64,000 bases of DNA from Paraglaciecola sp. L3A3 (GTDB lineage Bacteria > Pseudomonadota > Gammaproteobacteria > Enterobacterales > Alteromonadaceae): the NCBI RefSeq assembly GCF_009796765.1, contig NZ_CP047023.1:4447501-4511500 (forward strand), read 5' to 3'. A program made the translations under genes and the position numbers. The notes under the pieces were generated by a model that saw only the letters and a list, made by a program, of their open reading frames with translations, was not told the origin of the DNA and ran no database searches. The stretch's first letter is position 1. Each line of letters begins with the position of its first letter. This document shows positions 1 through 64,000 of this stretch, one piece after another.

Positions 1-1589
1 AATGGATTTTCCTCAGTAATAGGAAAATAAGGCAATGGTTTATCACCACCAACATCGAGTGTACGCATAGTGAAAGGTTTATTCGGTTCAGCGATTAACA
101 ACTCACGGTATAAGTCAGCTTGCTCTTGTTCGGTTGGAAAACGCTCGCGCATCATAAATGGAATTTCAGTTCTAAATAAGCCAACACCATCAGAATCAGG
201 GTTGTTGTTACTTTCAGATTCTAATGACAAACCTGCATTGACAAATAAACTAATTTGACAATTGTCTGTAGTAACTGCAGGTAAGCTGTCTACTGCATGA
301 ATGCGTTCTGATAATAGCTGCTCTTCTAGAACCAGTTGTTCAAATTCACGTCGGATAGTGAGGTTGGGCGATACAATCACATCACCGGTATAACCATCGA
401 GCAAAATTTCTTTTTCGTTCAATAAATTGATAGGGATATTAGTCACCCCCATTACGGCAGGTACGCCCATTGCCCTAGCCATAATTGCCGCATGAGAGTT
501 ATTTGAGCCGCGCATAGATACTATGCCCACTAACTTTTCACTTGGGAATTCTGCCAGCATAGCCGCTGTGACTTCTTCAGCAATAAGAATCGAATGTTGT
601 GGCGGTTCGCGCTTAATGGTGACCCCAGAAGTAATGCCTAGGATATTCGCCAGCACCCGGTTACCCATGTCTTCAACATCAACCGCGCGCTCTCGCATGT
701 AGGGGTCATTCATAGATTGAAATTGACGTACATACCCCTCTACCACCATCTTCAGTGATGTAGGAGCATCCCAACCCTCTTTGATTTTCTTTTCGACTTC
801 ACGACCTAAACTATTGGCGTCTAACAAATGGTGATATAGCTCAAAGATGGCTCTAACATCATCAGGCACTTCGTTTTGCATACGCTCAGACAATACAGCC
901 ATATCATCTTGGGTTTGTTTTACAGCTTGACGATAGTTTGCAATTTGAGTTTCGCTGTCGTCACTACGCTTGTGAGTATGATTGTGCAGACTGACCAATA
1001 AATTTAATAAATAACCTGTACCACTTGCAAGCCCTGATGAACCTGGCACACCACGTAATGACTTTTGCCAATCTTTTGGCACATTTTCAGTTAATGAATT
1101 AATAGACCCCCGAGCTTTAGCATTGGCTATTTCCACAGCCAATTGCATAGCCAAAGTGACTAAAAAGGCTTCTTCATCTTCACTGAAGCGTCTTTTTTCT
1201 CGCTGCTGTAACGTTAACACCCCCAAAACTTTACGTTGATGAATAATCGGCGCACCTAAGAATGCGTGATAAAGGTCTTCTTGGACTTCAGGATAATGTT
1301 TAAAGCGAGGGTGACTTTGTGCGTCACTAATGTTGATTGGTTCTTCTCGTTGGCCTATCAGACCAATCAAGCCTTCTGAGAAGCCAATAGATACACGTCC
1401 AACAGCTTCAGTAGCTAAACCATTAGTGGCTGTTAAGGTAAAATGCTGTTGGTCGTAATCAGCAAGATAAATACTACATGAGTCAACGCCTAGGGCTTCG
1501 ATTAAGCGATTTGCCAGACAGTTTAATGCATCATCCAATACTGGAATTTGATTCACTTCCTGAACAATACGTTTAAGCGTAGTTAACAT
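1..1589 (-). CDS. ptsP: PTS-Ntr enzyme I PtsP (3' part cut by window edge)
   Basis: Phosphoenolpyruvate-protein phosphotransferase of the nitrogen PTS, which passes phosphate from PEP to NPr. The reverse strand reads MLTTLKRIVQEVNQIPVLDD from the ATG at 1589 and stays open to base 1, giving about 529 residues of the roughly 750 usual for PtsP. The N-terminal 160 residues form a GAF domain (nitrogen-sensing in PtsP), followed by the PEP-utiliser N domain, the swivelling phospho-His domain with the motif SMRGSNNSHAAIMARAMG (the His after NNS is the phosphorylated residue), and the start of the PEP-binding barrel (TMRTLDVGGDKPLPYF). The gene starts 22 bases after the rppH stop, so the two form an operon as in Escherichia coli. 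The C-terminal third lies outside the window. Confidence 0.95.
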   Translation of the reverse strand, partial: MLTTLKRIVQEVNQIPVLDDALNCLANRLIEALGVDSCSIYLADYDQQHFTLTATNGLATEAVGRVSIGFSEGLIGLIGQREEPINISDAQSHPRFKHYPEVQEDLYHAFLGAPIIHQRKVLGVLTLQQREKRRFSEDEEAFLVTLAMQLAVEIANAKARGSINSLTENVPKDWQKSLRGVPGSSGLASGTGYLLNLLVSLHNHTHKRSDDSETQIANYRQAVKQTQDDMAVLSERMQNEVPDDVRAIFELYHHLLDANSLGREVEKKIKEGWDAPTSLKMVVEGYVRQFQSMNDPYMRERAVDVEDMGNRVLANILGITSGVTIKREPPQHSILIAEEVTAAMLAEFPSEKLVGIVSMRGSNNSHAAIMARAMGVPAVMGVTNIPINLLNEKEILLDGYTGDVIVSPNLTIRREFEQLVLEEQLLSERIHAVDSLPAVTTDNCQISLFVNAGLSLESESNNNPDSDGVGLFRTEIPFMMRERFPTEQEQADLYRELLIAEPNKPFTMRTLDVGGDKPLPYFPITEENP

Positions 1590-1611
1590 ATACCCTTTTC
1601 ACCTTGTAATA

Positions 1612-2142
1612 TTAAGTCTTACGACGACGCTTGGATTTATTTGATTGCCCTTGAGTATTCGGGGCATTATCTGGCATGGCTGTTGAAGAAAATTCTTTCA
1701 TTACACGCCTGTATACATCTTTTTTAAACGACACAACGTTTCGTACGGGATACCAAAAGCTAACCCAACGCCAATTATCGAATTCAGGATGATTAGACTG
1801 CAACAGATCGACATCGTCTTCATTACAAGTTAATTGCAATAAAAACCATTTCTGTTTTTGGCCAATACATACAGGATTACTGCCTTGACGAACTAATCGT
1901 TTAGGTAGTTTATAGCGCAACCAATTTTTGGTCACAGACAATATTTTTACATGTTCCGGCCGCAAGCCCACTTCTTCGTGAAGCTCACGATACATAGTTT
2001 GCTCAGCAGTTTCACCTTCATCAATTCCGCCCTGCGGAAACTGCCAAGAATGTTGCCCATAACGTCTAGCCCAAAAAACTTGACCTATCTCATTACAAAT
2101 CACTATGCCAACGTTGGCGCGGAATCCTTCGGCATCAATCAC
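1612..2142 (-). CDS. rppH: RNA pyrophosphohydrolase RppH
   Basis: Nudix hydrolase that removes pyrophosphate from the 5' end of mRNA and so triggers RNase E-dependent decay in the cytoplasm. The 176 residues begin [14 protein letters not shown], as in the family. The Nudix box lies at residues 38-60 ([20 protein letters not shown] with VGL after it), with the metal-binding glutamates at 53, 56 and 57. The C-terminal tail is basic (SKRRRKT). The gene is followed 22 bases later by ptsP, which is the conserved rppH-ptsP order. mutH starts divergently 99 bases upstream. Confidence 0.96.
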
Positions 2143-2241
2143 TTAGACTCCCGAGAACTCAATTCTTTTAATGTACTGCATTCTTCCATAAACTAGCGAT
2201 CATGCAAAGCAATAAAAAACATAAGACACAGCCTGTACCTA

Positions 2242-2928
2242 ATGAAACAATATATTTTTCCAAGTAGCGAGCCAAAAACGGCTGAACAACTTATGTCTAG
2301 AGCCGAAAGATTAGCAGGATTGACTTTGGGGGAGCTGGCCGACTTCAATAAAATTAAAGTCCCGACAAACTTTAAACGAGAAAAAGGCTGGAGCGGACAG
2401 CTGATAGAACTTTGTCTCGGCGCCACTGCAGGCTCTAAATCACAACAAGATTTTGCCAAGCTCGGAATTGAATTAAAAACCATTCCTATAGATGAAAACT
2501 GCCGCCCGCTGGAAACTACCTATGTGTGTTACGCGCCTTTATTAGATATTGCTGGTGTAGAATGGCATACCAGTAATGTACGCAATAAGATCCAACAGGT
2601 GTTATGGGTCCCAATCGATGGCAGACGAGACATACCGCCAAAAGATAGGTGTATCGCTACCCCATTTTTATGGACACCCAGTCCCGAGCAAGACAACCAA
2701 CTGCGTATGGATTGGGAAGAATTAATGGAAATGATATCCCTAGGCGAGATAGAAAAAATTACAGCTAAACATGGTCAATATCTACAAATACGACCAAAAG
2801 CTGCGGATGGCTCTGCGTTAACCGATGCAATAGGAAAAAATGGCCATAAAATAAAAACTAGACCAAGAGGTTTTTACTTACGTAAAGAATTTACTTCTCA
2901 GCTGTTAGCTGATTATTTTGGGGTGTAG
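2242..2928 (+). CDS. mutH: DNA mismatch repair endonuclease MutH
   Basis: Methyl-directed mismatch repair nuclease that nicks the unmethylated strand at hemimethylated GATC after activation by MutL. The 228-residue length matches the family. The catalytic D-x(n)-E-x-K signature is complete at D70, E77 and K79 ([13 protein letters not shown]), the same numbering as the E. coli enzyme. Divergent from rppH, as in many gammaproteobacteria. Its presence implies a Dam-methylating organism. Confidence 0.96.
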
Positions 2929-3374
2929 ATGGAAGGCAGAATGTTGCAGCCTAAGTAACCTGAATACTGGATAAGCCGAACCTCTCGATAACGCTCTTTT
3001 TGTGCCTAGTGGCGTTGGGCTACCTCTACCTAGCCGCGTTGGAGGAGAGTCTAGCAATAACACGTTATTAGCAGGGGCTGTTAATCTTTGGTGATTGCTT
3101 TTGCAGCGAATTGTGCGGTATTTATACAATAAAGCACGAATGTAATGTAGTTGTTCTACCTTAATGAGTGATGAAGCAGTAGAAATGCCGCACAAACGCT
3201 GCCCGAAGGGTTCTGCCTAAACGCTTTTTACTCTTTGTTGCTGACTTTTGACTTAGCCCATCAGGTTAAGCATAATGGGGCAAAGATGAGCAGTGGCTAG
3301 ATTCGAGCTACGAGCAAAGAAAAGCAGTCGTTAACGTCGAGGTGCAATATTATTGATTTAAAAGGCGAATCACT
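2929..3374. other. Intergenic region between mutH and the DUF1272 gene
   Basis: No gene is supported here. The first 150 bases hold a reverse-orientation copy of repeat family A, listed separately. The rest (3080-3374) is AT-rich with no convincing open frame. A 96-codon minus-strand frame at 2905-3195 runs through the repeat and overlaps the mutH end, so it is not taken as a gene. Confidence 0.6.
2955..3075 (-). repeat. Interspersed repeat family A, copy 1 (minus orientation)
   Basis: The reverse complement of this stretch matches the copies at 40290-40382 and 42498-42588. The shared blocks are TAACGTGTTATTGCTAGAC, AAAAGAGCGTTATCGAGAGG, TTCGGCTTA and a palindromic end resembling CCAGTATTCAGGTTA. 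This copy is longer than the others because the CCAACGCnnCTAG block is present twice in slightly different form, with about 20 extra bases. Confidence 0.75.
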
Positions 3375-3683
3375 CTATCTATCTTTCGCTGAAATACCTT
3401 TAATCGGATGAGTAAAATCGGCAATTTCCGCCTTAGTATAGCTAGTATTTATCCGTTTAGTTGATGCGGGTTGCTCCTGTAAAGAGACTCCGGCTCGATA
3501 AGCAGTTTTAGGTCGAATTGGGCGAGGACAAAAACCTCCCGCACAGTTAGGGCAAACATTACCTAGCATATTGTCAACGCAGTCTTTGCAGAAAGTACAT
3601 TCGTAAGTACAAATATAAGCTTCAGTCGAAGAGGCAGGAAGATCTTTATCACACCCTTCACAATTAGGTCGTAATTCAAGCAT
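3375..3683 (-). CDS. DUF1272 domain-containing protein
   Basis: Small Cys-rich protein of 102 residues. Residues 1-58 match the DUF1272 pattern: MLELRPNCEGCDKDLP, then pairs of cysteines in CTYECTFCKDC and CPNCAGGFCPRP that look like a double zinc-ribbon or treble-clef metal site. The last 45 residues are polar and not conserved in my recollection of the family. No function is established for DUF1272. It stands alone, with a Shine-Dalgarno-like GGAG upstream on the minus strand (AAGGAGTTACTT before the ATG). Confidence 0.85.
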   Translation of the reverse strand: MLELRPNCEGCDKDLPASSTEAYICTYECTFCKDCVDNMLGNVCPNCAGGFCPRPIRPKTAYRAGVSLQEQPASTKRINTSYTKAEIADFTHPIKGISAKDR

Positions 3684-3878
3684 AAGTAACTCCTTACAAT
3701 AAAAATACTGTTACCAATAACACTGCGCTTTAATCGAAAATACAAATAAAACAGCGGCTAAATATAAATACCGAGCTTAAAACAAAAAATCGCTCCCTGC
3801 TAACTATATGCAGAAATAACAAGATGCCCCATAAACCAGCAAACCTAGTTTTATGAAATAGAAAGCCAAATATTGATT

Positions 3879-4553
3879 TTAATCTCCGCCGCCACAGCCT
3901 CCTCCACCACTATCGCCTGCACAGCCACCATCTCCCGCACTACCGGCACAACCAGAAGAGCAACCGATATGACTACCACAGAATCCAGTTGCTGAACTTC
4001 CAGTACCGTTATTGGAAGACGTTGACCTCATACAATTCAGCTCATATAAAAAACCATCCTCAATATTTAATCTGCCATCTAAAGCAAAAATAAGCGGCAA
4101 ACGCTTAGGTTTAAAAGGATTTATTTGCTCTCTATGACAACTGATCCGCCATGCTTTTTTTATACCCAACTGTGCCCTACTTTCAGATTTCATGGCTTCA
4201 GCAGGGGTATGATGAACAAAATGTCCCACTGCCTTCGAACAGAATTGAGCATATTCTTTGGTAAAAAGAATAAACTCATGCCAAGCGACATCAACAACTT
4301 GAGATGGCATTGCCACCATTTCACTACGGGATAATGAAATTAAATGAAAATAATCTCTTAATCCTCGTAGTACTTGTTCCAAATCTGAATGATGCAAGTG
4401 TGGATATATTTGCGACACCTTATTTTTAATAGAGTGAGGAAACTCATAAGCATTAATAAATGAAGAGCGTTTTTTCATCAATGCTTTTCGATATATAACA
4501 ATCGAGATAATCAACACGAAAAAAATGAAAACAACAAGTACAGACACATCCAT
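3879..4553 (-). CDS. Membrane-anchored glycine-rich-domain (GRDP/DUF1399-like) protein
   Basis: The 224-residue protein has one N-terminal membrane helix (residues 4-20, VSVLVVFIFFVLIISIV). A soluble part follows, containing VVDVAWHEFILFTKEYAQFC, the hallmark of the glycine-rich-domain-protein family (PF07173-like). The tail, from about residue 175, is almost only Gly, Ser, Cys, Ala and Asp, ending GGGGCGGGD. Such Gly/Cys tails after a membrane anchor are seen in uncharacterised bacterial proteins. No enzymatic residues are recognisable. It is not linked in an operon with its neighbours. Function unknown. Confidence 0.75.
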   Translation of the reverse strand: MDVSVLVVFIFFVLIISIVIYRKALMKKRSSFINAYEFPHSIKNKVSQIYPHLHHSDLEQVLRGLRDYFHLISLSRSEMVAMPSQVVDVAWHEFILFTKEYAQFCSKAVGHFVHHTPAEAMKSESRAQLGIKKAWRISCHREQINPFKPKRLPLIFALDGRLNIEDGFLYELNCMRSTSSNNGTGSSATGFCGSHIGCSSGCAGSAGDGGCAGDSGGGGCGGGD

Positions 4554-5296
4554 ATTTTATATCCTATCAATACCACAAGGCATAATCTGAGTTTATTCCT
4601 TAGCCCAACCGCAGTTGAAAACCGAGTCACAGGTGAATTAATTTTCTTGTTCTGGGGTTGGTTAAGTCACTGTATAACATTAAACAGTATCGAAACGATA
4701 GATTCGAGATGCTAGGCAAAGAAAAGCAGCAACCAACAGATAAATTCCAATAAAAAAAATAAAGGCAAAAGCAAAAAACGTTACCACGGAAATTCACAGA
4801 AATTAACAAAGTGGCTTCGCCGAACAGACAATGAACCAAGGCTATTCCCCTTATAACTGGCGCTTTAAAAAGGAAATACAAAGCAGCGGTTAGTTACCAA
4901 TTTCGAACTAGAAAATTAAAGACAAAAGCATGCCTGTCTGCAACCGAAACTCAAATATAATCGGATCTGCCCTTCCCCATAAATCAAAAAAACAACACCT
5001 GAAAAAATAGACCAAAATATTGATTTTATTAACTATTTCGTCTTTGTTAAAGTAAGAAATAGCACAATTTTTTGTATCAAAAACGAGTAACATAGCTATC
5101 AAAGATAAGCCTAAATTGACTGCTATTTTATGAATTTTAGTGAAGATATGCGTAACAAAGTTAAATCTTATCTATGAGAAAAAACACTACCAATAATCGT
5201 AACCAGATACCCGTTAATAATAAATATTATTATAACTAAATAACGCTACTCTTAACTTCCAATTTACTCTTACATTGAATGGTTAAAAATAATTTT
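4554..5296. other. Intergenic region upstream of the lipoprotein gene
   Basis: About 740 AT-rich bases without a supported gene. The minus-strand frames at 4627-4881 and 4908-5102 have no signal, family resemblance or ribosome-binding site. At 5018-5034, on the minus strand, there is a TAAAATCAATATT block like the core of repeat family B. At 4811-4823 there is a degenerate GTGGC-TTC-GCCGA element similar to one unit of the hairpin array at 32.5 kb. The last 80 bases are very AT-rich and may hold the promoter of the next gene. Confidence 0.5.
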
Positions 5297-6532
5297 ATGA
5301 AAAGAACCTTATCTACATATAGTTTATTGTTCGTTATTATACAGACACTCACAGCCTGTACCGATACAACTAAAGCCCCAAAGGTCGCTAGAGAAGCAAA
5401 AACACTAAGTGCCGATATTATTGAATTATCCGCGATACAAGACTTTGCAGATTTAGCTGACACAGCAACAGATGATTATGTGCCGTCATACATAGACCAC
5501 AATACCAATAGCCGGGCGGTGGATGCCGCTATTTATAAAGACAAATTTTCAGCGGCACACACTACATTTACCGGTGCCTATGGTATTTATACCGCAACCC
5601 TCACAGCCTTAACTGAAATTGACGGAGAGAGTCAATATAGTCTCAGTGTTGGAGATAAAAAACTAAGTCTTGCCACCAACCCGAGTAACCAAGAGGATTT
5701 TTCTGAAACTACTCACATCTGGTCAAATATCGAAATTTTTCATGGAGAAAAAATCACCGTTGAGTTCAACTCAGTGACCAACGGCAAGATCCCTGAAGAT
5801 GAAATCACTGCTTATTCAAGAGGCCGCTGGACAAAAGTTGAATTTAGCTGTGTAGCATTATGTGAGAACAACGCCAAGCAAAGTCAAACCGCATACGTTG
5901 AAAAGGATGGTGTACTCGTCATAGATTTAGCGAACACCTCTCCACCTAAAAATTGGCAAATAATTGAAAAAGACTCAAGCAACGAAAAGAGTTACATAAA
6001 ATGGATAGACAATGACTATTACGACTCTCCTGGAGTAGGTATTATCCCCCTAACCATTCAGATAAATAATCCTGGCCGTTATCGGTTTATCTGGAGTAAT
6101 TTAATCACCTTTGGTGAAGCAACCACAGATGCAAATGATAGCTGGCTAAAAATTATTTCACCGCATTTTTTCGCTAAAAACCAAGAAACTAATACAGTGG
6201 TTTGTCCAAAAGAACACAACAGCAATAACCATTGTAAAGGGCTCGAACCTGAAGGAGCAGGCAACAAAGGCTGGTTCAAAATATATCGTTTTGGCGGACC
6301 AGTAGATAGCTGGTTGTGGGCTACTGCCACCAATGACAATGATCCCCATAGTATTTTTGCAGACTTCCCACAAGCGGGTACCTACAGCCTATTAATATCT
6401 GGACGTTCTAAAGCCCACGCCATTAGTCGTTTGGTGCTATTCAGGCAAGATAATGAAAAGAACAATGTAAGCGAAGCACTGGCCACAAGTTTCGACTTAG
6501 CAAGCAGTAAAAAACGTAAACTTAGTCTTTAA
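5297..6532 (+). CDS. Putative lipoprotein with two beta-sandwich (CBM-like) regions
   Basis: I read a lipoprotein signal from the second Met: MKRTLSTYSLLFVIIQTLTAC, with lipobox LTAC. An in-frame ATG at 5279 would add six residues, and neither start has a clear ribosome-binding site. The mature part has a first beta-rich region (mature residues about 50-190). A second region (about 220-390) shows the patterns NPGRYRFIWSN, NDSWLKI, GWFKIYRFGG, AGTYSLLISGRSKAHAISR and LVLF. The RSKxHAIxRLVLF ending resembles the C-terminal sandwich of some GH115-type and other glycan-binding proteins. That assignment is an inference. It is single-cistron, with a strong hairpin terminator 43 bases after the stop. 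Confidence 0.7.
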   Translation: MKRTLSTYSLLFVIIQTLTACTDTTKAPKVAREAKTLSADIIELSAIQDFADLADTATDDYVPSYIDHNTNSRAVDAAIYKDKFSAAHTTFTGAYGIYTATLTALTEIDGESQYSLSVGDKKLSLATNPSNQEDFSETTHIWSNIEIFHGEKITVEFNSVTNGKIPEDEITAYSRGRWTKVEFSCVALCENNAKQSQTAYVEKDGVLVIDLANTSPPKNWQIIEKDSSNEKSYIKWIDNDYYDSPGVGIIPLTIQINNPGRYRFIWSNLITFGEATTDANDSWLKIISPHFFAKNQETNTVVCPKEHNSNNHCKGLEPEGAGNKGWFKIYRFGGPVDSWLWATATNDNDPHSIFADFPQAGTYSLLISGRSKAHAISRLVLFRQDNEKNNVSEALATSFDLASSKKRKLSL

Positions 6533-6574
6533 TACAAGGCTATCACCTAGCCACTATTGATTATGCAAACTCAG

Positions 6575-6613
6575 CACAATTGTCAGTATTAGCGACTGAC
6601 AATTGTGGCTTTT
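6575..6613 (+). terminator. Hairpin terminator of the lipoprotein gene
   Basis: Perfect 13-bp inverted repeat CACAATTGTCAGT / ACTGACAATTGTG with a 7-base loop, followed by GCTTTTA. It lies 43 bases past the stop at 6532. The T-run is short, so the same dyad could also be a protein-binding site. Confidence 0.65.
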
Positions 6614-6618
6614 ACCTG

Positions 6619-6677
6619 TTATACCAACGCCAATAAATAAATGTAAACGCAGCGAAAACTTGATGGGATTGGTATAA
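6619..6677. repeat. Repeat family C element with terminal TTATACCAA inverted repeats
   Basis: The element begins TTATACCAA and ends TTGGTATAA, a perfect 9-bp inverted repeat. Its interior (AATAAATAAATGTAAACGCAG then CGA) parallels the copy near 37725. A truncated relative lies near 48507. Such TATACCAAT elements look like small non-coding repeats. Confidence 0.55.
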
Positions 6678-6686
6678 ATTATATTT

Positions 6687-7361
6687 TTATAGATAAGCTT
6701 CGATGATTTGCTGCACTATGCTATCCATAGTATTTGCTTGAATGTCTGGCTTTAAATACAGCGCGTGGTAAGGAGCATTCGACCTATTAATGTAGGCTGC
6801 ATTTAGACCCACAGATAAAGCACCATGGGTATCCCAATCATGTGTTGCAACAAGACAAAGATTTTCTACCGGCTCTGCTAAAACCTTCGCCGCAAATCTA
6901 TAGGCATTGGGATTGGGTTTAAAACTTCCAGTTTCTTCGACAGATATAATTTCATCAAACAAACTTGTTAATCCAGCATTTTTTATTTGGCTAGAAATAA
7001 GGCTCAAGGATGAGTTAGAAAAAGCGACCGTTTTAAATCCATTTTCGCGTAATTTACTTAGCGCCCCCTTAATATCTGAATGTGCTTGTAAATTAGCAAA
7101 CGCACTTAATAGCTCAGTGCGTTTCGATTCAGATAATTTTAATTGGTAATTTGCCGCGACTGACTCAAGCATGACATCAGCGAGTTTAGCAAAATTTGTA
7201 TGCACATTTGTAACCACACAGACTGTTGAAGAATGTAGTAATTTCGAAAACCATAATGATAAAGCTTCTTCACTACCAAAAGCCTCAGTAAATTTTGGCT
7301 GCAAAGACTTCAAATTTAGAACTGTCTCGTTTATATCAAAAAGAATGACTTTATTTCTCAT
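6687..7361 (-). CDS. HAD-superfamily haloacid dehalogenase type II-like hydrolase
   Basis: The 224-residue protein has the four HAD motifs: FDINETVLNL with nucleophile D9, the Ser motif AFSNSS, the Lys in GSFKPNPNAY, and ATHDWDTHGA at the end. DxNET in motif I and HDWDxxGA in motif IV are typical of L-2-haloacid dehalogenases (type II) rather than phosphatases. The substrate cannot be read from sequence, and many relatives act on other small molecules. It stands alone, convergent with the lipoprotein gene. Confidence 0.85.
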   Translation of the reverse strand: MRNKVILFDINETVLNLKSLQPKFTEAFGSEEALSLWFSKLLHSSTVCVVTNVHTNFAKLADVMLESVAANYQLKLSESKRTELLSAFANLQAHSDIKGALSKLRENGFKTVAFSNSSLSLISSQIKNAGLTSLFDEIISVEETGSFKPNPNAYRFAAKVLAEPVENLCLVATHDWDTHGALSVGLNAAYINRSNAPYHALYLKPDIQANTMDSIVQQIIEAYL

Positions 7362-7663
7362 TTACAACTTTTCCTCATTTAAGGCCAGCAAATACAACAC
7401 AGGTATAAAGGCCGCAGATTTGGCAAGATCATTGTAAGTCATTAGCTTCGATAACCACAGATACTTGTTGGTAGACAGATAAAGGCAAAGACCAAAACAA
7501 CCATTCTCATCATCAATCACTAGCCGTTACCTCCCCCCATAAACCAACTAACTAAACGTTATAAAAATAGAGATTAAGACATTAATTTAATCAAGCTTGA
7601 TTATTTTTATTACAATTAGTGTACCTACGATTCTTTTGTCATTTATCAACTCATGTGGACATA
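7362..7663. other. Intergenic region between HAD and the large membrane protein
   Basis: About 300 bases. No gene, RNA or strong terminator is visible. Confidence 0.4.
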
Positions 7664-10600
7664 TTATTCCTTCGGCAAAATTTCTACCGAACGCAAACTC
7701 GATATATTTTGAATTAATAAGGGAACGACGCCAAGTACCGCAGCTAAAGTACTCAAGACAGAATCAAAGGCAATATTGGCGCTAAAAATAACCAAAATGA
7801 ATAGTATGGCTACCAACATAAATAGAGGTGCACGTAAATTGTGCCACAAACTAGTTCTCGTTTTATCTACCCATTCTTCTACTTGGCTGAGAGGCTCAGC
7901 CGTTAAAATAAATTGTCTAAAACTTTCATTTACTAAGTGCCATCCACTGTCTCGATAAATTAACCCCCGACGTTGTAGATGTCCTATAGCTTCAACATTG
8001 GCTGGATTGAGTTTAGCACCATGGGCTAATTGCAGCAGCGTAAGACGTTCGTCGGTGCAACACTGTTCCCAGCGTAAGCGATAAGCTGGGCGTGCATGGT
8101 GCACAAAAAACTCAACAATTTGTTGTGGCGACCAATAATCATTTAACTGCAAATCATCATCGCTAATAGGTTGTTTTAATTGCTCTGCTTGCTGCTGTAA
8201 TTTAATCGCTCGATGATAGGTAATAAATATCTCTTTAATTTGTTTTAGTTCAGGCCAATGGGTTGATTCGTGTATTAGCATCGATGTGGCATCCGGAGAT
8301 GTGGTTAGAGTGCTTTTTTTTCGCGCCACCCAATAATAGTGCATGTCATAATCACGTAATAATTGACTCCATTGCCACAATTCTCTTTTATCAGGCGCTT
8401 CTTTTACGTCATGAGCAGGGAAATTTTCAGCTTGGCTAAGAAGTAACATTGGTGACACTTCAGACACAATGATTAAATCAATTTTTTGTTGCTGTAGACG
8501 TTTAAGTACCGCCAAAGCTTGAGTGCGACTTTTACGCTTAAATAAATTTTGAGCAAGTCCTTGTAGAACAATGAGCGGGGTGTGTTCTTGGCCTTGAATT
8601 GTATCGATCTTTGGCAAATCTACCTGCCCATCAGCATCAGTCCAATCTTCTATATAGCTAATATTACCATCATGGATGGGAATTTTGTGAGCTCTGAAAG
8701 CACTTTCTAGGTCTAACTGACTTAATTGGCTAATAAATTGTAAGCGCATTTGGCCACTAATTTTTAACTCTTGTAAACGCTGCCAAATATATTCACTATG
8801 CTCAGATTCTGAGGGAGGTCTGAGGCGATAACTATCAAAAATATGCTCACCTAACAATTTACGACTAACTAAAAATAGACCGGCATAATATACCCCCATA
8901 ATCACTACAACTGTGATGATTAGTATTTGTGCCCAAAACGCCTTACTCGCCGCTTGCATAAAGCGATTAGGGTCGTATTGTAATAATTTTTTGTTACTAC
9001 TTTGGATGTTATTAGCAGCCTCAAATTGATATTCAGCGGCAACATGAGTTTTAAGCTTTAAATTTTTGATAATCGTTTTTAAAAAAGGATCGTTATCAGA
9101 GTAAATATTATTTGACTCTCTATCCACAATAGACAGCCAACTCTCTATATGCTTTGTATCTGGCGGGTTCACTCCTGGAAATAAATTGGCATGTTCAATT
9201 ACTGGTGAGACCGGAGGCAAACCTAACATGTCATTATTATTTTGTTTCAATAACTTTCTATAATGCTTAGCTTGTTGAGCCACTTTTTGCTGTTGTTCTT
9301 GTAAATATTGATTTTGAAAAGTGGCTTGGCCGGCAAGCATATAACCATTAACACTGTTAATTAAAATAACTGCTGGCACCATAGTAATTAAATATATATT
9401 TGCCGCTAGATACCAAAGGTAACCCATCGATACTCTTCGGTTTAACAATGCAAGACTAGTGTTCTTATTACTACTAAAGAAAAGTTTGTTTTGACTTTCC
9501 TTGGTCTTTTTCCACAATAACAATGAGGCCAGTATAAAAAATGTAACGCCGGCCCCTAAGTTCAGCCATTCAGTTGAATTTACTTGTGTGGAGCTATTAT
9601 TGTTTGCAGGTAAAAAACACATCACAAAACAAACAAACAACCCGCATGCAAAAGGAATAAAAAAGGGAGTTCTAAATAAAATACTCGGCTGCGGTAGGAA
9701 GCGCTTAACAAGCGCTTTAAAAGCTAATCTTTTTTCATGTAAAGCAATGGGAACAAGTCTATATTGCAAGACGACTAGGATCAGACTCAAAGTAAAAAAG
9801 AAAAAAGCTAAGCGAGGTAGAACGTTATTGAGCACCCCCATACTTAATAATTGCATGATACAGGCAGACCATATCCATAGGGCAAGCCATTTGTACCTAA
9901 TGCGAAAAGCTAATGGTCGGTTGTCGTCATGTTGATAATGAAGAATCCGAGCCCATAATCCTTGAAGGCTCAAATAGCGGCTGAGTAACACCAAAGGGAT
10001 AAGCAACAATAGGTATAAAATCACAGCAAGAAATACCAATAACATATTTACTTGCGAGGCTTCCTCTTGATTATAAAAAACCACCAAGCCCCACTCAGGT
10101 ATATCTTTATGTAACTTCCCAAGAGTCACATTATGTGGAGCATGGCGATATTCCAGTTCTAAATTAGTTGGTTTATCTACGTTTAAATCTGTTAAGTGCT
10201 GCATAGTAGTGAGTAATTGTAAATTGTGCGCATTTTCGGCAAAAAAGTTTTCTACTAAACTACGCTCCTCATTGCTGTGGTATAAAACCTGACCTTGTTG
10301 ATCAATCACCGCAAACCCGAAGTTATTAGGTAAAATACGCTGATTTAAACTAGTTAATGAAGTACCAATTGAACTTAAGTACTCTGTATTTTTACTATTA
10401 ACTTTACTATCAAATTGGTGCTTAAAAACTAACTGGCTATTAAAACGGGCGTCATGAATATTGCGGATTCGTTGAATGAAAAATGGCTTATCTTTATCTT
10501 TTGTTTCTCCTTCCCAGTTCCAAAGCGGGCCATGCCAACCCCGTTGAAAGTATTCACGTCCCTTTAAATCAACTAGTTTTGTGTTGTATAGGGCTTTATG

Positions 10601-11932
10601 TGGTTGGTATATAGTTGGATTTTGCTGATCATCAAAACCCGAAAAATAACCGTTTTTGTTCAGTAAAAACCAATTCTCGATAAAATAGGCGTTATCATTA
10701 TCTGCTAATGATACTCCCCCCTCTGTTAATAGGGTGCAATTTCTTAGTTGTGATTTAACTACCTCAGCTGTGGGAGTGGGGATTGATGACTCATTACATT
10801 GGGCATTGCCCCCCTGCTGGATATTTTTAAAATAGTTATAATCGAGTTCAATCAGTTTGTTCAACTCATAGCTAAAGTCATGCCTAATCTTGTTGTGTAA
10901 ACTTTCACTCTGAATGTTTTTTTGTTGCAACCAATAGCGATAAAAAAGCTGATCAGAAATAGCAATGGCCAAAACTCCAAATAAAATAAATAAACCCAGA
11001 ATAAATTGGCTCACATCGGATCGTGAGTAGCTGTAGGTCGGCGCACAATATTGAATTTTTAAAATAGGTAATATTGCCACCAGCAGAACTAAACTAAGCA
11101 CGGCCCATAAAGCCGCAGTATTGCCGATTTTCAAATTATTCAAAACAACGTCTTGTTTTTCTACAAAGGCTAACAAGTAAATATCCTGGGTTGACTGACT
11201 TTTTTCGTCGGTCAAACTCAGGTTTGTTAATTTCATTGGCTGTCGATAAATTCGCAGGTGAAGTCCTGCTAACTCTCGGTCGATAGAATCACTTACGCTT
11301 GTTTCCGTCTTCTCGTCTTTTGCTAAGTTATCTGTACTCGCTAGATAACTTTTAACAGCTGAAAACCTTAAGTCAGAAAGATTTTTAGCAAGATCTGCGT
11401 GGCGTTTTTCGGCCAAAATATTGCCATCTTTATCACTAACGATAAGCAAAGGAAAAGGACTTAAATGGCTTGGGATAAGATCCAAAATTGGAGTAGTGAT
11501 TTTGAATTCTTCAATATCAATTCTAATAGCTTGTTCATTAGGGTCCAATTGTAAAGTAAACTCAGTGCTATCTGTTTCTGGAGATTTATTGCTATTTTTG
11601 AGGACGTTTAAGTGCTTAAAATTTTGTGTGGCGTTGAGCAGGTTTTTAAATTTATTAATGTCGAGATCGAAATTAGTATCAATCTGCTTATTATCGGACT
11701 TACTGGTTTCTCCAGCCTGAACTTCTATAAATTCTTGGCGAACACTTGTGCTGAGTAAATTAATTGATTGCTGCAAACTTTTTGCCGCTTCATTCAGTTG
11801 TCGCAAATAACGGTGGTTTTGTTGAATTTCATTTTGCTGAATTTTTAAAAAGTAATATGCAGCACCGATTAAAATAATAATCAGTAGTAATATGCTGTAG
11901 CGTTTAAATGCAGACTGTTTTTTACCGGGCAT
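7664..11932 (-). CDS. Very large multi-pass membrane protein with Cache-like sensor region (function unknown)
   Basis: The 1,422-residue protein does not match a family I can name. Hydrophobic helices lie near residues 12-30, 272-295, 308-330, 645-668 and 700-750, several more between 770 and 900, one near 1040-1065, and a last pair near 1360-1410. Between the third and fourth helices (about 340-640) is a long extracytoplasmic part with YFQRGWHGPLWNW, FFIQRIRNIHDARF and FGFAVIDQQGQVLYHSNEE, which reads like a Cache/PAS-type sensor fold. The part after the 1050 helix is soluble and presumably cytoplasmic. It includes alternating strand-helix stretches (TPLIVLQGLAQNLF, KIDLIIVSEVSPMLLL) and a winged-helix-like end. 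No kinase, GGDEF, EAL or methyl-accepting domain is present. It is monocistronic. Confidence 0.7.
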   Translation of the reverse strand: MPGKKQSAFKRYSILLLIIILIGAAYYFLKIQQNEIQQNHRYLRQLNEAAKSLQQSINLLSTSVRQEFIEVQAGETSKSDNKQIDTNFDLDINKFKNLLNATQNFKHLNVLKNSNKSPETDSTEFTLQLDPNEQAIRIDIEEFKITTPILDLIPSHLSPFPLLIVSDKDGNILAEKRHADLAKNLSDLRFSAVKSYLASTDNLAKDEKTETSVSDSIDRELAGLHLRIYRQPMKLTNLSLTDEKSQSTQDIYLLAFVEKQDVVLNNLKIGNTAALWAVLSLVLLVAILPILKIQYCAPTYSYSRSDVSQFILGLFILFGVLAIAISDQLFYRYWLQQKNIQSESLHNKIRHDFSYELNKLIELDYNYFKNIQQGGNAQCNESSIPTPTAEVVKSQLRNCTLLTEGGVSLADNDNAYFIENWFLLNKNGYFSGFDDQQNPTIYQPHKALYNTKLVDLKGREYFQRGWHGPLWNWEGETKDKDKPFFIQRIRNIHDARFNSQLVFKHQFDSKVNSKNTEYLSSIGTSLTSLNQRILPNNFGFAVIDQQGQVLYHSNEERSLVENFFAENAHNLQLLTTMQHLTDLNVDKPTNLELEYRHAPHNVTLGKLHKDIPEWGLVVFYNQEEASQVNMLLVFLAVILYLLLLIPLVLLSRYLSLQGLWARILHYQHDDNRPLAFRIRYKWLALWIWSACIMQLLSMGVLNNVLPRLAFFFFTLSLILVVLQYRLVPIALHEKRLAFKALVKRFLPQPSILFRTPFFIPFACGLFVCFVMCFLPANNNSSTQVNSTEWLNLGAGVTFFILASLLLWKKTKESQNKLFFSSNKNTSLALLNRRVSMGYLWYLAANIYLITMVPAVILINSVNGYMLAGQATFQNQYLQEQQQKVAQQAKHYRKLLKQNNNDMLGLPPVSPVIEHANLFPGVNPPDTKHIESWLSIVDRESNNIYSDNDPFLKTIIKNLKLKTHVAAEYQFEAANNIQSSNKKLLQYDPNRFMQAASKAFWAQILIITVVVIMGVYYAGLFLVSRKLLGEHIFDSYRLRPPSESEHSEYIWQRLQELKISGQMRLQFISQLSQLDLESAFRAHKIPIHDGNISYIEDWTDADGQVDLPKIDTIQGQEHTPLIVLQGLAQNLFKRKSRTQALAVLKRLQQQKIDLIIVSEVSPMLLLSQAENFPAHDVKEAPDKRELWQWSQLLRDYDMHYYWVARKKSTLTTSPDATSMLIHESTHWPELKQIKEIFITYHRAIKLQQQAEQLKQPISDDDLQLNDYWSPQQIVEFFVHHARPAYRLRWEQCCTDERLTLLQLAHGAKLNPANVEAIGHLQRRGLIYRDSGWHLVNESFRQFILTAEPLSQVEEWVDKTRTSLWHNLRAPLFMLVAILFILVIFSANIAFDSVLSTLAAVLGVVPLLIQNISSLRSVEILPKE

Positions 11933-12173
11933 ACATAACTCACATTCACTAGTGAAATTATTTATGCAATCAGTATGGGATAGTAATATGTATTGCGCAA
12001 ATTACGAACAGAACTATACCGTAGACGATAAAATCAGATTCGCGATGATAGAAACGAACTACGAGCCTAAACATGGACTTCTATAACATGACTTGTCTTA
12101 TCAAGCGATCCACCAGCAGGTAAACCAGACCACACTTTGTGTGCCCAGCATATGCCTTAACTTTTAAAAACAA

Positions 12174-12197
12174 AAAAAGCGCCAACCGGCGCTTTTT
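12174..12197 (-). terminator. Terminator of the ALDH operon
   Basis: AAAAAGCGCC / GGCGCTTTTT with loop AACC, 43 bases beyond the aldehyde dehydrogenase stop. It reads as a rho-independent terminator on the minus strand, with flanking A and T runs that let it work on either strand. The surrounding gap (11933-12239) must also hold the promoter of the 1,422-residue membrane protein. No clear -35/-10 pair is visible. Confidence 0.8.
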
Positions 12198-12239
12198 AAA
12201 GTTTTAAAACCTCTTTTTTAAAGAGCTTTAAACACAGTC

Positions 12240-13670
12240 TTACTGTGGAGTACGTAACACCATCAAACGAATTTCAGTCATATCTTCCATCGCGAAAGTG
12301 ATCCCTTCACGACCTAAGCCAGACTCTTTCACGCCACCATAAGGCATGTTATCGACACGCCAGCTAGGTACGTCACCAATCACCACACCACCCACATCTA
12401 GTTCGTCCCATGCTTTATGAGCTTTGTAGATATCGCGGGTAAATACACCGGCTTGTAAACCAAATTGGCTGTTATTGACTTCTTTTAATGCTTGATCAAA
12501 ATCAGAGAATGAGCTTAATACTGATACTGGACCAAAGGCTTCTTCAGTATTAATGGCTGCATCAACAGGTACATTTTCAAGCAATGTGGCTTGTAACATA
12601 TTGCCGTCACGTTTACCGCCACATAACAAGGTTGCCCCTGCAGCTACGGCTTCTTGTACCCAAGTATCTAAACGAGATGCTTCAGATTCAGAAATCATAG
12701 GGCCAATAAACGTATCTTCACTTAATGGGTCACCATGGACTAAACCTGCTACTTTTTCAGTATAACGCAGTTTAAATTCGGCATAAATTGACTCATGCAC
12801 AATAACGCGCTGTACACTGATACAACTTTGTCCAGATTGATAGTAAGCACCAAAAGTAATACGCTCGATAGCATCATCTAAGTCTGTGTCATGATCAACT
12901 ACACAAGCAGCATTACCGCCAAGCTCTAAAATTACAGGCTTTTTACCGGCTTTGGCTTTTAAGTCCCAGCCTACTTGCGGTGAACCAGTAAAACTAAGCA
13001 GTTTAAATCTGTCGTCTGTAGTGAATAAATCAGCACCATCACGACTACAAGGCAAAATAGAAAATGCGCCTTTTGGCAAATCGGTTTCTGCCAAAATTTC
13101 ACCAATAATAATCGCGCCAAGTGGCGTACGACTAGCAGGTTTAAGTACAAAAGCACAACCTGTAGCCAATGCCGGAGCAATTTTATGCGCCGCTAAGTTT
13201 AACGGAAAGTTAAAAGGTGAAATAAAGGAACATGGACCAATAGGTACACGTTTGTACATGCCAGTGTAACCTTTAGCCCTAGGAGTAATTTCAAGGTTCA
13301 TCACCTCACCGTGCATACGTACAGACTCTTCAGCAGCAATACGGAAGGTATCAATCAAACGTGTTACTTCGCCCCGCGCATCTTTAATCGGTTTACCGGC
13401 TTCTATACATAAAGCATGGGCTAACTCGTCAAAACGTTCTTCAAAACGTTTTACACAATGATTAATAATATTTTGACGCTCATAAGGCGCCATTTTATTA
13501 AGCAAAGGTTGACTAGCTTCTGCAGCAGCAATAGCTTGATCGATAACTTTTGCATCGGCCATGGCCGCATGAGTGGCAACTTCATTGGTATATTTATTGG
13601 TAATAGCTAGATCTTGATTAGCAAATACCGCTTCATTGGCTAAATAATAGGGATAAGCTTTAGCTAACAT
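12240..13670 (-). CDS. NAD(P)-dependent aldehyde dehydrogenase
   Basis: The 476-residue ALDH-superfamily enzyme oxidises an aldehyde to an acid with NAD(P). The catalytic set is complete: N154 in SPFNFP, K177 in LKPAS, general base E249 in LELGGN, nucleophile C283 in SGQSCISVQR, and the EEAFGPV motif near 400. The overall sequence resembles the phosphonoacetaldehyde/lactaldehyde/succinate-semialdehyde branch, but the substrate is not decidable here. It follows the acetolactate-synthase-like gene by 9 bases, so the two are co-transcribed. The thiamine enzyme may make or use the aldehyde or ketoacid handled here, which is an inference from the pairing. Confidence 0.88.
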   Translation of the reverse strand: MLAKAYPYYLANEAVFANQDLAITNKYTNEVATHAAMADAKVIDQAIAAAEASQPLLNKMAPYERQNIINHCVKRFEERFDELAHALCIEAGKPIKDARGEVTRLIDTFRIAAEESVRMHGEVMNLEITPRAKGYTGMYKRVPIGPCSFISPFNFPLNLAAHKIAPALATGCAFVLKPASRTPLGAIIIGEILAETDLPKGAFSILPCSRDGADLFTTDDRFKLLSFTGSPQVGWDLKAKAGKKPVILELGGNAACVVDHDTDLDDAIERITFGAYYQSGQSCISVQRVIVHESIYAEFKLRYTEKVAGLVHGDPLSEDTFIGPMISESEASRLDTWVQEAVAAGATLLCGGKRDGNMLQATLLENVPVDAAINTEEAFGPVSVLSSFSDFDQALKEVNNSQFGLQAGVFTRDIYKAHKAWDELDVGGVVIGDVPSWRVDNMPYGGVKESGLGREGITFAMEDMTEIRLMVLRTPQ

Positions 13671-13679
13671 AATGGCTCC

Positions 13680-15323
13680 TTAAACCGCTGCACTGCGCAT
13701 ACGAATTGTTTTATTAAGAGTTTCATCGTTTAATGTGTAATCAACTGGCACATCAATTAAATGTACACCTGGTTCGGCTAAACATTGTTTTACTTGAGGT
13801 AATAAACCTGCAGCTGAATCAATTCTCCAGCCCTTACCACCATAACTTTCTACGTATTTTACAAAGTCAGGGTTGCCGTAATCTAATCCGAAGTTTTCGA
13901 ATTCCATATTGGCTTGTTTCCACTTGATCATACCGTAAGCATCATCACGTAAAATAATCACCACTATGTGTAAGTTAAGACGTACAGCAGTTTCTAACTC
14001 CTGGCTGTTCATCATAAAGCCACCGTCACCACATACTGTAATAACAGGTTTAGTGGGGTGTACCATTTTAGCCGCCATGGCAGACGGGAGGCCTGCGCCC
14101 ATAGTTGCGAGGGCGTTGTCTAACAATAATGTATTAGGAAAGGCTGCAGGATAATTACGAGCAAACCAAATTTTGTAAACGCCGTTATCTAACGTCACTA
14201 TACCGTCATCTGGCATAGCTTCACGAATATCTCGAACAAAACGTTCTGGTAAAATTGGGAAGCGGTCATCATTTTCGCTTTCAGCTTTATGGGTTAAATA
14301 AGCTTCATGAACCTTTTTGAAGAAACTAAAGTCCCAAGTAGGGTTGGCACTGATTTGTTCTTTAATTTGCCAAATACTGTTAGCAATATCGCCTATCACT
14401 TCTAGCTGTGGGAAATAAACAGGATCAACGGCAGCCGTTTCAAAGTTAATATGAATCACTTGTCTATTGTCATTGTGACTCATAAAGAAAGGCGGTTTTT
14501 CAACTACGTCATGGCCAACGTTAATGATTAGGTCTGCGCCATCAATTACTCTATGAACAAAGTCACCAGATGATAAAGCTGTGTTACCCATAAACAAGTC
14601 GTCTTTTTCATCTAATACGCCTTTACCTAACTGAGTAGTCACGTAAGGAATGCCTGTTTTATCAACAAACTCTTTAAGCATTTTAGAAGTAAGCTTGCGG
14701 TTTGCAGCTGCACCGATTAACAATAATGGCGTTTTGGCATCATGGATCATACCTGCTGCTCTGTTAATAGATTTGTATTCAGCAATAGGTCGTCTGGCAA
14801 CACTGGCTGTTAATAATTTTGCACTTGTTTCTTCAGCTGCAATATCTTCTGGTAATTCGATATGTACGGCACCAGGACGTTCCTCATGGGCCAATCGAAA
14901 GGCTTCGCGAATAGCGGATGGAATACGATCGCCACTGACTAATTGAGTGGTATATTTAGTAATAGGGCGCATCATATCTACTGCATCTATCACTTGGAAG
15001 CGACCTTGCTTACTGGTTTTAACAGGCTTTTGGCCAGTGATCATCATCATTGGCATAGCGCCTAATTGAGCATAAGCAGCAGGCGTCACTAAGTTAGTTG
15101 CACCTGGGCCTAAAGTCGACAAACACACCCCCACTTTACCAGTTAAACGACCATAGGTAGCAGCCATAAATCCAGCGCCTTGTTCGTGACGAGTTAAAAT
15201 CAGTTTGATATTCGAATCACGCATAGATTCCAATAAATCCAAGTTTTCTTCACCTGGGATACCAAAAATGTACTCAACACCTTCTGCTTCTAAGGCTTTT
15301 ATAAATAAATCAGACGCTTTCAT
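13680..15323 (-). CDS. Acetolactate synthase-like thiamine-diphosphate enzyme
   Basis: The 547-residue ThDP enzyme has the three usual domains. The N-terminal Pyr domain has the cofactor-activating glutamate E47 (LTRHEQGAGFMA), a central FAD/nucleotide-type domain follows, and the C-terminal PP domain has the metal motif GDGGFMMNSQELETA and a downstream Asn-equivalent region (LRDDAYGMIKWKQ). It resembles catabolic acetolactate synthase (AlsS/IlvB-like) large subunits. No small regulatory subunit gene is adjacent, which argues against anabolic IlvB. Paired with an aldehyde dehydrogenase, it may serve a degradative pathway. Acetolactate as product is inferred from family only. Confidence 0.82.
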   Translation of the reverse strand: MKASDLFIKALEAEGVEYIFGIPGEENLDLLESMRDSNIKLILTRHEQGAGFMAATYGRLTGKVGVCLSTLGPGATNLVTPAAYAQLGAMPMMMITGQKPVKTSKQGRFQVIDAVDMMRPITKYTTQLVSGDRIPSAIREAFRLAHEERPGAVHIELPEDIAAEETSAKLLTASVARRPIAEYKSINRAAGMIHDAKTPLLLIGAAANRKLTSKMLKEFVDKTGIPYVTTQLGKGVLDEKDDLFMGNTALSSGDFVHRVIDGADLIINVGHDVVEKPPFFMSHNDNRQVIHINFETAAVDPVYFPQLEVIGDIANSIWQIKEQISANPTWDFSFFKKVHEAYLTHKAESENDDRFPILPERFVRDIREAMPDDGIVTLDNGVYKIWFARNYPAAFPNTLLLDNALATMGAGLPSAMAAKMVHPTKPVITVCGDGGFMMNSQELETAVRLNLHIVVIILRDDAYGMIKWKQANMEFENFGLDYGNPDFVKYVESYGGKGWRIDSAAGLLPQVKQCLAEPGVHLIDVPVDYTLNDETLNKTIRMRSAAV

Positions 15324-15503
15324 GGGCGCTCCTGTTAGTTTTGTAGGGGTAAATCCTAATCTTCAATAGGGTATAGAAGATAGGCCATTATTTTAAAAGG
15401 TCTCTGCCTTCTTTATTGTTATAAGCTTATAGTCCACCGAACTATATGCGTGGGTAAAGCATAAAAAACCGATTACTTAAATCAATTTTGCATATGAAGA
15501 CAA

Positions 15504-16547
15504 TCAACTGTTAACACTTCGGTTTAATTCAAACAAAAATTGCACTATTTCTAACTGTAATTGGGTCACATCAGGTTGAAACAGAAGTTTATCAATTGCC
15601 ACTTCATATTGACTCTTATCATTAATATTTTTTAATCTAACTAACAACAAAAGCCAATCTTGATGCAAATGCATTACTTTTTGATGAAGTTTGTGTACCT
15701 CATTATTAGCTGATAATCGACTAAATTGTTGAAAAGATATTTCTAGGTTTTGTAATCCTCTGGTAATGTTATCTGCATTGTCTGCAGAATATTCTTTTGA
15801 CATTAGTGCAGAAAAATATTGTAAATAAGCCAAACTATTTTCGACTGATTTAATAAAATCCAATTTTGAATCAATTATTTTATCCAAGGGATTCAAGTTA
15901 GGTGGCGCTGCTGTTAAGGAATCTGCCAGACGATATCCCCGCGCAGCTTTACTATCCGTTCCGATAGACAAATACATAACTTGTAAAAGCTTTTGCGCCA
16001 AAACAAATATTTCACCGGCATTACCTTTTTTTAATTCCAGTTCAATTTCACAAATGGGCACACTTTGTCCATTGGCTGAAACCGACCCCAAATCCCAGAC
16101 CATTTCAATCTGGCAGGTGTCACTCACATCCAGTAAATATATTTTACGGACAAAATTCGTGGTAAATAAAGTTGCTAATTTTTGCTGTACTTTTTCTACC
16201 GACAAACCAGCAGGCCAAGCATTTTGGGGAAATAAGCTAAGATCGGGAACCACACTTGTGTGTTCATCTCTATCAGCGAGTTGTACATTATATTCTGGCC
16301 TTTGATACAAACCACCCACTGAGCTACCGGCGGTTTTTAAGGTTTGCTCTAATTGTTTGCCTTTGCCCCTGATCCGCAAACCAATGTCATTTTTACGTAA
16401 GGTGCGCTCGTCTGTATCGAAGTAATAATTACTTAATTCAACCACTTGTTTAGTCACTACACAATTCAATTGTGGTAGTAATTTTTGCTCAATTATGTCG
16501 CCCGCGTTATCAGCAGCGAGCAGTTTTAACTCGATTTCGTATTCCAT
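15504..16547 (-). CDS. CYTH-domain inorganic triphosphatase, YgiF-like
   Basis: The 347-residue protein carries the CYTH signature EIELKL at residues 4-9 (ExExK), basic strands such as LRKNDIGLRIRGKG, and further acidic metal-binding strands (QIEMVWD, ICEIELELKKG). These define a tunnel-type triphosphatase. The C-terminal about 130 residues are helical and occupy the place of the CHAD domain of E. coli YgiF, but lack most of its conserved His residues. The likely activity is tripolyphosphate hydrolysis. It is divergent from ygiM, as ygiF and ygiM neighbour each other in other gammaproteobacteria. Confidence 0.85.
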   Translation of the reverse strand: MEYEIELKLLAADNAGDIIEQKLLPQLNCVVTKQVVELSNYYFDTDERTLRKNDIGLRIRGKGKQLEQTLKTAGSSVGGLYQRPEYNVQLADRDEHTSVVPDLSLFPQNAWPAGLSVEKVQQKLATLFTTNFVRKIYLLDVSDTCQIEMVWDLGSVSANGQSVPICEIELELKKGNAGEIFVLAQKLLQVMYLSIGTDSKAARGYRLADSLTAAPPNLNPLDKIIDSKLDFIKSVENSLAYLQYFSALMSKEYSADNADNITRGLQNLEISFQQFSRLSANNEVHKLHQKVMHLHQDWLLLLVRLKNINDKSQYEVAIDKLLFQPDVTQLQLEIVQFLFELNRSVNS

Positions 16548-16707
16548 ATATTTCTAAAAGATTATCAACACTTTATCCACAATAGCCTGTCATAAATGCA
16601 GGATCAATCATAAACCACTCATACAGCAGGCAAATCCAAATAGTTACTTGCCTTTCTATTGGTCAGGCAATACCATCTAAGTTCACAAAAAGGAGTAGAT
16701 TTTTGAT

Positions 16708-17316
16708 ATGCGTAAGCAAATAGTTTTTATATTTTTATTATTCAGTTGTGGTTTCTATAACACCTCACTCGTTGCACAAGAGTCAACGGAGACAGAAGGT
16801 CAAACACGTTATATATCAGACGATTTATTCACTTATTTACATGCAGGTCCTGGTAGAAATTATAGAATTTTAGGTTCAGTTACCGCTGGTACTAAAGTCA
16901 CTTTATTAAATGAAGATAAAGAAAATAATTTTACCGAAGTAATGGACGATAAAGACCGTAAAGGCTGGGTACAATCTGATTTCATTAACCTTGATAGAAG
17001 CGTCAGAGAGTTAGTACCTGGATTAAAAGAACAAGTTCAACAAACTCAACAAGCATTACAAGCTGAACAAGCCAGTACTGATGGTCTGTATCAACAAATT
17101 CAACAGTTAACTGCTGACGTTACCGAATTGAGAAAGTTATTGGCGGCTTCAGAAAAAGCCAATGCAGAAGTTAATGAAACCTTAAAAAACTATGACCAAA
17201 GTGCAGAAATGGAATGGCTGACTCGAGGCGGTATTTTGGCCTTAGTGAGTTTAATCCTGGGTATCATCATTACTTATTTACCTAAAAAACGTCGTAGAAA
17301 CGACAAATGGATGTAA
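16708..17316 (+). CDS. ygiM: TIGR04211-family SH3 domain protein YgiM
   Basis: The 202-residue protein has a signal peptide (MRKQIVFIFLLFSCGFYNTSLVAQ), a bacterial SH3 domain at about residues 30-95 (YISDDLFTYLHAGPGRNYRILG), a Gln-rich coiled coil at about 105-165, and a C-terminal membrane helix (GGILALVSLILGIIITYL) followed by basic residues. The architecture matches YgiM/TIGR04211, thought to act at the cell envelope. A GGAG lies 12 bases before the ATG, a longer spacing than usual. Confidence 0.88.
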   Translation: MRKQIVFIFLLFSCGFYNTSLVAQESTETEGQTRYISDDLFTYLHAGPGRNYRILGSVTAGTKVTLLNEDKENNFTEVMDDKDRKGWVQSDFINLDRSVRELVPGLKEQVQQTQQALQAEQASTDGLYQQIQQLTADVTELRKLLAASEKANAEVNETLKNYDQSAEMEWLTRGGILALVSLILGIIITYLPKKRRRNDKWM

Positions 17317-17353
17317 AAAACTTTTTATCTTTGCATAATTTTTATAGGAAATA

Positions 17354-17860
17354 GTGATGGGTTTATTAGCTAAATTATTAAAAGCGCTTAATTCTGATGC
17401 CTCCCCTTGGCAGCTAGCATTAGGCTTATCTTTAGGCATGATAATGGGGTTGACCCCATTACTCGGTCTGCATTCATTAGTTATACTGTTTGTGGTACTT
17501 TTTTGTCGAATTAATATCAGTGCATTTTTAGTTTCGTGGTCGGCTTTTTCACTGATTGCCTTACCGCTAACTTCGAGCTTTGCCAATTTGGGTGAGTCTT
17601 TATTATTAGCTGAAAACCTGCAAGGTGCCTGGACTGCTTTCTACAATACTTACCTTGGTCAATTAACTCAGTTTTACCATACACTGACCATAGGTAGCGT
17701 ATTAGTGGCAGTTATTCTATTCCCTTTCGCTTTGCTACTAAGTAAAAAGTTAGTAGAAAAGTATCGCCTAACGTTTATGCAATGGGTGAATCAATTAAGA
17801 ATTATCAAAATCATTAAAGGATCGGGTTTTTATAATATTTATCAAAGGCTTGGAGAATAA
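17354..17860 (+). CDS. TIGR03546 family inner-membrane protein
   Basis: The 168-residue protein has conserved N-terminal LLAKLLKALNSDASPWQLAL followed by GMIMGLTPLLGLHS. Hydrophobic helices lie at about residues 20-60 and 110-130, and the C-terminus is basic. The family is defined by its pairing with TIGR03545, and the next gene is exactly that, starting 3 bases after this stop. Function unknown; an envelope role is likely. Confidence 0.85.
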   Translation: MMGLLAKLLKALNSDASPWQLALGLSLGMIMGLTPLLGLHSLVILFVVLFCRINISAFLVSWSAFSLIALPLTSSFANLGESLLLAENLQGAWTAFYNTYLGQLTQFYHTLTIGSVLVAVILFPFALLLSKKLVEKYRLTFMQWVNQLRIIKIIKGSGFYNIYQRLGE

Positions 17861-17863
17861 CCT

Positions 17864-19627
17864 ATGAAGTCAATTATTCGCTGGCCAGGCTTAGTGGCAT
17901 TCGTTGTGATTGTGGGCTTGATAGCCGCGATTAGTATTTTGTTTCTGGATTTTTGGATAAAAATCGCCGCTGAAAAAAGTTTTTCTGAACTTAACGGCGC
18001 TGAAGTCAATATCAGCCAAGTGGAGCATAAATTCTCTCCCTTCGGCATAACTTTACATCAGGTAGAATTTACCGATCCCAAAGAGCCAATCAATAACCAT
18101 TTTTCAGCAGAAACTATTTCAGCCAAAATTGATCTGGCGCCATTATTATTGCGCAAAATTATCATTGATGAATTAACCGTTAATAACAGTCAATTCAATA
18201 CCGAGAGAGCCTCTGCTGGCGAAGTTTATCTAGACACAGAAACAGCTGATAACGAAAGTTCAACTGGTTTTGTTGATGGTATAAAAGTTCCTACGGTTGA
18301 CGAAATATTAGCTAAGTCACCTCTTAAAACCACTAAAGCAGTGGCCGACTCGCAAGCGGTAATCGAAAAACATAGCCCTTTGCTGAAACAACAATTTGCC
18401 GCCTTACCAGAAAAAGACAAGTTGGCCGAATATAAACAGAGAGTGAATGCCCTGAAAGAAATGGATCATAAAGATCCTGCGCAACTTTTAGCGGCCAAAG
18501 AACAATTTAATCAACTTAAAGACGATATTTTAAAAGACAAAAAAGCTTTAGAAGACTTTAAACAAGCCTTAAGTGAAGCGAAAAAAGAGCTTTCACCACA
18601 GCTTGCAAAATTAAAATCAGCTCCAGCTGAAGATTATCAGCAACTTAAATCAGTGGCAGCAGGCGATCTTGATGCTATTGATGATGTGACCTCTTTGGTG
18701 TTTGGCGAATCTGTCGGAAAATGGAGCCGTTATGCATTAACTGCCTTTGATTTAGTCGGCCCTATGTTAGCCAGCAAAGGCGAACAGGATAAAGCAGAGC
18801 AAGTGGCAACGGGGAAATGGATAAGCTTTTCGGATACCTCTGCATTACCCGATTTTTGGATCAAAAAAGCCAATATATCGCTGCAATGGCAACAAGAAAT
18901 AATCGAAAGTCATTGGTCAGATATTACTCACCAGCATGATGTTTTAGGTCGTCCTACTATTTTTTCTGTTGACTCAAGTGCTAGCTCTTTATGGCAATCA
19001 CTGAAACTCAATGGCGACTTATGGTTAGCCGAATCGGGTGCTAAAGCGAAACAAAAATGGGCCTTATCTGGGTTAAAATTATCTGACTTAGATTTAGTTA
19101 AACAAGACAAGTTATCGGGTCATTTAAATAAAGGCTTATTATCCAGCACGGGGGATTTATCCCTTAATGGCGAGATGCTTGCTGGTAGCGGATTAGTAGA
19201 CTTACAAGACTTAGTAATTGAGGCTGTGGGTAGTAACAAACTTACTACTATTGTGGCCAATACACTTAATCAGCTTTCACAATTAAAATTAAATACTGAT
19301 ATTGGCGGTACACTTGGCGATATGGATTTATCTTTTAGTTCAGATTTAAATCAACAACTAAGTAGTGCGTTAGTGGCAAATGTTACTCCCGAACAACAAG
19401 CCAAATTAGATGATCTAAAACAAAAGTTGAATGAAAAAACCTCTGGATTGTTAGGTGATAATAACGCGGAAATGAGCCAGTGGCTGGAGTGGGAAAAATT
19501 AGCAGACGGTGATATAGACAGTTTAAATACATTACTAGAAGCTCAGCTCAATAATGTAATCGATAAACAAAAAGATAAAGTGAAAGACAAAGCAAAAGAA
19601 AAAATTCTGAATAAAATTTTTGGATAA
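17864..19627 (+). CDS. TIGR03545 family protein (AsmA-like envelope protein)
   Basis: The 587-residue protein is anchored by one N-terminal helix (residues 8-30) and is otherwise periplasmic. The early part (ELNGAEVNISQVEHKFSPFG and ITLHQVEFTDPKEP after it) resembles the start of AsmA/TamB-like proteins. A long charged helical middle (about 180-290) and a beta-rich C-terminal half follow. The C-terminus is Lys-rich (DKQKDKVKDKAKEKILNK). It is translationally coupled to TIGR03546 and 9 bases before the response-regulator gene, so ygiM-TIGR03546-TIGR03545-RR probably form one operon. No biochemical function is established. Confidence 0.85.
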   Translation: MKSIIRWPGLVAFVVIVGLIAAISILFLDFWIKIAAEKSFSELNGAEVNISQVEHKFSPFGITLHQVEFTDPKEPINNHFSAETISAKIDLAPLLLRKIIIDELTVNNSQFNTERASAGEVYLDTETADNESSTGFVDGIKVPTVDEILAKSPLKTTKAVADSQAVIEKHSPLLKQQFAALPEKDKLAEYKQRVNALKEMDHKDPAQLLAAKEQFNQLKDDILKDKKALEDFKQALSEAKKELSPQLAKLKSAPAEDYQQLKSVAAGDLDAIDDVTSLVFGESVGKWSRYALTAFDLVGPMLASKGEQDKAEQVATGKWISFSDTSALPDFWIKKANISLQWQQEIIESHWSDITHQHDVLGRPTIFSVDSSASSLWQSLKLNGDLWLAESGAKAKQKWALSGLKLSDLDLVKQDKLSGHLNKGLLSSTGDLSLNGEMLAGSGLVDLQDLVIEAVGSNKLTTIVANTLNQLSQLKLNTDIGGTLGDMDLSFSSDLNQQLSSALVANVTPEQQAKLDDLKQKLNEKTSGLLGDNNAEMSQWLEWEKLADGDIDSLNTLLEAQLNNVIDKQKDKVKDKAKEKILNKIFG

Positions 19628-19636
19628 TACCTAGCC

Positions 19637-21295
19637 ATGTTGTTTAATAAGATTAAAGTCGCAGTAGTAGAAGACAATGGCATGGCTCGTGCAAATCTTC
19701 GAAACCATCTTTTGGATATGGGCTTTAGTCAAATTGGTTGTTTCAGTAATGGTCGTGAATTTAAAGCCCATATTCGCCATCATAAAGTCGACCTAGTACT
19801 AATGGACTTTCACCTCGGTCAAAATAAAAACGGGGTAGAAGTCTTACAAGAGTTACAGCAACAGGGTTATCTCACTCGAGCAACTTGTGTCATGTTTGTT
19901 ACCTCAGATCGTTTACCAATGATTATTGGGCAAATTGTTGATGTACATCCAGAGGCTTTAGTTATTAAGCCTTACACCATTAGTAACATGATAAAAAATA
20001 TATCAAGTTGTCTTACAATGCATAATTTTCTTCTGCCCATATACAGGCTGATGGATGAAGATAATTTTGCACAAGCTTTAGCCGTATTAGATATTTTATT
20101 AGAACAACATCATATAGGCCGAAAACGCAGTTCGTTAATAAAACTACGAGCACGTATCTTAACCAAACTAGAGCGATATTCTGAAGCGGCGATACATTAT
20201 AAAGAAATTTTGCGACGTTCAAATAAAGTCATTTGGGCAAAATGGGGACTAGTACAGAATTTATTTTTAGATGGTCATGTAGAAGAAAGTGAAGCTTTAT
20301 TACACGAACTGACAGAGTCTCAACTCACTAATGACAAAGCCTGTGAGTGGTTGGCTCGAATTAGTGTCGGTAATAACCAATACAATAAAGCCGAAAACTA
20401 CATGCAACAAATCCGTGAGGGTGAACTATCGATTCCTGCTGCACGTTTAAAAGCTTATATCTACCAAGCTCAAGAGCGGGGTAAAGAAGCCATTTCTTTA
20501 TTAGAGAAAAAACGTGAATCAAATCGTTCTATTCGCGAAAGATACGATGAGATATCGCTAGATTTAGCTCGTTGTTATTTGTCTGAGGCCGAATTAAAAC
20601 ATAACTCTGAGCGTACATCCGATCTACAAGTAGCCAAATATCTAATTGGTGCTGCTGGTAGGAAAGTGTCTGACCCAAGCCTTTCACAGAAAAAAGATTA
20701 TTTGTTAGCCACAGCAGCATTTTTAGAAGGCAAAATTGACAAGTCAAACGAGATATTATCTCGCGATGGTATGGAAGATTTACATGAAGCTGAAATATCC
20801 ACTATTACTGATGCAATACATGCTTGGAGAAATGTCGGTAACACAGAAAAAGCCAAAGAATGTTTAGCACTTAGTAAAGAAAAACTGAAAAACATTGATG
20901 AAGGTAACACGAAAACTACTGCTAATATGTTGGTCATAAAAAGTGAAGAAGCTATCGGAGAAAGAAGACCAGAAGCGGTTAAATTCAACAAATCTGGTCT
21001 GGAAAAATTTGCCGACAAACAATACAAAGCAGCCTCTGCAGATTTTTATCAAGCTTATATGCTTTTCCCACGAGAAATGGCTTTTAGCTTAAACCTATTA
21101 CAGAGCATGGTAGATGCCAGCCTTGTTGAATACAAAACAGTCAACACCTTAGAATTTCTGGCAGAAATGCAAAATCGGGAATTGAATACAAGTAATACCA
21201 AGCGGCTTGAGCAAATTGTTGAACGTATTGTGAAAAAAGCCGATATATATGTTTTTTCTTCTGATGAAGAAGCGTCAGGTATAACAAAAAAATAA
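19637..21295 (+). CDS. Response regulator with C-terminal TPR-like repeats
   Basis: The 552-residue protein has a receiver domain at residues 5-125: acidic pocket E12/D13, phospho-acceptor D57 in LVLMDFHL, a Thr/Ser in FVTSD and K in VIKPYT. The rest is helical with TPR-type repeats (for example SSLIKLRARILTKLERYSEA and AIHYKEILRRSNKVIWAKWG). There is no DNA-binding or enzymatic output domain, so the output is probably protein-protein contact. No sensor kinase is next to it. Confidence 0.85.
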   Translation: MLFNKIKVAVVEDNGMARANLRNHLLDMGFSQIGCFSNGREFKAHIRHHKVDLVLMDFHLGQNKNGVEVLQELQQQGYLTRATCVMFVTSDRLPMIIGQIVDVHPEALVIKPYTISNMIKNISSCLTMHNFLLPIYRLMDEDNFAQALAVLDILLEQHHIGRKRSSLIKLRARILTKLERYSEAAIHYKEILRRSNKVIWAKWGLVQNLFLDGHVEESEALLHELTESQLTNDKACEWLARISVGNNQYNKAENYMQQIREGELSIPAARLKAYIYQAQERGKEAISLLEKKRESNRSIRERYDEISLDLARCYLSEAELKHNSERTSDLQVAKYLIGAAGRKVSDPSLSQKKDYLLATAAFLEGKIDKSNEILSRDGMEDLHEAEISTITDAIHAWRNVGNTEKAKECLALSKEKLKNIDEGNTKTTANMLVIKSEEAIGERRPEAVKFNKSGLEKFADKQYKAASADFYQAYMLFPREMAFSLNLLQSMVDASLVEYKTVNTLEFLAEMQNRELNTSNTKRLEQIVERIVKKADIYVFSSDEEASGITKK

Positions 21296-21412
21296 TTCTA
21301 AATTGTTAGAACTTACAAAAGCATTTATGTCACTCAGATATTCAGTATTAGACTCTGTTAACACTGAGTGATGCTTCATCAAGCTACACGATAATTTTCA
21401 CTAGAGAAAACT

Positions 21413-22309
21413 ATGCGCCACTTGCAAGATTACTATTTTTTCAAAACTATTGCTGAAACTGGCTCCATTAGAAAAGCCGCTAAGTCTTTAACTATAACCT
21501 CTACAGCCTTAAATCGCCGGATCCTAGCTTTAGAAAAAGAACTGGGCACTGAGGTATTTGAAAGACTGCCCAAGGGGGTAGAACTCTCTGCTGCTGGCGA
21601 AGTATTTTTACATCATGTACGGGAACAACTGACTGATATTGAAAAAGTAAAAAGTCAGATAGCAGATTTACGTGGTGAACGACGAGGACATATTAGCATT
21701 GCTTGCAGCCAAGCCTTGCTGCCTTTCTTTTTACCCAATCAAATCAATCAATATTCTAACTTACACCCTCATGTCACCTTTAATGTGCAAAGACGTGATA
21801 GAAAAGCGGCTGAACAAGAACTGATCAATATGAATGCCGATATAGCCGTGGTTTTTGAACCTGTATTACTGGCAGATTTTCATATTTTGTCAGTTTCTAA
21901 ACAACCCACTTATGCAATAGTATCGAAAGATCATGAACTTGCAGGCAAAGACATCATCAAACTAAGTGAATGCCTTGAATACCCTTTAGCTTTGCCAACC
22001 AAAGAATACGGACTAAGACGTATATTAGATAAAAAAGCCGATAGAGCTTTTTATAAGCTTAAACCCGCAATCGAATCCGATAGCTTTGAATTTTTGCGCT
22101 ATAAAGCTTCGTTAGGTAAATATATTACATTTCAAATTGAAGTGGGTTTACCTGAAGATCTAAGCTTTATGAATATGACCGCCATAAAAGTTGATGAAAA
22201 TGACCTTCCCCCCGGCGAAGTCTATGTTGGTCAGCTTAAAGGTCGTACTCTACCCGTTGCTGCAGCTAAGTTTGCCCAACAACTAGTCACAACATTAGAA
22301 TCTGGTTAA
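21413..22309 (+). CDS. LysR-type transcriptional regulator
   Basis: The 298-residue protein has an N-terminal winged helix-turn-helix (FFKTIAETGSIRKAAKSLTI, then TSTALNRRILALEKELGTEV) and a periplasmic-binding-type effector domain from about residue 90. It lies directly upstream of the guanidine operon and in the same direction, with a 370-base gap that contains the riboswitch. A role as regulator of that operon is possible but not shown by the sequence. LysR genes more often lie divergent from their targets. Confidence 0.88.
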   Translation: MRHLQDYYFFKTIAETGSIRKAAKSLTITSTALNRRILALEKELGTEVFERLPKGVELSAAGEVFLHHVREQLTDIEKVKSQIADLRGERRGHISIACSQALLPFFLPNQINQYSNLHPHVTFNVQRRDRKAAEQELINMNADIAVVFEPVLLADFHILSVSKQPTYAIVSKDHELAGKDIIKLSECLEYPLALPTKEYGLRRILDKKADRAFYKLKPAIESDSFEFLRYKASLGKYITFQIEVGLPEDLSFMNMTAIKVDENDLPPGEVYVGQLKGRTLPVAAAKFAQQLVTTLESG

Positions 22310-22504
22310 TCAGTACCAAAAACGGTAAAAATCGAACGTGATGCAATAATCGCATCACACGTGTGTAAAATTAACGCTATACAACATCACTACTTACTGA
22401 TTTAATCAGCTCAAAGCTTGAGGCGAAATATTTAGCGAACCAGATCCAATGCTTATTTGTATTGATATGCCGACCTAACTAATTCGACTTAAATTCTAAA
22501 TAGA

Positions 22505-22632
22505 TAACTAGGGTTCCGATTTATTTAATAAATGTCTGGTCCGAGAGTTATCAACCCAGTACATATTCAGTAATGAATATCTTGCTTCTGCAAAGGGTTA
22601 CACGGAGGGATAAAAGCCCGGGAGGTTAGTTT
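22505..22632 (+). promoter_or_regulatory. Guanidine-I riboswitch (ykkC class)
   Basis: The leader carries the conserved ykkC blocks in order: CTAGGGTTCCG at 22508-22518, GTCTGGTCCGAGAG at 22534-22547, ACCC at 22553-22556, and ACACGGAGGGATAAAAGCCC with GGGAGG at 22600-22625. These are the hallmark sequences of the guanidine-I aptamer. The expression platform offers competing pairings: GAGG (22622-22625) with CCTC (22640-22643), or GTTAG (22625-22629) with CTAAC (22647-22651). No U-tract follows, so control of translation or folding of the leader is more likely than termination. The first gene starts 51 bases later. Confidence 0.93.
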
Positions 22633-22682
22633 ATATAAGCCTCTTGCTAACTTAAATCTGTGTAAACTTTGGAGATGTTCCT

Positions 22683-23735
22683 GTGAAAAAATTTAAAACT
22701 GCGCGACTTTTTAAAACAGCACTATTAACACTAACCTTATTGGCTTCTGCTAACTCATTCGCAAAAGACAAATTTTCTGTGTGCTGGTCTATTTATGTGG
22801 GTTGGATGCCATGGGAATACGGTGATTCATCTGGCATAGTTAAAAAATGGGCTGACAAATACGACATCGAAATAGATGTGGTACAAATCAACGATTACAT
22901 CGAATCTATCAATCAATACACAGCCGGCGAGTTTGATGCTTGCACTATGACTAACATGGATGCGTTAACCATACCTTCAGCCAGTTTTGTAGACAGCACA
23001 GCGTTAGTAGTAGGTGACTTTTCTAACGGTAACGATGGTGTAGTACTAAAAGATAAAAGCTCACTAAAAGACATTAAAGGCCAGCAAATTAACTTAGTTG
23101 AGCTCAGTGTGTCTCATTATTTGTTAGCTCGTGCCTTAGAAACTGTCGGGTTACAAGAGCGAGATGTCAAAGTAGTTAATACTTCTGATGCCGATTTGGT
23201 GGCAGCTTACACCACGGACGATGTGACCTCAGTAGTAACATGGAATCCATTATTATCTGAAATTGAAAAAATGCCTAAAACCACAAAAGTGTTTGATTCT
23301 TCTATGATCCCTGGCGAAATAATCGACTTACTAGTAGTCAACAGTGACACATTAAAAGCCAATCCTAAACTAGGCAAAGCTTTGGTTGGGGCTTGGTATG
23401 AAATCATGAGTAAAATGCAAGGTAACAACACAGTATTAACTGAAATGGCAGTGGCGTCTGGCACTGACTTAGCAGGCTATAATGCTCAACTTGCTACCAC
23501 CAAAATGTTTTACACTCCAGCTGAAGCAGTTAAATTTACTAATAGCGCACAATTACCTAAAACCATGGAATATGTAGCTAAATTCTCTTTTGATCACGGC
23601 CTATTAGGTGACGGAGCAGCAGATGCGGGCTTTATTGGTATCGAAACGCCTGCCGGCATAGTTGGTGATAAAAACAATATTCAATTACGATTCGATCCTA
23701 GCTTCATGCAAATGGCAGCTGACGGTAAATTGTAA
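22683..23735 (+). CDS. Guanidine ABC transporter, substrate-binding protein
   Basis: The 350-residue periplasmic binding protein has a cleavable signal (residues 1-27, ending ANSFAK) and belongs to the NrtA/SsuA/TauA-like cluster linked to urea-carboxylase regions. It begins at a GTG with GGAG 8 bases upstream. Aromatic and acidic residues near the mature start (CWSIYVGWMPWEYGD) may form the ligand site. It is the first gene behind the guanidine-I riboswitch, and its genes continue into permease and ATPase. Guanidinium is therefore the likely ligand, although older annotation calls such proteins urea or nitrate binding. Confidence 0.88.
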   Translation: MKKFKTARLFKTALLTLTLLASANSFAKDKFSVCWSIYVGWMPWEYGDSSGIVKKWADKYDIEIDVVQINDYIESINQYTAGEFDACTMTNMDALTIPSASFVDSTALVVGDFSNGNDGVVLKDKSSLKDIKGQQINLVELSVSHYLLARALETVGLQERDVKVVNTSDADLVAAYTTDDVTSVVTWNPLLSEIEKMPKTTKVFDSSMIPGEIIDLLVVNSDTLKANPKLGKALVGAWYEIMSKMQGNNTVLTEMAVASGTDLAGYNAQLATTKMFYTPAEAVKFTNSAQLPKTMEYVAKFSFDHGLLGDGAADAGFIGIETPAGIVGDKNNIQLRFDPSFMQMAADGKL

Positions 23736-23831
23736 AAAATGGGTGCGAATTAATAGCTAAAACCAGTTATTAATCCGCTTCTCAAATGAAATCGATACTC
23801 TTCACAATCACATTTATTTAAGGTTTTTATC

Positions 23832-24656
23832 ATGAAAAAGATCATGAACATAGTGCCATCAAAACCTTTGAACATTTTTTTGAGTCTGTTGCCATTCATC
23901 ATTATATTTTTTGTTTATTGGTCCGCTTCGGCAGACCGTTTAGTGGAAAATCCCAATGACAAATTATTGCCAAGTTTTAGTCAAATATACAGTGCAGTGG
24001 ATAGATTAGCCTTTACTGAAAATAAACGTACTGGTGAATACCTATTTTGGCAAGATACCTCTGCCAGCTTGTACAGACTCAGTATAGGTATTTGTATCAG
24101 CGCCCTATCTGGTTTATTGATCGGCATATTGACAGGTTTAATACCTGTAGCCCGCTCAGGATTATCTCCACTGATCACAGTGTTATCGCTTATTCCACCT
24201 ATGGCTATTTTACCCATACTGTTTATCAGTTTTGGTTTGGGTGAACTGGCTAAAGTGATGTTAATTATCATAGGTACTGCGCCGGTGATGATGCGCGATA
24301 TGCAATCTCACGTTAGACAACTTCCCGCAGAACAATTAATCAAAGCACAAACCTTAGGGGCTTCTACTTGGTTGGTCAGCTTACGGGTGATATTACCGCA
24401 GATCCTGCCACGTTTATTGGCTTCAATGCGTTTATCCTTAGGGGCCGCTTGGTTATTCTTGATCGCAGCAGAAGCTATTGCGGCACAAGAAGGTCTAGGT
24501 TATCGCATATTTTTAGTACGTAGATATATGTCTATGGATGTAATTTTTCCATACGTAATTTGGATTACCTTACTAGCGTTTTTAATGGACTACCTATTAA
24601 GAAAAACCTCAGAAAAAGCTTTTCCTTGGTACCACTCAATCGAAAGCAGTAAATAA
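23832..24656 (+). CDS. Guanidine ABC transporter, permease
   Basis: The 274-residue inner-membrane permease of the BPD_transp_1 type has about six membrane helices and the EAA loop (EQLIKAQTLGASTWLVSLRV). It forms the transporter with the flanking binding protein and ATPase. The 96-base gap upstream carries no terminator that I can see. Confidence 0.9.
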   Translation: MKKIMNIVPSKPLNIFLSLLPFIIIFFVYWSASADRLVENPNDKLLPSFSQIYSAVDRLAFTENKRTGEYLFWQDTSASLYRLSIGICISALSGLLIGILTGLIPVARSGLSPLITVLSLIPPMAILPILFISFGLGELAKVMLIIIGTAPVMMRDMQSHVRQLPAEQLIKAQTLGASTWLVSLRVILPQILPRLLASMRLSLGAAWLFLIAAEAIAAQEGLGYRIFLVRRYMSMDVIFPYVIWITLLAFLMDYLLRKTSEKAFPWYHSIESSK

Positions 24657-24694
24657 CGCGCTTTGTCGTCAAAAAGAATAGTAAGGAAATCGCC

Positions 24695-25465
24695 ATGAGC
24701 TTTATCTCTATTAAAAATGTATGGAAATCCTACGATGATAACTTGGTACTTGAACGCCTTAATTTAGAGGTAGAGCAAGGTGAGTTTGTATCTATGGTGG
24801 GAGCCTCAGGTTGTGGTAAATCAACCTTTTTAAACATGTTACTTGGCCGTGAACAACCTAGCAAAGGTTCAATAGTGCTTGATGGTAAAACATTAAACGA
24901 TGAGCCTGATGCAGATCGTGGCATAGTATTTCAAAAATATTCAGTTTTCCCACATTTAACGGTTTTACAGAATGTGATGATTGCCGACGAGTTTTCACAA
25001 GCCAAGGTTTTAGGTTGGACATTCGGTAACACTAAAAAACAAATCAAAGAAAAAGCCCTAGATTTTATACAAGCTGTGGGGCTTTCTCCGGCCATTGCTA
25101 AATATCCACACGAATTATCTGGTGGTATGCAACAAAGATTAGCTATTGCCCAAGCCCTGATGAAAGCGCCCAAAGTATTGTTATTAGATGAACCTTTTGG
25201 TGCCCTTGATCCAGGTATTCGCGGCGATATGCATGAGTTAATCCATGATATTTGGCAAAAAAATAAACTGACTATTTTTATGGTCACCCACGACATAAAA
25301 GAAGGCTTCGAATTGGGTTCACGCCTCTGGGTGTTCGACAAATTACGAGATGATCCACAAGCGCCCAATGCTTACGGTGCTCAGGTCACCTTTGATCTGC
25401 CATTAGCGTCTCGTGGCAATAAAGAAGACGTCAACAAAATGATTGAAAAAGTGAGACACAAATAA
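24695..25465 (+). CDS. Guanidine ABC transporter, ATP-binding protein
   Basis: The 256-residue ABC ATPase has Walker A GASGCGKST, Q-loop FQKYSVFPHL, signature LSGGMQQRLAIAQAL, Walker B VLLLDEPFGALD and switch His in VTHD. Belongs to the SsuB/TauB/NrtD class. The next gene starts 1 base after its stop, so transport and catabolic genes are in one message. Confidence 0.93.
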   Translation: MSFISIKNVWKSYDDNLVLERLNLEVEQGEFVSMVGASGCGKSTFLNMLLGREQPSKGSIVLDGKTLNDEPDADRGIVFQKYSVFPHLTVLQNVMIADEFSQAKVLGWTFGNTKKQIKEKALDFIQAVGLSPAIAKYPHELSGGMQQRLAIAQALMKAPKVLLLDEPFGALDPGIRGDMHELIHDIWQKNKLTIFMVTHDIKEGFELGSRLWVFDKLRDDPQAPNAYGAQVTFDLPLASRGNKEDVNKMIEKVRHK

Positions 25466-25466
25466 T

Positions 25467-26210
25467 ATGAGCCAGTCTAATACGCAAGATTTACAACAGC
25501 CAATTTTGTATCAAGATACCCTACCCGGTGGTAAACATTGGTCCATGCGCATGCGTCGCGGCACCAGCTTACGTTTAATAGACAAAGAAGGTGGCGCCAA
25601 CTTAGGCATGTTGTTTTATAACCCTGAAAATTTATTAGAGCGTTACAATGCACCCGATACGTTAAAGGGCCAACACACATTTAAATTAACTAAAGGCCAC
25701 TGTTTATATTCAGATATGGGACGTATTTTTTGCTCTATAACCGAAGACACCTTGGGCTGGCACGACACGGTATGCGGCAACAGTAACCGTAAAATAGTCG
25801 ACGCTCAATGGGGCGAAAAAGACTATCAAAAAGATAGAAACAACTGGCTGCAAAATGGCAATGATGCGTTTTTAATCGAAGCCACTAAGTATGGCCTAAG
25901 TAAAAGAGACCTAGCGGCCAACCTAAATTTATTTAGTTGTATTGCCCCTGATGATGAAGGCAACTTGACCTATCAAACCAATCACAGCCAAGCTGGCGAC
26001 TCGGTAGAGCTGCGTTTTGAAATGGACACAATCGTATTATTACATACTTGCCCTCACCCACTCAATCCAGCTACAGACTACCCATTTAAACCGGTTGAAT
26101 ACCAAATATTCAAATCAGCAGAGATAGGTGAAGACGACTTATGTAAAAACGCCTGTGCAGAGAACCAAAGAGGTTTTGAAAATAATCGTTTATACCATTT
26201 GGGTTTATAG
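25467..26210 (+). CDS. cgdA: Carboxyguanidine deiminase subunit CgdA (urea carboxylase-associated protein 1)
   Basis: The 247-residue DUF1989-family protein was formerly called urea amidolyase/carboxylase-associated protein 1. With its partner it converts carboxyguanidine, the product of guanidine carboxylase, to allophanate and ammonia. Conserved features are [29 protein letters not shown] and the Cys motif [11 protein letters not shown], candidate metal ligands. It is almost joined to the ATPase gene and 29 bases before cgdB. The name rests on family and operon context. Confidence 0.88.
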
Positions 26211-26239
26211 GCCGACTTTTAAAACAGGAACAGAACAAG

Positions 26240-26887
26240 ATGATTTTAGCAAGCCAATTACAAGCAGAAGACGCAGTGATCCGTGACATAGTCGACGCTG
26301 GCGACTATTACCTCAAGGTAGTAAAACAAGGCCAAACTGTGCGTATTCTAGATATTGAAGGCAATCAAGCTGCCGACACCTTATTTTATAACGCTAACGA
26401 TATCAGCGAACGCTACAGCGCCATCGACACCATACGTGAGCAAGGCAATGTATATTTAACCGCTGGTAGCGTGTTAATGACCAACGACTGTAATCCATTA
26501 TTGAAAATTGTCGCTGACACTTGTGGTCGTCACGACACTTTAGGTGGCGCATGTGCCACAGAAAGTAACACTGTGCGTTATCAGCTAGAAAAAAAATGTA
26601 TGCATGCTTGTCGCGATAGCTGGTTACTGGCTATTGCCGAAAACGAAGAGTTAGGCATGGATAAGAGTGACATTACTCACAACATCAACTTTTTTATGAA
26701 CGTACCTATTACCGCTGAAGGCAAACTCAGCTTTGCAGACGGCATAAGTGGTGCAGGAAAATACGTAGAATTAGAAGCCCTGATGGACACAATAATGTTG
26801 ATTTCTAATTGCCCACAATTGAATAACCCTTGTAATGCTTACAACCCTACACCTGTTGAAGTATTGATTTGGGATCAAGCTAAGTAA
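26240..26887 (+). CDS. cgdB: Carboxyguanidine deiminase subunit CgdB (urea carboxylase-associated protein 2)
   Basis: The 215-residue DUF1989-family partner of CgdA shares the pattern [30 protein letters not shown] and [10 protein letters not shown]. The Cys/His positions (CGRHD, GAC, SNCP) line up with those of CgdA and probably bind a metal. The stop at 26887 is followed by the guanidine-II hairpins and then the carboxylase. Confidence 0.88.
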
Positions 26888-26919
26888 CCTAAGCTCAGGT
26901 TAAGTAAAAATTAATGGTG

Positions 26920-26964
26920 AGTAGGACGACCTGCTTGACCCAAATAATCAGTGGGACGACCCAC
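26920..26964 (+). promoter_or_regulatory. Guanidine-II (mini-ykkC) riboswitch inside the operon
   Basis: Two small hairpins carry identical ACGA tetraloops. P1 is AGTAGG-ACGA-CCTGCT at 26920-26935, six pairs with one G-U. P2 is GTGGG-ACGA-CCCAC at 26951-26964, five pairs. A 15-base linker separates them. Paired stems with ACGR loops and GG/CC closing are the definition of the guanidine-II aptamer. The linker contains GACCC, which could pair with the 5' arm of P2 as an alternative fold. The carboxylase start codon is 19 bases after P2. This is a second guanidine-sensing RNA 4.3 kb downstream of the guanidine-I element. Confidence 0.85.
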
Positions 26965-26983
26965 ATTTGATGAGTCTTTGATT

Positions 26984-29900
26984 ATGTTTAAGACAGTATT
27001 AATTGCCAACCGAGGCGCTATCGCCTGCCGTATCATTCGCACCCTAAAAAAATTAGGCATCAAAAGTATTGCCGTATACGCCGAAGCGGATAGAGAGTCA
27101 TTACATGTGCGTCAAGCCGACCAAGCCTTTAGCTTAGGCCAAGGTTCTGCTAGCCAAACCTATTTAGATCAACAAAAAATCATCGATATCGCTAAACAAA
27201 CAGGGGCTGACGCTATTCACCCTGGATATGGTTTTTTAAGTGAAAATGCTGACTTCAGTGAAAAATTACAAAGTCATGGCATTACCTTTATTGGGCCTAG
27301 ACCACAACAAATGATCGACTTTGGCTTAAAACATCAAGCCCGTGACTTAGCTGAACAAGCCGGTGTACCTTTAGTGCCAGGCAGTGGTTTATTAGCAGAT
27401 TTAGCCGAAGTCGTGTCTTTTGCTGAACAAGTAGGTTACCCCGTTATGCTGAAAAGCACAGCCGGTGGTGGTGGCATAGGCATGCAAAGGTGTGATGATA
27501 AGAGTCAGCTAGAAAAAGCCTTTACTAATGTAAAATATTTAGGCGCACAGAACTTCTCTAACGACGGCGTGTTTTTAGAAAAATTTGTGCAACAAGCCAG
27601 ACATATTGAAGTACAAGTTGTAGGTAATGGTGCTGGGCAAGTGGTCACTTTAGGTGAACGAGATTGCTCAAGCCAAAGACGAAACCAAAAGGTAGTAGAA
27701 GAAACCCCCGCCCCTAATTTGTCTGATGAAATAAGACAACAAATGTATGCCACAGCTAAACAGCTAATGGCGTCGATTAACTACCTAAATGCCGGTACGG
27801 TTGAGTATATATTTGATCAACAAAGTCAGCAGTTTTACTTTTTAGAAGTAAACACTCGCTTACAAGTAGAACACGGTATTACCGAACTTTGTTTCGATGT
27901 CGACCTAGTTGAGTGGATGTTGAAAATCGCCTATGACGACACTATGGCCAAGCAAGAGTCATTAACAGCCACAGACCTAAGTGCCATCGATAATTTAGTC
28001 AGCCAAGGCCATGCTATTCAAGCTAGAATTTACGCTGAAAACCCGGCTAAAAACTTTCAACCGTCATCAGGTTTATTAACCCAAGTTGAATGGCCAGAGC
28101 AGCATTTCACCAGCACAGACACTTTACGTATTGACCATTGGATTGAAGCTGGCATTGAAGTGTCACCGTTTTTTGACCCTATGTTAGCCAAAGTGCAAGT
28201 AAAAGCCGAAAACAGACAACAAGCCATTGAGCAGTTAGACAACGCCTTAACAAATAGCCACTTGTACGGCATCATCACTAACATTGATTATGTGCGAGAT
28301 ATTTTGCAAACAGAGCTGTTTGCAGACGGAAAAATATTCACTCGTAGCCTAGATAACATTCATGCAAGCTTTGCAGGTTTTGAAGTAATCAAACCCGGCA
28401 CAATGACCACTATTCAGGATTACCCTGCCCGTTCAGGTTATTGGAATATTGGTGTGCCACCATCTGGCCCTTTCGATTTTTATTCGTTTAATTTAGCTAA
28501 TCGCTTATTGGGTAATACTCAAGATGCTGCTGGTTTAGAAATCACCATTCAAGGCCCATCTCTGTTATTCCATCAAGCCAGCCAAGTGATTGTGTGTGGC
28601 GCAGATATTGACATAAAGTTAGATGAACAAAGTTATGCCATGAACCAAGTCATCAATATTGCTGCTGGACAAACATTAAAAATAGGCTCAGTAAAAGACG
28701 CTGGCGCCCGGGCTTATTTGGCCATAAGTGGCGGCATTCAGTGCCCTGAATATCTAGGCAGCAAAAGCACCTTTACTTTAGGTCAATTTGGTGGACATTG
28801 TGGTCGTGCATTACGTACTGGCGATTTTATTCAACTCATAGACAACCAAGCCAAGCACATCACATTTTCTTTACCTGCCAGTGAAGAATTGGCAGCAAAA
28901 ATTGAACATACTTGGTCATTGCGAGTGATGTCGGGGCCACATGGCGCACCTGATTTTTTCACTGATAAAGACATTGAAACCATCCACCAACATGAATGGG
29001 AAGTACACTACAATTCAAGTCGAACAGGTATTCGCTTGATAGGCCCTAAACCCGAATGGGCCCGTGAAAGTGGTGGTGAGGCAGGCTTACATCCGTCTAA
29101 CATTCACGATAATGCTTATGCCTTTGGTACGGTAGACTTTACCGGTGATATGCCAGTCATTTTAGGCCCAGACGGCCCCAGTTTAGGAGGTTTTGTTTGT
29201 CCCTTCACCGTGATTTCTGCCGATTTATGGAAACTTGGTCAATTTAAAGGTGGCGATAAAGTACGTTTTGAAATAGTCGACTTAGCCGCGGCACAACAAG
29301 TTGAACAAGCACAAAATAAGCAACTACAAGCATTAACCCCACAAGCTTGTGATTATCAAGCTGTGCCTATTAGTTCACCTATTTTAGATACCTTGGTCAC
29401 CGAAGACGGCGAGCCTGATCTGGTGTTCCGCCAAGCCGGTGATAAGTTTTTATTAGTGGAATATGGCGAGCTGGTACTAGACCTAGCTTTACGAGCACGA
29501 GTTCAAGCCTTGTTAACCAGTGTTGAGGCAGAATGTATTGATGGAGTATTAGAACTCACCCCAGGTATTCGTTCACTACAAGTGCATTTCGATAATCAAA
29601 TAGTGACCGCCGGTAAATTGATCGCCAAGTTAAAAGCACTAGATAAGGCACTGGGCGATACTAGCCAATTAGAATTTGCCTCACGCATAGTGCATTTACC
29701 GCTAAGTTGGGACGACGAAGCCTGCCAGTTGGCTATCGACAAATACATACAGTCAGTCCGTAAAGACGCCCCTTGGTGTCCATCTAACATTGATTTTATT
29801 AAACGAATTAATGGCTTAACTGACATCCAACAAGTGCAAGATATCGTCTTTGAAGCCAGCTATTTAGTATTAGGTTTAGGTGATGTGTACTTAGGTGCGC

Positions 29901-30637
29901 CAGTTGCTACACCGTTAAATCCATGCCATCGATTAGTCACCACCAAATATAACCCAGCTAGAACTTGGACTGCAGAAAACTCTGTGGGCATAGGCGGCGC
30001 GTATATGTGTGTGTATGGCATGGAAGGTCCAGGTGGCTATCAGTTTGTAGGACGTACCGCACAAATGTGGAACCGCTACCGTCAAACCGAAGTATTTGAA
30101 AATCCTTGGTTATTACGCTTTTTTGACCAAATTCGTTTTTATCCGGTTTCTCATGACGAACTGGAGCAGATCCGTGCTGATTTTCCTATTGGCAAATGGC
30201 AACCCAAAATTGAACAAAGCTCAATATCTATGCCTGAATTGGCCCTTGAGTGGTCAAAACAACAGCGCGACATTGATAAATTTGTTGAGCAGCGCGAAAG
30301 AGCTTTCGAACAAGAAATGAATGATTGGAAAGCTAATGGTCAATTAGTTTACCAAGCTGATAATACTATGGACACAGAGCTGGATGAATTAGAACTGGCC
30401 GAAGGTGAATTTATTATTGAATCAACGGCTGCTGGTAGTGTGTGGTTAATTGAAACCGCAGAAGGCAATACCATAGCCGAAAACGACAGCTTGATCATCT
30501 TAGAGTCTATGAAAATGGAAATTGGTATCACCAGTCCAGAAGCCGCCATAGTGAAAAAAATACTAGTAGAAACAGGGCAACAAGTACAAGCCGGCCAAGC
30601 TTTGTTGGTACTTGCAACCCATACAACTGAAGATTAA
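26984..30637 (+). CDS. Guanidine carboxylase (urea carboxylase family, biotin-dependent)
   Basis: The 1,217-residue enzyme carboxylates guanidine with ATP and bicarbonate to carboxyguanidine. Domains in order: biotin carboxylase, about residues 1-450 (FKTVLIANRGAIACRIIRT, the Gly-rich ATP loop KSTAGGGGIGM, EERDCSSQRR-type motif GERDCSSQRRNQKVVEE); carboxyltransferase of the KipA/KipI (AHS2/AHS1) type, about 460-1080; biotinyl domain at the C-terminus with LESMKMEIG. I start at the ATG at 26984 (MFKTVLIANRG). The in-frame GTG at 26951 lies inside the riboswitch P2 hairpin and should not be used. Context (cgdAB, two guanidine riboswitches) favours guanidine over urea as substrate. Confidence 0.92.
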   Translation: MFKTVLIANRGAIACRIIRTLKKLGIKSIAVYAEADRESLHVRQADQAFSLGQGSASQTYLDQQKIIDIAKQTGADAIHPGYGFLSENADFSEKLQSHGITFIGPRPQQMIDFGLKHQARDLAEQAGVPLVPGSGLLADLAEVVSFAEQVGYPVMLKSTAGGGGIGMQRCDDKSQLEKAFTNVKYLGAQNFSNDGVFLEKFVQQARHIEVQVVGNGAGQVVTLGERDCSSQRRNQKVVEETPAPNLSDEIRQQMYATAKQLMASINYLNAGTVEYIFDQQSQQFYFLEVNTRLQVEHGITELCFDVDLVEWMLKIAYDDTMAKQESLTATDLSAIDNLVSQGHAIQARIYAENPAKNFQPSSGLLTQVEWPEQHFTSTDTLRIDHWIEAGIEVSPFFDPMLAKVQVKAENRQQAIEQLDNALTNSHLYGIITNIDYVRDILQTELFADGKIFTRSLDNIHASFAGFEVIKPGTMTTIQDYPARSGYWNIGVPPSGPFDFYSFNLANRLLGNTQDAAGLEITIQGPSLLFHQASQVIVCGADIDIKLDEQSYAMNQVINIAAGQTLKIGSVKDAGARAYLAISGGIQCPEYLGSKSTFTLGQFGGHCGRALRTGDFIQLIDNQAKHITFSLPASEELAAKIEHTWSLRVMSGPHGAPDFFTDKDIETIHQHEWEVHYNSSRTGIRLIGPKPEWARESGGEAGLHPSNIHDNAYAFGTVDFTGDMPVILGPDGPSLGGFVCPFTVISADLWKLGQFKGGDKVRFEIVDLAAAQQVEQAQNKQLQALTPQACDYQAVPISSPILDTLVTEDGEPDLVFRQAGDKFLLVEYGELVLDLALRARVQALLTSVEAECIDGVLELTPGIRSLQVHFDNQIVTAGKLIAKLKALDKALGDTSQLEFASRIVHLPLSWDDEACQLAIDKYIQSVRKDAPWCPSNIDFIKRINGLTDIQQVQDIVFEASYLVLGLGDVYLGAPVATPLNPCHRLVTTKYNPARTWTAENSVGIGGAYMCVYGMEGPGGYQFVGRTAQMWNRYRQTEVFENPWLLRFFDQIRFYPVSHDELEQIRADFPIGKWQPKIEQSSISMPELALEWSKQQRDIDKFVEQRERAFEQEMNDWKANGQLVYQADNTMDTELDELELAEGEFIIESTAAGSVWLIETAEGNTIAENDSLIILESMKMEIGITSPEAAIVKKILVETGQQVQAGQALLVLATHTTED

Positions 30638-30646
30638 GGAGACATC

Positions 30647-32458
30647 ATGAAATTACCAATTAACTTAAGCCCCCCTTTAAACTTAACAATTAGGGCCTTA
30701 CAACAAAGCTATAAAAATGGTGACTTTAATCCAAGTACCTTGATTACCGAATTGTTAGCTGAAGCTAAGAATTACCCAGAAAGCTGGATCCACATCTTAT
30801 CAGCAGCAGAAGTCGCACCATACGTTAAGGCGTTAGAAAACAAAACACCCGAAGAATGCCCCTTGTGGGGCGTGCCTTTTGCCATTAAAGATAATATCGA
30901 CTTAGCAGGCATACCTACTACAGCTGCCTGCCCAGAATTCAGTTACGTGGCAGAAAAATCAGCCTATGTGGTTCAACAATTGATTGAAGCTGGGGCTATC
31001 CCGTTAGGTAAAACTAACTTAGATCAGTTCGCGACAGGGTTAGTAGGCACTCGCTCACCCTATGGTGCGGCTCCCAATAGTTTTGATCCAGACTATATTT
31101 CTGGCGGTTCGAGTTCTGGCTCGTCTATCGCCACAGCTGTAGGTTTAGTCAGTTTTGCCCTAGGTACAGACACAGCAGGATCGGGACGAGTACCAGCATG
31201 TTTCAACAACTTGGTCGGCTTAAAACCTTCTAAAGGTTTGTTGTCGACCACAGGTGTGGTGCCTGCTTGCCGAAGTTTAGATTGCGTGAGTATTTTTAGT
31301 TTAACCGCAGAAGACGCACAAACTGTATTTTCGGTAGCCGCCAATTTTGATAGTACTGATGGCTTTGCACGACCCAATCCTATCTCTAATCAAGGGGCAG
31401 TAAACTATCCAGCTAAGTTTACCTTCGCCGTGCCGCTGCCAAGACAACTGGCCTTTTTTGGTAGTGATGACTACCAACAAGGCTACCTAGATGCCATCAA
31501 ACAATTAGAAGCCATAGGTGGCAGTAAAGTCGAAGTTGACTTTGCCCCATTACTCGATGCCGCCAAACTATTATACGAAGGTCCATGGGTTGCAGAGCGT
31601 TATGTAGCCACCCAAGATATTATCACCAACAAACCTGAAGCCATGATGGATGTGACTCGCACTATTATTAGTGCCGGTGAGAAACCCAAGGCCACCGACA
31701 CCTTTAACGCCTTGTACAAGTTACAAGATTTAAAACAGCTAGCAGACAAGTTAATGGCTGGTGTCGATGTATTTATGTCACCTACAGCGGGCCGACATTT
31801 TACTTTGGCCGAAATAGCCGAAGAGCCAATTTTGCGTAATTCACAATTGGGTTATTACACCAATTTTATGAACTTACTCGACTTTGCTGCCATAGCGGTA
31901 CCTATGTCATTTACCCAAGCCGATATGCCATTTGGGGTGACCTTATTCAGCCCTGCTATGACAGACCAAAAGTTATTAACTTTAGCTAGCCGCTTACGTC
32001 AGCATAATCAACTACCCTTAGGTGCCACCCAGCTCCCCTACCAAACACAAGCCACAAGCTTAGCACCAAGCAAAGGTTACATAGACATAGTGGTAGCAGG
32101 CGTTCACTTATCGGATATGCCACTTAATTGGCAACTTACCGACCGAGGGGCCATATTTAAATCCACGGCCAAAACCGCTGCTAAATATAAAATGTACGCA
32201 GTAGCAGGCAAAGTAGAACGCCCAGCCTTAATTCGCACTAAAGGCAATGGCAGTACGTTTGAAGTTGAGGTTTGGTCAATGCCCATCAGTGAATTTGGTT
32301 CATTTGTACAAGGCATAGCCGCACCATTAGGTATAGGCCAAGTAGAACTAGAAACCGGTGAAATCCTCACAGGTTTTATCGCCGAAGGGTATGCCGCTGA
32401 GATAGGTACTGATATTAGTGAGTTTAGTGGGTGGCGGGGGTATTGCGCTGCACGGTAG
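30647..32458 (+). CDS. atzF: Allophanate hydrolase
   Basis: The 603-residue amidase-signature enzyme converts allophanate to two ammonia and two CO2, the last step of guanidine use. The Ser-cisSer-Lys triad is visible: K81 in FAIKDNID, cis-Ser in GGSSSGSS at 153-160, nucleophile S179 in GTDTAGSGR. A C-terminal domain from about residue 470 (YIDIVVAGVHLSDMPLNWQL) is the decarboxylase-type domain of AtzF-like enzymes. GGAG 5-8 bases before the ATG; 9 bases after the carboxylase stop. Last gene of the operon, directly followed by a tandem hairpin array. Confidence 0.93.
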   Translation: MKLPINLSPPLNLTIRALQQSYKNGDFNPSTLITELLAEAKNYPESWIHILSAAEVAPYVKALENKTPEECPLWGVPFAIKDNIDLAGIPTTAACPEFSYVAEKSAYVVQQLIEAGAIPLGKTNLDQFATGLVGTRSPYGAAPNSFDPDYISGGSSSGSSIATAVGLVSFALGTDTAGSGRVPACFNNLVGLKPSKGLLSTTGVVPACRSLDCVSIFSLTAEDAQTVFSVAANFDSTDGFARPNPISNQGAVNYPAKFTFAVPLPRQLAFFGSDDYQQGYLDAIKQLEAIGGSKVEVDFAPLLDAAKLLYEGPWVAERYVATQDIITNKPEAMMDVTRTIISAGEKPKATDTFNALYKLQDLKQLADKLMAGVDVFMSPTAGRHFTLAEIAEEPILRNSQLGYYTNFMNLLDFAAIAVPMSFTQADMPFGVTLFSPAMTDQKLLTLASRLRQHNQLPLGATQLPYQTQATSLAPSKGYIDIVVAGVHLSDMPLNWQLTDRGAIFKSTAKTAAKYKMYAVAGKVERPALIRTKGNGSTFEVEVWSMPISEFGSFVQGIAAPLGIGQVELETGEILTGFIAEGYAAEIGTDISEFSGWRGYCAAR

Positions 32459-32461
32459 GTG

Positions 32462-32685
32462 TTTGCTGCGCTAGCAAAAGCATGGCTTCGCCATAAAGCA
32501 TGTGCTTCGCACACAAGGCATGAGCTTTGCTCACAAGGCATGGCTTCGCCATAAGGCATTCGCTTCGCGAACCAAGCATGGCTTCGCCATAAAGCATGTG
32601 CTTCGCACACTGAGCATCGCTGCGCGATAAGGCATTCGCTTCGCGAACCAAGCATGGCTTCGCCATAAAGCATGTGCTGCGCACA
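32462..32685. repeat. Tandem array of 12 covarying mini-hairpins, 19-bp period
   Basis: Twelve units. After an atypical first unit (TTTGCT-GCGCT-AGCAAA, 32462-32478), eleven units have the form NNNGC-TTC-GCnnn (TTC replaced by TTT or TGC in three), where nnn is the exact complement of NNN. Start positions are 32482, 32501, 32521, 32540, 32559, 32578, 32597, 32616, 32635, 32654 and 32673. The variable arms in order are ATG, TGT, TGA, ATG, TTC, ATG, TGT, ATC, TTC, ATG, TGT. Linkers of 6-7 bases read (A/C)AAGCA or AAGGCA. Spacing is 19 bp except for one 20-bp step. Confidence 0.93.
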
Positions 32686-32707
32686 CTAAGATTATTCACT
32701 ACGTTCA

Positions 32708-32749
32708 CCGCAATCCATTGCGGATTTGGTGCGGCATCCCTGCCGCACC
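32708..32749. repeat. Two hairpins following the array
   Basis: CCGCAA-TCCA-TTGCGG at 32708-32723 and GGTGCGGCA-TCCC-TGCCGCACC at 32728-32749, both with perfect arms and 4-base loops. Confidence 0.8.
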
Positions 32750-32750
32750 A

Positions 32751-32782
32751 GTTACTCTTTTTCAACAGCAAAAAAGAGTAAC
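32751..32782 (+). terminator. Possible bidirectional terminator after the guanidine operon
   Basis: GTTACTCTTTTT / AAAAAGAGTAAC, perfect 12-bp arms with a loop of about 8 bases. It lies 293 bases after the allophanate hydrolase stop and is the first structure there that looks capable of terminating transcription. There is no separate T-run, so it may instead be another member of the palindrome cluster. Confidence 0.45.
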
Positions 32783-32880
32783 CAGAAAATGCCGGCCTCC
32801 AAACAAATTCCTAATCCAACAAATAATTGCCTTCTATGTCAGACCGGCAATAAGCCGCTCCCAGCTATAAAAGATTGCCT

Positions 32881-32904
32881 TGTCCAGACGTCCATGTCTG
32901 GACA
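32881..32904. repeat. Palindrome TGTCCAGAC / GTCTGGACA
   Basis: Perfect 9-bp arms with loop GTCCAT. The same bases can pair alternatively as CTTGTC (from 32878) with GACAAG (32908-32913). Function unknown. Confidence 0.7.
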
Positions 32905-32959
32905 TCTGACAAGCCAATAATTTGCTGGGGAATTTGTAGTCGCGGTAAAATCAAAAGCA

Positions 32960-32972
32960 TCGGCTTCGCCGA
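32960..32972. repeat. Orphan unit of the mini-hairpin family
   Basis: TCGGC-TTC-GCCGA, preceded by AAAGCA and followed by CAAAA, exactly the linker context of the array units 290 bases upstream. The variable arm TCG/CGA is not present in the array. Confidence 0.75.
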
Positions 32973-33086
32973 CAAAATGCAGTGGTTCGAAGCTGGTAAA
33001 TAGATTGAAGTAAAAACAAAAATCTATCACTTACGGTTGTCGATACGGTAGCAAATTATCTCCCTTTCCCATCTTTCCCTAACGTC

Positions 33087-33120
33087 ATTCCGGTAGTCTT
33101 TTGAGCCGGAATCCATTTTT
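33087..33120 (+). terminator. Terminator-like hairpin with T-run
   Basis: ATTCCGG / CCGGAAT with a 12-base loop, then CCATTTTTTTT. It looks like a rho-independent terminator but no gene ends close upstream. It may be a REP-like element (CATTCCGG...CCGGAATCC). Confidence 0.5.
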
Positions 33121-33291
33121 TTTAATATTCAAATAAGTACACTTTACCTATTAAGGCTAGCTATTTTGTCCAATAACAGCAGATCAACGACAAATGTCGT
33201 ATTTCAAATAAGTATGTTTTGCACATGGGGAAGTTATTCGTTATAAATGAATACCTTATAGGTTGTGTAAAAAACAGCCCGAATGAAATTG

Positions 33292-33325
33292 GACAATTTG
33301 TCGTGTTTGAACACCCCAAATTGTC
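33292..33325. repeat. Nested hairpin GACAATTTG / CAAATTGTC
   Basis: Outer perfect 9-bp arms enclose a second small hairpin GTGTT-TGA-ACAC. No function is evident. Confidence 0.55.
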
Positions 33326-33481
33326 GTTAACTAAATTGTTCTAAGGTATTGGAAAGGGAAAGGTCTAGATATTATAGTCCATACAGAGACTTTTGCTGTA
33401 TAAATAATCAGTATTATTAAGGCTGTTTTAAGGCCAATAAGATCTAGCAAAGAAACTTGACGGGACTATACTGTTTTCATC

Positions 33482-33551
33482 CCTTAAGCTTAACTAAGTG
33501 GCTGTTGAAATCGGCGTTAATTTTCAATCAGACCACAAGTTAAGCTTAAGG
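33482..33551. repeat. 70-base near-perfect inverted repeat
   Basis: Outer arms CCTTAAGCTTAACT (33482-33495) and AGTTAAGCTTAAGG (33538-33551) are perfect. Inside, GTGG/CCAC, CTG/CAG and TTGAAA/TTTCAA continue the pairing, interrupted only by one- to two-base bulges, to a loop of about 11 bases (TCGGCGTTAAT). The bulged long hairpin resembles a folded recombination site or MITE-like element. No known family is recognised. Confidence 0.75.
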
Positions 33552-33654
33552 ATCTGAACTCCCTCTCAAGTGCCATTTATTTTGGAATTTTCCAATCTTC
33601 GTAGCCAAAGCGACTAAGGTCTGGCTACCATAGAACAAGTCAATTAATTCGACT

Positions 33655-33731
33655 GCGCAAGTTTGTCATTTTCTATTGCAAACCACGCAATAAAACTGCC
33701 AAACTAGCTACACGAATTATTGAGGCGTTAG
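33655..33731 (+). other. attC-like site 1 (left end of the cassette segment)
   Basis: Ends in GAGGCGTTAGGTGC, whose GTTAGGT fits the integron R' core (GTTRRRY). Upstream, GTTTG...TATTGC (33662-33680) pairs with GCAATA...CAAAC (33688-33705) to give a bulged hairpin as in large attC sites. The left R'' core is not convincing. The next gene starts within 10 bases, as is normal for cassettes. Confidence 0.5.
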
Positions 33732-33740
33732 GTGCTAAGT

Positions 33741-34085
33741 ATGGTAACTAAGTACCAAGTTAGAGTTAAAAAAATTGTTAAAATTAGACTCCTAATTGGC
33801 CTTTTTGTAATTGGCACTGTTTTAGCGTTCGTTGGACAATGGCTAAATAGTTTTGAAGGTTATGAGGTTAAAAATACATTCTACTTCAGTACAACGGTTT
33901 TAAATTCTCCATTAGGAACTAGAAGACATGATATTTATATTCGTAATCCGGACGGAGAGATAGTTCCACTAAATTCATTTCAGCCTCTCAGTAAAAATCA
34001 AGAGGTATGTGTAAGCGTAGTCAATGGGGGGCGGAATGGAAAAACTATCAAATATAGTGTTGTTAAATCAAATCATTGCACCTAA
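33741..34085 (+). CDS. Small single-pass membrane protein in a cassette-like position
   Basis: Hypothetical protein of 114 residues from the ATG at 33741 (MVTKYQVRVKKIVKIRLLIG). A GTG at 33732 in the same frame lies in the recombination-site sequence and is less likely. One membrane helix (residues about 17-36), then an extracytoplasmic part with one strand-rich domain and two cysteines (EVCVSVV, SNHCT). The TAA stop is part of the next attC core (ACCTAAC), the usual way a cassette gene ends. Function unknown. Confidence 0.65.
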   Translation: MVTKYQVRVKKIVKIRLLIGLFVIGTVLAFVGQWLNSFEGYEVKNTFYFSTTVLNSPLGTRRHDIYIRNPDGEIVPLNSFQPLSKNQEVCVSVVNGGRNGKTIKYSVVKSNHCT

Positions 34086-34159
34086 CAAGTGCATCATGTT
34101 GGGAATTTTACTCGCTGGTAAAGCGCTCCTAAAACCCCCATATGCAAAGCGTTATAAGC
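34081..34159 (+). other. attC-like site 2, between the membrane-protein cassette and the CD-NTase
   Basis: Left core ACCTAAC (fits R'' RYYYAAC), right core GCGTTATAA. Between them TGCAT pairs with ATGCA, and TGGGAATTTTA pairs with TAAAACCCCCA around a loop, so the site folds as an imperfect hairpin of about 78 bases. The R' core is GTTATAA rather than strict GTTRRRY. This is the clearest attC candidate in the window. Confidence 0.6.
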
Positions 34160-34171
34160 AAGGAGTTCTAT

Positions 34172-35053
34172 TTGAGCATCAGTGACAAATTCTCAAATTT
34201 TTGTACCGCCTTACGAATGAGCGATACAACTGTTTCGAATGTTCGTTATAGAGCAAAGCAGATTACAAAAAGGATTAATTCTGATTTTCGCGGAATTGAC
34301 TCTGATATTAGGTACAGTTTAGTTGTCGGTTCTTATGGTAGAGGGACTGATATTCATGTCAGTGATATCGATATGATTGTCGAGCTGCCATACACTGAGT
34401 ATGAAAAATATGACAAATACAATGGAAATGGTCAATCTGCTCTTATTCAAGCGGTAAAAGAATCAATTAAGAAAACCTACTCGACTACTCATGTGAGTGG
34501 TGACGGGCAAGTTGTAAAGTTGAATTTCAAAGATGGAATTTGCTACGAAATAGTCCCAGGTTTCATTAATAAAGATGGCTCAAGTTATACCTATCCAGAT
34601 AGTAATAGCGGTGGTTCATGGAAAGTAACTAAACCCCGTGAAGAAATTTCAGCGATCACAACAGCTAATAATTCGTGGAATAAAAACCTGAAGCGGCTGT
34701 GCCGGATGGCACGAGCATGGAAAGATAAGTGGGATGTACCTATGGGAGGTCTTCTTATCGATACGCTCGGGTATAACTTCTTGAAACAGTGGGAATACAA
34801 GGATAAATCTTTTATTTATTACGATTGGATGACGCGAGATTTCTTTGAATATCTAAAGAATCAAGACTCAGATAAAAATTACTGGCTTGCGCCCGGTAGT
34901 TCACAATATGTGTCGCGAAAAGGTGCATTTGAATACAAAGCGCTCCGGTGCTACAACATTACTAAAGAAGCGCTACAGTTCGAAGCAGATGAAATGCCGT
35001 ATTCAGCAAATCAGAAATGGCGAGAGATCTATGGAACAAAATTCCCTTCCTAA
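34172..35053 (+). CDS. CD-NTase (SMODS nucleotidyltransferase) of a CBASS system
   Basis: Cyclic-oligonucleotide synthase that is activated on phage infection. The motif GSYGRGTDIHVSDIDMIVEL (residues 53-72) supplies the GS loop and catalytic D65 and D67. The third acidic position is probably E126 in YEIVPGF, where many relatives have Asp. I choose the TTG at 34172 because AAGGAG lies 6 bases upstream. The in-frame ATG at 34142 lies inside the attC-like site, where its first codons would encode the recombination core. Length 293 residues. The gene overlaps the SLATT effector gene by 23 bases, and together they make a short type I CBASS. Confidence 0.88.
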   Translation: MSISDKFSNFCTALRMSDTTVSNVRYRAKQITKRINSDFRGIDSDIRYSLVVGSYGRGTDIHVSDIDMIVELPYTEYEKYDKYNGNGQSALIQAVKESIKKTYSTTHVSGDGQVVKLNFKDGICYEIVPGFINKDGSSYTYPDSNSGGSWKVTKPREEISAITTANNSWNKNLKRLCRMARAWKDKWDVPMGGLLIDTLGYNFLKQWEYKDKSFIYYDWMTRDFFEYLKNQDSDKNYWLAPGSSQYVSRKGAFEYKALRCYNITKEALQFEADEMPYSANQKWREIYGTKFPS

Positions 35054-35606
35054 TGTGTTAGAAGAACAGCTAAGAGAGTGTTTTGGGCGTGTCGCTTGGT
35101 CACATAAAACGCACGAAAAATGCTCTGACATATTAAATACTAGGCTCAACCGTATAAAGCTCTGGCAGATAATTCTGTCGGCAATCACAACAACAGGAAT
35201 TATCGCTGCTGTTTTTGGTGAGTCAAAGGAAATAGGCATTTTTTCCGCAGCTCTGTCTTTTGTTTTGACTGTTTTGAATACCTATGTAAAGCAATATGAT
35301 CTTGGTGGCTTGGCCCAGAAGCATTCAGATGCAGCAGTGGACCTGTGGAATATGAGGGAATCTTATCTCTCTCTTTTAACAGATATAAGGTCTGGTTGCG
35401 TAGAAAGCGATGAAATAAGAAAACATAGAGACGATCTTCAGGAGAGTCTACTGGAAATATATAGAGGTTCCCCTAGAACTATTGCTAAAGCCTACAAAGA
35501 AGCCACGAAAGCTTTAAAAAAGCTCGAAGAGCTAACGTTTAGCGATGCAGAGATTGATGCTATTTTACCAAAAGCTCTACGGAAGTCGGAGAACAATGCC
35601 TTATAA
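35031..35606 (+). CDS. SLATT-domain 2TM effector of the CBASS system
   Basis: The 191-residue protein has two closely spaced membrane helices (about 44-63 LWQIILSAITTTGIIAAVFG and 67-86) followed by a long cytoplasmic helical part. This is the SLATT layout (SMODS and SLOG-associating two-TM effector). It is expected to form pores or disturb the membrane when it senses the nucleotide made by the upstream CD-NTase. Start at the ATG at 35031 with GAGAG 4-8 bases upstream; a much longer in-frame extension to 34887 lies wholly inside the CD-NTase gene and is rejected. The TAA stop lies in the next attC-like core (TTATAACAAGCGC). Confidence 0.86.
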   Translation: MEQNSLPNVLEEQLRECFGRVAWSHKTHEKCSDILNTRLNRIKLWQIILSAITTTGIIAAVFGESKEIGIFSAALSFVLTVLNTYVKQYDLGGLAQKHSDAAVDLWNMRESYLSLLTDIRSGCVESDEIRKHRDDLQESLLEIYRGSPRTIAKAYKEATKALKKLEELTFSDAEIDAILPKALRKSENNAL

Positions 35607-35640
35607 CAAGCGCTTGCAGACCGACCAACAGTTGAGTACA
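35598..35640 (+). other. Left half of an attC-like site after the CBASS pair
   Basis: TTATAACAAGCGCTTGCAG followed by ACCGACCAACAGTTG resembles the left half of a long integron attC. The matching right half (a GCGTTATAA core) is missing, and the TIR gene starts about 12 bases later with its own ribosome-binding site. This suggests a decayed or deleted site. Confidence 0.5.
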
Positions 35641-35651
35641 AAGGAAGTATC

Positions 35652-36317
35652 GTGACTACAAAATCAAAAATTAGTATTTTTATTTCTTATTCATGGAGCG
35701 ACACTAAAATCGCTGATGAAATTGAAAGTGATTTAAGCCAGTTTCAATTAAATCTAGTTAGAGATGTTCGTGATATTGAATATAAATCTAGTATCACTAG
35801 CTTTATGGAAAAAATTAGAGACACAGATTTCGCTATACTGCTTGTGAGCGAAGATTATTTAAAATCAAAGAACTGTTTAAAGGAAGTTATACATCTTTTA
35901 AAAGAAAAAGAATACAAGCACAAAATTTTACCTATTATTGTTGGTAATCCATCTATTTATAATGCCGAAGGACGTGTTCTACACACTAGACATTGGTTGG
36001 AAGAAAAAAACAAATTAGAAAAATTAATAAATAGCTTACCAGCTACAGCTATCATCAATGAAATCCAAGAACTTAAAGTTTTGGAAAGTATCTCTTCAAA
36101 TATCAATGAATTCCTGAGTTATATAAGTGATATAAAAAATGTAACTTTTAGCGAACTAAAAGGTGAAAGTTACAAATCACTTATTGAATCGATTGGTGGG
36201 ATTAATGTCGAACATTTAGTTAAATTGTTGCAAATATCTTTGAATCCAAATATTGATGAAAAAGAAATTCAAATCGATGATTGGTTCGATAGTAATACGT
36301 CCAGTAGCAGGACATAA
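35652..36317 (+). CDS. TIR-domain protein
   Basis: The 221-residue protein starts at a GTG with AAGGA upstream. Residues 6-130 form a TIR domain: ISIFISYSWSDTKIADEIES at the start, ILLVSEDYLKSKNCLKEVIH with the putative NADase glutamate E78, and HKILPIIVGN. The rest is helical. TIR proteins of this size act in phage defence by degrading NAD or by making signalling molecules. It could belong to its own cassette rather than to the CBASS pair. Its end runs into an overlapping frame; see the next entry. Confidence 0.8.
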   Translation: MTTKSKISIFISYSWSDTKIADEIESDLSQFQLNLVRDVRDIEYKSSITSFMEKIRDTDFAILLVSEDYLKSKNCLKEVIHLLKEKEYKHKILPIIVGNPSIYNAEGRVLHTRHWLEEKNKLEKLINSLPATAIINEIQELKVLESISSNINEFLSYISDIKNVTFSELKGESYKSLIESIGGINVEHLVKLLQISLNPNIDEKEIQIDDWFDSNTSSSRT

Positions 36318-36474
36318 ATATCCACCTACGTTACACGTGGAATGCTCTAAGAAATTAAGTAAAGATTATCCTATTGGGACTAAATTTCTATTAACCGCTA
36401 AGTTAACTGATAGAGAAGATGGAGGTGAATATCTTTATAGTTATTATGGCTGGAAGTATAAAGTCTCCCCATAA
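36253..36474 (+). CDS. Small ORF overlapping the TIR gene end (possible frameshifted C-terminus)
   Basis: The 73-codon frame lies in +1 relative to the TIR gene and overlaps its last 65 bases. Its residues from about position 12 (SIVIRPVAGHKYPPTLHVEC with SKKLSKDYPIGTKFLL after) read like a compact conserved beta-rich domain, also seen as a small stand-alone or C-terminal module. No ribosome-binding site precedes any of its Met codons. Either a +1 shift has split one TIR protein of about 280 residues, or this is a translationally coupled small protein. After its stop comes GACGTTATCC, a possible remnant R' core. Confidence 0.5.
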   Translation: MMKKKFKSMIGSIVIRPVAGHKYPPTLHVECSKKLSKDYPIGTKFLLTAKLTDREDGGEYLYSYYGWKYKVSP

Positions 36475-36954
36475 GTAGACGTTATCCAAACTTAGCTAGA
36501 CACCCATTGTAACAAAACTATTAAAAACACATAAAATCAATATGTTAACAACCTTTACGTATAGAGATTAAAGTAAATTTCGAGGACATAACATTGATTT
36601 TTCTAGCCGCTATCGACTGCTTTTTCCCTCTGTGTGCTCCGTCTGTGACAATTTCTTTTGATCTTTTCTAGGTCGTTCCATTTATGGCGTCTATTTTTCA
36701 ATATTGACGGGCTAAAGCCACGACCTACAGGTGATGCAGAGCTTTCCCTTCATAACGTATTAACTCTCTGTGCTCCTCTGTGACAAGTTTTAAACTTTTT
36801 CTATCAGAAAAAGCCATTAAACACTACCTTCAACGGACATAAAACACCCCTTAAGAATAATTAATTATCGCAAAACAATAATTAATTATTGCTTTTTATT
36901 TTCAACTTCACTATATTCTTGTTCAATTATTGGGTATTTAAAAAGGAAATAGTC
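36475..36954. other. Intergenic region with repeat family B copy
   Basis: About 480 bases with no supported gene. It contains a family B repeat (36507-36556). Two imperfect copies of CTCTGTGnnCTCCnTCTGTGACAA lie near 36637-36656 and 36765-36785. The promoter of the DUF2975 gene is presumably in the AT-rich last 100 bases. Confidence 0.5.
36507..36556 (+). repeat. Interspersed repeat family B, copy 1
   Basis: CATTGTAAC, then TTAAAAACA, then ATAAAATCAATATGTTAACA and ACCTTTA. It aligns without large gaps to 42599-42652 and more loosely to 39182-39236. Confidence 0.65.
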
Positions 36955-37473
36955 ATGTCTAGCCATAATCAACAAGCGCTGTATCAAAAAATTTCTAAAG
37001 TTTGCGGTGTGTGTATTCCCGTTATTTATTTTTTAATTGCTTTAATGATATTTGCCGTTTTTGCCATTCCCACTTTGATATTTTTCACGGATGGAATGTT
37101 TACCTTAAATGGTTCTAATGAAATTGACTTGGCGAGTATTAGTAGTGTTACAAAAGTTATTTTAGCGATAAGTTCGTTTATTTTAATTGGTATAGGATTT
37201 CGTATTTTATGGCTAATATTGAATATTGTTCAAAGGTTTAAGCAGCAAGAAATTTTTAGTCAAAAAAATGCGAACTTGGCTAATTCAGTGGCTTTTTTAA
37301 TGTTAATGGCCTTTATTGGAGAATTTATTCTGAATATTTACCTGACAGTAATAACGGGAAATTTAAAGTTAAGTATACCCGAAAACCTAGCCACTCTTGT
37401 TTTTGTCTATGTTAGCGCGTGGATCTTGAGTATTGGCTCTCAGCTAAAAGCTGAAAATGACTTAACGGTTTAG
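36955..37473 (+). CDS. DUF2975 membrane protein
   Basis: The 172-residue protein from the ATG at 36955 (AAAAAGGAAAT precedes it) has four membrane helices at about residues 15-40, 60-85, 105-125 and 145-165. It belongs to the DUF2975 group of small membrane proteins, whose gene is nearly always followed by a short Cro/C1-type regulator, as it is here 8 bases later. The pair is of unknown function. Confidence 0.8.
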   Translation: MSSHNQQALYQKISKVCGVCIPVIYFLIALMIFAVFAIPTLIFFTDGMFTLNGSNEIDLASISSVTKVILAISSFILIGIGFRILWLILNIVQRFKQQEIFSQKNANLANSVAFLMLMAFIGEFILNIYLTVITGNLKLSIPENLATLVFVYVSAWILSIGSQLKAENDLTV

Positions 37474-37481
37474 GATTTGCT

Positions 37482-37697
37482 ATGCCAATTATTGTTAATT
37501 TAGATGTAATGTTAGCGAAGCGAAAAATGCGCTCTAATGAACTGGCTGCACGTATAGGTATCACAGCTCAAAACCTATCTATCTTAAAAGCAGGTCGAGC
37601 CAAAGCAGTGCGTTTTGAAACCTTAGAAAAAATTTGTGAAGCGTTAGATTGCCAACCAGGTGATTTATTGGAATTTAGCAAAAAAGATAATCAATAG
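37482..37697 (+). CDS. Short Cro/C1-type HTH regulator
   Basis: The 71-residue protein is a single helix-turn-helix domain of the YozG/HTH_26 type (MLAKRKMRSNELAARIGITA and QNLSILKAGRAKAVRFETLE). Co-transcribed with the DUF2975 gene and probably controls that small operon. Confidence 0.85.
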   Translation: MPIIVNLDVMLAKRKMRSNELAARIGITAQNLSILKAGRAKAVRFETLEKICEALDCQPGDLLEFSKKDNQ

Positions 37698-37724
37698 TCG
37701 TATTGATTTTTTTAAATGCTTACT

Positions 37725-37795
37725 GATACCAATCCGCATTAATAAGTATGCACTCAGCGAGAATTTAAATGAGCCTAATCAAAGCGCTTGGATGA
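37725..37795 (+). repeat. Repeat family C, copy 2
   Basis: GATACCAATCCGCATTAATA, then AGTATGCACTCAGCGA, matches the order of blocks in the element at 6619-6677 (ATACCAA, CGC, AATAAATAA, CGCAGCGA). The right terminal inverted repeat is not intact here. Confidence 0.5.
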
Positions 37796-37874
37796 ATCTT
37801 TTTATTACAAAACAGCCAGTTGTCTTTTGAGTTCGAGCAACACAGAGTAAGTTCATTTAAAACTCGCCTGTAAG

Positions 37875-37966
37875 GAATGCCCAGCGGCTTTTGCCCTGCG
37901 TTCTCGGTAATTGAAAGGGAACACCATGTGTAGCGACGCCCTGTTCAAAAGCCGCTGGACGCATTC
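37875..37966. repeat. Long inverted repeat with 12-bp perfect core arms
   Basis: CAGCGGCTTTTG (37882-37893) and CAAAAGCCGCTG (37946-37957) are exact complements. Outside them GAATGC and GCATTC pair as well, with a one- to two-base bulge. The 52-base interior contains GGTAATTGAAAGGGAACACC. It lies between two 3' ends (HTH gene and MBL gene), so it could act as a terminator region. The interior is too long for a simple one, however, and it looks like a dispersed structured element. Confidence 0.65.
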
Positions 37967-38004
37967 TGAATGACGACTAATTCAACTGGAAAATTAATGT
38001 GCGC

Positions 38005-38772
38005 CTAAGTTAAGTCTACAGTCTCTCCATCATTTGGGATGATGAACTGTTTAGTTAAATTATGGTCTTTTAATATAGCTGTCAAGCCTTTGCGGCTTAT
38101 GCGACAATGGTCTAAAGCTTCCATATGATTACCTATAATCAATCCTTTACTTATTGATGCCAATTCAACAATTTCTGTTTCATTTAGTAATAAAGGTGCA
38201 CCAATATCAAACTGCGCTTTTCCCGTTGGTGCAACAATATAATCAGGTTGGTTATCACGTATAAATCTGCGGATTTCATCCGTTAGAATTGTATCCCCCA
38301 TTAAATAAAGGCTAGGTTCATTTTTCAGCTTAATATAATAGCCTACACCATGTTCCATGAAAGGAGTTAACCATCCACTAGTATGCTTTGCTGGAATTTG
38401 ATTTATTGTACCGTCGAAAAAAGAACCACACTTTTCTTTCAATACACTGGTGTGGATACCTTTCTTATTTAAATAGGTAGAATCGTGATAAGTACAAAAT
38501 GTTGTAATTTTATTTTTTTTCAACCAATGTACACCTGCCCTATCTAAATGATCAAAATGTCCTTTTTGACAATGAGTAATTAATGCATAGTCAATACGAG
38601 CTTTCAATTTATAGAATGCTTCAGGTAATTCAACTAATGGGTTTCGTAGATTGCTTTTATAGTAACGCAGTTTGGGCAGCGTTGATTTCTTTGAAAGCAT
38701 AGGGTCAACTAAAATACAGGCTCCCTTAACTTCAATTACGATAGTAGCATTTCTAATTTGGGTGATTTTCAT
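38005..38772 (-). CDS. MBL-fold metallohydrolase (UlaG-like)
   Basis: The 255-residue protein has an MBL pattern: ILVDPMLSKK at the start of the fold, metal site THCQKGHFDHLD (an expanded HxHxDH with the first His two positions further away), AKHTSGW, YLMGDTIL and GNHMEALDH. Substrate unknown. It is transcribed divergently from a MerR-type gene and has a MerR-type promoter. Confidence 0.82.
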   Translation of the reverse strand: MKITQIRNATIVIEVKGACILVDPMLSKKSTLPKLRYYKSNLRNPLVELPEAFYKLKARIDYALITHCQKGHFDHLDRAGVHWLKKNKITTFCTYHDSTYLNKKGIHTSVLKEKCGSFFDGTINQIPAKHTSGWLTPFMEHGVGYYIKLKNEPSLYLMGDTILTDEIRRFIRDNQPDYIVAPTGKAQFDIGAPLLLNETEIVELASISKGLIIGNHMEALDHCRISRKGLTAILKDHNLTKQFIIPNDGETVDLT

Positions 38773-38796
38773 AGCTTATCCTCTTTAAAGATAACT

Positions 38797-38827
38797 ATGG
38801 TAAAGTGTTAAGTTACTCCACAGTCAA
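38797..38827 (-). promoter_or_regulatory. MerR-type promoter of the MBL gene
   Basis: On the minus strand TTGACT (-35) and TACCAT (-10) are separated by exactly 19 bases, the elongated spacer that marks MerR-activated promoters. The spacer holds a partial dyad GTGGAGT-N8-ACTTTAC. The -35 end is about 10 bases from the start codon of the MerR gene, so binding would also control the regulator. Confidence 0.7.
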
Positions 38828-38837
38828 CGTTAATAGT

Positions 38838-39170
38838 ATGAAAATTTCGGAATTGGAAAAAAAAGTAGGACTTTCTCGCGATACTCTTCGTTATTACGAA
38901 AAAGTAGGCGTGCTGACTCCCCCCTTGCGAGCAGATAACGGTTATAGACACTATGGCAAAACCCAACTGGATGAGCTTGCTTTTATTGAGCGCGGTAAAG
39001 CTATAGGATTTACATTGTCTGAAATTAAGAGGGGGTATGAGCAATATAAAACGTTGGGGAAACTATGCCCTGAGTTCATTAAACAGCTACAAGAAAAAAA
39101 AGAAATGTTCAATAAGCGTATTTCTAAGGACTGTGTTGCGATTGCTGAGATAGATAAAATGTTAGAGTAA
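38838..39170 (+). CDS. MerR-family transcriptional regulator
   Basis: The 110-residue protein from the ATG at 38838 (MKISELEKKVGLSRDTLRYY) is a MerR winged-helix domain followed by a dimerising helix. The Cys in KLCPEF is the only cysteine near the effector region apart from one further on (KDCVAI). An upstream in-frame start would place coding sequence inside the promoter and is rejected. Divergent from the MBL-fold gene, its probable target. Confidence 0.88.
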   Translation: MKISELEKKVGLSRDTLRYYEKVGVLTPPLRADNGYRHYGKTQLDELAFIERGKAIGFTLSEIKRGYEQYKTLGKLCPEFIKQLQEKKEMFNKRISKDCVAIAEIDKMLE

Positions 39171-39181
39171 TTTATAAAACA

Positions 39182-39236
39182 TTGTAAAAAATTAAATAAA
39201 AAGCTTATAAAATCAATATTTTAAAAAATTTTCCAT
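39182..39236 (+). repeat. Repeat family B, copy 2 (diverged)
   Basis: CATTGTAA, AAATTAAATAAAAAGC and TATAAAATCAATATTTTAA follow the order of the copies at 36507 and 42599 but are more AT-drifted. Confidence 0.5.
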
Positions 39237-39417
39237 TTGAAGATTAAAATCAATGTGGGCCAGACCATCCAATCTACCAGCCACTATTTACTACTACCGA
39301 ACCTGAACTCGGGTTAAGAATGGGTTCCTGCTAACGACATGCAGGATGACGAACTTTGAAGCTAGCTAAAAACGACCTACTATTTATATTTTGCTTTTTC
39401 TATCCACCAGCCACTGC

Positions 39418-40053
39418 TTACTCGCTACTGCTTTGAAGGATGGATTCCATAAGCGTTACTTCTCCTTTACAAGCTTTAGGATCATTTGTAGGGTTACTGT
39501 CAATTACGGTCTTAAGTATGTTGCGTTTATACCCTTCTGGGCAGCGATAGCATTTTTTGGTTAAGGTGCCTGCCCATGAACCATCAGGGCATCCTTTTTC
39601 TCCTATTTTGTTGGCCGCTTTGTAGATGTATTTGACCTTTGGTTTGCACTGAGGATTGCCTTTATTTTCTTTAATTCGAGCGGGTTTATAACCCGCTGGG
39701 CAGGTCCAACACGCTTTATTTTTATACCAAACCTCTTTTGATTTGCACGTTATGTTTAATAAGCCTGTTGGTTCACTATGGCGTTCTGCTTTAATGTAAT
39801 TTTTTGCTTTTCTACAGTGTTTTGGGTTGCTTGGATCACCCGCCATTTTAGCTAAATGGTTACTAAACCCTGTAGGGCATTCCCAGCATTCACCTTTATA
39901 TTTTGTGATGCCTTTTTGAAAATCGGAACATGTTAATTTTGTCCCGTCTGCGATCGCCGCAGTGTATTCATTAACTTTATAAAAACTCAGAAAACCAAAT
40001 CCCACTGCGATCACCAGGATCAATAGGGTAAATTTATAAATATAGTTAATCAT
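39418..40053 (-). CDS. Membrane-anchored protein with three Cys-rich repeats
   Basis: The 211-residue protein has one N-terminal membrane helix (residues 6-25), then three repeats of about 50 residues, each with the pattern C-x(9-13)-C-[WY]-x-C-P-x-G-[FY]-x(14-20)-C. The cores are ECWECPTGF, ACWTCPAGY and KCYRCPEGY. Each repeat has four cysteines and could form two disulphides outside the membrane. GAGGG lies 7-11 bases before the ATG. No family is recognised and it has no operon partner. Confidence 0.7.
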   Translation of the reverse strand: MINYIYKFTLLILVIAVGFGFLSFYKVNEYTAAIADGTKLTCSDFQKGITKYKGECWECPTGFSNHLAKMAGDPSNPKHCRKAKNYIKAERHSEPTGLLNITCKSKEVWYKNKACWTCPAGYKPARIKENKGNPQCKPKVKYIYKAANKIGEKGCPDGSWAGTLTKKCYRCPEGYKRNILKTVIDSNPTNDPKACKGEVTLMESILQSSSE

Positions 40054-40144
40054 GGTATTCCCTCAGTTGCTTTGCATAAGATATCTACTCTTAAAACAGC
40101 TATTCTTAAGGGCAAACACAGAGACGGTCATATATAAAATTTTA

Positions 40145-40166
40145 CTTAACCTGAACTCGGGTTAAG
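40145..40166. repeat. Palindrome CTTAACCTGA-AC-TCGGGTTAAG
   Basis: Ten-base arms with one G-T pair and a 2-base centre. A second copy lies at 39299-39317, and related sequences end the family A repeats (CTTAWCCAGTAYTCAGGTTA). It may be the part of family A that survives alone. Confidence 0.55.
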
Positions 40167-40289
40167 AAGTGTTATGTAATTTTAATTTACAATTAAAATT
40201 CAAATAGTTAAAAACAAACATTCATTTTTATTTACATCAACGGTCGCTCTATGACGAAATTTTTCGTGGAGAGCAAGGCAAATTGTCGT

Positions 40290-40382
40290 ACGCAATAAGG
40301 TGTTATTACTAAACAATCCAACACAGCTAGGCGCAACAAGAGCGTTATTGAGAGGCTCGGCTTATCCCGAGCTCAAGTTACT
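40290..40382 (+). repeat. Interspersed repeat family A, copy 2
   Basis: GCAATAAGGTGTTATTACTA, AACAATCCAACACAGCTAGG, ACAAGAGCGTTATTGAGAGG, CTCGGCTTATCC and a palindromic end. Same order as the copies at 2955-3075 (reverse) and 42498-42588. Confidence 0.75.
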
Positions 40383-40633
40383 TATTGTATGCATACTGAA
40401 AAAGCTATTACAACATGTAGAGAAGGATTTGAACTTGCTGGGGGGAACAATTAAGCAGGGCTACTTTCATTTTTTGCATTGTTGGTAACACAACTCTCAA
40501 TTTTTAATTTTTAATGGATCTGCTCCTTGGGTATTACTCATTATTTTAAACATTGATTAACTCATACAGTTAGCGTTACAGTGGGTTAAAATATAAACCT
40601 AATTAATACCATCAGGCATAAAGTAATTTTGCT

Positions 40634-41419
40634 ATGAAAAAGAAGGTGCAAATATTGTTGCTGTTCCTTTTTTATGCTTTACCAATAGGTGTAACGGCAG
40701 AAACTTTAATATCCTATTGTCGAAATTATTCCCCAGAGTTGTTTTTTAAGAATGGGAGATGTTCAGGTGCCGTGCCTGATTTAGCTACAGATATTTTTGC
40801 CAAGCTTGGGCATGACATAGTATGGATACAACAACCGCCACTGGGACGATCAGTGAGAGAAGCCAAACAAGGCAAGGTTGATTTATTAATCATGCACTCG
40901 ATGACCCCAGAAAGGCAGATATTTTTGCATCCTGTTGAATATGCTTCACCTACTAGAGTTTTATTTTTTTATAAGTCACCTAAATTTACATCTGATATTG
41001 ACTCCTATGAAGCACTTAAAAAAGTCACTCTAGGCGCAATTCGAAATGTTTTTTATTCTCCATCTTTTTCAAAACTAGATAGTCATAGGCTTGTATTAGT
41101 TGATAAAACAGAACAACTTTTAGCTATGCTAGAGTTAGGCAGAATAGATGTTGCGGTAACTTCTGCTTATCATTATATAGAGCTATTTGATGGGCGTTTT
41201 AACAAGGTGTCGTTAAAAGATTCTTTTATAAATCCTATGTATATAAGCATATCCAAAAGATCAAAAGCGGCTAAGTACTACGCTAAGGTATCAGCTATAA
41301 TGTTGGACTATCGTAAAAGCGGCAAAGTCGATAAATACTTTAAAAAATACGGTATGCCTGCTCCCCCACAAATTTTTGAAAAAACGTTAAAAGCAATAGA
41401 TGGAAAAAGCCAAAGATAA
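40634..41419 (+). CDS. Periplasmic solute-binding protein (family 3)
   Basis: The 261-residue protein has a signal peptide of about 23 residues (ending GVTAE) and the SBP_bac_3 fold (FKNGRCSGAVPDLATDIFAK, GRSVREAKQGKVDLLI, GRIDVAVTS). It has no permease or ATPase nearby. Such orphans in this order often serve as sensory or uptake accessory proteins. Ligand unknown. Confidence 0.8.
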   Translation: MKKKVQILLLFLFYALPIGVTAETLISYCRNYSPELFFKNGRCSGAVPDLATDIFAKLGHDIVWIQQPPLGRSVREAKQGKVDLLIMHSMTPERQIFLHPVEYASPTRVLFFYKSPKFTSDIDSYEALKKVTLGAIRNVFYSPSFSKLDSHRLVLVDKTEQLLAMLELGRIDVAVTSAYHYIELFDGRFNKVSLKDSFINPMYISISKRSKAAKYYAKVSAIMLDYRKSGKVDKYFKKYGMPAPPQIFEKTLKAIDGKSQR

Positions 41420-41663
41420 ATGCATTTGAACCACATAGATCACTGGGGTTTAAAGGCATAGTAAAACATAAAATATCTAGGCATGGCATAATTATATCAA
41501 CGGCATCTTTAGTGCGAATTTTAAATGTAAGATACTGTCTATATTCAGGCTGGTACTATTTTATTATGAGCATAAGCGCTGATGACCAAATATATAATTT
41601 GTCTGAAACCTTTCATCAACTTATCAGCCATTACTAACCCGCTTGGAAGCAGAGTTTATACAT

Positions 41664-42245
41664 ATGAAGACAATATACCTATACGCCATTCTTAGTTCGA
41701 TATGTTTTTTAGCTCAACCAAGTATGGCTGGCGAGGTAAAAAAAGGAGAAGGTTTATCACAACAAGTATTCGAAAATATTGTCAAAAACAATCCAAGTAT
41801 TTACCCTAAATTATGGCAAACCATAGAGCAGGTAACCCAGCAAGAAGTTGATGTTTATATCAAACCAAACAAAAAATCTCTGGGCATGGCGCAAGGGAAA
41901 CACAGTATTTACCTCACTCCTAAAATGTTTCTAAGAGAAATGAAAACCCACCCAGAAGATAGATTGATAGTTGTAGTGCTTCACGAATATGGCCATATCC
42001 TCTACAACAGAAAGGCCGGAAAACACACCAAAGACAAGTCAGCCAGAGAATACGCAGCCTTTAAATATTCAGTCAAACATGCTGTAGCCATGGCAGAAAA
42101 TGGTGACACTGGCCCGATTAAACAACTACTAAAGTATCTGCCTTTACGCGTCAAAAACGGGAAACAATTAGATCCCCACACAGTCGCCTTAAAAAAACTC
42201 ACTCGAGAAACCTTCTGGAAAGCAGTAGTCAAAAAATACAGTTAG
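41664..42245 (+). CDS. Exported HEYGH metallopeptidase-like protein
   Basis: The 193-residue protein has a signal peptide (MKTIYLYAILSSICFLAQPS) and zinc-binding motif VVLHEYGHILYN at about residues 103-114, with REYAAFKYS about 20 residues later as a possible third-ligand region. Its size and layout suggest a minimal gluzincin-type peptidase. I prefer the ATG at 41664. A TTG at 41643 would add seven residues before the signal. Confidence 0.72.
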   Translation: MKTIYLYAILSSICFLAQPSMAGEVKKGEGLSQQVFENIVKNNPSIYPKLWQTIEQVTQQEVDVYIKPNKKSLGMAQGKHSIYLTPKMFLREMKTHPEDRLIVVVLHEYGHILYNRKAGKHTKDKSAREYAAFKYSVKHAVAMAENGDTGPIKQLLKYLPLRVKNGKQLDPHTVALKKLTRETFWKAVVKKYS

Positions 42246-42497
42246 TTCTTAAAATTCCAAACTTCACTACTTTAAAAGATATCGCCTATTCTATAAAAGA
42301 AACGAATTAATCCTAATAGTAGCTGTTAAATCAATCACAGCTGTCTCAAAACATTTAGGATGATTTCCTTGTAAATCAACCTTATAAAATTTTTAGCGTT
42401 TGCCATAGGTAATTGAGAAATCTGTTTAAATTATCTAACCTGAGTTCTGGATAAGAAATATCGTCTAATCTGGATTTGTCATTACAATTCAATAGCT

Positions 42498-42588
42498 TAA
42501 TAACGTGTTATTGCTAGACAATCCAACGCCGCTAGACACAAAAAGAGCGTTATCGAGAGGTTCGGCTTAACCAGTACTCAGGTTATCT
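42498..42588 (+). repeat. Interspersed repeat family A, copy 3
   Basis: TAATAACGTGTTATTGCTAG, ACAATCCAACGCCGCTAGAC, AAAAAGAGCGTTATCGAGAG, GTTCGGCTTAACCAGTACTC and AGGTTA. It is nearly identical to the reverse complement of copy 1 over the shared blocks. Confidence 0.78.
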
Positions 42589-42598
42589 AATACCTACG

Positions 42599-42652
42599 TC
42601 ATTGTAACTGAATAATTAAAAACAAAATAAAATCAATATCTTAACAACTTTA
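42599..42652 (+). repeat. Repeat family B, copy 3
   Basis: CATTGTAACTGAATAATTAA, AAACAAAATAAAATCAATAT, CTTAACAACTTTA. Closely matches copy 1 at 36507-36556. Confidence 0.68.
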
Positions 42653-42827
42653 TTTTATTGAATACTAAAAATTGGATTCCAGCTAACTAGATGTCGAAAT
42701 ATCGAACTTTAAAGCCAGTCATAGCTATCTACTACTTTTATCTTTTCCAACCTCCTATTTCCTAGCTACTGCTTTACTCATCCATTACTATGTGTGCTCT
42801 TTCAGTCACCTATGGCCATTAGCCTTT

Positions 42828-43295
42828 ATGCAAACAGAAACGCCACAAGCCGAAGAGCAAGATCAACTTTTTAATAAAAAAAATAAAGTCTCAATCTGGG
42901 CTTCTAATTATCCTTATGCTGATATACCAGATGAATATTTTGAAGAGACCTTTTTCAAAAATAATAAACGCGCTAAAAACACTTGGTCGGCTAATTACAA
43001 TATTCGGTATTTTTTACCTGAAGATATGGAAACTAACGGTTCTCATGATGGTTTGATTGATATTCGTGATGCTGCTGGTCAGTGTTCTTGTTCAAGTTCT
43101 TATATTGTTAATCTTATGAGTAAGGCTAAAAAGAACAAACTAGAACAAGTGAGCTGGATAATTTTATTGTTTGAACAAGAATACAGCGCAAAACTAAGTG
43201 GTGTAGCTAATGATGAGTACACCACATTCTTAGGGGCATTTAATTATGATCCCTATAGCGAAAGTTTACTTGATGAAGAACAAGTAGACGGCTAA
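42828..43295 (+). CDS. Immunity protein 22 (Imm22)-like protein
   Basis: The 155-residue protein from the ATG at 42828 resembles the Imm22 family: KVSIWASNYPYADIPDEYFE, a middle strand NIRYFLPEDMETN, and a helical end with VSWIILLFEQEY. Imm22 proteins protect against polymorphic toxins, but no toxin gene lies next to it. It may be an orphan immunity gene or have another role. The assignment rests on pattern memory. Confidence 0.6.
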   Translation: MQTETPQAEEQDQLFNKKNKVSIWASNYPYADIPDEYFEETFFKNNKRAKNTWSANYNIRYFLPEDMETNGSHDGLIDIRDAAGQCSCSSSYIVNLMSKAKKNKLEQVSWIILLFEQEYSAKLSGVANDEYTTFLGAFNYDPYSESLLDEEQVDG

Positions 43296-43326
43296 ATTTA
43301 TATAAAAACTATCGGCTCACCACGTT

Positions 43327-43344
43327 TCTGACCTATTGGTCAGA
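43327..43344. promoter_or_regulatory. Candidate operator upstream of the NCS2 permease
   Basis: TCTGACCTATTGGTCAGA has perfect 7-bp arms and lies 84-101 bases before the permease ATG. A related site TCTGAGCGGTCAGA is found at 45117-45130 before the TonB receptor gene. Confidence 0.45.
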
Positions 43345-43427
43345 TTCTTGCTTTCCTTTGATTATTCATCACAAGATGATTAAGAATATTACTGACTCAA
43401 TACATGAGTAAGTTAAAAGGAAAACGA

Positions 43428-44762
43428 ATGAAAGCTAACTCAGATATCTTATTTGCCCTTGAAGATATTCCTAGTAAATCCCAAAGTATTACCGCCGCAT
43501 TGCAACACCTTATGGCTTGTTTTGTTGGGGTGATCACGCCAACACTTATCATAGGTGCCACACTAGGATTACAAGCTGAAGTGCCTTATTTAATTAGTAT
43601 GGCATTGTTTATTTCAGGTGTGTCTACTTTTGTACAAGCTAAAACATTCGGCCCAGTAGGCTGCGGTTTGATTGCGGTGCAAGGTACCAGTTTTGCTTTT
43701 GTCAGCGCCCTATTAGTAGCAGGCTTTGCGATTAAAGCCAAAGGCGGCAGCAATGATGAAATATTAGCCACTATGTTTGGTATCTGTTTTGTTGGGGCTT
43801 TTATCGAGATTATTGTTAGCCAATTTATCGACAAAGTGAAACGCATTATCACTCCGTTAACCACAGGCATAGTGATTACCACAATTGGTGTAAGCTTAAT
43901 TAAAGTGGGGATCACAGACTTAGCCGGAGGCTTTGGCAGCACTAGCTTTGGTGAAGTACAAAACTTAGGCTTAGGCTTATTTGTGTTGGTGCTAATAATC
44001 GGCCTAAATATATCTAAAAACCCTTGGATCAGGCTATCAGCCATTATGATGGGAATGTTAGCAGGCTCAGTGCTAGCTTACGCCTTAGGCTTAGTATCTT
44101 TTGCCAGCGTAGTGGAACAGCCTTGGTTTAGTTTACCTGTGCCATTTAAATATGGCTTTAATTTTGACATGGATATCTTTTTACCTGTTGCCCTTATCTA
44201 TTTTTTAACCGCATTAGAAACCTCTGGCGATATTACCGCTAATAGTCTTTTTTGTGGCCTGCCTATTAAAGGTGATAGTTACTTTAAGCGAGTCAAAGGT
44301 GGGGTATTAGCCGATGGTCTAAATTCAGCCCTAGCTGCTGTATTTAATACTTTCCCCAATACCACTTTTGGCCAGAACAATGCGGTGATCCAAATGACAG
44401 GTGTCGCCAGTCGTCACGTTGGTTTCTACATTGCTGGGATCATGGTTTTACTGGGCCTGTTCCCTATTATTGGTGGTGTACTGCAAGCTATTCCTAAACC
44501 GGTATTAGGAGGAGCAACCTTAGTGATGTTTGCCACTATCGCGGTGGCAGGTATTAAAATACTCAGCAGTGAACCTATTGATAGACGGAAATCACTGATC
44601 ATAGCCACCTCTTTTGGTGCTGGCTTAGGAGTACTTATGGTGCCTGAAGCGGTACAAGGCTTGCCTGGGCTATTAAAAAACATACTTTCATCAGCTGTTA
44701 CCACCGCTGGTTTCACAGCTATCATTATGAGTTTATTGCTGCCTGAAGATAAAGAAAGTTAA
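43428..44762 (+). CDS. NCS2-family nucleobase (xanthine/uracil) permease
   Basis: The 444-residue inner-membrane transporter has about 12-14 helices. NCS2 features are QHLMACFVGVITPTLIIGA near the start, QGTSFAFVSA, the acidic helix ALIYFLTALETSGDITANS with its conserved Glu, and FNTFPNTTFGQNNAVIQMTG, the NCS2 signature. The spacing of Q/E residues fits the purine (XanP/UacT) branch better than uracil, but not decisively. AAAAGGA precedes the ATG at 43428. With the Tat-exported guanine-deaminase-like enzyme 3 kb downstream, it may import xanthine. Confidence 0.88.
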   Translation: MKANSDILFALEDIPSKSQSITAALQHLMACFVGVITPTLIIGATLGLQAEVPYLISMALFISGVSTFVQAKTFGPVGCGLIAVQGTSFAFVSALLVAGFAIKAKGGSNDEILATMFGICFVGAFIEIIVSQFIDKVKRIITPLTTGIVITTIGVSLIKVGITDLAGGFGSTSFGEVQNLGLGLFVLVLIIGLNISKNPWIRLSAIMMGMLAGSVLAYALGLVSFASVVEQPWFSLPVPFKYGFNFDMDIFLPVALIYFLTALETSGDITANSLFCGLPIKGDSYFKRVKGGVLADGLNSALAAVFNTFPNTTFGQNNAVIQMTGVASRHVGFYIAGIMVLLGLFPIIGGVLQAIPKPVLGGATLVMFATIAVAGIKILSSEPIDRRKSLIIATSFGAGLGVLMVPEAVQGLPGLLKNILSSAVTTAGFTAIIMSLLLPEDKES

Positions 44763-45255
44763 CCTCTCAGTTAATTTATTTGTTACTTGCACTAAATTAA
44801 CACCTATGCCCAAAATGAGTCATTCTTGCACTTTTTTTGGGCGAATATTTCTATTTCCTCTGCATTTGTAAGATCACCAATTCAAGGAAACACATATAAC
44901 TAATCGAACGGTCAAAGTAATACTAGTGAGATAGCGAATACAATAATCAGCAATATTGAAAAAATACCGCTCTTTCATTGTGCAACATAGTATTATTTTG
45001 CACATTAAGAACCCCCTCTATCGTTACCTACTTCTTGAAATTCTATTCTTCTACACTAAAAAATTTTATTAATAATCACATAAATTCAATGAGTTACAAA
45101 ATCAAAAAAGAACCTGTCTGAGCGGTCAGAAAACTGGCACTTTTCCTGCTACACATTGATAAGTCGACTAACAGCTTAAATTCATAACTAATATATTGCA
45201 GAAATAAGCATACCTGTCGAATGAACACACATTCAATTCACTCTAGGAAAAACTA
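44763..45255. other. Intergenic region before the TonB receptor gene
   Basis: About 490 bases without a gene. It includes TCTGAGCGGTCAGA at 45117-45130 (possible operator). A promoter is likely in the last 130 bases but no clear -35/-10 pair stands out. Confidence 0.45.
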
Positions 45256-47589
45256 ATGCACAACAAAACCTTCAAATTGAAGCCAATAGCCGCAGCGTTG
45301 GTTGTTTCAAATTTCATCGCGCACGCAGGATATGCTCAAGAGTCATCTTCAGCAGCAAACCCTGAGCCTGCAAGAGCCATTGAAAACATTATCGTGACCG
45401 CCGAGAAACGTAGCGAGAGCCTGCAAGACTTATCGCAAGCTGTTACGGCTATGACTGCCGATGATCTTGATAGAAAATACATTTCTTCTTTTGTGGATTT
45501 AAGTGCCGTAGCACCGGGTGTCACTGTCGCTAAAAATGAAGGTTTTAAAACAATTATTTCTGTTCGAGGTGTTGGTAACGAAGCAAACCAGAATGCAACA
45601 GCCAACCCTTCAGTGTCTTACCATATGGACGGCATTTATATAGCTTCGCCATACGCCCTGCAAACCGACTTTATAGATATTGACCGTATAGAAGTATTAC
45701 GGGGACCACAAGGCACTCTCTTTGGGCAAAACTCAACAGGTGGTGCAATCAACGTTATCAACACTTTACCTAATTTTACAGACATAGAGGGAAAGGCTGA
45801 TCTAACCATTGGTAGTTATAATTTACGCAAAGCTCGCGGTACCGTGAATGTACCTATTTCTGACGATTTAGCGATGCGAACTTCATTTAGCGCTGTAGTA
45901 CAAGACGGTTACACAGACAATGTATACGACGGTCCGAGCGTAACAACACCTGGCGAGACCTATGTAGGTGAAGACCTAGACAATATCGACAACATGTCGT
46001 TTCGTACTGATTGGTTATTTAATGCTACAGACGATCTAAGTATTCGTTTTTTAGCACAGATATTCACAGGAGAGTCTAACGGTGCTGGGATTAAAGGCAT
46101 AGACGATCCCACACCTGGCAATAGAAACTTATCTCAAGATACCGAATCTTCTTATGAATTAGACTCTGAAGTATATGGTTTAATTGCAGAGTGGGATGCA
46201 GGTCTAGTTACCATAAAATCGTTAACTAGTTATCAAAAAGATGACATTACTGTGGTGCGTGATAACGATCGTCATTCATTTTTGACCAACCCTGAAATCC
46301 AAATTAGCCAGTTCAATCCTGAAAATAATATTCAAACCACCTTCACCCAAGAAATCAATGTTATTTCTAACGAGCCATTATTTGGCAAGTTAGACTGGCT
46401 CGTAGGTGTGTTCTATCTAGATACCGATATCGAAATTACTATTCGAGAAGAGCTTGATAAAGGCCGTGACGGTTTCCTCGATGGTTATGAAACAAGTTTT
46501 CCTGCAGTATTTGGTGGCGATGTCGGCTTTATTTCTGACTCTAATCCCAAGCGTGAATCAATATCTCTTTATGGTCAAACGACTTATCCACTAAGTGATG
46601 ATGTTCGTTTAATTACAGGCTTACGTTACACCCATGATGAAGTCAAAAGTACGGTTTCTAACTTTTTTGCTACTGAACCTTCATTTATCAATCCAAAGAC
46701 CAATGATATTACTGGTCGTTTAGCCGTTGAATGGGACCTCAGTAAAGATGTAATGACATATGCATCTTATACACGAGGTTTAAAACCTGGAGGAAGCAAC
46801 TTAACATTTTCAGTCGGTGACGATGCGTTAGTAAAAGAGGCATTTGAAGATGAAACTATCAACGCTTACGAGATTGGTTACAAAGCAGATTTAATGAATA
46901 GCATGGTACGAACCAATGTAGCTGCCTTTTACTACGACTATACCAACTTACAATTCCAGGCATCTGATTTCAATGAGTTTGGTAGCGGCGTTTCAAACAT
47001 TCCAGAATCCGAGATTTACGGCGTAGAGTTTGAGATGACAGCCCTAATTGGGGAGCACTTTAGTTTAGATGTGAAGATGGCTGCAATAGAGTCTGAAATA
47101 TCTGCAGACTATTTAGCCCTTGATAACCGTTTGTTAATTGAAGATGTATTTTTAGCTGATGGTGTAACGCCAGCAAAAGAGGAGATTCATGGTGGCGACA
47201 GAGATGTTGCAGGATTTCTACAAAACTTAAATGGCAACGAACTTGCGAAAACCCCTGGCTTAACCGCTGATATTACCTTGTCTTATGAAGATATATTGTC
47301 TAATGGTGGATACATACTAGCCAGTCTACAATACACTTATCGTGGTGATTTCGAACAACGAGTTTTCAATAATCCTGAAGTGGATCCTGTTGATGCTTAT
47401 GATGTGTTAAACCTAAATGTATCCTATGACACGCCTGATGAAGTTTGGGGTGTCGACTTTATAGTTTATAACTTAACAGACGAAGACGGCATTAACTCGT
47501 CAATGACTGATGTGTTTGGTGTAAACGAGACTGGTTTTCAGTATATCGCACCGCGTATGGTAATGGGCCGTGTTCGATATAATTTTTAA
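45256..47589 (+). CDS. TonB-dependent outer-membrane receptor
   Basis: The 777-residue protein has a signal peptide (residues 1-27, ending HAGYAQ) and a TonB box-like IENIIVTAEKR. The plug domain spans about 45-170 (VLRGPQGTLFGQNSTGGAIN), and the beta-barrel ends in an aromatic residue (MVMGRVRYNF). It is of the large-family type common in Alteromonadales for carbohydrate or other small-molecule uptake. Its place between an NCS2 permease and a deaminase suggests a purine or nucleoside ligand, by inference. No siderophore biosynthesis genes are near. Confidence 0.92.
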   Translation: MHNKTFKLKPIAAALVVSNFIAHAGYAQESSSAANPEPARAIENIIVTAEKRSESLQDLSQAVTAMTADDLDRKYISSFVDLSAVAPGVTVAKNEGFKTIISVRGVGNEANQNATANPSVSYHMDGIYIASPYALQTDFIDIDRIEVLRGPQGTLFGQNSTGGAINVINTLPNFTDIEGKADLTIGSYNLRKARGTVNVPISDDLAMRTSFSAVVQDGYTDNVYDGPSVTTPGETYVGEDLDNIDNMSFRTDWLFNATDDLSIRFLAQIFTGESNGAGIKGIDDPTPGNRNLSQDTESSYELDSEVYGLIAEWDAGLVTIKSLTSYQKDDITVVRDNDRHSFLTNPEIQISQFNPENNIQTTFTQEINVISNEPLFGKLDWLVGVFYLDTDIEITIREELDKGRDGFLDGYETSFPAVFGGDVGFISDSNPKRESISLYGQTTYPLSDDVRLITGLRYTHDEVKSTVSNFFATEPSFINPKTNDITGRLAVEWDLSKDVMTYASYTRGLKPGGSNLTFSVGDDALVKEAFEDETINAYEIGYKADLMNSMVRTNVAAFYYDYTNLQFQASDFNEFGSGVSNIPESEIYGVEFEMTALIGEHFSLDVKMAAIESEISADYLALDNRLLIEDVFLADGVTPAKEEIHGGDRDVAGFLQNLNGNELAKTPGLTADITLSYEDILSNGGYILASLQYTYRGDFEQRVFNNPEVDPVDAYDVLNLNVSYDTPDEVWGVDFIVYNLTDEDGINSSMTDVFGVNETGFQYIAPRMVMGRVRYNF

Positions 47590-47610
47590 TCTTTCATAGG
47601 AAAAGCGTAT

Positions 47611-47648
47611 AAAAAGTCCGGTTATATCACTATATCACCGGACTTTTT
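47611..47648 (+). terminator. Terminator after the TonB receptor gene
   Basis: AAAAAGTCCGGT / ACCGGACTTTTT with a 14-base loop containing TATATCAC-TATATC. It lies 22 bases past the stop and would separate the receptor from the deaminase gene, at least in part. Confidence 0.85.
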
Positions 47649-47680
47649 GCATTCTAGAACAAAACTGGAGTAAACAAGTC

Positions 47681-48295
47681 ATGGCTGAACAAAAGCCGCT
47701 TAATAGCCGCAGAACACTACTGCGTTTTGCTGGTTTTTCACTTGCGACTGCTAGCATAGCACCTTTGCTTTTCACCAAGGCGAAAGCGGAATCTGATAAC
47801 CGGCCAAGCCCACCTGGAAACGATCCTACGGCCGAGCAAATGTTGAAACACCTAAGACAAGCTAATAAAGTCGCTTACGAGACTATGCAAAACGGCCATC
47901 ATCCCTTTGGTGCGGTATTAGTTGCTGCTGACAACGAAACGGTAGTGATGGAACAAGGCAATATAAGCTCTGTTGCCCATGCTGAGTCGACACTAGCACA
48001 ACGCGCTGCAAAAAAATTCTCAGCAGAAGAATTATGGGGAATGACTTTATATTCTACCGCTGAACCTTGTGTAATGTGCGCGGGCACACAATATTGGGCA
48101 AATATTGGTCGTCTAGTTTATGGTATGTCAGAGCATCAATTATTACAGCTCACCGGCAATAATAGTGAAAATCCCACTTTAGATATTCCAAGTCGATATG
48201 TATTTTCTAAAAGCCAAAAAGCCATTCGAGTATGGGGGCCAATTGATGAGGTGGTTGAAGAGATTGCAGCGCTTCATCTTGAGTTTTGGAAGTAA
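47681..48295 (+). CDS. Tat-exported nucleobase/nucleoside deaminase (guanine deaminase-like)
   Basis: The 204-residue protein starts with a twin-arginine signal (NSRRTLLRFAGFSLATASIA, R10-R11) and predicted cleavage near AKAES. The mature part is a cytidine-deaminase-fold enzyme with the zinc site HAE (H100, E102) and PCVMC (C130, C133). The flanking TAEPCVMCAGTQYWANIGRL resembles guanine deaminase and TadA-type enzymes. Export of such an enzyme to the periplasm is unusual. It would let guanine be turned into xanthine before uptake by the NCS2 permease. GGAG lies 12 bases before the ATG. Confidence 0.85.
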   Translation: MAEQKPLNSRRTLLRFAGFSLATASIAPLLFTKAKAESDNRPSPPGNDPTAEQMLKHLRQANKVAYETMQNGHHPFGAVLVAADNETVVMEQGNISSVAHAESTLAQRAAKKFSAEELWGMTLYSTAEPCVMCAGTQYWANIGRLVYGMSEHQLLQLTGNNSENPTLDIPSRYVFSKSQKAIRVWGPIDEVVEEIAALHLEFWK

Positions 48296-48350
48296 GCGAT
48301 AAAAACGGGGTAACAAAAGTCATTTCCTAGGCCTTTGACTATTCAAGCTG

Positions 48351-48494
48351 ATGTGTGCCGCTTTCGTAGGTTATGTGGCAGCCAGTTATCAAGTAATGTT
48401 GTCAATTAATAATCTATTTGATGAAAAATATTATGCTTCGGCTGATTTATTTGACTCAGTTATGGTTAAATCCTCTGAAAGCCGCACTGGATAA
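48351..48494 (+). pseudogene. 3' remnant of a TonB-dependent receptor gene
   Basis: Reading frame ending at the TAA at 48494 gives AAFVGYVAASYQVMLSINNL and FDEKYYASADLFDSVMVKSS followed by ESRTG. The SINNLFDxxYY pattern is the typical penultimate barrel strand of TonB siderophore-type receptors. Only about 47 codons remain, with no start and no upstream homologous sequence visible in this frame. Overlaps no other gene. Confidence 0.7.
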
Positions 48495-48506
48495 GCCATG
48501 ATTAAT

Positions 48507-48531
48507 ACTAATCCGCATTGGTATAATTATA
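48507..48531 (+). repeat. Repeat family C fragment
   Basis: ATACTAATCCGCATTGGTAT followed by AATTATAA joins the left (ATACCAATCCGCATT) and right (TTGGTATAA) ends of family C, as if the interior had been deleted. Confidence 0.5.
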
Positions 48532-48563
48532 AGTTCTAAAGCTATTATTATATTAACAACAAA

Positions 48564-48589
48564 AATCGGGGCCACCTGTGGCTCCGATT
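48564..48589 (-). terminator. Terminator of the M3 peptidase gene
   Basis: On the minus strand AATCGGAGCCAC / GTGGCCCCGATT with a 2-base loop, one mismatch pair, then TTTTTG. It lies 22 bases after the stop of the minus-strand gene. Confidence 0.85.
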
Positions 48590-48610
48590 GCTAATACCTC
48601 TCCAGATACA

Positions 48611-50590
48611 TCACTCCCCTTTACTTAATTTTTGAGCATAAGCTTCTACGGTAAAATCTCTGCCTAAAAAGTCTTTGACTAATTCAGCCGCGGGTTTGGT
48701 GCCAGTTTTCGCCAAAATTAACTGGCGATAGTCATTCGCTGTTTTTTTATTACGTAAACCTTCTTTTTTAAAGCGTGATAATAATTCTTCAGCAATAGAG
48801 TTTGACCACTGGTAGGTATAATACTTAGCGCCATAACTATTTAAATGTCCAAACGAAGTGTGTAAATAAGTGCCATCAACATAACCATAAGGTGAATACC
48901 GATTAAATATATCTTGTTCGAAGGTGTTTAAATCTAAGTCTTTTGGATCTCGGTTATACAAGTCAAATGACATAGCCGTGTAAGTTAGCTGAGTCGCAAC
49001 TCCAAGGGCTTGACCTAAATAACGAGCTTCATTCATTTTTTCAACTAATGCTTTGGGGATAACCTGGCCTTTGCTATTAGTGGCAAAGCGTTTTAATGTT
49101 TGATAATTCCAGACCCATTCTTGCAACATCATTGAAGGGGCTTCATTAAAATCAGATTCCCCCTGAAAACGGCTATAGCCAATATCATTTTGTCCGGCAA
49201 AAATAAAATGCAGCAAATGCCCGTATTCATGTAGAAAGGTTTCCACTTGAGCGTGTTCCATTAAACCTTTAGGGAAATTCATCACTAGGGCCGCGGCTGG
49301 GGTAGTTTTATCCTTTTTACCTAAACGCACACCAAATTGTGCCGCATGGGTGTATTTACCTTCTCTAGGATGAGAATCGAGATAAAAATTACCAATGAGT
49401 TTTTTATTTTCATACACCTCATAGGCTTCAACACTGGTGTGCCAAGAAGCCATATTTGAGCGTTTGATAGTGATATCAAATAAATCTTCAGAAAGTGCAA
49501 TAATGCCATCTCGAACTTTATCGTAATCAAAATATTCTCTTACCAGTTTGGTATCCAGTTTATAGTATTGTTCCCTAATGATGTTGCTCAAATAAGCCTC
49601 ATCCCAACTAAACACTTGTTTAGTGCTTGGGGTTAATTTTTGTTTTTGTGCCAATAACATAGCTTTTTCTGTTAACACAGGCGCTTTTATTGCCGCACTT
49701 AGCTTATCGGTGAATTGCACAACCTTGGATGGTTGGCTGACCATAGTGCCTAACAGATTGGTCTCAGCGAAGTTTTTGTGGCCCAGCAACTTGGCTAGTT
49801 GGTAACGTTTTTCCAATAGCTGCATTAACACAGGTTGGTTTTCTGCCACCGCACGATTACGTTTCATGATTGCCACTTCTTTGCGTAAAGAAGCATCGTG
49901 AGCATATTTTTCAATAGGCGTAATATCAGAATAAGCGGTAGTGATAACCACTAAACCATTTTCGTCCACAGGATGACTGTCTAGGTAATCTTGAGGTAAT
50001 CCAGCTAATCGATTTGGGTTTACGCTAATAGATTCTACTGCTTTGGTAATATTTTGGTTGAAAGTATTACCAATTTCGCTGATGTCATCATTAACTTCTT
50101 TGATTTGCTCTCTGACTTGTTTAGGTTTACCTATACCAGAACTTTCAAACTGTTGTTTCCAATAATTAACTGTAAAAATTTTATCCGCAGATAAGCCCTG
50201 TGTTTTAACAGCTGACATACGGTCGTACAAGTCTCGATTCATCGCTAATTCATTGAGTAGGGCCATACCCTTTAACGCACAATCGGTACTGGCCTTACGA
50301 ATAGCTTGGTCTGTGTGCACATTTTGCATTAAATAATCATGTAAAAATTCATCAACAAATTCAGTCATATAATCATCAAAAGACTGAAATACGCTGTCAT
50401 AAGTCGCTGCAGACGGGTCAGAAACTAGGGTGCTGAGTTGTTGATTAAAGGTCGCCATGTAACTTGTACAGTTTTCACTAATAACTTCAGGGCTGCGTTG
50501 AAAAGTGTTTTCGGCTACAGCAACGGGGGCGAATAAGAAAACAAAGGCAGAGCAGAATAATGCAGAATAACTAGAGCGAAATAATTTCAT
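48611..50590 (-). CDS. M3-family oligopeptidase, exported
   Basis: The 659-residue zinc peptidase of the thimet oligopeptidase/Dcp type has the motif FLHEYGHLLHFIFAG (HExxH) and the downstream Glu-bearing helix FNEAPSMMLQEWVWNYQTL. An N-terminal signal peptide (MKLFRSSYSALFCSAFVFLF, cleavage after VAVAE) sends it to the periplasm, unlike cytoplasmic Dcp/PrlC. I start at the second Met (50590). A 9-residue longer form is possible. Confidence 0.9.
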   Translation of the reverse strand: MKLFRSSYSALFCSAFVFLFAPVAVAENTFQRSPEVISENCTSYMATFNQQLSTLVSDPSAATYDSVFQSFDDYMTEFVDEFLHDYLMQNVHTDQAIRKASTDCALKGMALLNELAMNRDLYDRMSAVKTQGLSADKIFTVNYWKQQFESSGIGKPKQVREQIKEVNDDISEIGNTFNQNITKAVESISVNPNRLAGLPQDYLDSHPVDENGLVVITTAYSDITPIEKYAHDASLRKEVAIMKRNRAVAENQPVLMQLLEKRYQLAKLLGHKNFAETNLLGTMVSQPSKVVQFTDKLSAAIKAPVLTEKAMLLAQKQKLTPSTKQVFSWDEAYLSNIIREQYYKLDTKLVREYFDYDKVRDGIIALSEDLFDITIKRSNMASWHTSVEAYEVYENKKLIGNFYLDSHPREGKYTHAAQFGVRLGKKDKTTPAAALVMNFPKGLMEHAQVETFLHEYGHLLHFIFAGQNDIGYSRFQGESDFNEAPSMMLQEWVWNYQTLKRFATNSKGQVIPKALVEKMNEARYLGQALGVATQLTYTAMSFDLYNRDPKDLDLNTFEQDIFNRYSPYGYVDGTYLHTSFGHLNSYGAKYYTYQWSNSIAEELLSRFKKEGLRNKKTANDYRQLILAKTGTKPAAELVKDFLGRDFTVEAYAQKLSKGE

Positions 50591-50663
50591 ATAAAATCCC
50601 TGTGGAACCATGGTCACTAAATCTAAATAATAAAATAATTAGAACTGGAATTATCGGTAACAA

Positions 50664-51647
50664 TTAATCTTTCCAGCGTTCTTTAATTTCTAAAACTTGA
50701 TCCAAACTTTGGGCAAATAAATCAACTAATTGAGGATCAAAATGCTGCCCTTTTTGACTTTGAATAAAATCCATCGCTTTTTCTACAGGCCATGCATCTT
50801 TATAAGGCCTAACACTGGTTAAGGCATCAAATACATCTGCCAATGCCACTATACGACCTTCAACAGGGATATCTTCACCAGCTAGTTGTTTAGGGTAGCC
50901 TGTGCCATTCCATTTCTCGTGATGGGTTAATGACACAACTTTAGCTAAAGCAATTAAATCAGAGTCCGATTCACCTAAAATTTCAGCGCCTATTTCAGGA
51001 TGTTTTTTCATCTGCTCGAATTCGTCATCGGTTAACTTGCCAGGTTTAAGCATAATGCTATCTGGGATTCCAATTTTACCTATGTCGTGCATAGGCGCAG
51101 CATTAAATAAGTTTTCGGCTTGAATACTTGAAAAACCATAGGCTAAAGCAAGTACTCTAGAGTAATGGCTCATGCGCATCACATGCATACCTGTTTCATT
51201 ATCCTTGTATTCTGATGCCCGCCCAAGACGTTGAATCACTTGCAGACGAGTTCTTCTTAATTCCTCAGCGTCCACTAATGATAAATGAGTCTTGACCCTA
51301 GCTTTCACCACTGCGGCTGAAACAGGTTTAGCGATATAATCAACCGCACCAAGATTTAATCCTTTGGCTTCATCATCAGTGTCATTTAATGCGGTGACAA
51401 AAATAATTGGAATAGCTTTAAAATTGTCATTTTTTTTCAGTATTTCACACACTTGATAACCTGTCATTTCAGGCATCATCACATCTAACAAAATAAGGTC
51501 TGGGCGATCTTTTTCCACTAGACGTAAAGCATCTGCGCCACTTTTAGCAAAAGTCAGTTTATAACTTTGATTTAATATTTGATTCAACACCCGTAAATTT
51601 GTGGGTTCATCATCTACTATCAATACACTTTGCTCACTTTTTAACAT
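50664..51647 (-). CDS. Response regulator with HD-GYP c-di-GMP phosphodiesterase domain
   Basis: The 327-residue protein has a receiver domain at residues 8-122 (D55-region in DLILLDVMMPEMTGYQV) and an HD-GYP domain at about 145-320: HDIGKIGIPDSIMLKPGKL, HPEIGAEIL, HHEKWNGTGYP and ADVFDALTSVRPYK. All metal-binding His/Asp residues appear present, so it should degrade c-di-GMP. It starts 16 bases after the sensor kinase gene ends, so the two form a two-component pair. Confidence 0.93.
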   Translation of the reverse strand: MLKSEQSVLIVDDEPTNLRVLNQILNQSYKLTFAKSGADALRLVEKDRPDLILLDVMMPEMTGYQVCEILKKNDNFKAIPIIFVTALNDTDDEAKGLNLGAVDYIAKPVSAAVVKARVKTHLSLVDAEELRRTRLQVIQRLGRASEYKDNETGMHVMRMSHYSRVLALAYGFSSIQAENLFNAAPMHDIGKIGIPDSIMLKPGKLTDDEFEQMKKHPEIGAEILGESDSDLIALAKVVSLTHHEKWNGTGYPKQLAGEDIPVEGRIVALADVFDALTSVRPYKDAWPVEKAMDFIQSQKGQHFDPQLVDLFAQSLDQVLEIKERWKD

Positions 51648-51663
51648 GGTATTGTTTCTTCTA

Positions 51664-54600
51664 TTATTTAGTCGAATTTATTGATTGTATTAAGGCTGCA
51701 ACCAATGAAGCTGCACGAGAAAATTCAAAGTCATTACAGGCATCAATAATTAATTTAATTTCAGTTGGTTTTAGTGCCCGTGAATTATGTAACTGCTCCA
51801 ATAACTCTTCATTAAACTCATTATTGTTTATCGAACTTTCTAATTGACTCAAAATTATCTTAAGGTCTTCTAGTCCTATAGTTGTCACTTTATTATCGCT
51901 TGCCTCAGAATTCAAATTGCTTTCTTGCATTCGAGACACACTATCAGAGATAGATAAAAATAACGTCTCAATACTTTCAATCAGTTCTTTACTAACATCA
52001 AAATCTTTAACTGCACTGGCTTGCTCTAACTTTGCAAATAACTCCATTAAACTATTTAAAGCTAAATTACCCACCACCCCTTTAAATTTGTGAGCCACAG
52101 CTGAGATTCCTGTCCAATCATTTGTGAGCAATAATTCTCGAATCTGAATAATTTCTGATTTATTTCGCTCAATAAACCTTTTTATTTCAGTATATAAAGC
52201 TTGCTTCGAGCCCCACAATCCCACTCCTTTTTCGATATCAATTTTATGCAAATTTTGACTATTCGAGGGTAAAGGTTTTTTTACTCCATCTTGTATTTTT
52301 AAGACTTTTGCCATCTCATAATAAAGCTGAGAAAAATCAATAGGTTTATTAGAAAATCCATTCATTCCAGCTTCTTCGGCTGATATTTTGTCTTGCGGTA
52401 AAACACTGGCGGTAAGGGCTATAATAGGTATTTGTGGCCAATCATTTTGTTCTTCGAGTTGTCTTCTTTTTATGGCTGCTGTCAAACCATCCATCACTGG
52501 CATTTGAATATCCATTAACACCAAATCTATTGGATTATTTTGCATTTGTAATAAAGCTTGTTCACCATCCCGAGCTTCAATAATTTCATGACCATGACGT
52601 TTAAGTAATAGACTTAACAATTCTATATTTTGCTCAATATCATCGACCACTAACACACATAGCTTAGGTAACACTGGAAAGTTATTTTGAGGATCTGCAC
52701 CTTCAGTAAACTCCACTGTTTTTAAAGGAATAACAAAACTAAATTCAGAGCCCTTTTGATACACACTAGTGGCAGAAATTTCGCCCCCCATCAGTTCAAC
52801 CAGCTGTTTACTAATAGTGGTTCCCAGTCCTGTTCCTCCAAATCGGCGACTCATTGATTCATCTGCTTGCGAAAATGCATCAAAAATACAAGCTAACTGC
52901 TCTTCGGTCATACCAATGCCTGTGTCGACAATTGAAAATAAAAAAGTGTCATCACTCGATTTACTGACATTGAGTACCACACGACCACGCTCAGTAAATT
53001 TAATTGCATTACCTAACAGGTTGGTCAGTACTTGTCGAATACGATCAGGCGCACCGTTGTAATAACCTACAATGTCATCCGCAATATTTAAATCCAGTTG
53101 TAAGTCTTTACTTTTTGCTTGCAACCAAAGTGTTGAAATAACCGCATCTATTTCTTCAACCAGCAGAAAATCACGGTATTCGAGTTGAAATTTACCTTTG
53201 TCTAGCTTTGCACTATCTAAGACATCATTCAAAATATGCAACAAAGATTTGGCAGACTGGTTAATGGTTGTCAGATGTTTACGTTGAACTGGGTTGACGT
53301 TTTCATCTAATAATATATCACTGAAACCAATAACCGCATTCATCGGAGTACGAATTTCGTGACTCATATTAGCTAAAAATGCCGCGCGGCTTTCTGCTGC
53401 TTTTTCAGCAGTTTCTTTCGCTGTTACTAACTCGGACTCCATATGTTTGCGTTCACTAATATCCATAATAAAACCATCGAGATAATAGTCATCAGAATCG
53501 GTAACTTTAGATGCTCTGCCGTGACCTAGCATCCATTTGACATTGTTGTATCTGTCTATCAATCTAAATTCTAGCTTGAAGCCATTGTGGTCACGTAAAT
53601 TGGTTTTCGCCACCATTTCCAAGTCATCAGGATGAACAAACTCACCTAAGCTACGTTTTGGGTCCGGTAATAAAAAGTCTTTGGCAGGGTAGCCGGTGAT
53701 TTTTTCAACTTCGTCAGTAATAAATAAGTTTGGCCAACCAGGGGTATCAAGACAGCGATAAGCAATGCCTGGAATATTTGTTAATAATGAACGGATTTGC
53801 GCTTCGTTTTCACGCAAGGCAGCTTCCATTTTAACCCTCTCACGAAGATCTGAAATAAATGCCACAAACATGTGTTGGTTATTAAACTCTACATGGCCTA
53901 TACCAAGACGCATGGGAATTTTATCACCTCTTTTAGTATTGGCTTCCACTTCTCGACCAGTACCAATTATTTTTGCTTCACGGGTTTTTATATAATTTTC
54001 AATGTATTGATCATGACTATGATGAAAAGGGGCTGGCACCAATATTTTCACATTTTGCCCCAACAGATCCTCTGACTCCCAACCTAACAGGGTTGTCACC
54101 GCTTTGTTAATACTGACAATAATGCCTCTAGAATCTATAGTAATAATTCCATCAACTGCAGTATCCATAATAGCTGTCAGTCTTTTTTCATTTTGACTCG
54201 ATTTAGCAAAAATATCTTTGTATCTGAACACCACATTTAGGGCGATGGTTAAACCAATAATAAACATAGTTATTACGGTCAAGCCTAAAGCTAAATACAA
54301 TGAGATATCATCAGTCTGAAGAGAAGCTTCTATACCCTCAGGTAAAACAAAACGTGCGGCAGCCATGCCAGTATAATGCATGCCAGAAATAGCCGCTCCC
54401 ATGACACAACTTGAGATCACAATTTTAATTCTTTTGCTTAATTGCATTCCAAAGAATTTATCTAAACCAAAACTAATCCATAAAGATAATATGGCTAAGA
54501 TAACCGCAACCAAAATTGACACACAAAACATAAAGAGGTCGTAACGTAGTAACGGGGCCATTTCCATAGCCGCCATTCCCACATAATGCATTGTCCCTAT

Positions 54601-55020
54601 ACCCCCGCCCACTAAAATCCCGCCCCAAATGAATTGGCTGATCCGAAGTTCGGACCGAATAATTAAATTTAAAGCCACCCAAGAAGCAGCAATTGCCGGT
54701 AAAATAGAAATAGCAGTTAAAGTAAACTCGTAGGAAACACTGGTACATAGCTGCAAAGCTAACATACCAATAAAATGCATAGACCAAACACCACCACCTA
54801 ATGCAATGCTGCCGACTAATAGAGAAACATGTTTGCGTAATGAAGAAGAGCTTCTTATTGCCTGAAATGCAACCTGAAAGCCCATGAATGAAGCTGATAT
54901 TGCAATCAACACTGATAATAAAACTAACCATACATTGTATGTAGAAGCAGCTAATAGGCTGCGATCAGAATATTGAAAAAGTTCTAAAATCAGGTCTAGC
55001 ATAAGAAATAAGGCATCCAA
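51664..55020 (-). CDS. MHYT-domain hybrid sensor histidine kinase
   Basis: The 1,118-residue protein contains, in order: a seven-helix MHYT region (about 1-270, with MHFIGMLAL, MHYVGMAAM and MHYTGMAAA, proposed copper/gas-sensing His-Met motifs); two PAS domains (about 285-400 and 415-530); HisKA with MSHEIRTPMN; HATPase (NAIKFTERG, DTGIGMT, GGTGLGTTISKQLVELMGG); a receiver (VLVVDDIEQN, LVLMDIQMPVMDG); and a C-terminal HPt domain (VAHKFKGVVGNLAL). It should phosphorylate the HD-GYP regulator encoded directly downstream, linking a gas or redox signal to c-di-GMP. Confidence 0.92.
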   Translation of the reverse strand: MDALFLMLDLILELFQYSDRSLLAASTYNVWLVLLSVLIAISASFMGFQVAFQAIRSSSSLRKHVSLLVGSIALGGGVWSMHFIGMLALQLCTSVSYEFTLTAISILPAIAASWVALNLIIRSELRISQFIWGGILVGGGIGTMHYVGMAAMEMAPLLRYDLFMFCVSILVAVILAILSLWISFGLDKFFGMQLSKRIKIVISSCVMGAAISGMHYTGMAAARFVLPEGIEASLQTDDISLYLALGLTVITMFIIGLTIALNVVFRYKDIFAKSSQNEKRLTAIMDTAVDGIITIDSRGIIVSINKAVTTLLGWESEDLLGQNVKILVPAPFHHSHDQYIENYIKTREAKIIGTGREVEANTKRGDKIPMRLGIGHVEFNNQHMFVAFISDLRERVKMEAALRENEAQIRSLLTNIPGIAYRCLDTPGWPNLFITDEVEKITGYPAKDFLLPDPKRSLGEFVHPDDLEMVAKTNLRDHNGFKLEFRLIDRYNNVKWMLGHGRASKVTDSDDYYLDGFIMDISERKHMESELVTAKETAEKAAESRAAFLANMSHEIRTPMNAVIGFSDILLDENVNPVQRKHLTTINQSAKSLLHILNDVLDSAKLDKGKFQLEYRDFLLVEEIDAVISTLWLQAKSKDLQLDLNIADDIVGYYNGAPDRIRQVLTNLLGNAIKFTERGRVVLNVSKSSDDTFLFSIVDTGIGMTEEQLACIFDAFSQADESMSRRFGGTGLGTTISKQLVELMGGEISATSVYQKGSEFSFVIPLKTVEFTEGADPQNNFPVLPKLCVLVVDDIEQNIELLSLLLKRHGHEIIEARDGEQALLQMQNNPIDLVLMDIQMPVMDGLTAAIKRRQLEEQNDWPQIPIIALTASVLPQDKISAEEAGMNGFSNKPIDFSQLYYEMAKVLKIQDGVKKPLPSNSQNLHKIDIEKGVGLWGSKQALYTEIKRFIERNKSEIIQIRELLLTNDWTGISAVAHKFKGVVGNLALNSLMELFAKLEQASAVKDFDVSKELIESIETLFLSISDSVSRMQESNLNSEASDNKVTTIGLEDLKIILSQLESSINNNEFNEELLEQLHNSRALKPTEIKLIIDACNDFEFSRAASLVAALIQSINSTK

Positions 55021-55211
55021 AAGTGCAAAAAAAACAAATAAATTGATTCACTTGCTGATCATTATAAGCAAGTGCTGAATCATTTGTAGATTTTCTACCT
55101 TTAGCTAGAGCATTTGTAAATAATACTAATGTATAAAACATGGCAGACATGCCCTAAAATCAGGACATGTTAACCATTGGTGAACAGTCATAGAACATGA
55201 ATGAGAAGCTT

Positions 55212-55787
55212 TTATCTATGCGCCACTGCAAACATCACTTCTTGGAAGTTTTTAGGTTTAGGCGCTATTTGAATTGGCATGTGCAAAGTTTTAGCTATGT
55301 CTAGTGCTGAAATCATACCGACGATTTCTTTATTAATTTGGGCAATCACTAATAAATAAGGTGTACCTTGCTCTTGCATAGTAGTTAATACATCACCAAT
55401 CGTTGAATTCATCACATTTTGTAGCTGTACCCCAGTACATTGAAGTTTAGGCGTCATTAAACGAGCTATGGTTAGATCTCCTCTTGGAATTCCCAATTGG
55501 TTAGCAATACTTAATACTCGTGAGCTTTGTAAATCAGCTAAGGTAACTATACCAACAAATTGTTTTTGGCTATTTATTACCAATGCTTTACTCATATGAG
55601 TATTTTTAAGCAAATCAGTAGCTTGTTGAATAGACATATCATCAAACAACATTAAAGCAGTGTTATTTGAAAAATTAGCCATAATATCGATAGCAGGACT
55701 ATCTAAATTTAGTGGGGCAGTCATAGATTGACTGTTGATTTCATAACCTTGTAGATCGCAAATGGGTAAATTTTTATAAGTCGACAT
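55212..55787 (-). CDS. CBS-domain protein
   Basis: The 191-residue protein has two CBS motifs in tandem (about residues 45-105 and 110-175; SKALVINSQKQFVGIVTLAD and TPYLLVIAQINKEIVGMISA). CBS pairs bind adenine nucleotides. There is no attached transporter or enzyme domain, so it is probably a stand-alone regulatory subunit. The N-terminal 35 residues are unrelated to CBS. Confidence 0.85.
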   Translation of the reverse strand: MSTYKNLPICDLQGYEINSQSMTAPLNLDSPAIDIMANFSNNTALMLFDDMSIQQATDLLKNTHMSKALVINSQKQFVGIVTLADLQSSRVLSIANQLGIPRGDLTIARLMTPKLQCTGVQLQNVMNSTIGDVLTTMQEQGTPYLLVIAQINKEIVGMISALDIAKTLHMPIQIAPKPKNFQEVMFAVAHR

Positions 55788-55847
55788 AATGTGAACCTCT
55801 TTAAACTAAAATTAAACTGAATATAAAAAATTTTAAATAGGAATAAT

Positions 55848-56165
55848 TTAGTTTAGAGGCGGAGCACGAACATTTATGGAGTAGTTATTAGCAGCTGGAA
55901 TGTAATCAAAACAAAGAAAAGCCGACCTTTGACCAATAACAGCAGCGCAAATATTGTTTTTGTAAAGTATTGCTGGATCAGATGAATCATTGTCATCCAA
56001 GTTCAACTCTACACTATTCAACTCTACATTTACATTGGTGGCTACAAGACTAGAGTGGGAGTCATTTTTTGCAAAACTTTGCGATGAGAAAAGAAACAAA
56101 ACACATATCATCAACACGCTAAATAGCGCCTTAGATATGTTACTAATGTCTCTTATGTACTGCAT
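55848..56165 (-). CDS. Small exported protein of unknown function
   Basis: The 105-residue protein has a signal peptide (hydrophobic stretch at residues 13-31, SKALFSVLMICVLFLFSSQ, cleavage near SFAKN). The short mature part has one likely disulphide (NNICAAVIGQRSAFLCFDYI). It lies 60 bases upstream of the CBS gene on the same strand. No family is recognised. Confidence 0.55.
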   Translation of the reverse strand: MQYIRDISNISKALFSVLMICVLFLFSSQSFAKNDSHSSLVATNVNVELNSVELNLDDNDSSDPAILYKNNICAAVIGQRSAFLCFDYIPAANNYSINVRAPPLN

Positions 56166-56349
56166 AAGTTTATTATCTCAAAGAAAATGTAAAGTTAATA
56201 AAAGATTGACCAACTAAATAAAGCTTAGTTCCAACTTTATTTAGTGTCGACAAATATTATGACAAAAAATCTGTGATTAAATTTATATATGAGGGCCAAT
56301 TTTTATATTGCATCAGTAATACACAAACATTTACATATTGTACTGAATC

Positions 56350-57210
56350 TCATCTTCCCGAAATAAGCTCATCGCTTTGAATAAACCGCCAAACCATACC
56401 CACACCAATCGAATAAGTACTTGTTTCAGCAAACAATGGGCTTTCACTATTTGCTGACCCTGAAAGTAAAGACATCCCTGCGCCAACAAACACCCGCACA
56501 TCATCAGTGGCATTAAAAGAAATACTGACTCCTAAGTTAGTCCCCATATAACCACCTTTTGCATCAAATGCTTGGCGCTCTGTAGTGACATCATTACTGT
56601 CGACTTGATAGAAATAGTCATGCAAGTCCTCAGTTGCCCATGAAGGGGAAAGATTAATTGATAAGGCGGTTTTTTCACTTAACCACCCCCTCTGCACATA
56701 AGCTAATTGGGGTTGAAAAACATATCCTCTATGATCAATGCCAGAAAAATCAGTAGAAAAAGCGGCACGGGCCTGCAAATTTAAAAATAATTCGGAGCGA
56801 CCATGTTGAGCAAACTTAAAATCGGCAATACGCATTTTTAGTTGGGGTCCGACTTCGAAAATAAAATCCAAATCAGGCATACCTGCCCGTAATGTATTGT
56901 CATCGGAATTCGCTCCAAACGATGCGGCCATAGAAATATCTAGTTCATACCAACTTTTATCAACCGCTACCGCTCTAACAATAGAACCATCCCCCACCCT
57001 TACAACTTTACCGCGATACACCACATACGGAGAAGCGATAAAGTTATTTTTATTTTGATTCGAACCTGGGTATTCAGGAGTATTAAAAACTGCCGCAAAA
57101 GCCCCTACTTCCCATACTGGACGGAGATCATCTTCCATTTTGATATCTGCTTGAGCACACACTCCAAAACTAAATAATACGGAGATAAATAGGGCATTAA
57201 TTTTTAGCAA
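56350..57210 (-). CDS. MipA/OmpV-family outer-membrane protein
   Basis: The 286-residue protein has a signal peptide (residues 1-21, ending GVCAQADI) and the beta-barrel typical of MipA/OmpV: WEVGAFAAVFNTPEYPGSNQ near the mature start and a C-terminal strand TYSIGVGMVWRF. Family members include MltA-interacting MipA, and OmpV. The C-terminal residues SDELISGR after the last aromatic strand are unusual, since most barrels end in Phe or Trp. Confidence 0.87.
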   Translation of the reverse strand: MLKINALFISVLFSFGVCAQADIKMEDDLRPVWEVGAFAAVFNTPEYPGSNQNKNNFIASPYVVYRGKVVRVGDGSIVRAVAVDKSWYELDISMAASFGANSDDNTLRAGMPDLDFIFEVGPQLKMRIADFKFAQHGRSELFLNLQARAAFSTDFSGIDHRGYVFQPQLAYVQRGWLSEKTALSINLSPSWATEDLHDYFYQVDSNDVTTERQAFDAKGGYMGTNLGVSISFNATDDVRVFVGAGMSLLSGSANSESPLFAETSTYSIGVGMVWRFIQSDELISGR

Positions 57211-57319
57211 AGTATTCTTTCCTTAATTGTTTGGAATAAACATATCAAGAATTTATAAGAAAGTAGTTACGTATTTATGTATCTAAAAGATCTTTTTTTC
57301 ACAATTTTATTAAAAAAAC

Positions 57320-57345
57320 CTTGAGATCAATTCCAGCAACCCCAT
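57320..57345 (+). promoter_or_regulatory. Sigma-32 heat-shock promoter of groESL
   Basis: CTTGAG (57320-57325), 14-base spacer, CCCCAT (57340-57345) match the sigma-32 consensus CTTGAA-N13/14-CCCCAT. Transcription would start near 57352, giving a leader of about 120 bases before groES. Confidence 0.88.
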
Positions 57346-57470
57346 CTCTGGACGCAGAACAAAGTTCTATTAATCAGAATTTTGGGTGGCTGAAGATTTG
57401 GTCGCTCAACTATCGGTTCGAATTATCGAGCCATCACAATATTAACATTGGAATTTTCGGAGATTTGAAA

Positions 57471-57761
57471 ATGGCAATTCGTCCTTTAAACGATCGCGTT
57501 ATCGTTAAACGTCAAGAACAAGAAAGTAAATCTGCGGGAGGCATAGTATTAACTGGCTCAGCAGCAGAAAAATCAACTCGCGGTAAAGTTATCGCTGTTG
57601 GCAATGGCCGTGTTTTAGACAACGGTGACGTTAAAGCTGTCGACGTAAAAATCGGCGACATCGTAATCTTTAACGATGGTTACGGGGTTAAAACTGAAAA
57701 GCTAGATGGCGAAGAAGTATTAATTCTTAGCGAAAATGACATTTTAGCAGTTGTTGAATAA
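57471..57761 (+). CDS. groES: Co-chaperonin GroES
   Basis: The 96-residue co-chaperonin ([20 protein letters not shown]) carries the mobile loop [20 protein letters not shown] and closes the GroEL chamber. GGAG lies 10 bases upstream of this ATG. A longer in-frame reading back to 57321 would overlap the promoter and is wrong. groEL follows 37 bases later. Confidence 0.97.
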
Positions 57762-57774
57762 CCCAACCCATTAA

Positions 57775-59456
<1,682 letters not shown>

Positions 59457-59500
59457 GCAAGCGATTGCATAACATCTTGTAACGCTTCATAGCATTGCAT

Positions 59501-59534
59501 AAAAACCCACAAACCTTTTGGTTTGTGGGTTTTT
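59501..59534 (+). terminator. Terminator after groEL
   Basis: AAAAACCCACAAACC / GGTTTGTGGGTTTTT, perfect 15-bp stem with loop TTTT and a T-run, 46 bases past the groEL stop. Confidence 0.93.
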
Positions 59535-59704
59535 TCGGTTTTAGGCGCTGCATGTTATTGCATTCGGTTAAATATAACTGCAATTTCAGGGGGATAAGTT
59601 GGGGTATTAATTTGTTTGATTTCCACGCTAAATTTAATTTTTTACTGGTTTTGATATAAATGAGCCAATGTTCGCTTTGATTGTAACCTTTCAATCAAAC
59701 TTGA

Positions 59705-59729
59705 ATTATGCGCATACCGTGCGCATAAT
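59705..59729. promoter_or_regulatory. Operator palindrome of the parDE module
   Basis: ATTATGCGCA-TACCG-TGCGCATAAT, perfect 10-bp arms, ending 29 bases before the parD start. Position and symmetry fit autorepression by the ParD dimer, alone or with ParE. Confidence 0.75.
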
Positions 59730-59758
59730 ATGATGAATAGATGATTGGAGTGTTAATT

Positions 59759-60046
59759 ATGAATATTTCTTTAGGTAAAGAATTCGAGCGAAGAATTACT
59801 GAAAAGGTATCTGCTGGCTTATATACCTCAGCAAGTGAAGTAATCCGTGATGGATTAAGAATGTTATTTGAAAAAGATGTTGCTAAAAACAAGCAACTTG
59901 AGATATTACGAGAAGAAGTAGCGAAAGGTTTTGAACAACTAGCTGCTGGCGAATTATCAAAGCACAGCGTAATGGATATATTTGAACAAGCCTCCCTTGC
60001 AGTAGATAGTAAGTCTACAAGTAAGCGTGCCAATGTCGAACTATAG
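59759..60046 (+). CDS. parD: ParD-type antitoxin
   Basis: The 95-residue protein from the ATG at 59759 (MNISLGKEFERRITEKVSAG) has an N-terminal ribbon-helix-helix (ISLGKEFERRITEKVSAGLY, TSASEVIRDGLRMLFE) and a C-terminal toxin-binding helix. It neutralises the ParE toxin encoded next and represses the operon. An earlier ATG at 59741 lacks support; the spacing to the GGAG (59747-59750) favours 59759. The gene overlaps parE by 14 bases. Confidence 0.88.
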   Translation: MNISLGKEFERRITEKVSAGLYTSASEVIRDGLRMLFEKDVAKNKQLEILREEVAKGFEQLAAGELSKHSVMDIFEQASLAVDSKSTSKRANVEL

Positions 60047-60323
60047 GTTATCTCCTTTAGCCGAAGAGGATTTATTCAAAATAATTTCAACAACAATTGA
60101 ATCTTGGGGAAGCGCACAAGCAAAGGTGTATGCTCAAACCATAGACTCAGCCTTATTGAAACTAGCTCAATACCCTGACTTCGGTAAGGAAAGAAGTGAT
60201 GTATATAATGGTGCTAGAAGCTTTCCTGTAGAAAAACACATTGTGTTCTACCAAGTTAGTGATGAGGGTATTGATGTTGCTCGTATTCTTCATCAACGTA
60301 TGGATCCCTCAAAACATTTTTAA
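60033..60323 (+). CDS. parE: ParE-type toxin
   Basis: The 96-residue RelE/ParE-superfamily protein starts at MSNYRLSPLAEEDLFKIIST (60033). Pattern GxxRSFPVEKHIVFYQV and the ending VARILHQRMDP are typical of ParE. ParE family members inhibit DNA gyrase. The gene is overlapped by parD, giving coupled translation. Confidence 0.9.
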   Translation: MSNYRLSPLAEEDLFKIISTTIESWGSAQAKVYAQTIDSALLKLAQYPDFGKERSDVYNGARSFPVEKHIVFYQVSDEGIDVARILHQRMDPSKHF

Positions 60324-60362
60324 TGATTAAAAAATAGAGCGGACTTTGGTGAGAATATAATC

Positions 60363-62735
60363 ATGCCTGAAAGCCATATTAACAAGCTTGCCAAAATAGA
60401 TACCCGTCTTCAATTATTAAATGAAGAGCGGCTTGTTTTGCTTAATGATCGCCAAGCGTTAATAACGCAACATGAAGCTGAACTAGCTCAAAACTTTAAT
60501 CTACACGCCTCTCCTGAATCTAAAATTGACCTTTTTCTTTCATATTTTAAAGGCCGGAACGATGTTTATCCATTTAGGTGGGAATCAAAAAATGGTAGAA
60601 GTGGTTATTCTCCCGCTTGTTGGAATGAGTGGCAGCCAAAAATTTGCAACAAACCAAAAATAAGTTGTACTGAATGTAAAAATCAGAGCTTTAAAGTACC
60701 CGACCATCAAGCTGTCTACGGACATTTAAAAGGCATTCAAACCATAGGTATCTACCCTCTATTAAGTGACAACTCAACGTGTTTACTTGCTGCAGATTTT
60801 GATAAAGAGGACTGGTTTGAGGCTACATCTGCATTTGCAACGACTTGCGAATCATTAAATATTCCCTATCTATTAGAACGTTCAAGAAGTGGTAACGGTG
60901 GCCATATATGGATCTTTTTCTCGGAAGCTGTAGCCGCTAGTGATGCTCGTCGATTAGGCAATGGTTTACTTCGTAAAACGATGGAACGCTATCCGTTACT
61001 ATCATTTGATTGCTTCGATAGATTATTTCCTAATCAAGATATTATGCCAGAGGGGGGCTTTGGCAACCTGATTGCTTTACCACTACAGCTAGAGCCAAGA
61101 AAATATAACAATAGTGTTTTCATTAACGATGAAGGCGTACCTTATAATGATCAGTGGTCAATATTGGCAGCTACTCAAAAAGTGACTAAACCCCAGCTTC
61201 AATCAACGCTGAATCAACTAAATTCTTATATTGAAATAGCGTCTGAGGATATTGAAAAGAATGAACCATGGAATAAGCTTAACGGTAATGACATTATTAA
61301 GATCAACGATTGCCCAAAGAGTCTTACATTAACGCTAGCGGATCAGTTATATGTTCCAATCGCTAATTTACCCGGAAAGCTGACTTCTACGTTAAAGCAT
61401 TGCGCAGTATTTTCTAATCCAGAGTTCTACAAACGACAAGCCTTACGGTTATCAACGATTGGTACAAGTCGATATATTTGTTCCGCACATATAGAAAATG
61501 GTTATTTAATTCTGCCACGAGGTTGCTTAGCCGAAGTTACTCGCATCATATCAGGCCAAACAATAGAGATTGAATACAGTGATAAACGTTTTGCAGGTAA
61601 TCAACTCGAAAAGGTTAAGTTTACTGGCAAATTGAAAAGTCAGCAGAAGAAAGCTGTTGATGCTTTATTTTCACAAACCAATGGTATTTTTGTTGCGTCA
61701 ACGGGCTTCGGTAAAACCGTTACAGGATTGGCTCTTGTCGCTAAAAGAAAGGTAAATACTTTAATATTGGTTCATAACCGACAGTTGGCGGAACAATGGC
61801 TTGAACGGATAAAGGTCTTCTTAACTAATGTGGAAGTAGGTTCATTGTTGGGAGGGAAGGATAAATTAACCTATGAAATTGATGTTGCTACTTATCAAAG
61901 CCTAGTTAGCCGTAATGGAATAGACATTAAACCTGTAATTGAAAAATATGGGCAAATATTAATAGATGAATGCCACCACTTGCCTGCATCAAACTATGAG
62001 TGTTTGATAAAGTCAGTGCATGCTAAATATATTCACGGATTTACGGCAACACCTAAACGCCAAGATGGTTTAGAAAAATTAATGCACTTCCAAATAGGCG
62101 CGGTTGTATATAAGGCAGCAAGCTCCATCAGTAGCTTTGAACAACATGTGAAGGTGGTTAAGACTGATACTAGTTTTCCTTTAGAATGGTTAATCCCTGA
62201 TACTAAACCACATATATCTCAAGTGTATAAACACTTAGTTTGTGATCAAGCTAGAAATGAAATGATTGTTAACAGCATCAAGCAGTCCGTAAATAATGAC
62301 AGATCAGTGATGGTGCTTACCGAAAGAAAAGAGCATATTGAATTACTTGCTAAATTGATGGCTGATAAGGGAATAAAGGTTGTTGAACTGCATGGCGGTA
62401 TTTCAACAAAGCAAAGGCAAGAACGAATAACTTTCTTATCCAGTAAACCAAGTAATGATGAAGCTGTTGTTATCTTAGCTACAGGAAAATACGTTGGTGA
62501 AGGTTTTGATTTACCACATTTAGATACTTTATTTATAACATTACCAATAGCTTGGAAAGGCATTTTAGCGCAATACGCTGGACGAATTCAGCGAGAATGG
62601 AGTAGTAAAACTGTAATTCAAGTTTACGACTTTATTGATGATTTTCCGACATTACACCGTATGTGGAAGAAACGAGAAAAAGGTTATAAAGCACTAGGAT
62701 ATAAATTTAATGAACAGAAAAACTTAGATCTTTGA
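60363..62735 (+). CDS. TOTE-family primase-helicase (AEP primase fused to DEAD/DEAH helicase)
   Basis: The 790-residue protein begins with a coiled coil (residues 5-45) and an archaeo-eukaryotic primase domain (about 55-300). The primase has catalytic D145/D147 in LLAADFDKEDW, H181 in SRSGNGGHIWIFF, and a Cys cluster C86, C95, C102, C105 that may bind zinc. From about residue 425 there is an SF2 helicase: FVASTGFGKTVTGLAL (Walker A), LIDECHHLPA (DECH box), HGFTATPKRQDG, and the second RecA domain with YVGEGFDLPHLDTLF and QYAGRIQREW. The family is linked to TOTE conflict (defence) systems. It sits behind parDE inside a segment bounded by groEL-end repeats. Confidence 0.85.
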   Translation: MPESHINKLAKIDTRLQLLNEERLVLLNDRQALITQHEAELAQNFNLHASPESKIDLFLSYFKGRNDVYPFRWESKNGRSGYSPACWNEWQPKICNKPKISCTECKNQSFKVPDHQAVYGHLKGIQTIGIYPLLSDNSTCLLAADFDKEDWFEATSAFATTCESLNIPYLLERSRSGNGGHIWIFFSEAVAASDARRLGNGLLRKTMERYPLLSFDCFDRLFPNQDIMPEGGFGNLIALPLQLEPRKYNNSVFINDEGVPYNDQWSILAATQKVTKPQLQSTLNQLNSYIEIASEDIEKNEPWNKLNGNDIIKINDCPKSLTLTLADQLYVPIANLPGKLTSTLKHCAVFSNPEFYKRQALRLSTIGTSRYICSAHIENGYLILPRGCLAEVTRIISGQTIEIEYSDKRFAGNQLEKVKFTGKLKSQQKKAVDALFSQTNGIFVASTGFGKTVTGLALVAKRKVNTLILVHNRQLAEQWLERIKVFLTNVEVGSLLGGKDKLTYEIDVATYQSLVSRNGIDIKPVIEKYGQILIDECHHLPASNYECLIKSVHAKYIHGFTATPKRQDGLEKLMHFQIGAVVYKAASSISSFEQHVKVVKTDTSFPLEWLIPDTKPHISQVYKHLVCDQARNEMIVNSIKQSVNNDRSVMVLTERKEHIELLAKLMADKGIKVVELHGGISTKQRQERITFLSSKPSNDEAVVILATGKYVGEGFDLPHLDTLFITLPIAWKGILAQYAGRIQREWSSKTVIQVYDFIDDFPTLHRMWKKREKGYKALGYKFNEQKNLDL

Positions 62736-62889
62736 TTTTATATTGAACATTACTCTTCAGTGTATGCAAAAAAACATAATTTCATTTAATTCAATAGGTT
62801 AGGTTGTACGCTGATTTCTAGGGGTATAAAATGGGGTATCACTACTAATACCCATATAACTAACCCAATAAAAACAAGTAGATATCTAT

Positions 62890-62912
62890 CGGATGGGCAG
62901 CATGATGTAATT
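62890..62912 (+). repeat. groEL 3' end, right copy of a direct repeat
   Basis: CGGATGGGCAGCATGATGTA with ATT after it matches the last codons and stop of groEL (59433-59456) at 22 of 24 positions, counting one deletion and one substitution. It is not part of an open frame for a chaperonin. Confidence 0.7.
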
Positions 62913-63041
62913 TATGCTAGTTTAAATTGCCTACTTCATCGTTGCTTTATAACTCGTTTAAGAAACACTAAACGTCCTCATAAAGCGCCTTGAACTAAAC
63001 AATTTATCCTGCGCCTAAATAAGTCTAATCCCTTATTAAAG

Positions 63042-63077
63042 AAAAGCCCGAATAGCAATATTCGGGCTTTTTTTAGA
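63042..63077 (+). terminator. Strong hairpin terminator
   Basis: AAAAGCCCGAAT / ATTCGGGCTTTT with a 6-base loop and a run of T afterwards. It lies 307 bases past the helicase gene. If the segment before it is an insert, this is the original groESL terminator. A-rich flanks also allow use from the minus-strand gene downstream. Confidence 0.85.
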
Positions 63078-63163
63078 TTGCACTTACTTCAAAAGCTGAT
63101 TTATCTGTATCGTTAGATCAGCCCCCATTAGGGCGGTTTGTTGAAGTAACAATAATCCAATTT

Positions 63164-64000
63164 TTATTTTGATAATTGCACAACTTCCGCTAATTTTTTG
63201 GCGTTACGCTGGCGGGCTCTGCTTTGATATACCATGCCAATTAACATAATAATGAGCATTGCTGCGAGTGCTTTCCAGATAAAATAATCTTCCTTGCCTT
63301 GTTGTTGTTCTTGCTTTTGTTGCTTTTCAAGTTTTTGGCCTTCAACTGGTTGTTCAGCACTTTGTTTAGAAGCTGCTTTTTGCAGAATTTTTTGAGCTGC
63401 CATATCTTCCATGGTTTTAGCTTGTTGCATGGGTTGTAATCCAAAACCTTTGGCTAATTCATTAGCATGTTCTCGTACTGCATCATTCATCACAATTAAG
63501 TCATATTTCTCAACCATTTCAATGTACTTTTCAACTATAGATTTTAAACGTTGCTCATCAGTGTCCCAATAATCTTTACGCTCGGCTTCTAACATACGTT
63601 CCATCATTTGCGCTAATGCGCCTGGGTTTACTTCTTTAAACCAGTCGTCTAAACCAATCTCTAGTTCATCGTTAATGTAGATATCAACAAATTCATCCCA
63701 TTGGTCATTACGCACAACATTTGGATCAACGACTTGCCAGCCCCAAAAGTTATTGAGGTTACCAGCCATGGTGACTGCGCCACTGTAACCTTCTTTTTGC
63801 ATCTCAGTTATCCAACGTTTATGGAAGTTACGGGTACGTAATTCTTTTGCAAGCATCTCTGCCGCCATTTCCATTTTAGCTTTTTTGACATTACGTAAAT
63901 TACTGATCATCATTTCGGGACTCTTACCATCGATATTACGCACAGCTAACGCCAAAGAACCGAAATACTCAAATGGGTCGTCAGAGGTGATCATGCCGTA
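63164..64000 (-). CDS. cobN: CobN-like cobaltochelatase/Mg-chelatase large subunit, C-terminal part (cut by window edge)
   Basis: The minus-strand frame is open through base 64000 (YGMITSDDPFEYFGSLALAV reads across the Met at 63994), so this is the 3' end of a much longer gene. The sequence MITSDDPFEYFGSLALAVRN, RNFHKRWITEMQKEGYSGA, WGWQVVDPNVVRNDQWDEF and NPGALAQMMERMLEAERKDY is the C-terminal region of CobN/BchH-type chelatase subunits. Unlike classical CobN it continues with a Gln-rich linker and a membrane helix (KALAAMLIIMLIGMVYQ) near the C-terminus, as in the membrane-linked CobN variants of gammaproteobacteria. It probably inserts cobalt in B12-related metabolism or serves TonB-linked tetrapyrrole handling. 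Confidence 0.88.
   Translation of the reverse strand, partial: YGMITSDDPFEYFGSLALAVRNIDGKSPEMMISNLRNVKKAKMEMAAEMLAKELRTRNFHKRWITEMQKEGYSGAVTMAGNLNNFWGWQVVDPNVVRNDQWDEFVDIYINDELEIGLDDWFKEVNPGALAQMMERMLEAERKDYWDTDEQRLKSIVEKYIEMVEKYDLIVMNDAVREHANELAKGFGLQPMQQAKTMEDMAAQKILQKAASKQSAEQPVEGQKLEKQQKQEQQQGKEDYFIWKALAAMLIIMLIGMVYQSRARQRNAKKLAEVVQLSK

Follow-up and report, generated by a model that had tools for sequence, protein, structure and literature searches.

REP, BIME and REPIN sequences are short dispersed palindromes that lie outside genes and sometimes form arrays. The GNA mini-hairpin is described as a well-studied, extraordinarily stable turn of DNA (PMC4686876, PMC6479982), a class defined by a GNA loop together with at least two G-C pairs (PMC4686876), and a title cited in PMC6479982 reports a sheared A.A pair in AAA DNA triloops. 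For RNA genes, intrastrand template switching has been proposed, in which a stable loop primes the rewriting of one arm from the other while the loop itself is kept; according to that report, tetraloops that are stable in DNA form are over-represented at these changes and three-base loops are not (PMC8794818). The TwoAYGGAY RNA (RF01731) has been proposed to bind CsrA, and a CsrA-binding motif has been reported for it (PMC4333381).

The locus described here belongs to Paraglaciecola sp. L3A3, whose genome is a single contig of 5.31 Mb (38% G+C in an even sample of 1.6 Mb). All coordinates refer to the window, the whole stretch of 64,000 nucleotides that was analyzed. A hairpin array starts past the stop codon of an allophanate hydrolase gene, which is preceded by a urea carboxylase gene, and a Guanidine-I riboswitch is found at 22497-22626. 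On the other side, beyond the element, lies a CBASS-like defense operon (34142-36317) encoding an oligonucleotide cyclase (PADLOC, 453 bits), a two-transmembrane SLATT effector (267 bits) and a third protein with weak TIR-type matches, the best of which reached 40 bits.

The array is the tail of a composite repeat

The hairpin array with a 19-bp period described by the first-pass annotation is real. It comprises 11 perfect triloop hairpins of 13 nt with 5-bp arms between 32482 and 32685, preceded by a 17-nt hairpin. The units start at 32482, 32501, 32521, 32540, 32559, 32578, 32597, 32616, 32635, 32654 and 32673, a spacing of 19 bp and once of 20. Their outer triplets are ATG, TGT, TGA, TTC and ATC, as had been stated, and both arms pair in 11/11 units. 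The inner part GC-TTC-GC had been called fixed; this was not the case for the loop, which on the plus strand reads TTC in eight units, TGC in two and TTT in one, while the second pair is always G-C. Read on the minus strand, a unit has the form stem-C-GNA-G-stem, followed by ATGC. A GNA loop with at least two G-C pairs, the definition of a GNA mini-hairpin, is present in 10 of the 11 units, and the remaining one has an AAA loop.

Tandem Repeats Finder detected a 76-bp period across the array (2.5 copies, 87% match). The order TTC-ATG-TGT thus recurs because a block of four units was duplicated, and the window holds five independent stems rather than eleven, so that the case for covariation had to rest on other loci. 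The length of the array is nevertheless outside the range of chance chains: with arms of 5 and a spacing of 18 to 21, the window had a longest chain of 11 hairpins and the 1.6-Mb sample one of 3, compared to 3 (once) in 200 Markov shuffles of the window and 2 in each of five shuffles of the sample. Under looser settings (arms of 4, spacing of 16 to 24), chains of at least three units numbered 21 among the matches listed versus 15 in shuffled sequence, so that short chains alone carry no meaning. A CRISPR array was ruled out, the linkers being nearly constant and the variable parts being paired arms.

The first-pass annotation had regarded the array as free-standing and without a known family. 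Instead, it is the gene-proximal tail of a composite repeat that extends from 32462 to about 32974 and contains a TwoAYGGAY-like core. The features of the locus are as follows.

30647-32458, plus strand: allophanate hydrolase gene (TIGR02713, 746 bits, cut-off 511)
32462-32478, unstranded: first hairpin, TTTGCT-GCGCT-AGCAAA, 17 nt with a 6-bp stem and a 5-base loop
32482-32685, minus strand: array of 11 mini-hairpins with the linker ATGC; C-GNA-G loops in 10 (GAA 8, GCA 2), AAA in 1
32695-32707, minus strand: imperfect unit TGAAC-GTA-GTGAA with possible tandem G.A pairs, read from the letters; the type recurs in other elements
32708-32723, minus strand: hairpin with an ATGGAT loop region (TCCA on the plus strand), of the same kind as in 29 anchored elements
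32727-32750, minus strand: 10-bp hairpin with the loop GGGA
32751-32782, unstranded: GTTACTC...GAGTAAC hairpin; this part of the query (549-595) matches many genus genomes
32803-32944, minus strand: TwoAYGGAY-like core, RF01731 (36 bits, cut-off 43; cmscan of 32300-33300)
32958-32974, minus strand: orphan GNA mini-hairpin at the far end of the composite; a hairpin occupies this place in 7/14 genus loci

With 36 bits, the window copy of the core misses the RF01731 gathering cut-off of 43, and it carries only one of the two AYGGAY loops, the first reading AUGGAC and the second CUGGGAGC instead of AYGGAY. A sister copy in the same genome (G000:C1:4800289-4800419) passes the cut-off with 45.1 bits. 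The orphan unit noted earlier at 32960 proved to be real and sits at the opposite end of the same composite, whereas the degenerate unit proposed at 4811 is unconvincing, as it has the GCTTCGC core and a short stem and lacks the GCAT linker. Past the orphan hairpin, at about 32975-33122, we observed more dispersed sequences (e.g., of the CGTCATTCCGG...GCCGGAATCC type) that are common to other loci. In another genome (G002, L240:1501-1663), a TwoAYGGAY match is enclosed by long terminal inverted repeats, resembling a miniature transposable element.

Pairing and loop preference across elements

A first count of units was conditioned on the right half only, GC-N(1,2)-ATGC, in 152 kb of element loci. 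It returned 222 unique sites, 120 of which had GC across the loop, with the loops GAA (51), GCA (20), GTA (16), AAA (10), AAC (6), GGA (1) and others (16). GNA is by far the commonest loop in the elements and AAA the next class; AAC loops may, we presume, form a comparable A.C pair.

For a stronger test, we anchored 29 elements on the motif GGAG[CA][GT]CGGC, which lies outside the hairpins, and analyzed the zone from +60 to +460; the window copy, in which this exact motif is absent, is not part of the set. The C-GNA-G 5-mer occurred 146 times on the element strand versus 34 times on the other strand, the former corresponding to 93 distinct sites. At pairs 2, 3, 4, 5 and 6, respectively, 69, 52, 48, 46 and 17 of these sites were Watson-Crick paired, compared to shuffled means of 40.2, 22.7, 27.3, 33.7 and 24.9 and shuffled maxima of 53, 36, 39, 43 and 39. 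Pairs 2 to 5 thus exceeded all 500 shuffles among distinct sites, in a comparison that ignores shared descent and in which some of the 29 elements are orthologues, while pair 6 showed no excess. Neither did 34 sites from 20 control zones located 1 kb away, both strands included. The paired fraction was 0.58 in register and fell to 0.18, 0.14, 0.31 and 0.20 when the 3' arm was slid by -1, +1, +2 and +3. Furthermore, pairs 2 to 4 were all formed in 66/146 GNA sites but in only 21/580 other C-NNN-G sites. The stems hence covary over 29 elements, in line with the first-pass claim that either a structural constraint or copying templated on the hairpin is needed.

The same claim held that both arms change together in every unit. 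This stands for the window and fails genus-wide, where pairs 1 to 4 were all Watson-Crick in 36/93 distinct sites and 57/93 were not fully paired. The perfectly paired sites displayed 14 different stem triplets; in the remaining sites, two of the three pairs were formed in 14, one in 33 and none in 10. Compensation is therefore strong, yet incomplete and far from universal across the genus. In addition, some imperfect types are recurrent, such as A.G at pair 3 in 20/120 sites, which looks like whole-unit copying rather than repair.

The preference for GNA loops is polar. Triloop hairpins of at least 5 bp on the element strand numbered 146 over the 29 elements, 74 of them with GAA, GCA or GTA loops, versus 7/60 in the control zones; 69 had C-GNA-G and only 2 (TGC and TCC) the inverted C-TNC-G. 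Among loops one step away from GAA (49 distinct units of at least 4 bp), the middle base was changed in 19, the first in 5 and the third in 1. A middle base that varies more than its two neighbors is what one would expect if the sheared G.A closing of the GNA loop matters.

We also used the wobble pairs to ask which strand folds. Where a single mismatch was present at pairs 2 to 4 (14 sites), it was a wobble on the GNA strand in 9 and on the other strand in 3. Over the 93 sites, wobbles on the GNA strand versus the other strand amounted to 8:2, 7:6, 7:15, 17:5 and 32:9 at pairs 2 to 6. The reversal at pair 4 is partly due to one recurrent imperfect type (8/120 sites), and at this pair the 120 sites included 11 A.C/C.A and no G.T/T.G. 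On balance, odd pairs, pair 4 excepted, favor wobble on the GNA strand. Folding energies (ViennaRNA) were the same for both strands and gave no separation.

Distribution, orientation and turnover

The family-wide pattern search suggested by the first-pass annotation found the strict array pattern in 4/295 genomes of the family, all within the genus. A DNA search with 32200-33300 gave a match in 22/22 genus genomes; among the matches listed, some were a short piece only, e.g., the GTTACTC hairpin. In the genome itself, BLAST of 32440-33200 against the 1.6-Mb even sample showed several stretches matching various parts of the composite. From 15 unit clusters and 7 elements in this sample, obtained with a motif slightly wider than the anchoring motif, we estimate about 50 unit clusters and about 23 motif-bearing elements per genome. 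RF01731 matched at E values up to 0.01 in 22/60 relatives (14 of them over the cut-off), in 10/22 genus genomes and in 0/14 control genomes. A scan of named genomes returned at least 120 stretches, of which 16 were inspected; Paraglaciecola hydrolytica S66 was the only one with an array of this kind among these, and most of the others looked by eye like chance matches, several in coding sequence. Some Lachnospiraceae contigs (L119, L123, L155, L181, L196) harbor a repeat of their own, a perfect CATCTGC-TTC-GCAGATG hairpin of the same loop class in another phylum.

Counts of triloop hairpins as such do not make the family stand out. In 1.6 Mb we counted 2203 with arms of at least 5, versus 2156 in one Markov shuffle, 349 chains of two hairpins versus 363 in shuffled sequence, and 123 C-G-closed GNA loops versus 136 in the reversed sequence. 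When the 3' arm was required to end in ATGC, 214 hairpins were counted versus 106 in the reversed sequence (GAA loops, 15 versus 3). As the excess appears only with ATGC after the 3' arm, the unit family shows in its own context alone.

Within 500 bases of the core in 14 core-anchored genus loci, C-GNA-G hairpins with a stem of 5 bp or more lay on the core strand in 43 cases and on the opposite strand in 6. A hairpin of the core strand was located at -5 to -26 in 7/14 loci, and some were found from about +250 on in 10/14. None was near the core in L238, L242 and L259, L242 having six in its farther flank. Around 13 RF01731 loci outside the genus, 14.6 kb contained three hairpins on the core strand and one on the other, which is not above the flanks.

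In most elements, the tail is directed toward the 3' end of a convergent gene. Within 500 bases past the array, the next open reading frame (ORF) of the 29 anchored elements was convergent in 19 cases versus 3 co-directional ones (two-sided binomial, 0.0009); at least three of the 19 convergent cases are orthologues (L238/L259; L241/L244/L261), and counting each site once gave 16 versus 3 (two-sided binomial, 0.004, by our own arithmetic). Farther than 500 bases, there were two convergent and three co-directional ORFs, and two stretches had no ORF. Unit clusters of the genome and of G239 behaved similarly, with 28 convergent versus 5 within 250 bases, several clusters belonging to one element.

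Following the array in the gene direction, a TCCN-loop hairpin is present in 29/29 elements. These TCCN/NGGA hairpins (L001 to L329) have 44 distinct paired stems, and stem variety is thus not confined to the array. A hairpin followed by at least four T was found in the gene direction in 21/29 elements and in the element direction in 2/29. In matched 400-base stretches, a TCCN/GGA-loop hairpin occurred in 28/29 elements versus 2/20 controls, none of which (0/20) had the T tract. In the window, a terminator-like site at 32726-32751 is one of four such sites found regionally, whereas shuffled sequence averaged 1.0. Some arrays (L002, L014 and one of the two L313 elements) start right past the gene's own terminator.

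Comparison of orthologous sites revealed that the array is the fast-evolving part, its content differing where the flanks are 86 to 93% alike. G239 has a composite with other units after the same hydrolase gene, and no composite was seen in the 1.1 kb inspected at the hydrolase site of G251. G263 and G161 share a flank that is 93% identical over 1.4 kb and differ in the array region. At a site where the flanks of G054, G117 and G089 are 86 to 90% alike, the array is short, long and intermediate, respectively, and the stems of the orphan hairpin ahead of the core differ among them. Change is not universal, since the short arrays of G089 and G141 (91%) are nearly identical.

Origin and upkeep of the matched stems

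With moderate confidence, we read the array as the rapidly changing tail of a dispersed multi-hairpin element that has a TwoAYGGAY-like core, shaped by duplication, structure-dependent upkeep, arm copying primed by the GNA turn, and selection. Units would multiply by tandem duplication, as the 76-bp repeat suggests, and the hairpin on the GNA strand would be what is maintained. The strand carrying the very stable GNA turn would fold back, allowing one arm to prime and copy the other; such intrastrand template switching would keep the loop and rewrite the stem in one step, and we consider it the likeliest way for whole stems to change. The folded strand, be it RNA or single-stranded DNA, would then be under selection that keeps some of the units intact. 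The upkeep is probably due to arm-to-arm copying, with the GNA hairpin as primer, together with selection, and template switching fits the data, including the scarcity of inverted loops. There was no replication-strand bias, 16 of 31 clusters facing one way and 15 the other. That the GNA turn makes the units self-templating, with new matched stems arising without selection on each unit and the array acting as a generator at gene 3' ends, is a tentative idea that we regard as rather doubtful.

The chief alternative, which may operate alongside template switching, is selection on a minus-strand RNA. Taken by itself, this explanation is possible, if somewhat doubtful: a multi-hairpin RNA with GGA loops would bind CsrA, the mini-hairpins would form its protective tail, and compensatory changes would be retained by selection. 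The mini-hairpins indeed share their strand with the TwoAYGGAY core (43 versus 6), GGA-loop hairpins with many different paired stems accompany all 29 elements and are rare in controls, the wobbles favor the GNA strand (9 versus 3), the genome has one CsrA gene, and TwoAYGGAY has its reported motif for this protein (PMC4333381). However, the genome already contains a separate CsrB-like RNA with many AGGA motifs (L341, about 1360-1800; G000:C1:1143381-1143681; 38 bits, Rfam cut-off 71), no sigma-70-like promoter was found in 32400-33200, and array content that differs at the same site sits poorly with a strict function. The opposite strand would be the relevant one if the array were a 3'-end device of the adjacent gene; small stems would then make up a 3' untranslated region that ends in an intrinsic terminator, composed of the TCCA-loop hairpin and a T tract. 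The convergent genes (19/22 within 500 bases), the T tracts in the gene direction (21/29 versus 2/29, and 0/20 in controls) and the terminator-like site at 32726-32751, one of four where shuffles average 1.0, all point this way. We nevertheless find such a device unlikely, because the loop constraint and most wobbles favor the other strand, the gene's own terminator already precedes the array in L002, L014 and one L313 element, and the T tract in the window is not directly behind the first hairpin.

The REP-like mobility raised in the first-pass annotation found no clear support. Mobilization by a RAYT (Y1 transposase) would agree with the dispersed palindromic units and with six Y1_Tnp matches in the genome, and L339:2560-2860, at 0.75 to 1 kb from a Y1 gene, contains three GTA-loop hairpins and one ATGGAT-loop hairpin within a small direct repeat, so that both loop classes of the element recur there in a different layout. 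Yet none of the six Y1 loci of this genome has an array of ATGC-linked units in flanks of about 1.5 kb, L334 and L338 have a single GNA hairpin, which lies inside the Y1 match, and L335, L336 and L337 have none; we hold this explanation to be highly improbable. Tandem duplication with chance pairing is hardly credible: the 76-bp duplication does account for the repeated stem types of the window, but at pairs 2 to 5 none of the 500 shuffles reaches the covariation that the distinct sites of the 29 elements show. Overall, the interpretation given in the first-pass annotation is supported in part.

It has long been asked how the two arms of a stem stay matched. The array supplies many short units that can be counted, that share a favored loop and whose stems vary freely. 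Because these units differ between sister species, strain sequencing can distinguish selection on the fold from the copying of one arm off the other. In addition, the element is a natural repeat built on a loop class familiar from DNA chemistry, and it gives a candidate CsrA-binding RNA a tail specific to one lineage.

Judged by title and the opening of the abstract, none of the papers listed on TwoAYGGAY, on stable GCGAAGC hairpins, on repeats of Paraglaciecola, Alteromonadales or Pseudoalteromonas and on small dispersed repeats, with few subscription journals covered, describes such arrays. The element shares with TwoAYGGAY RNA its composite core, sister copies in its own genome and genus that pass the cut-off, and mini-hairpins flanking the core on the same strand; it departs from it in that the window copy reaches 36 of 43 bits with one AYGGAY loop and that no mini-hairpin tail turned up around the 13 matches inspected outside the genus. 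Like CsrB/RsmZ-type CsrA sponges, it presents several GGA-loop hairpins on the element strand; unlike them, it is dispersed in tens of copies, its RNA is putative, and a separate CsrB-like sequence exists in the genome. REP, BIME and REPIN sequences are likewise short dispersed palindromes, sometimes in arrays, whereas here there is no clear RAYT association and the arrayed units are co-oriented, 13 nt long at 19-bp intervals, with GNA loops. Finally, the units have the loop class and C-G closing pair of the DNA mini-hairpins d(GCGNAGC), with G-C always as the second pair in the window; the latter are described in the sources cited above as short DNA fragments, aptamer parts and quadruplex loops, in contrast to the tandem genomic arrays with varied outer stems reported here. 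A dispersed structured repeat is a known kind of element, and the hypervariable mini-hairpin tail is what is new.
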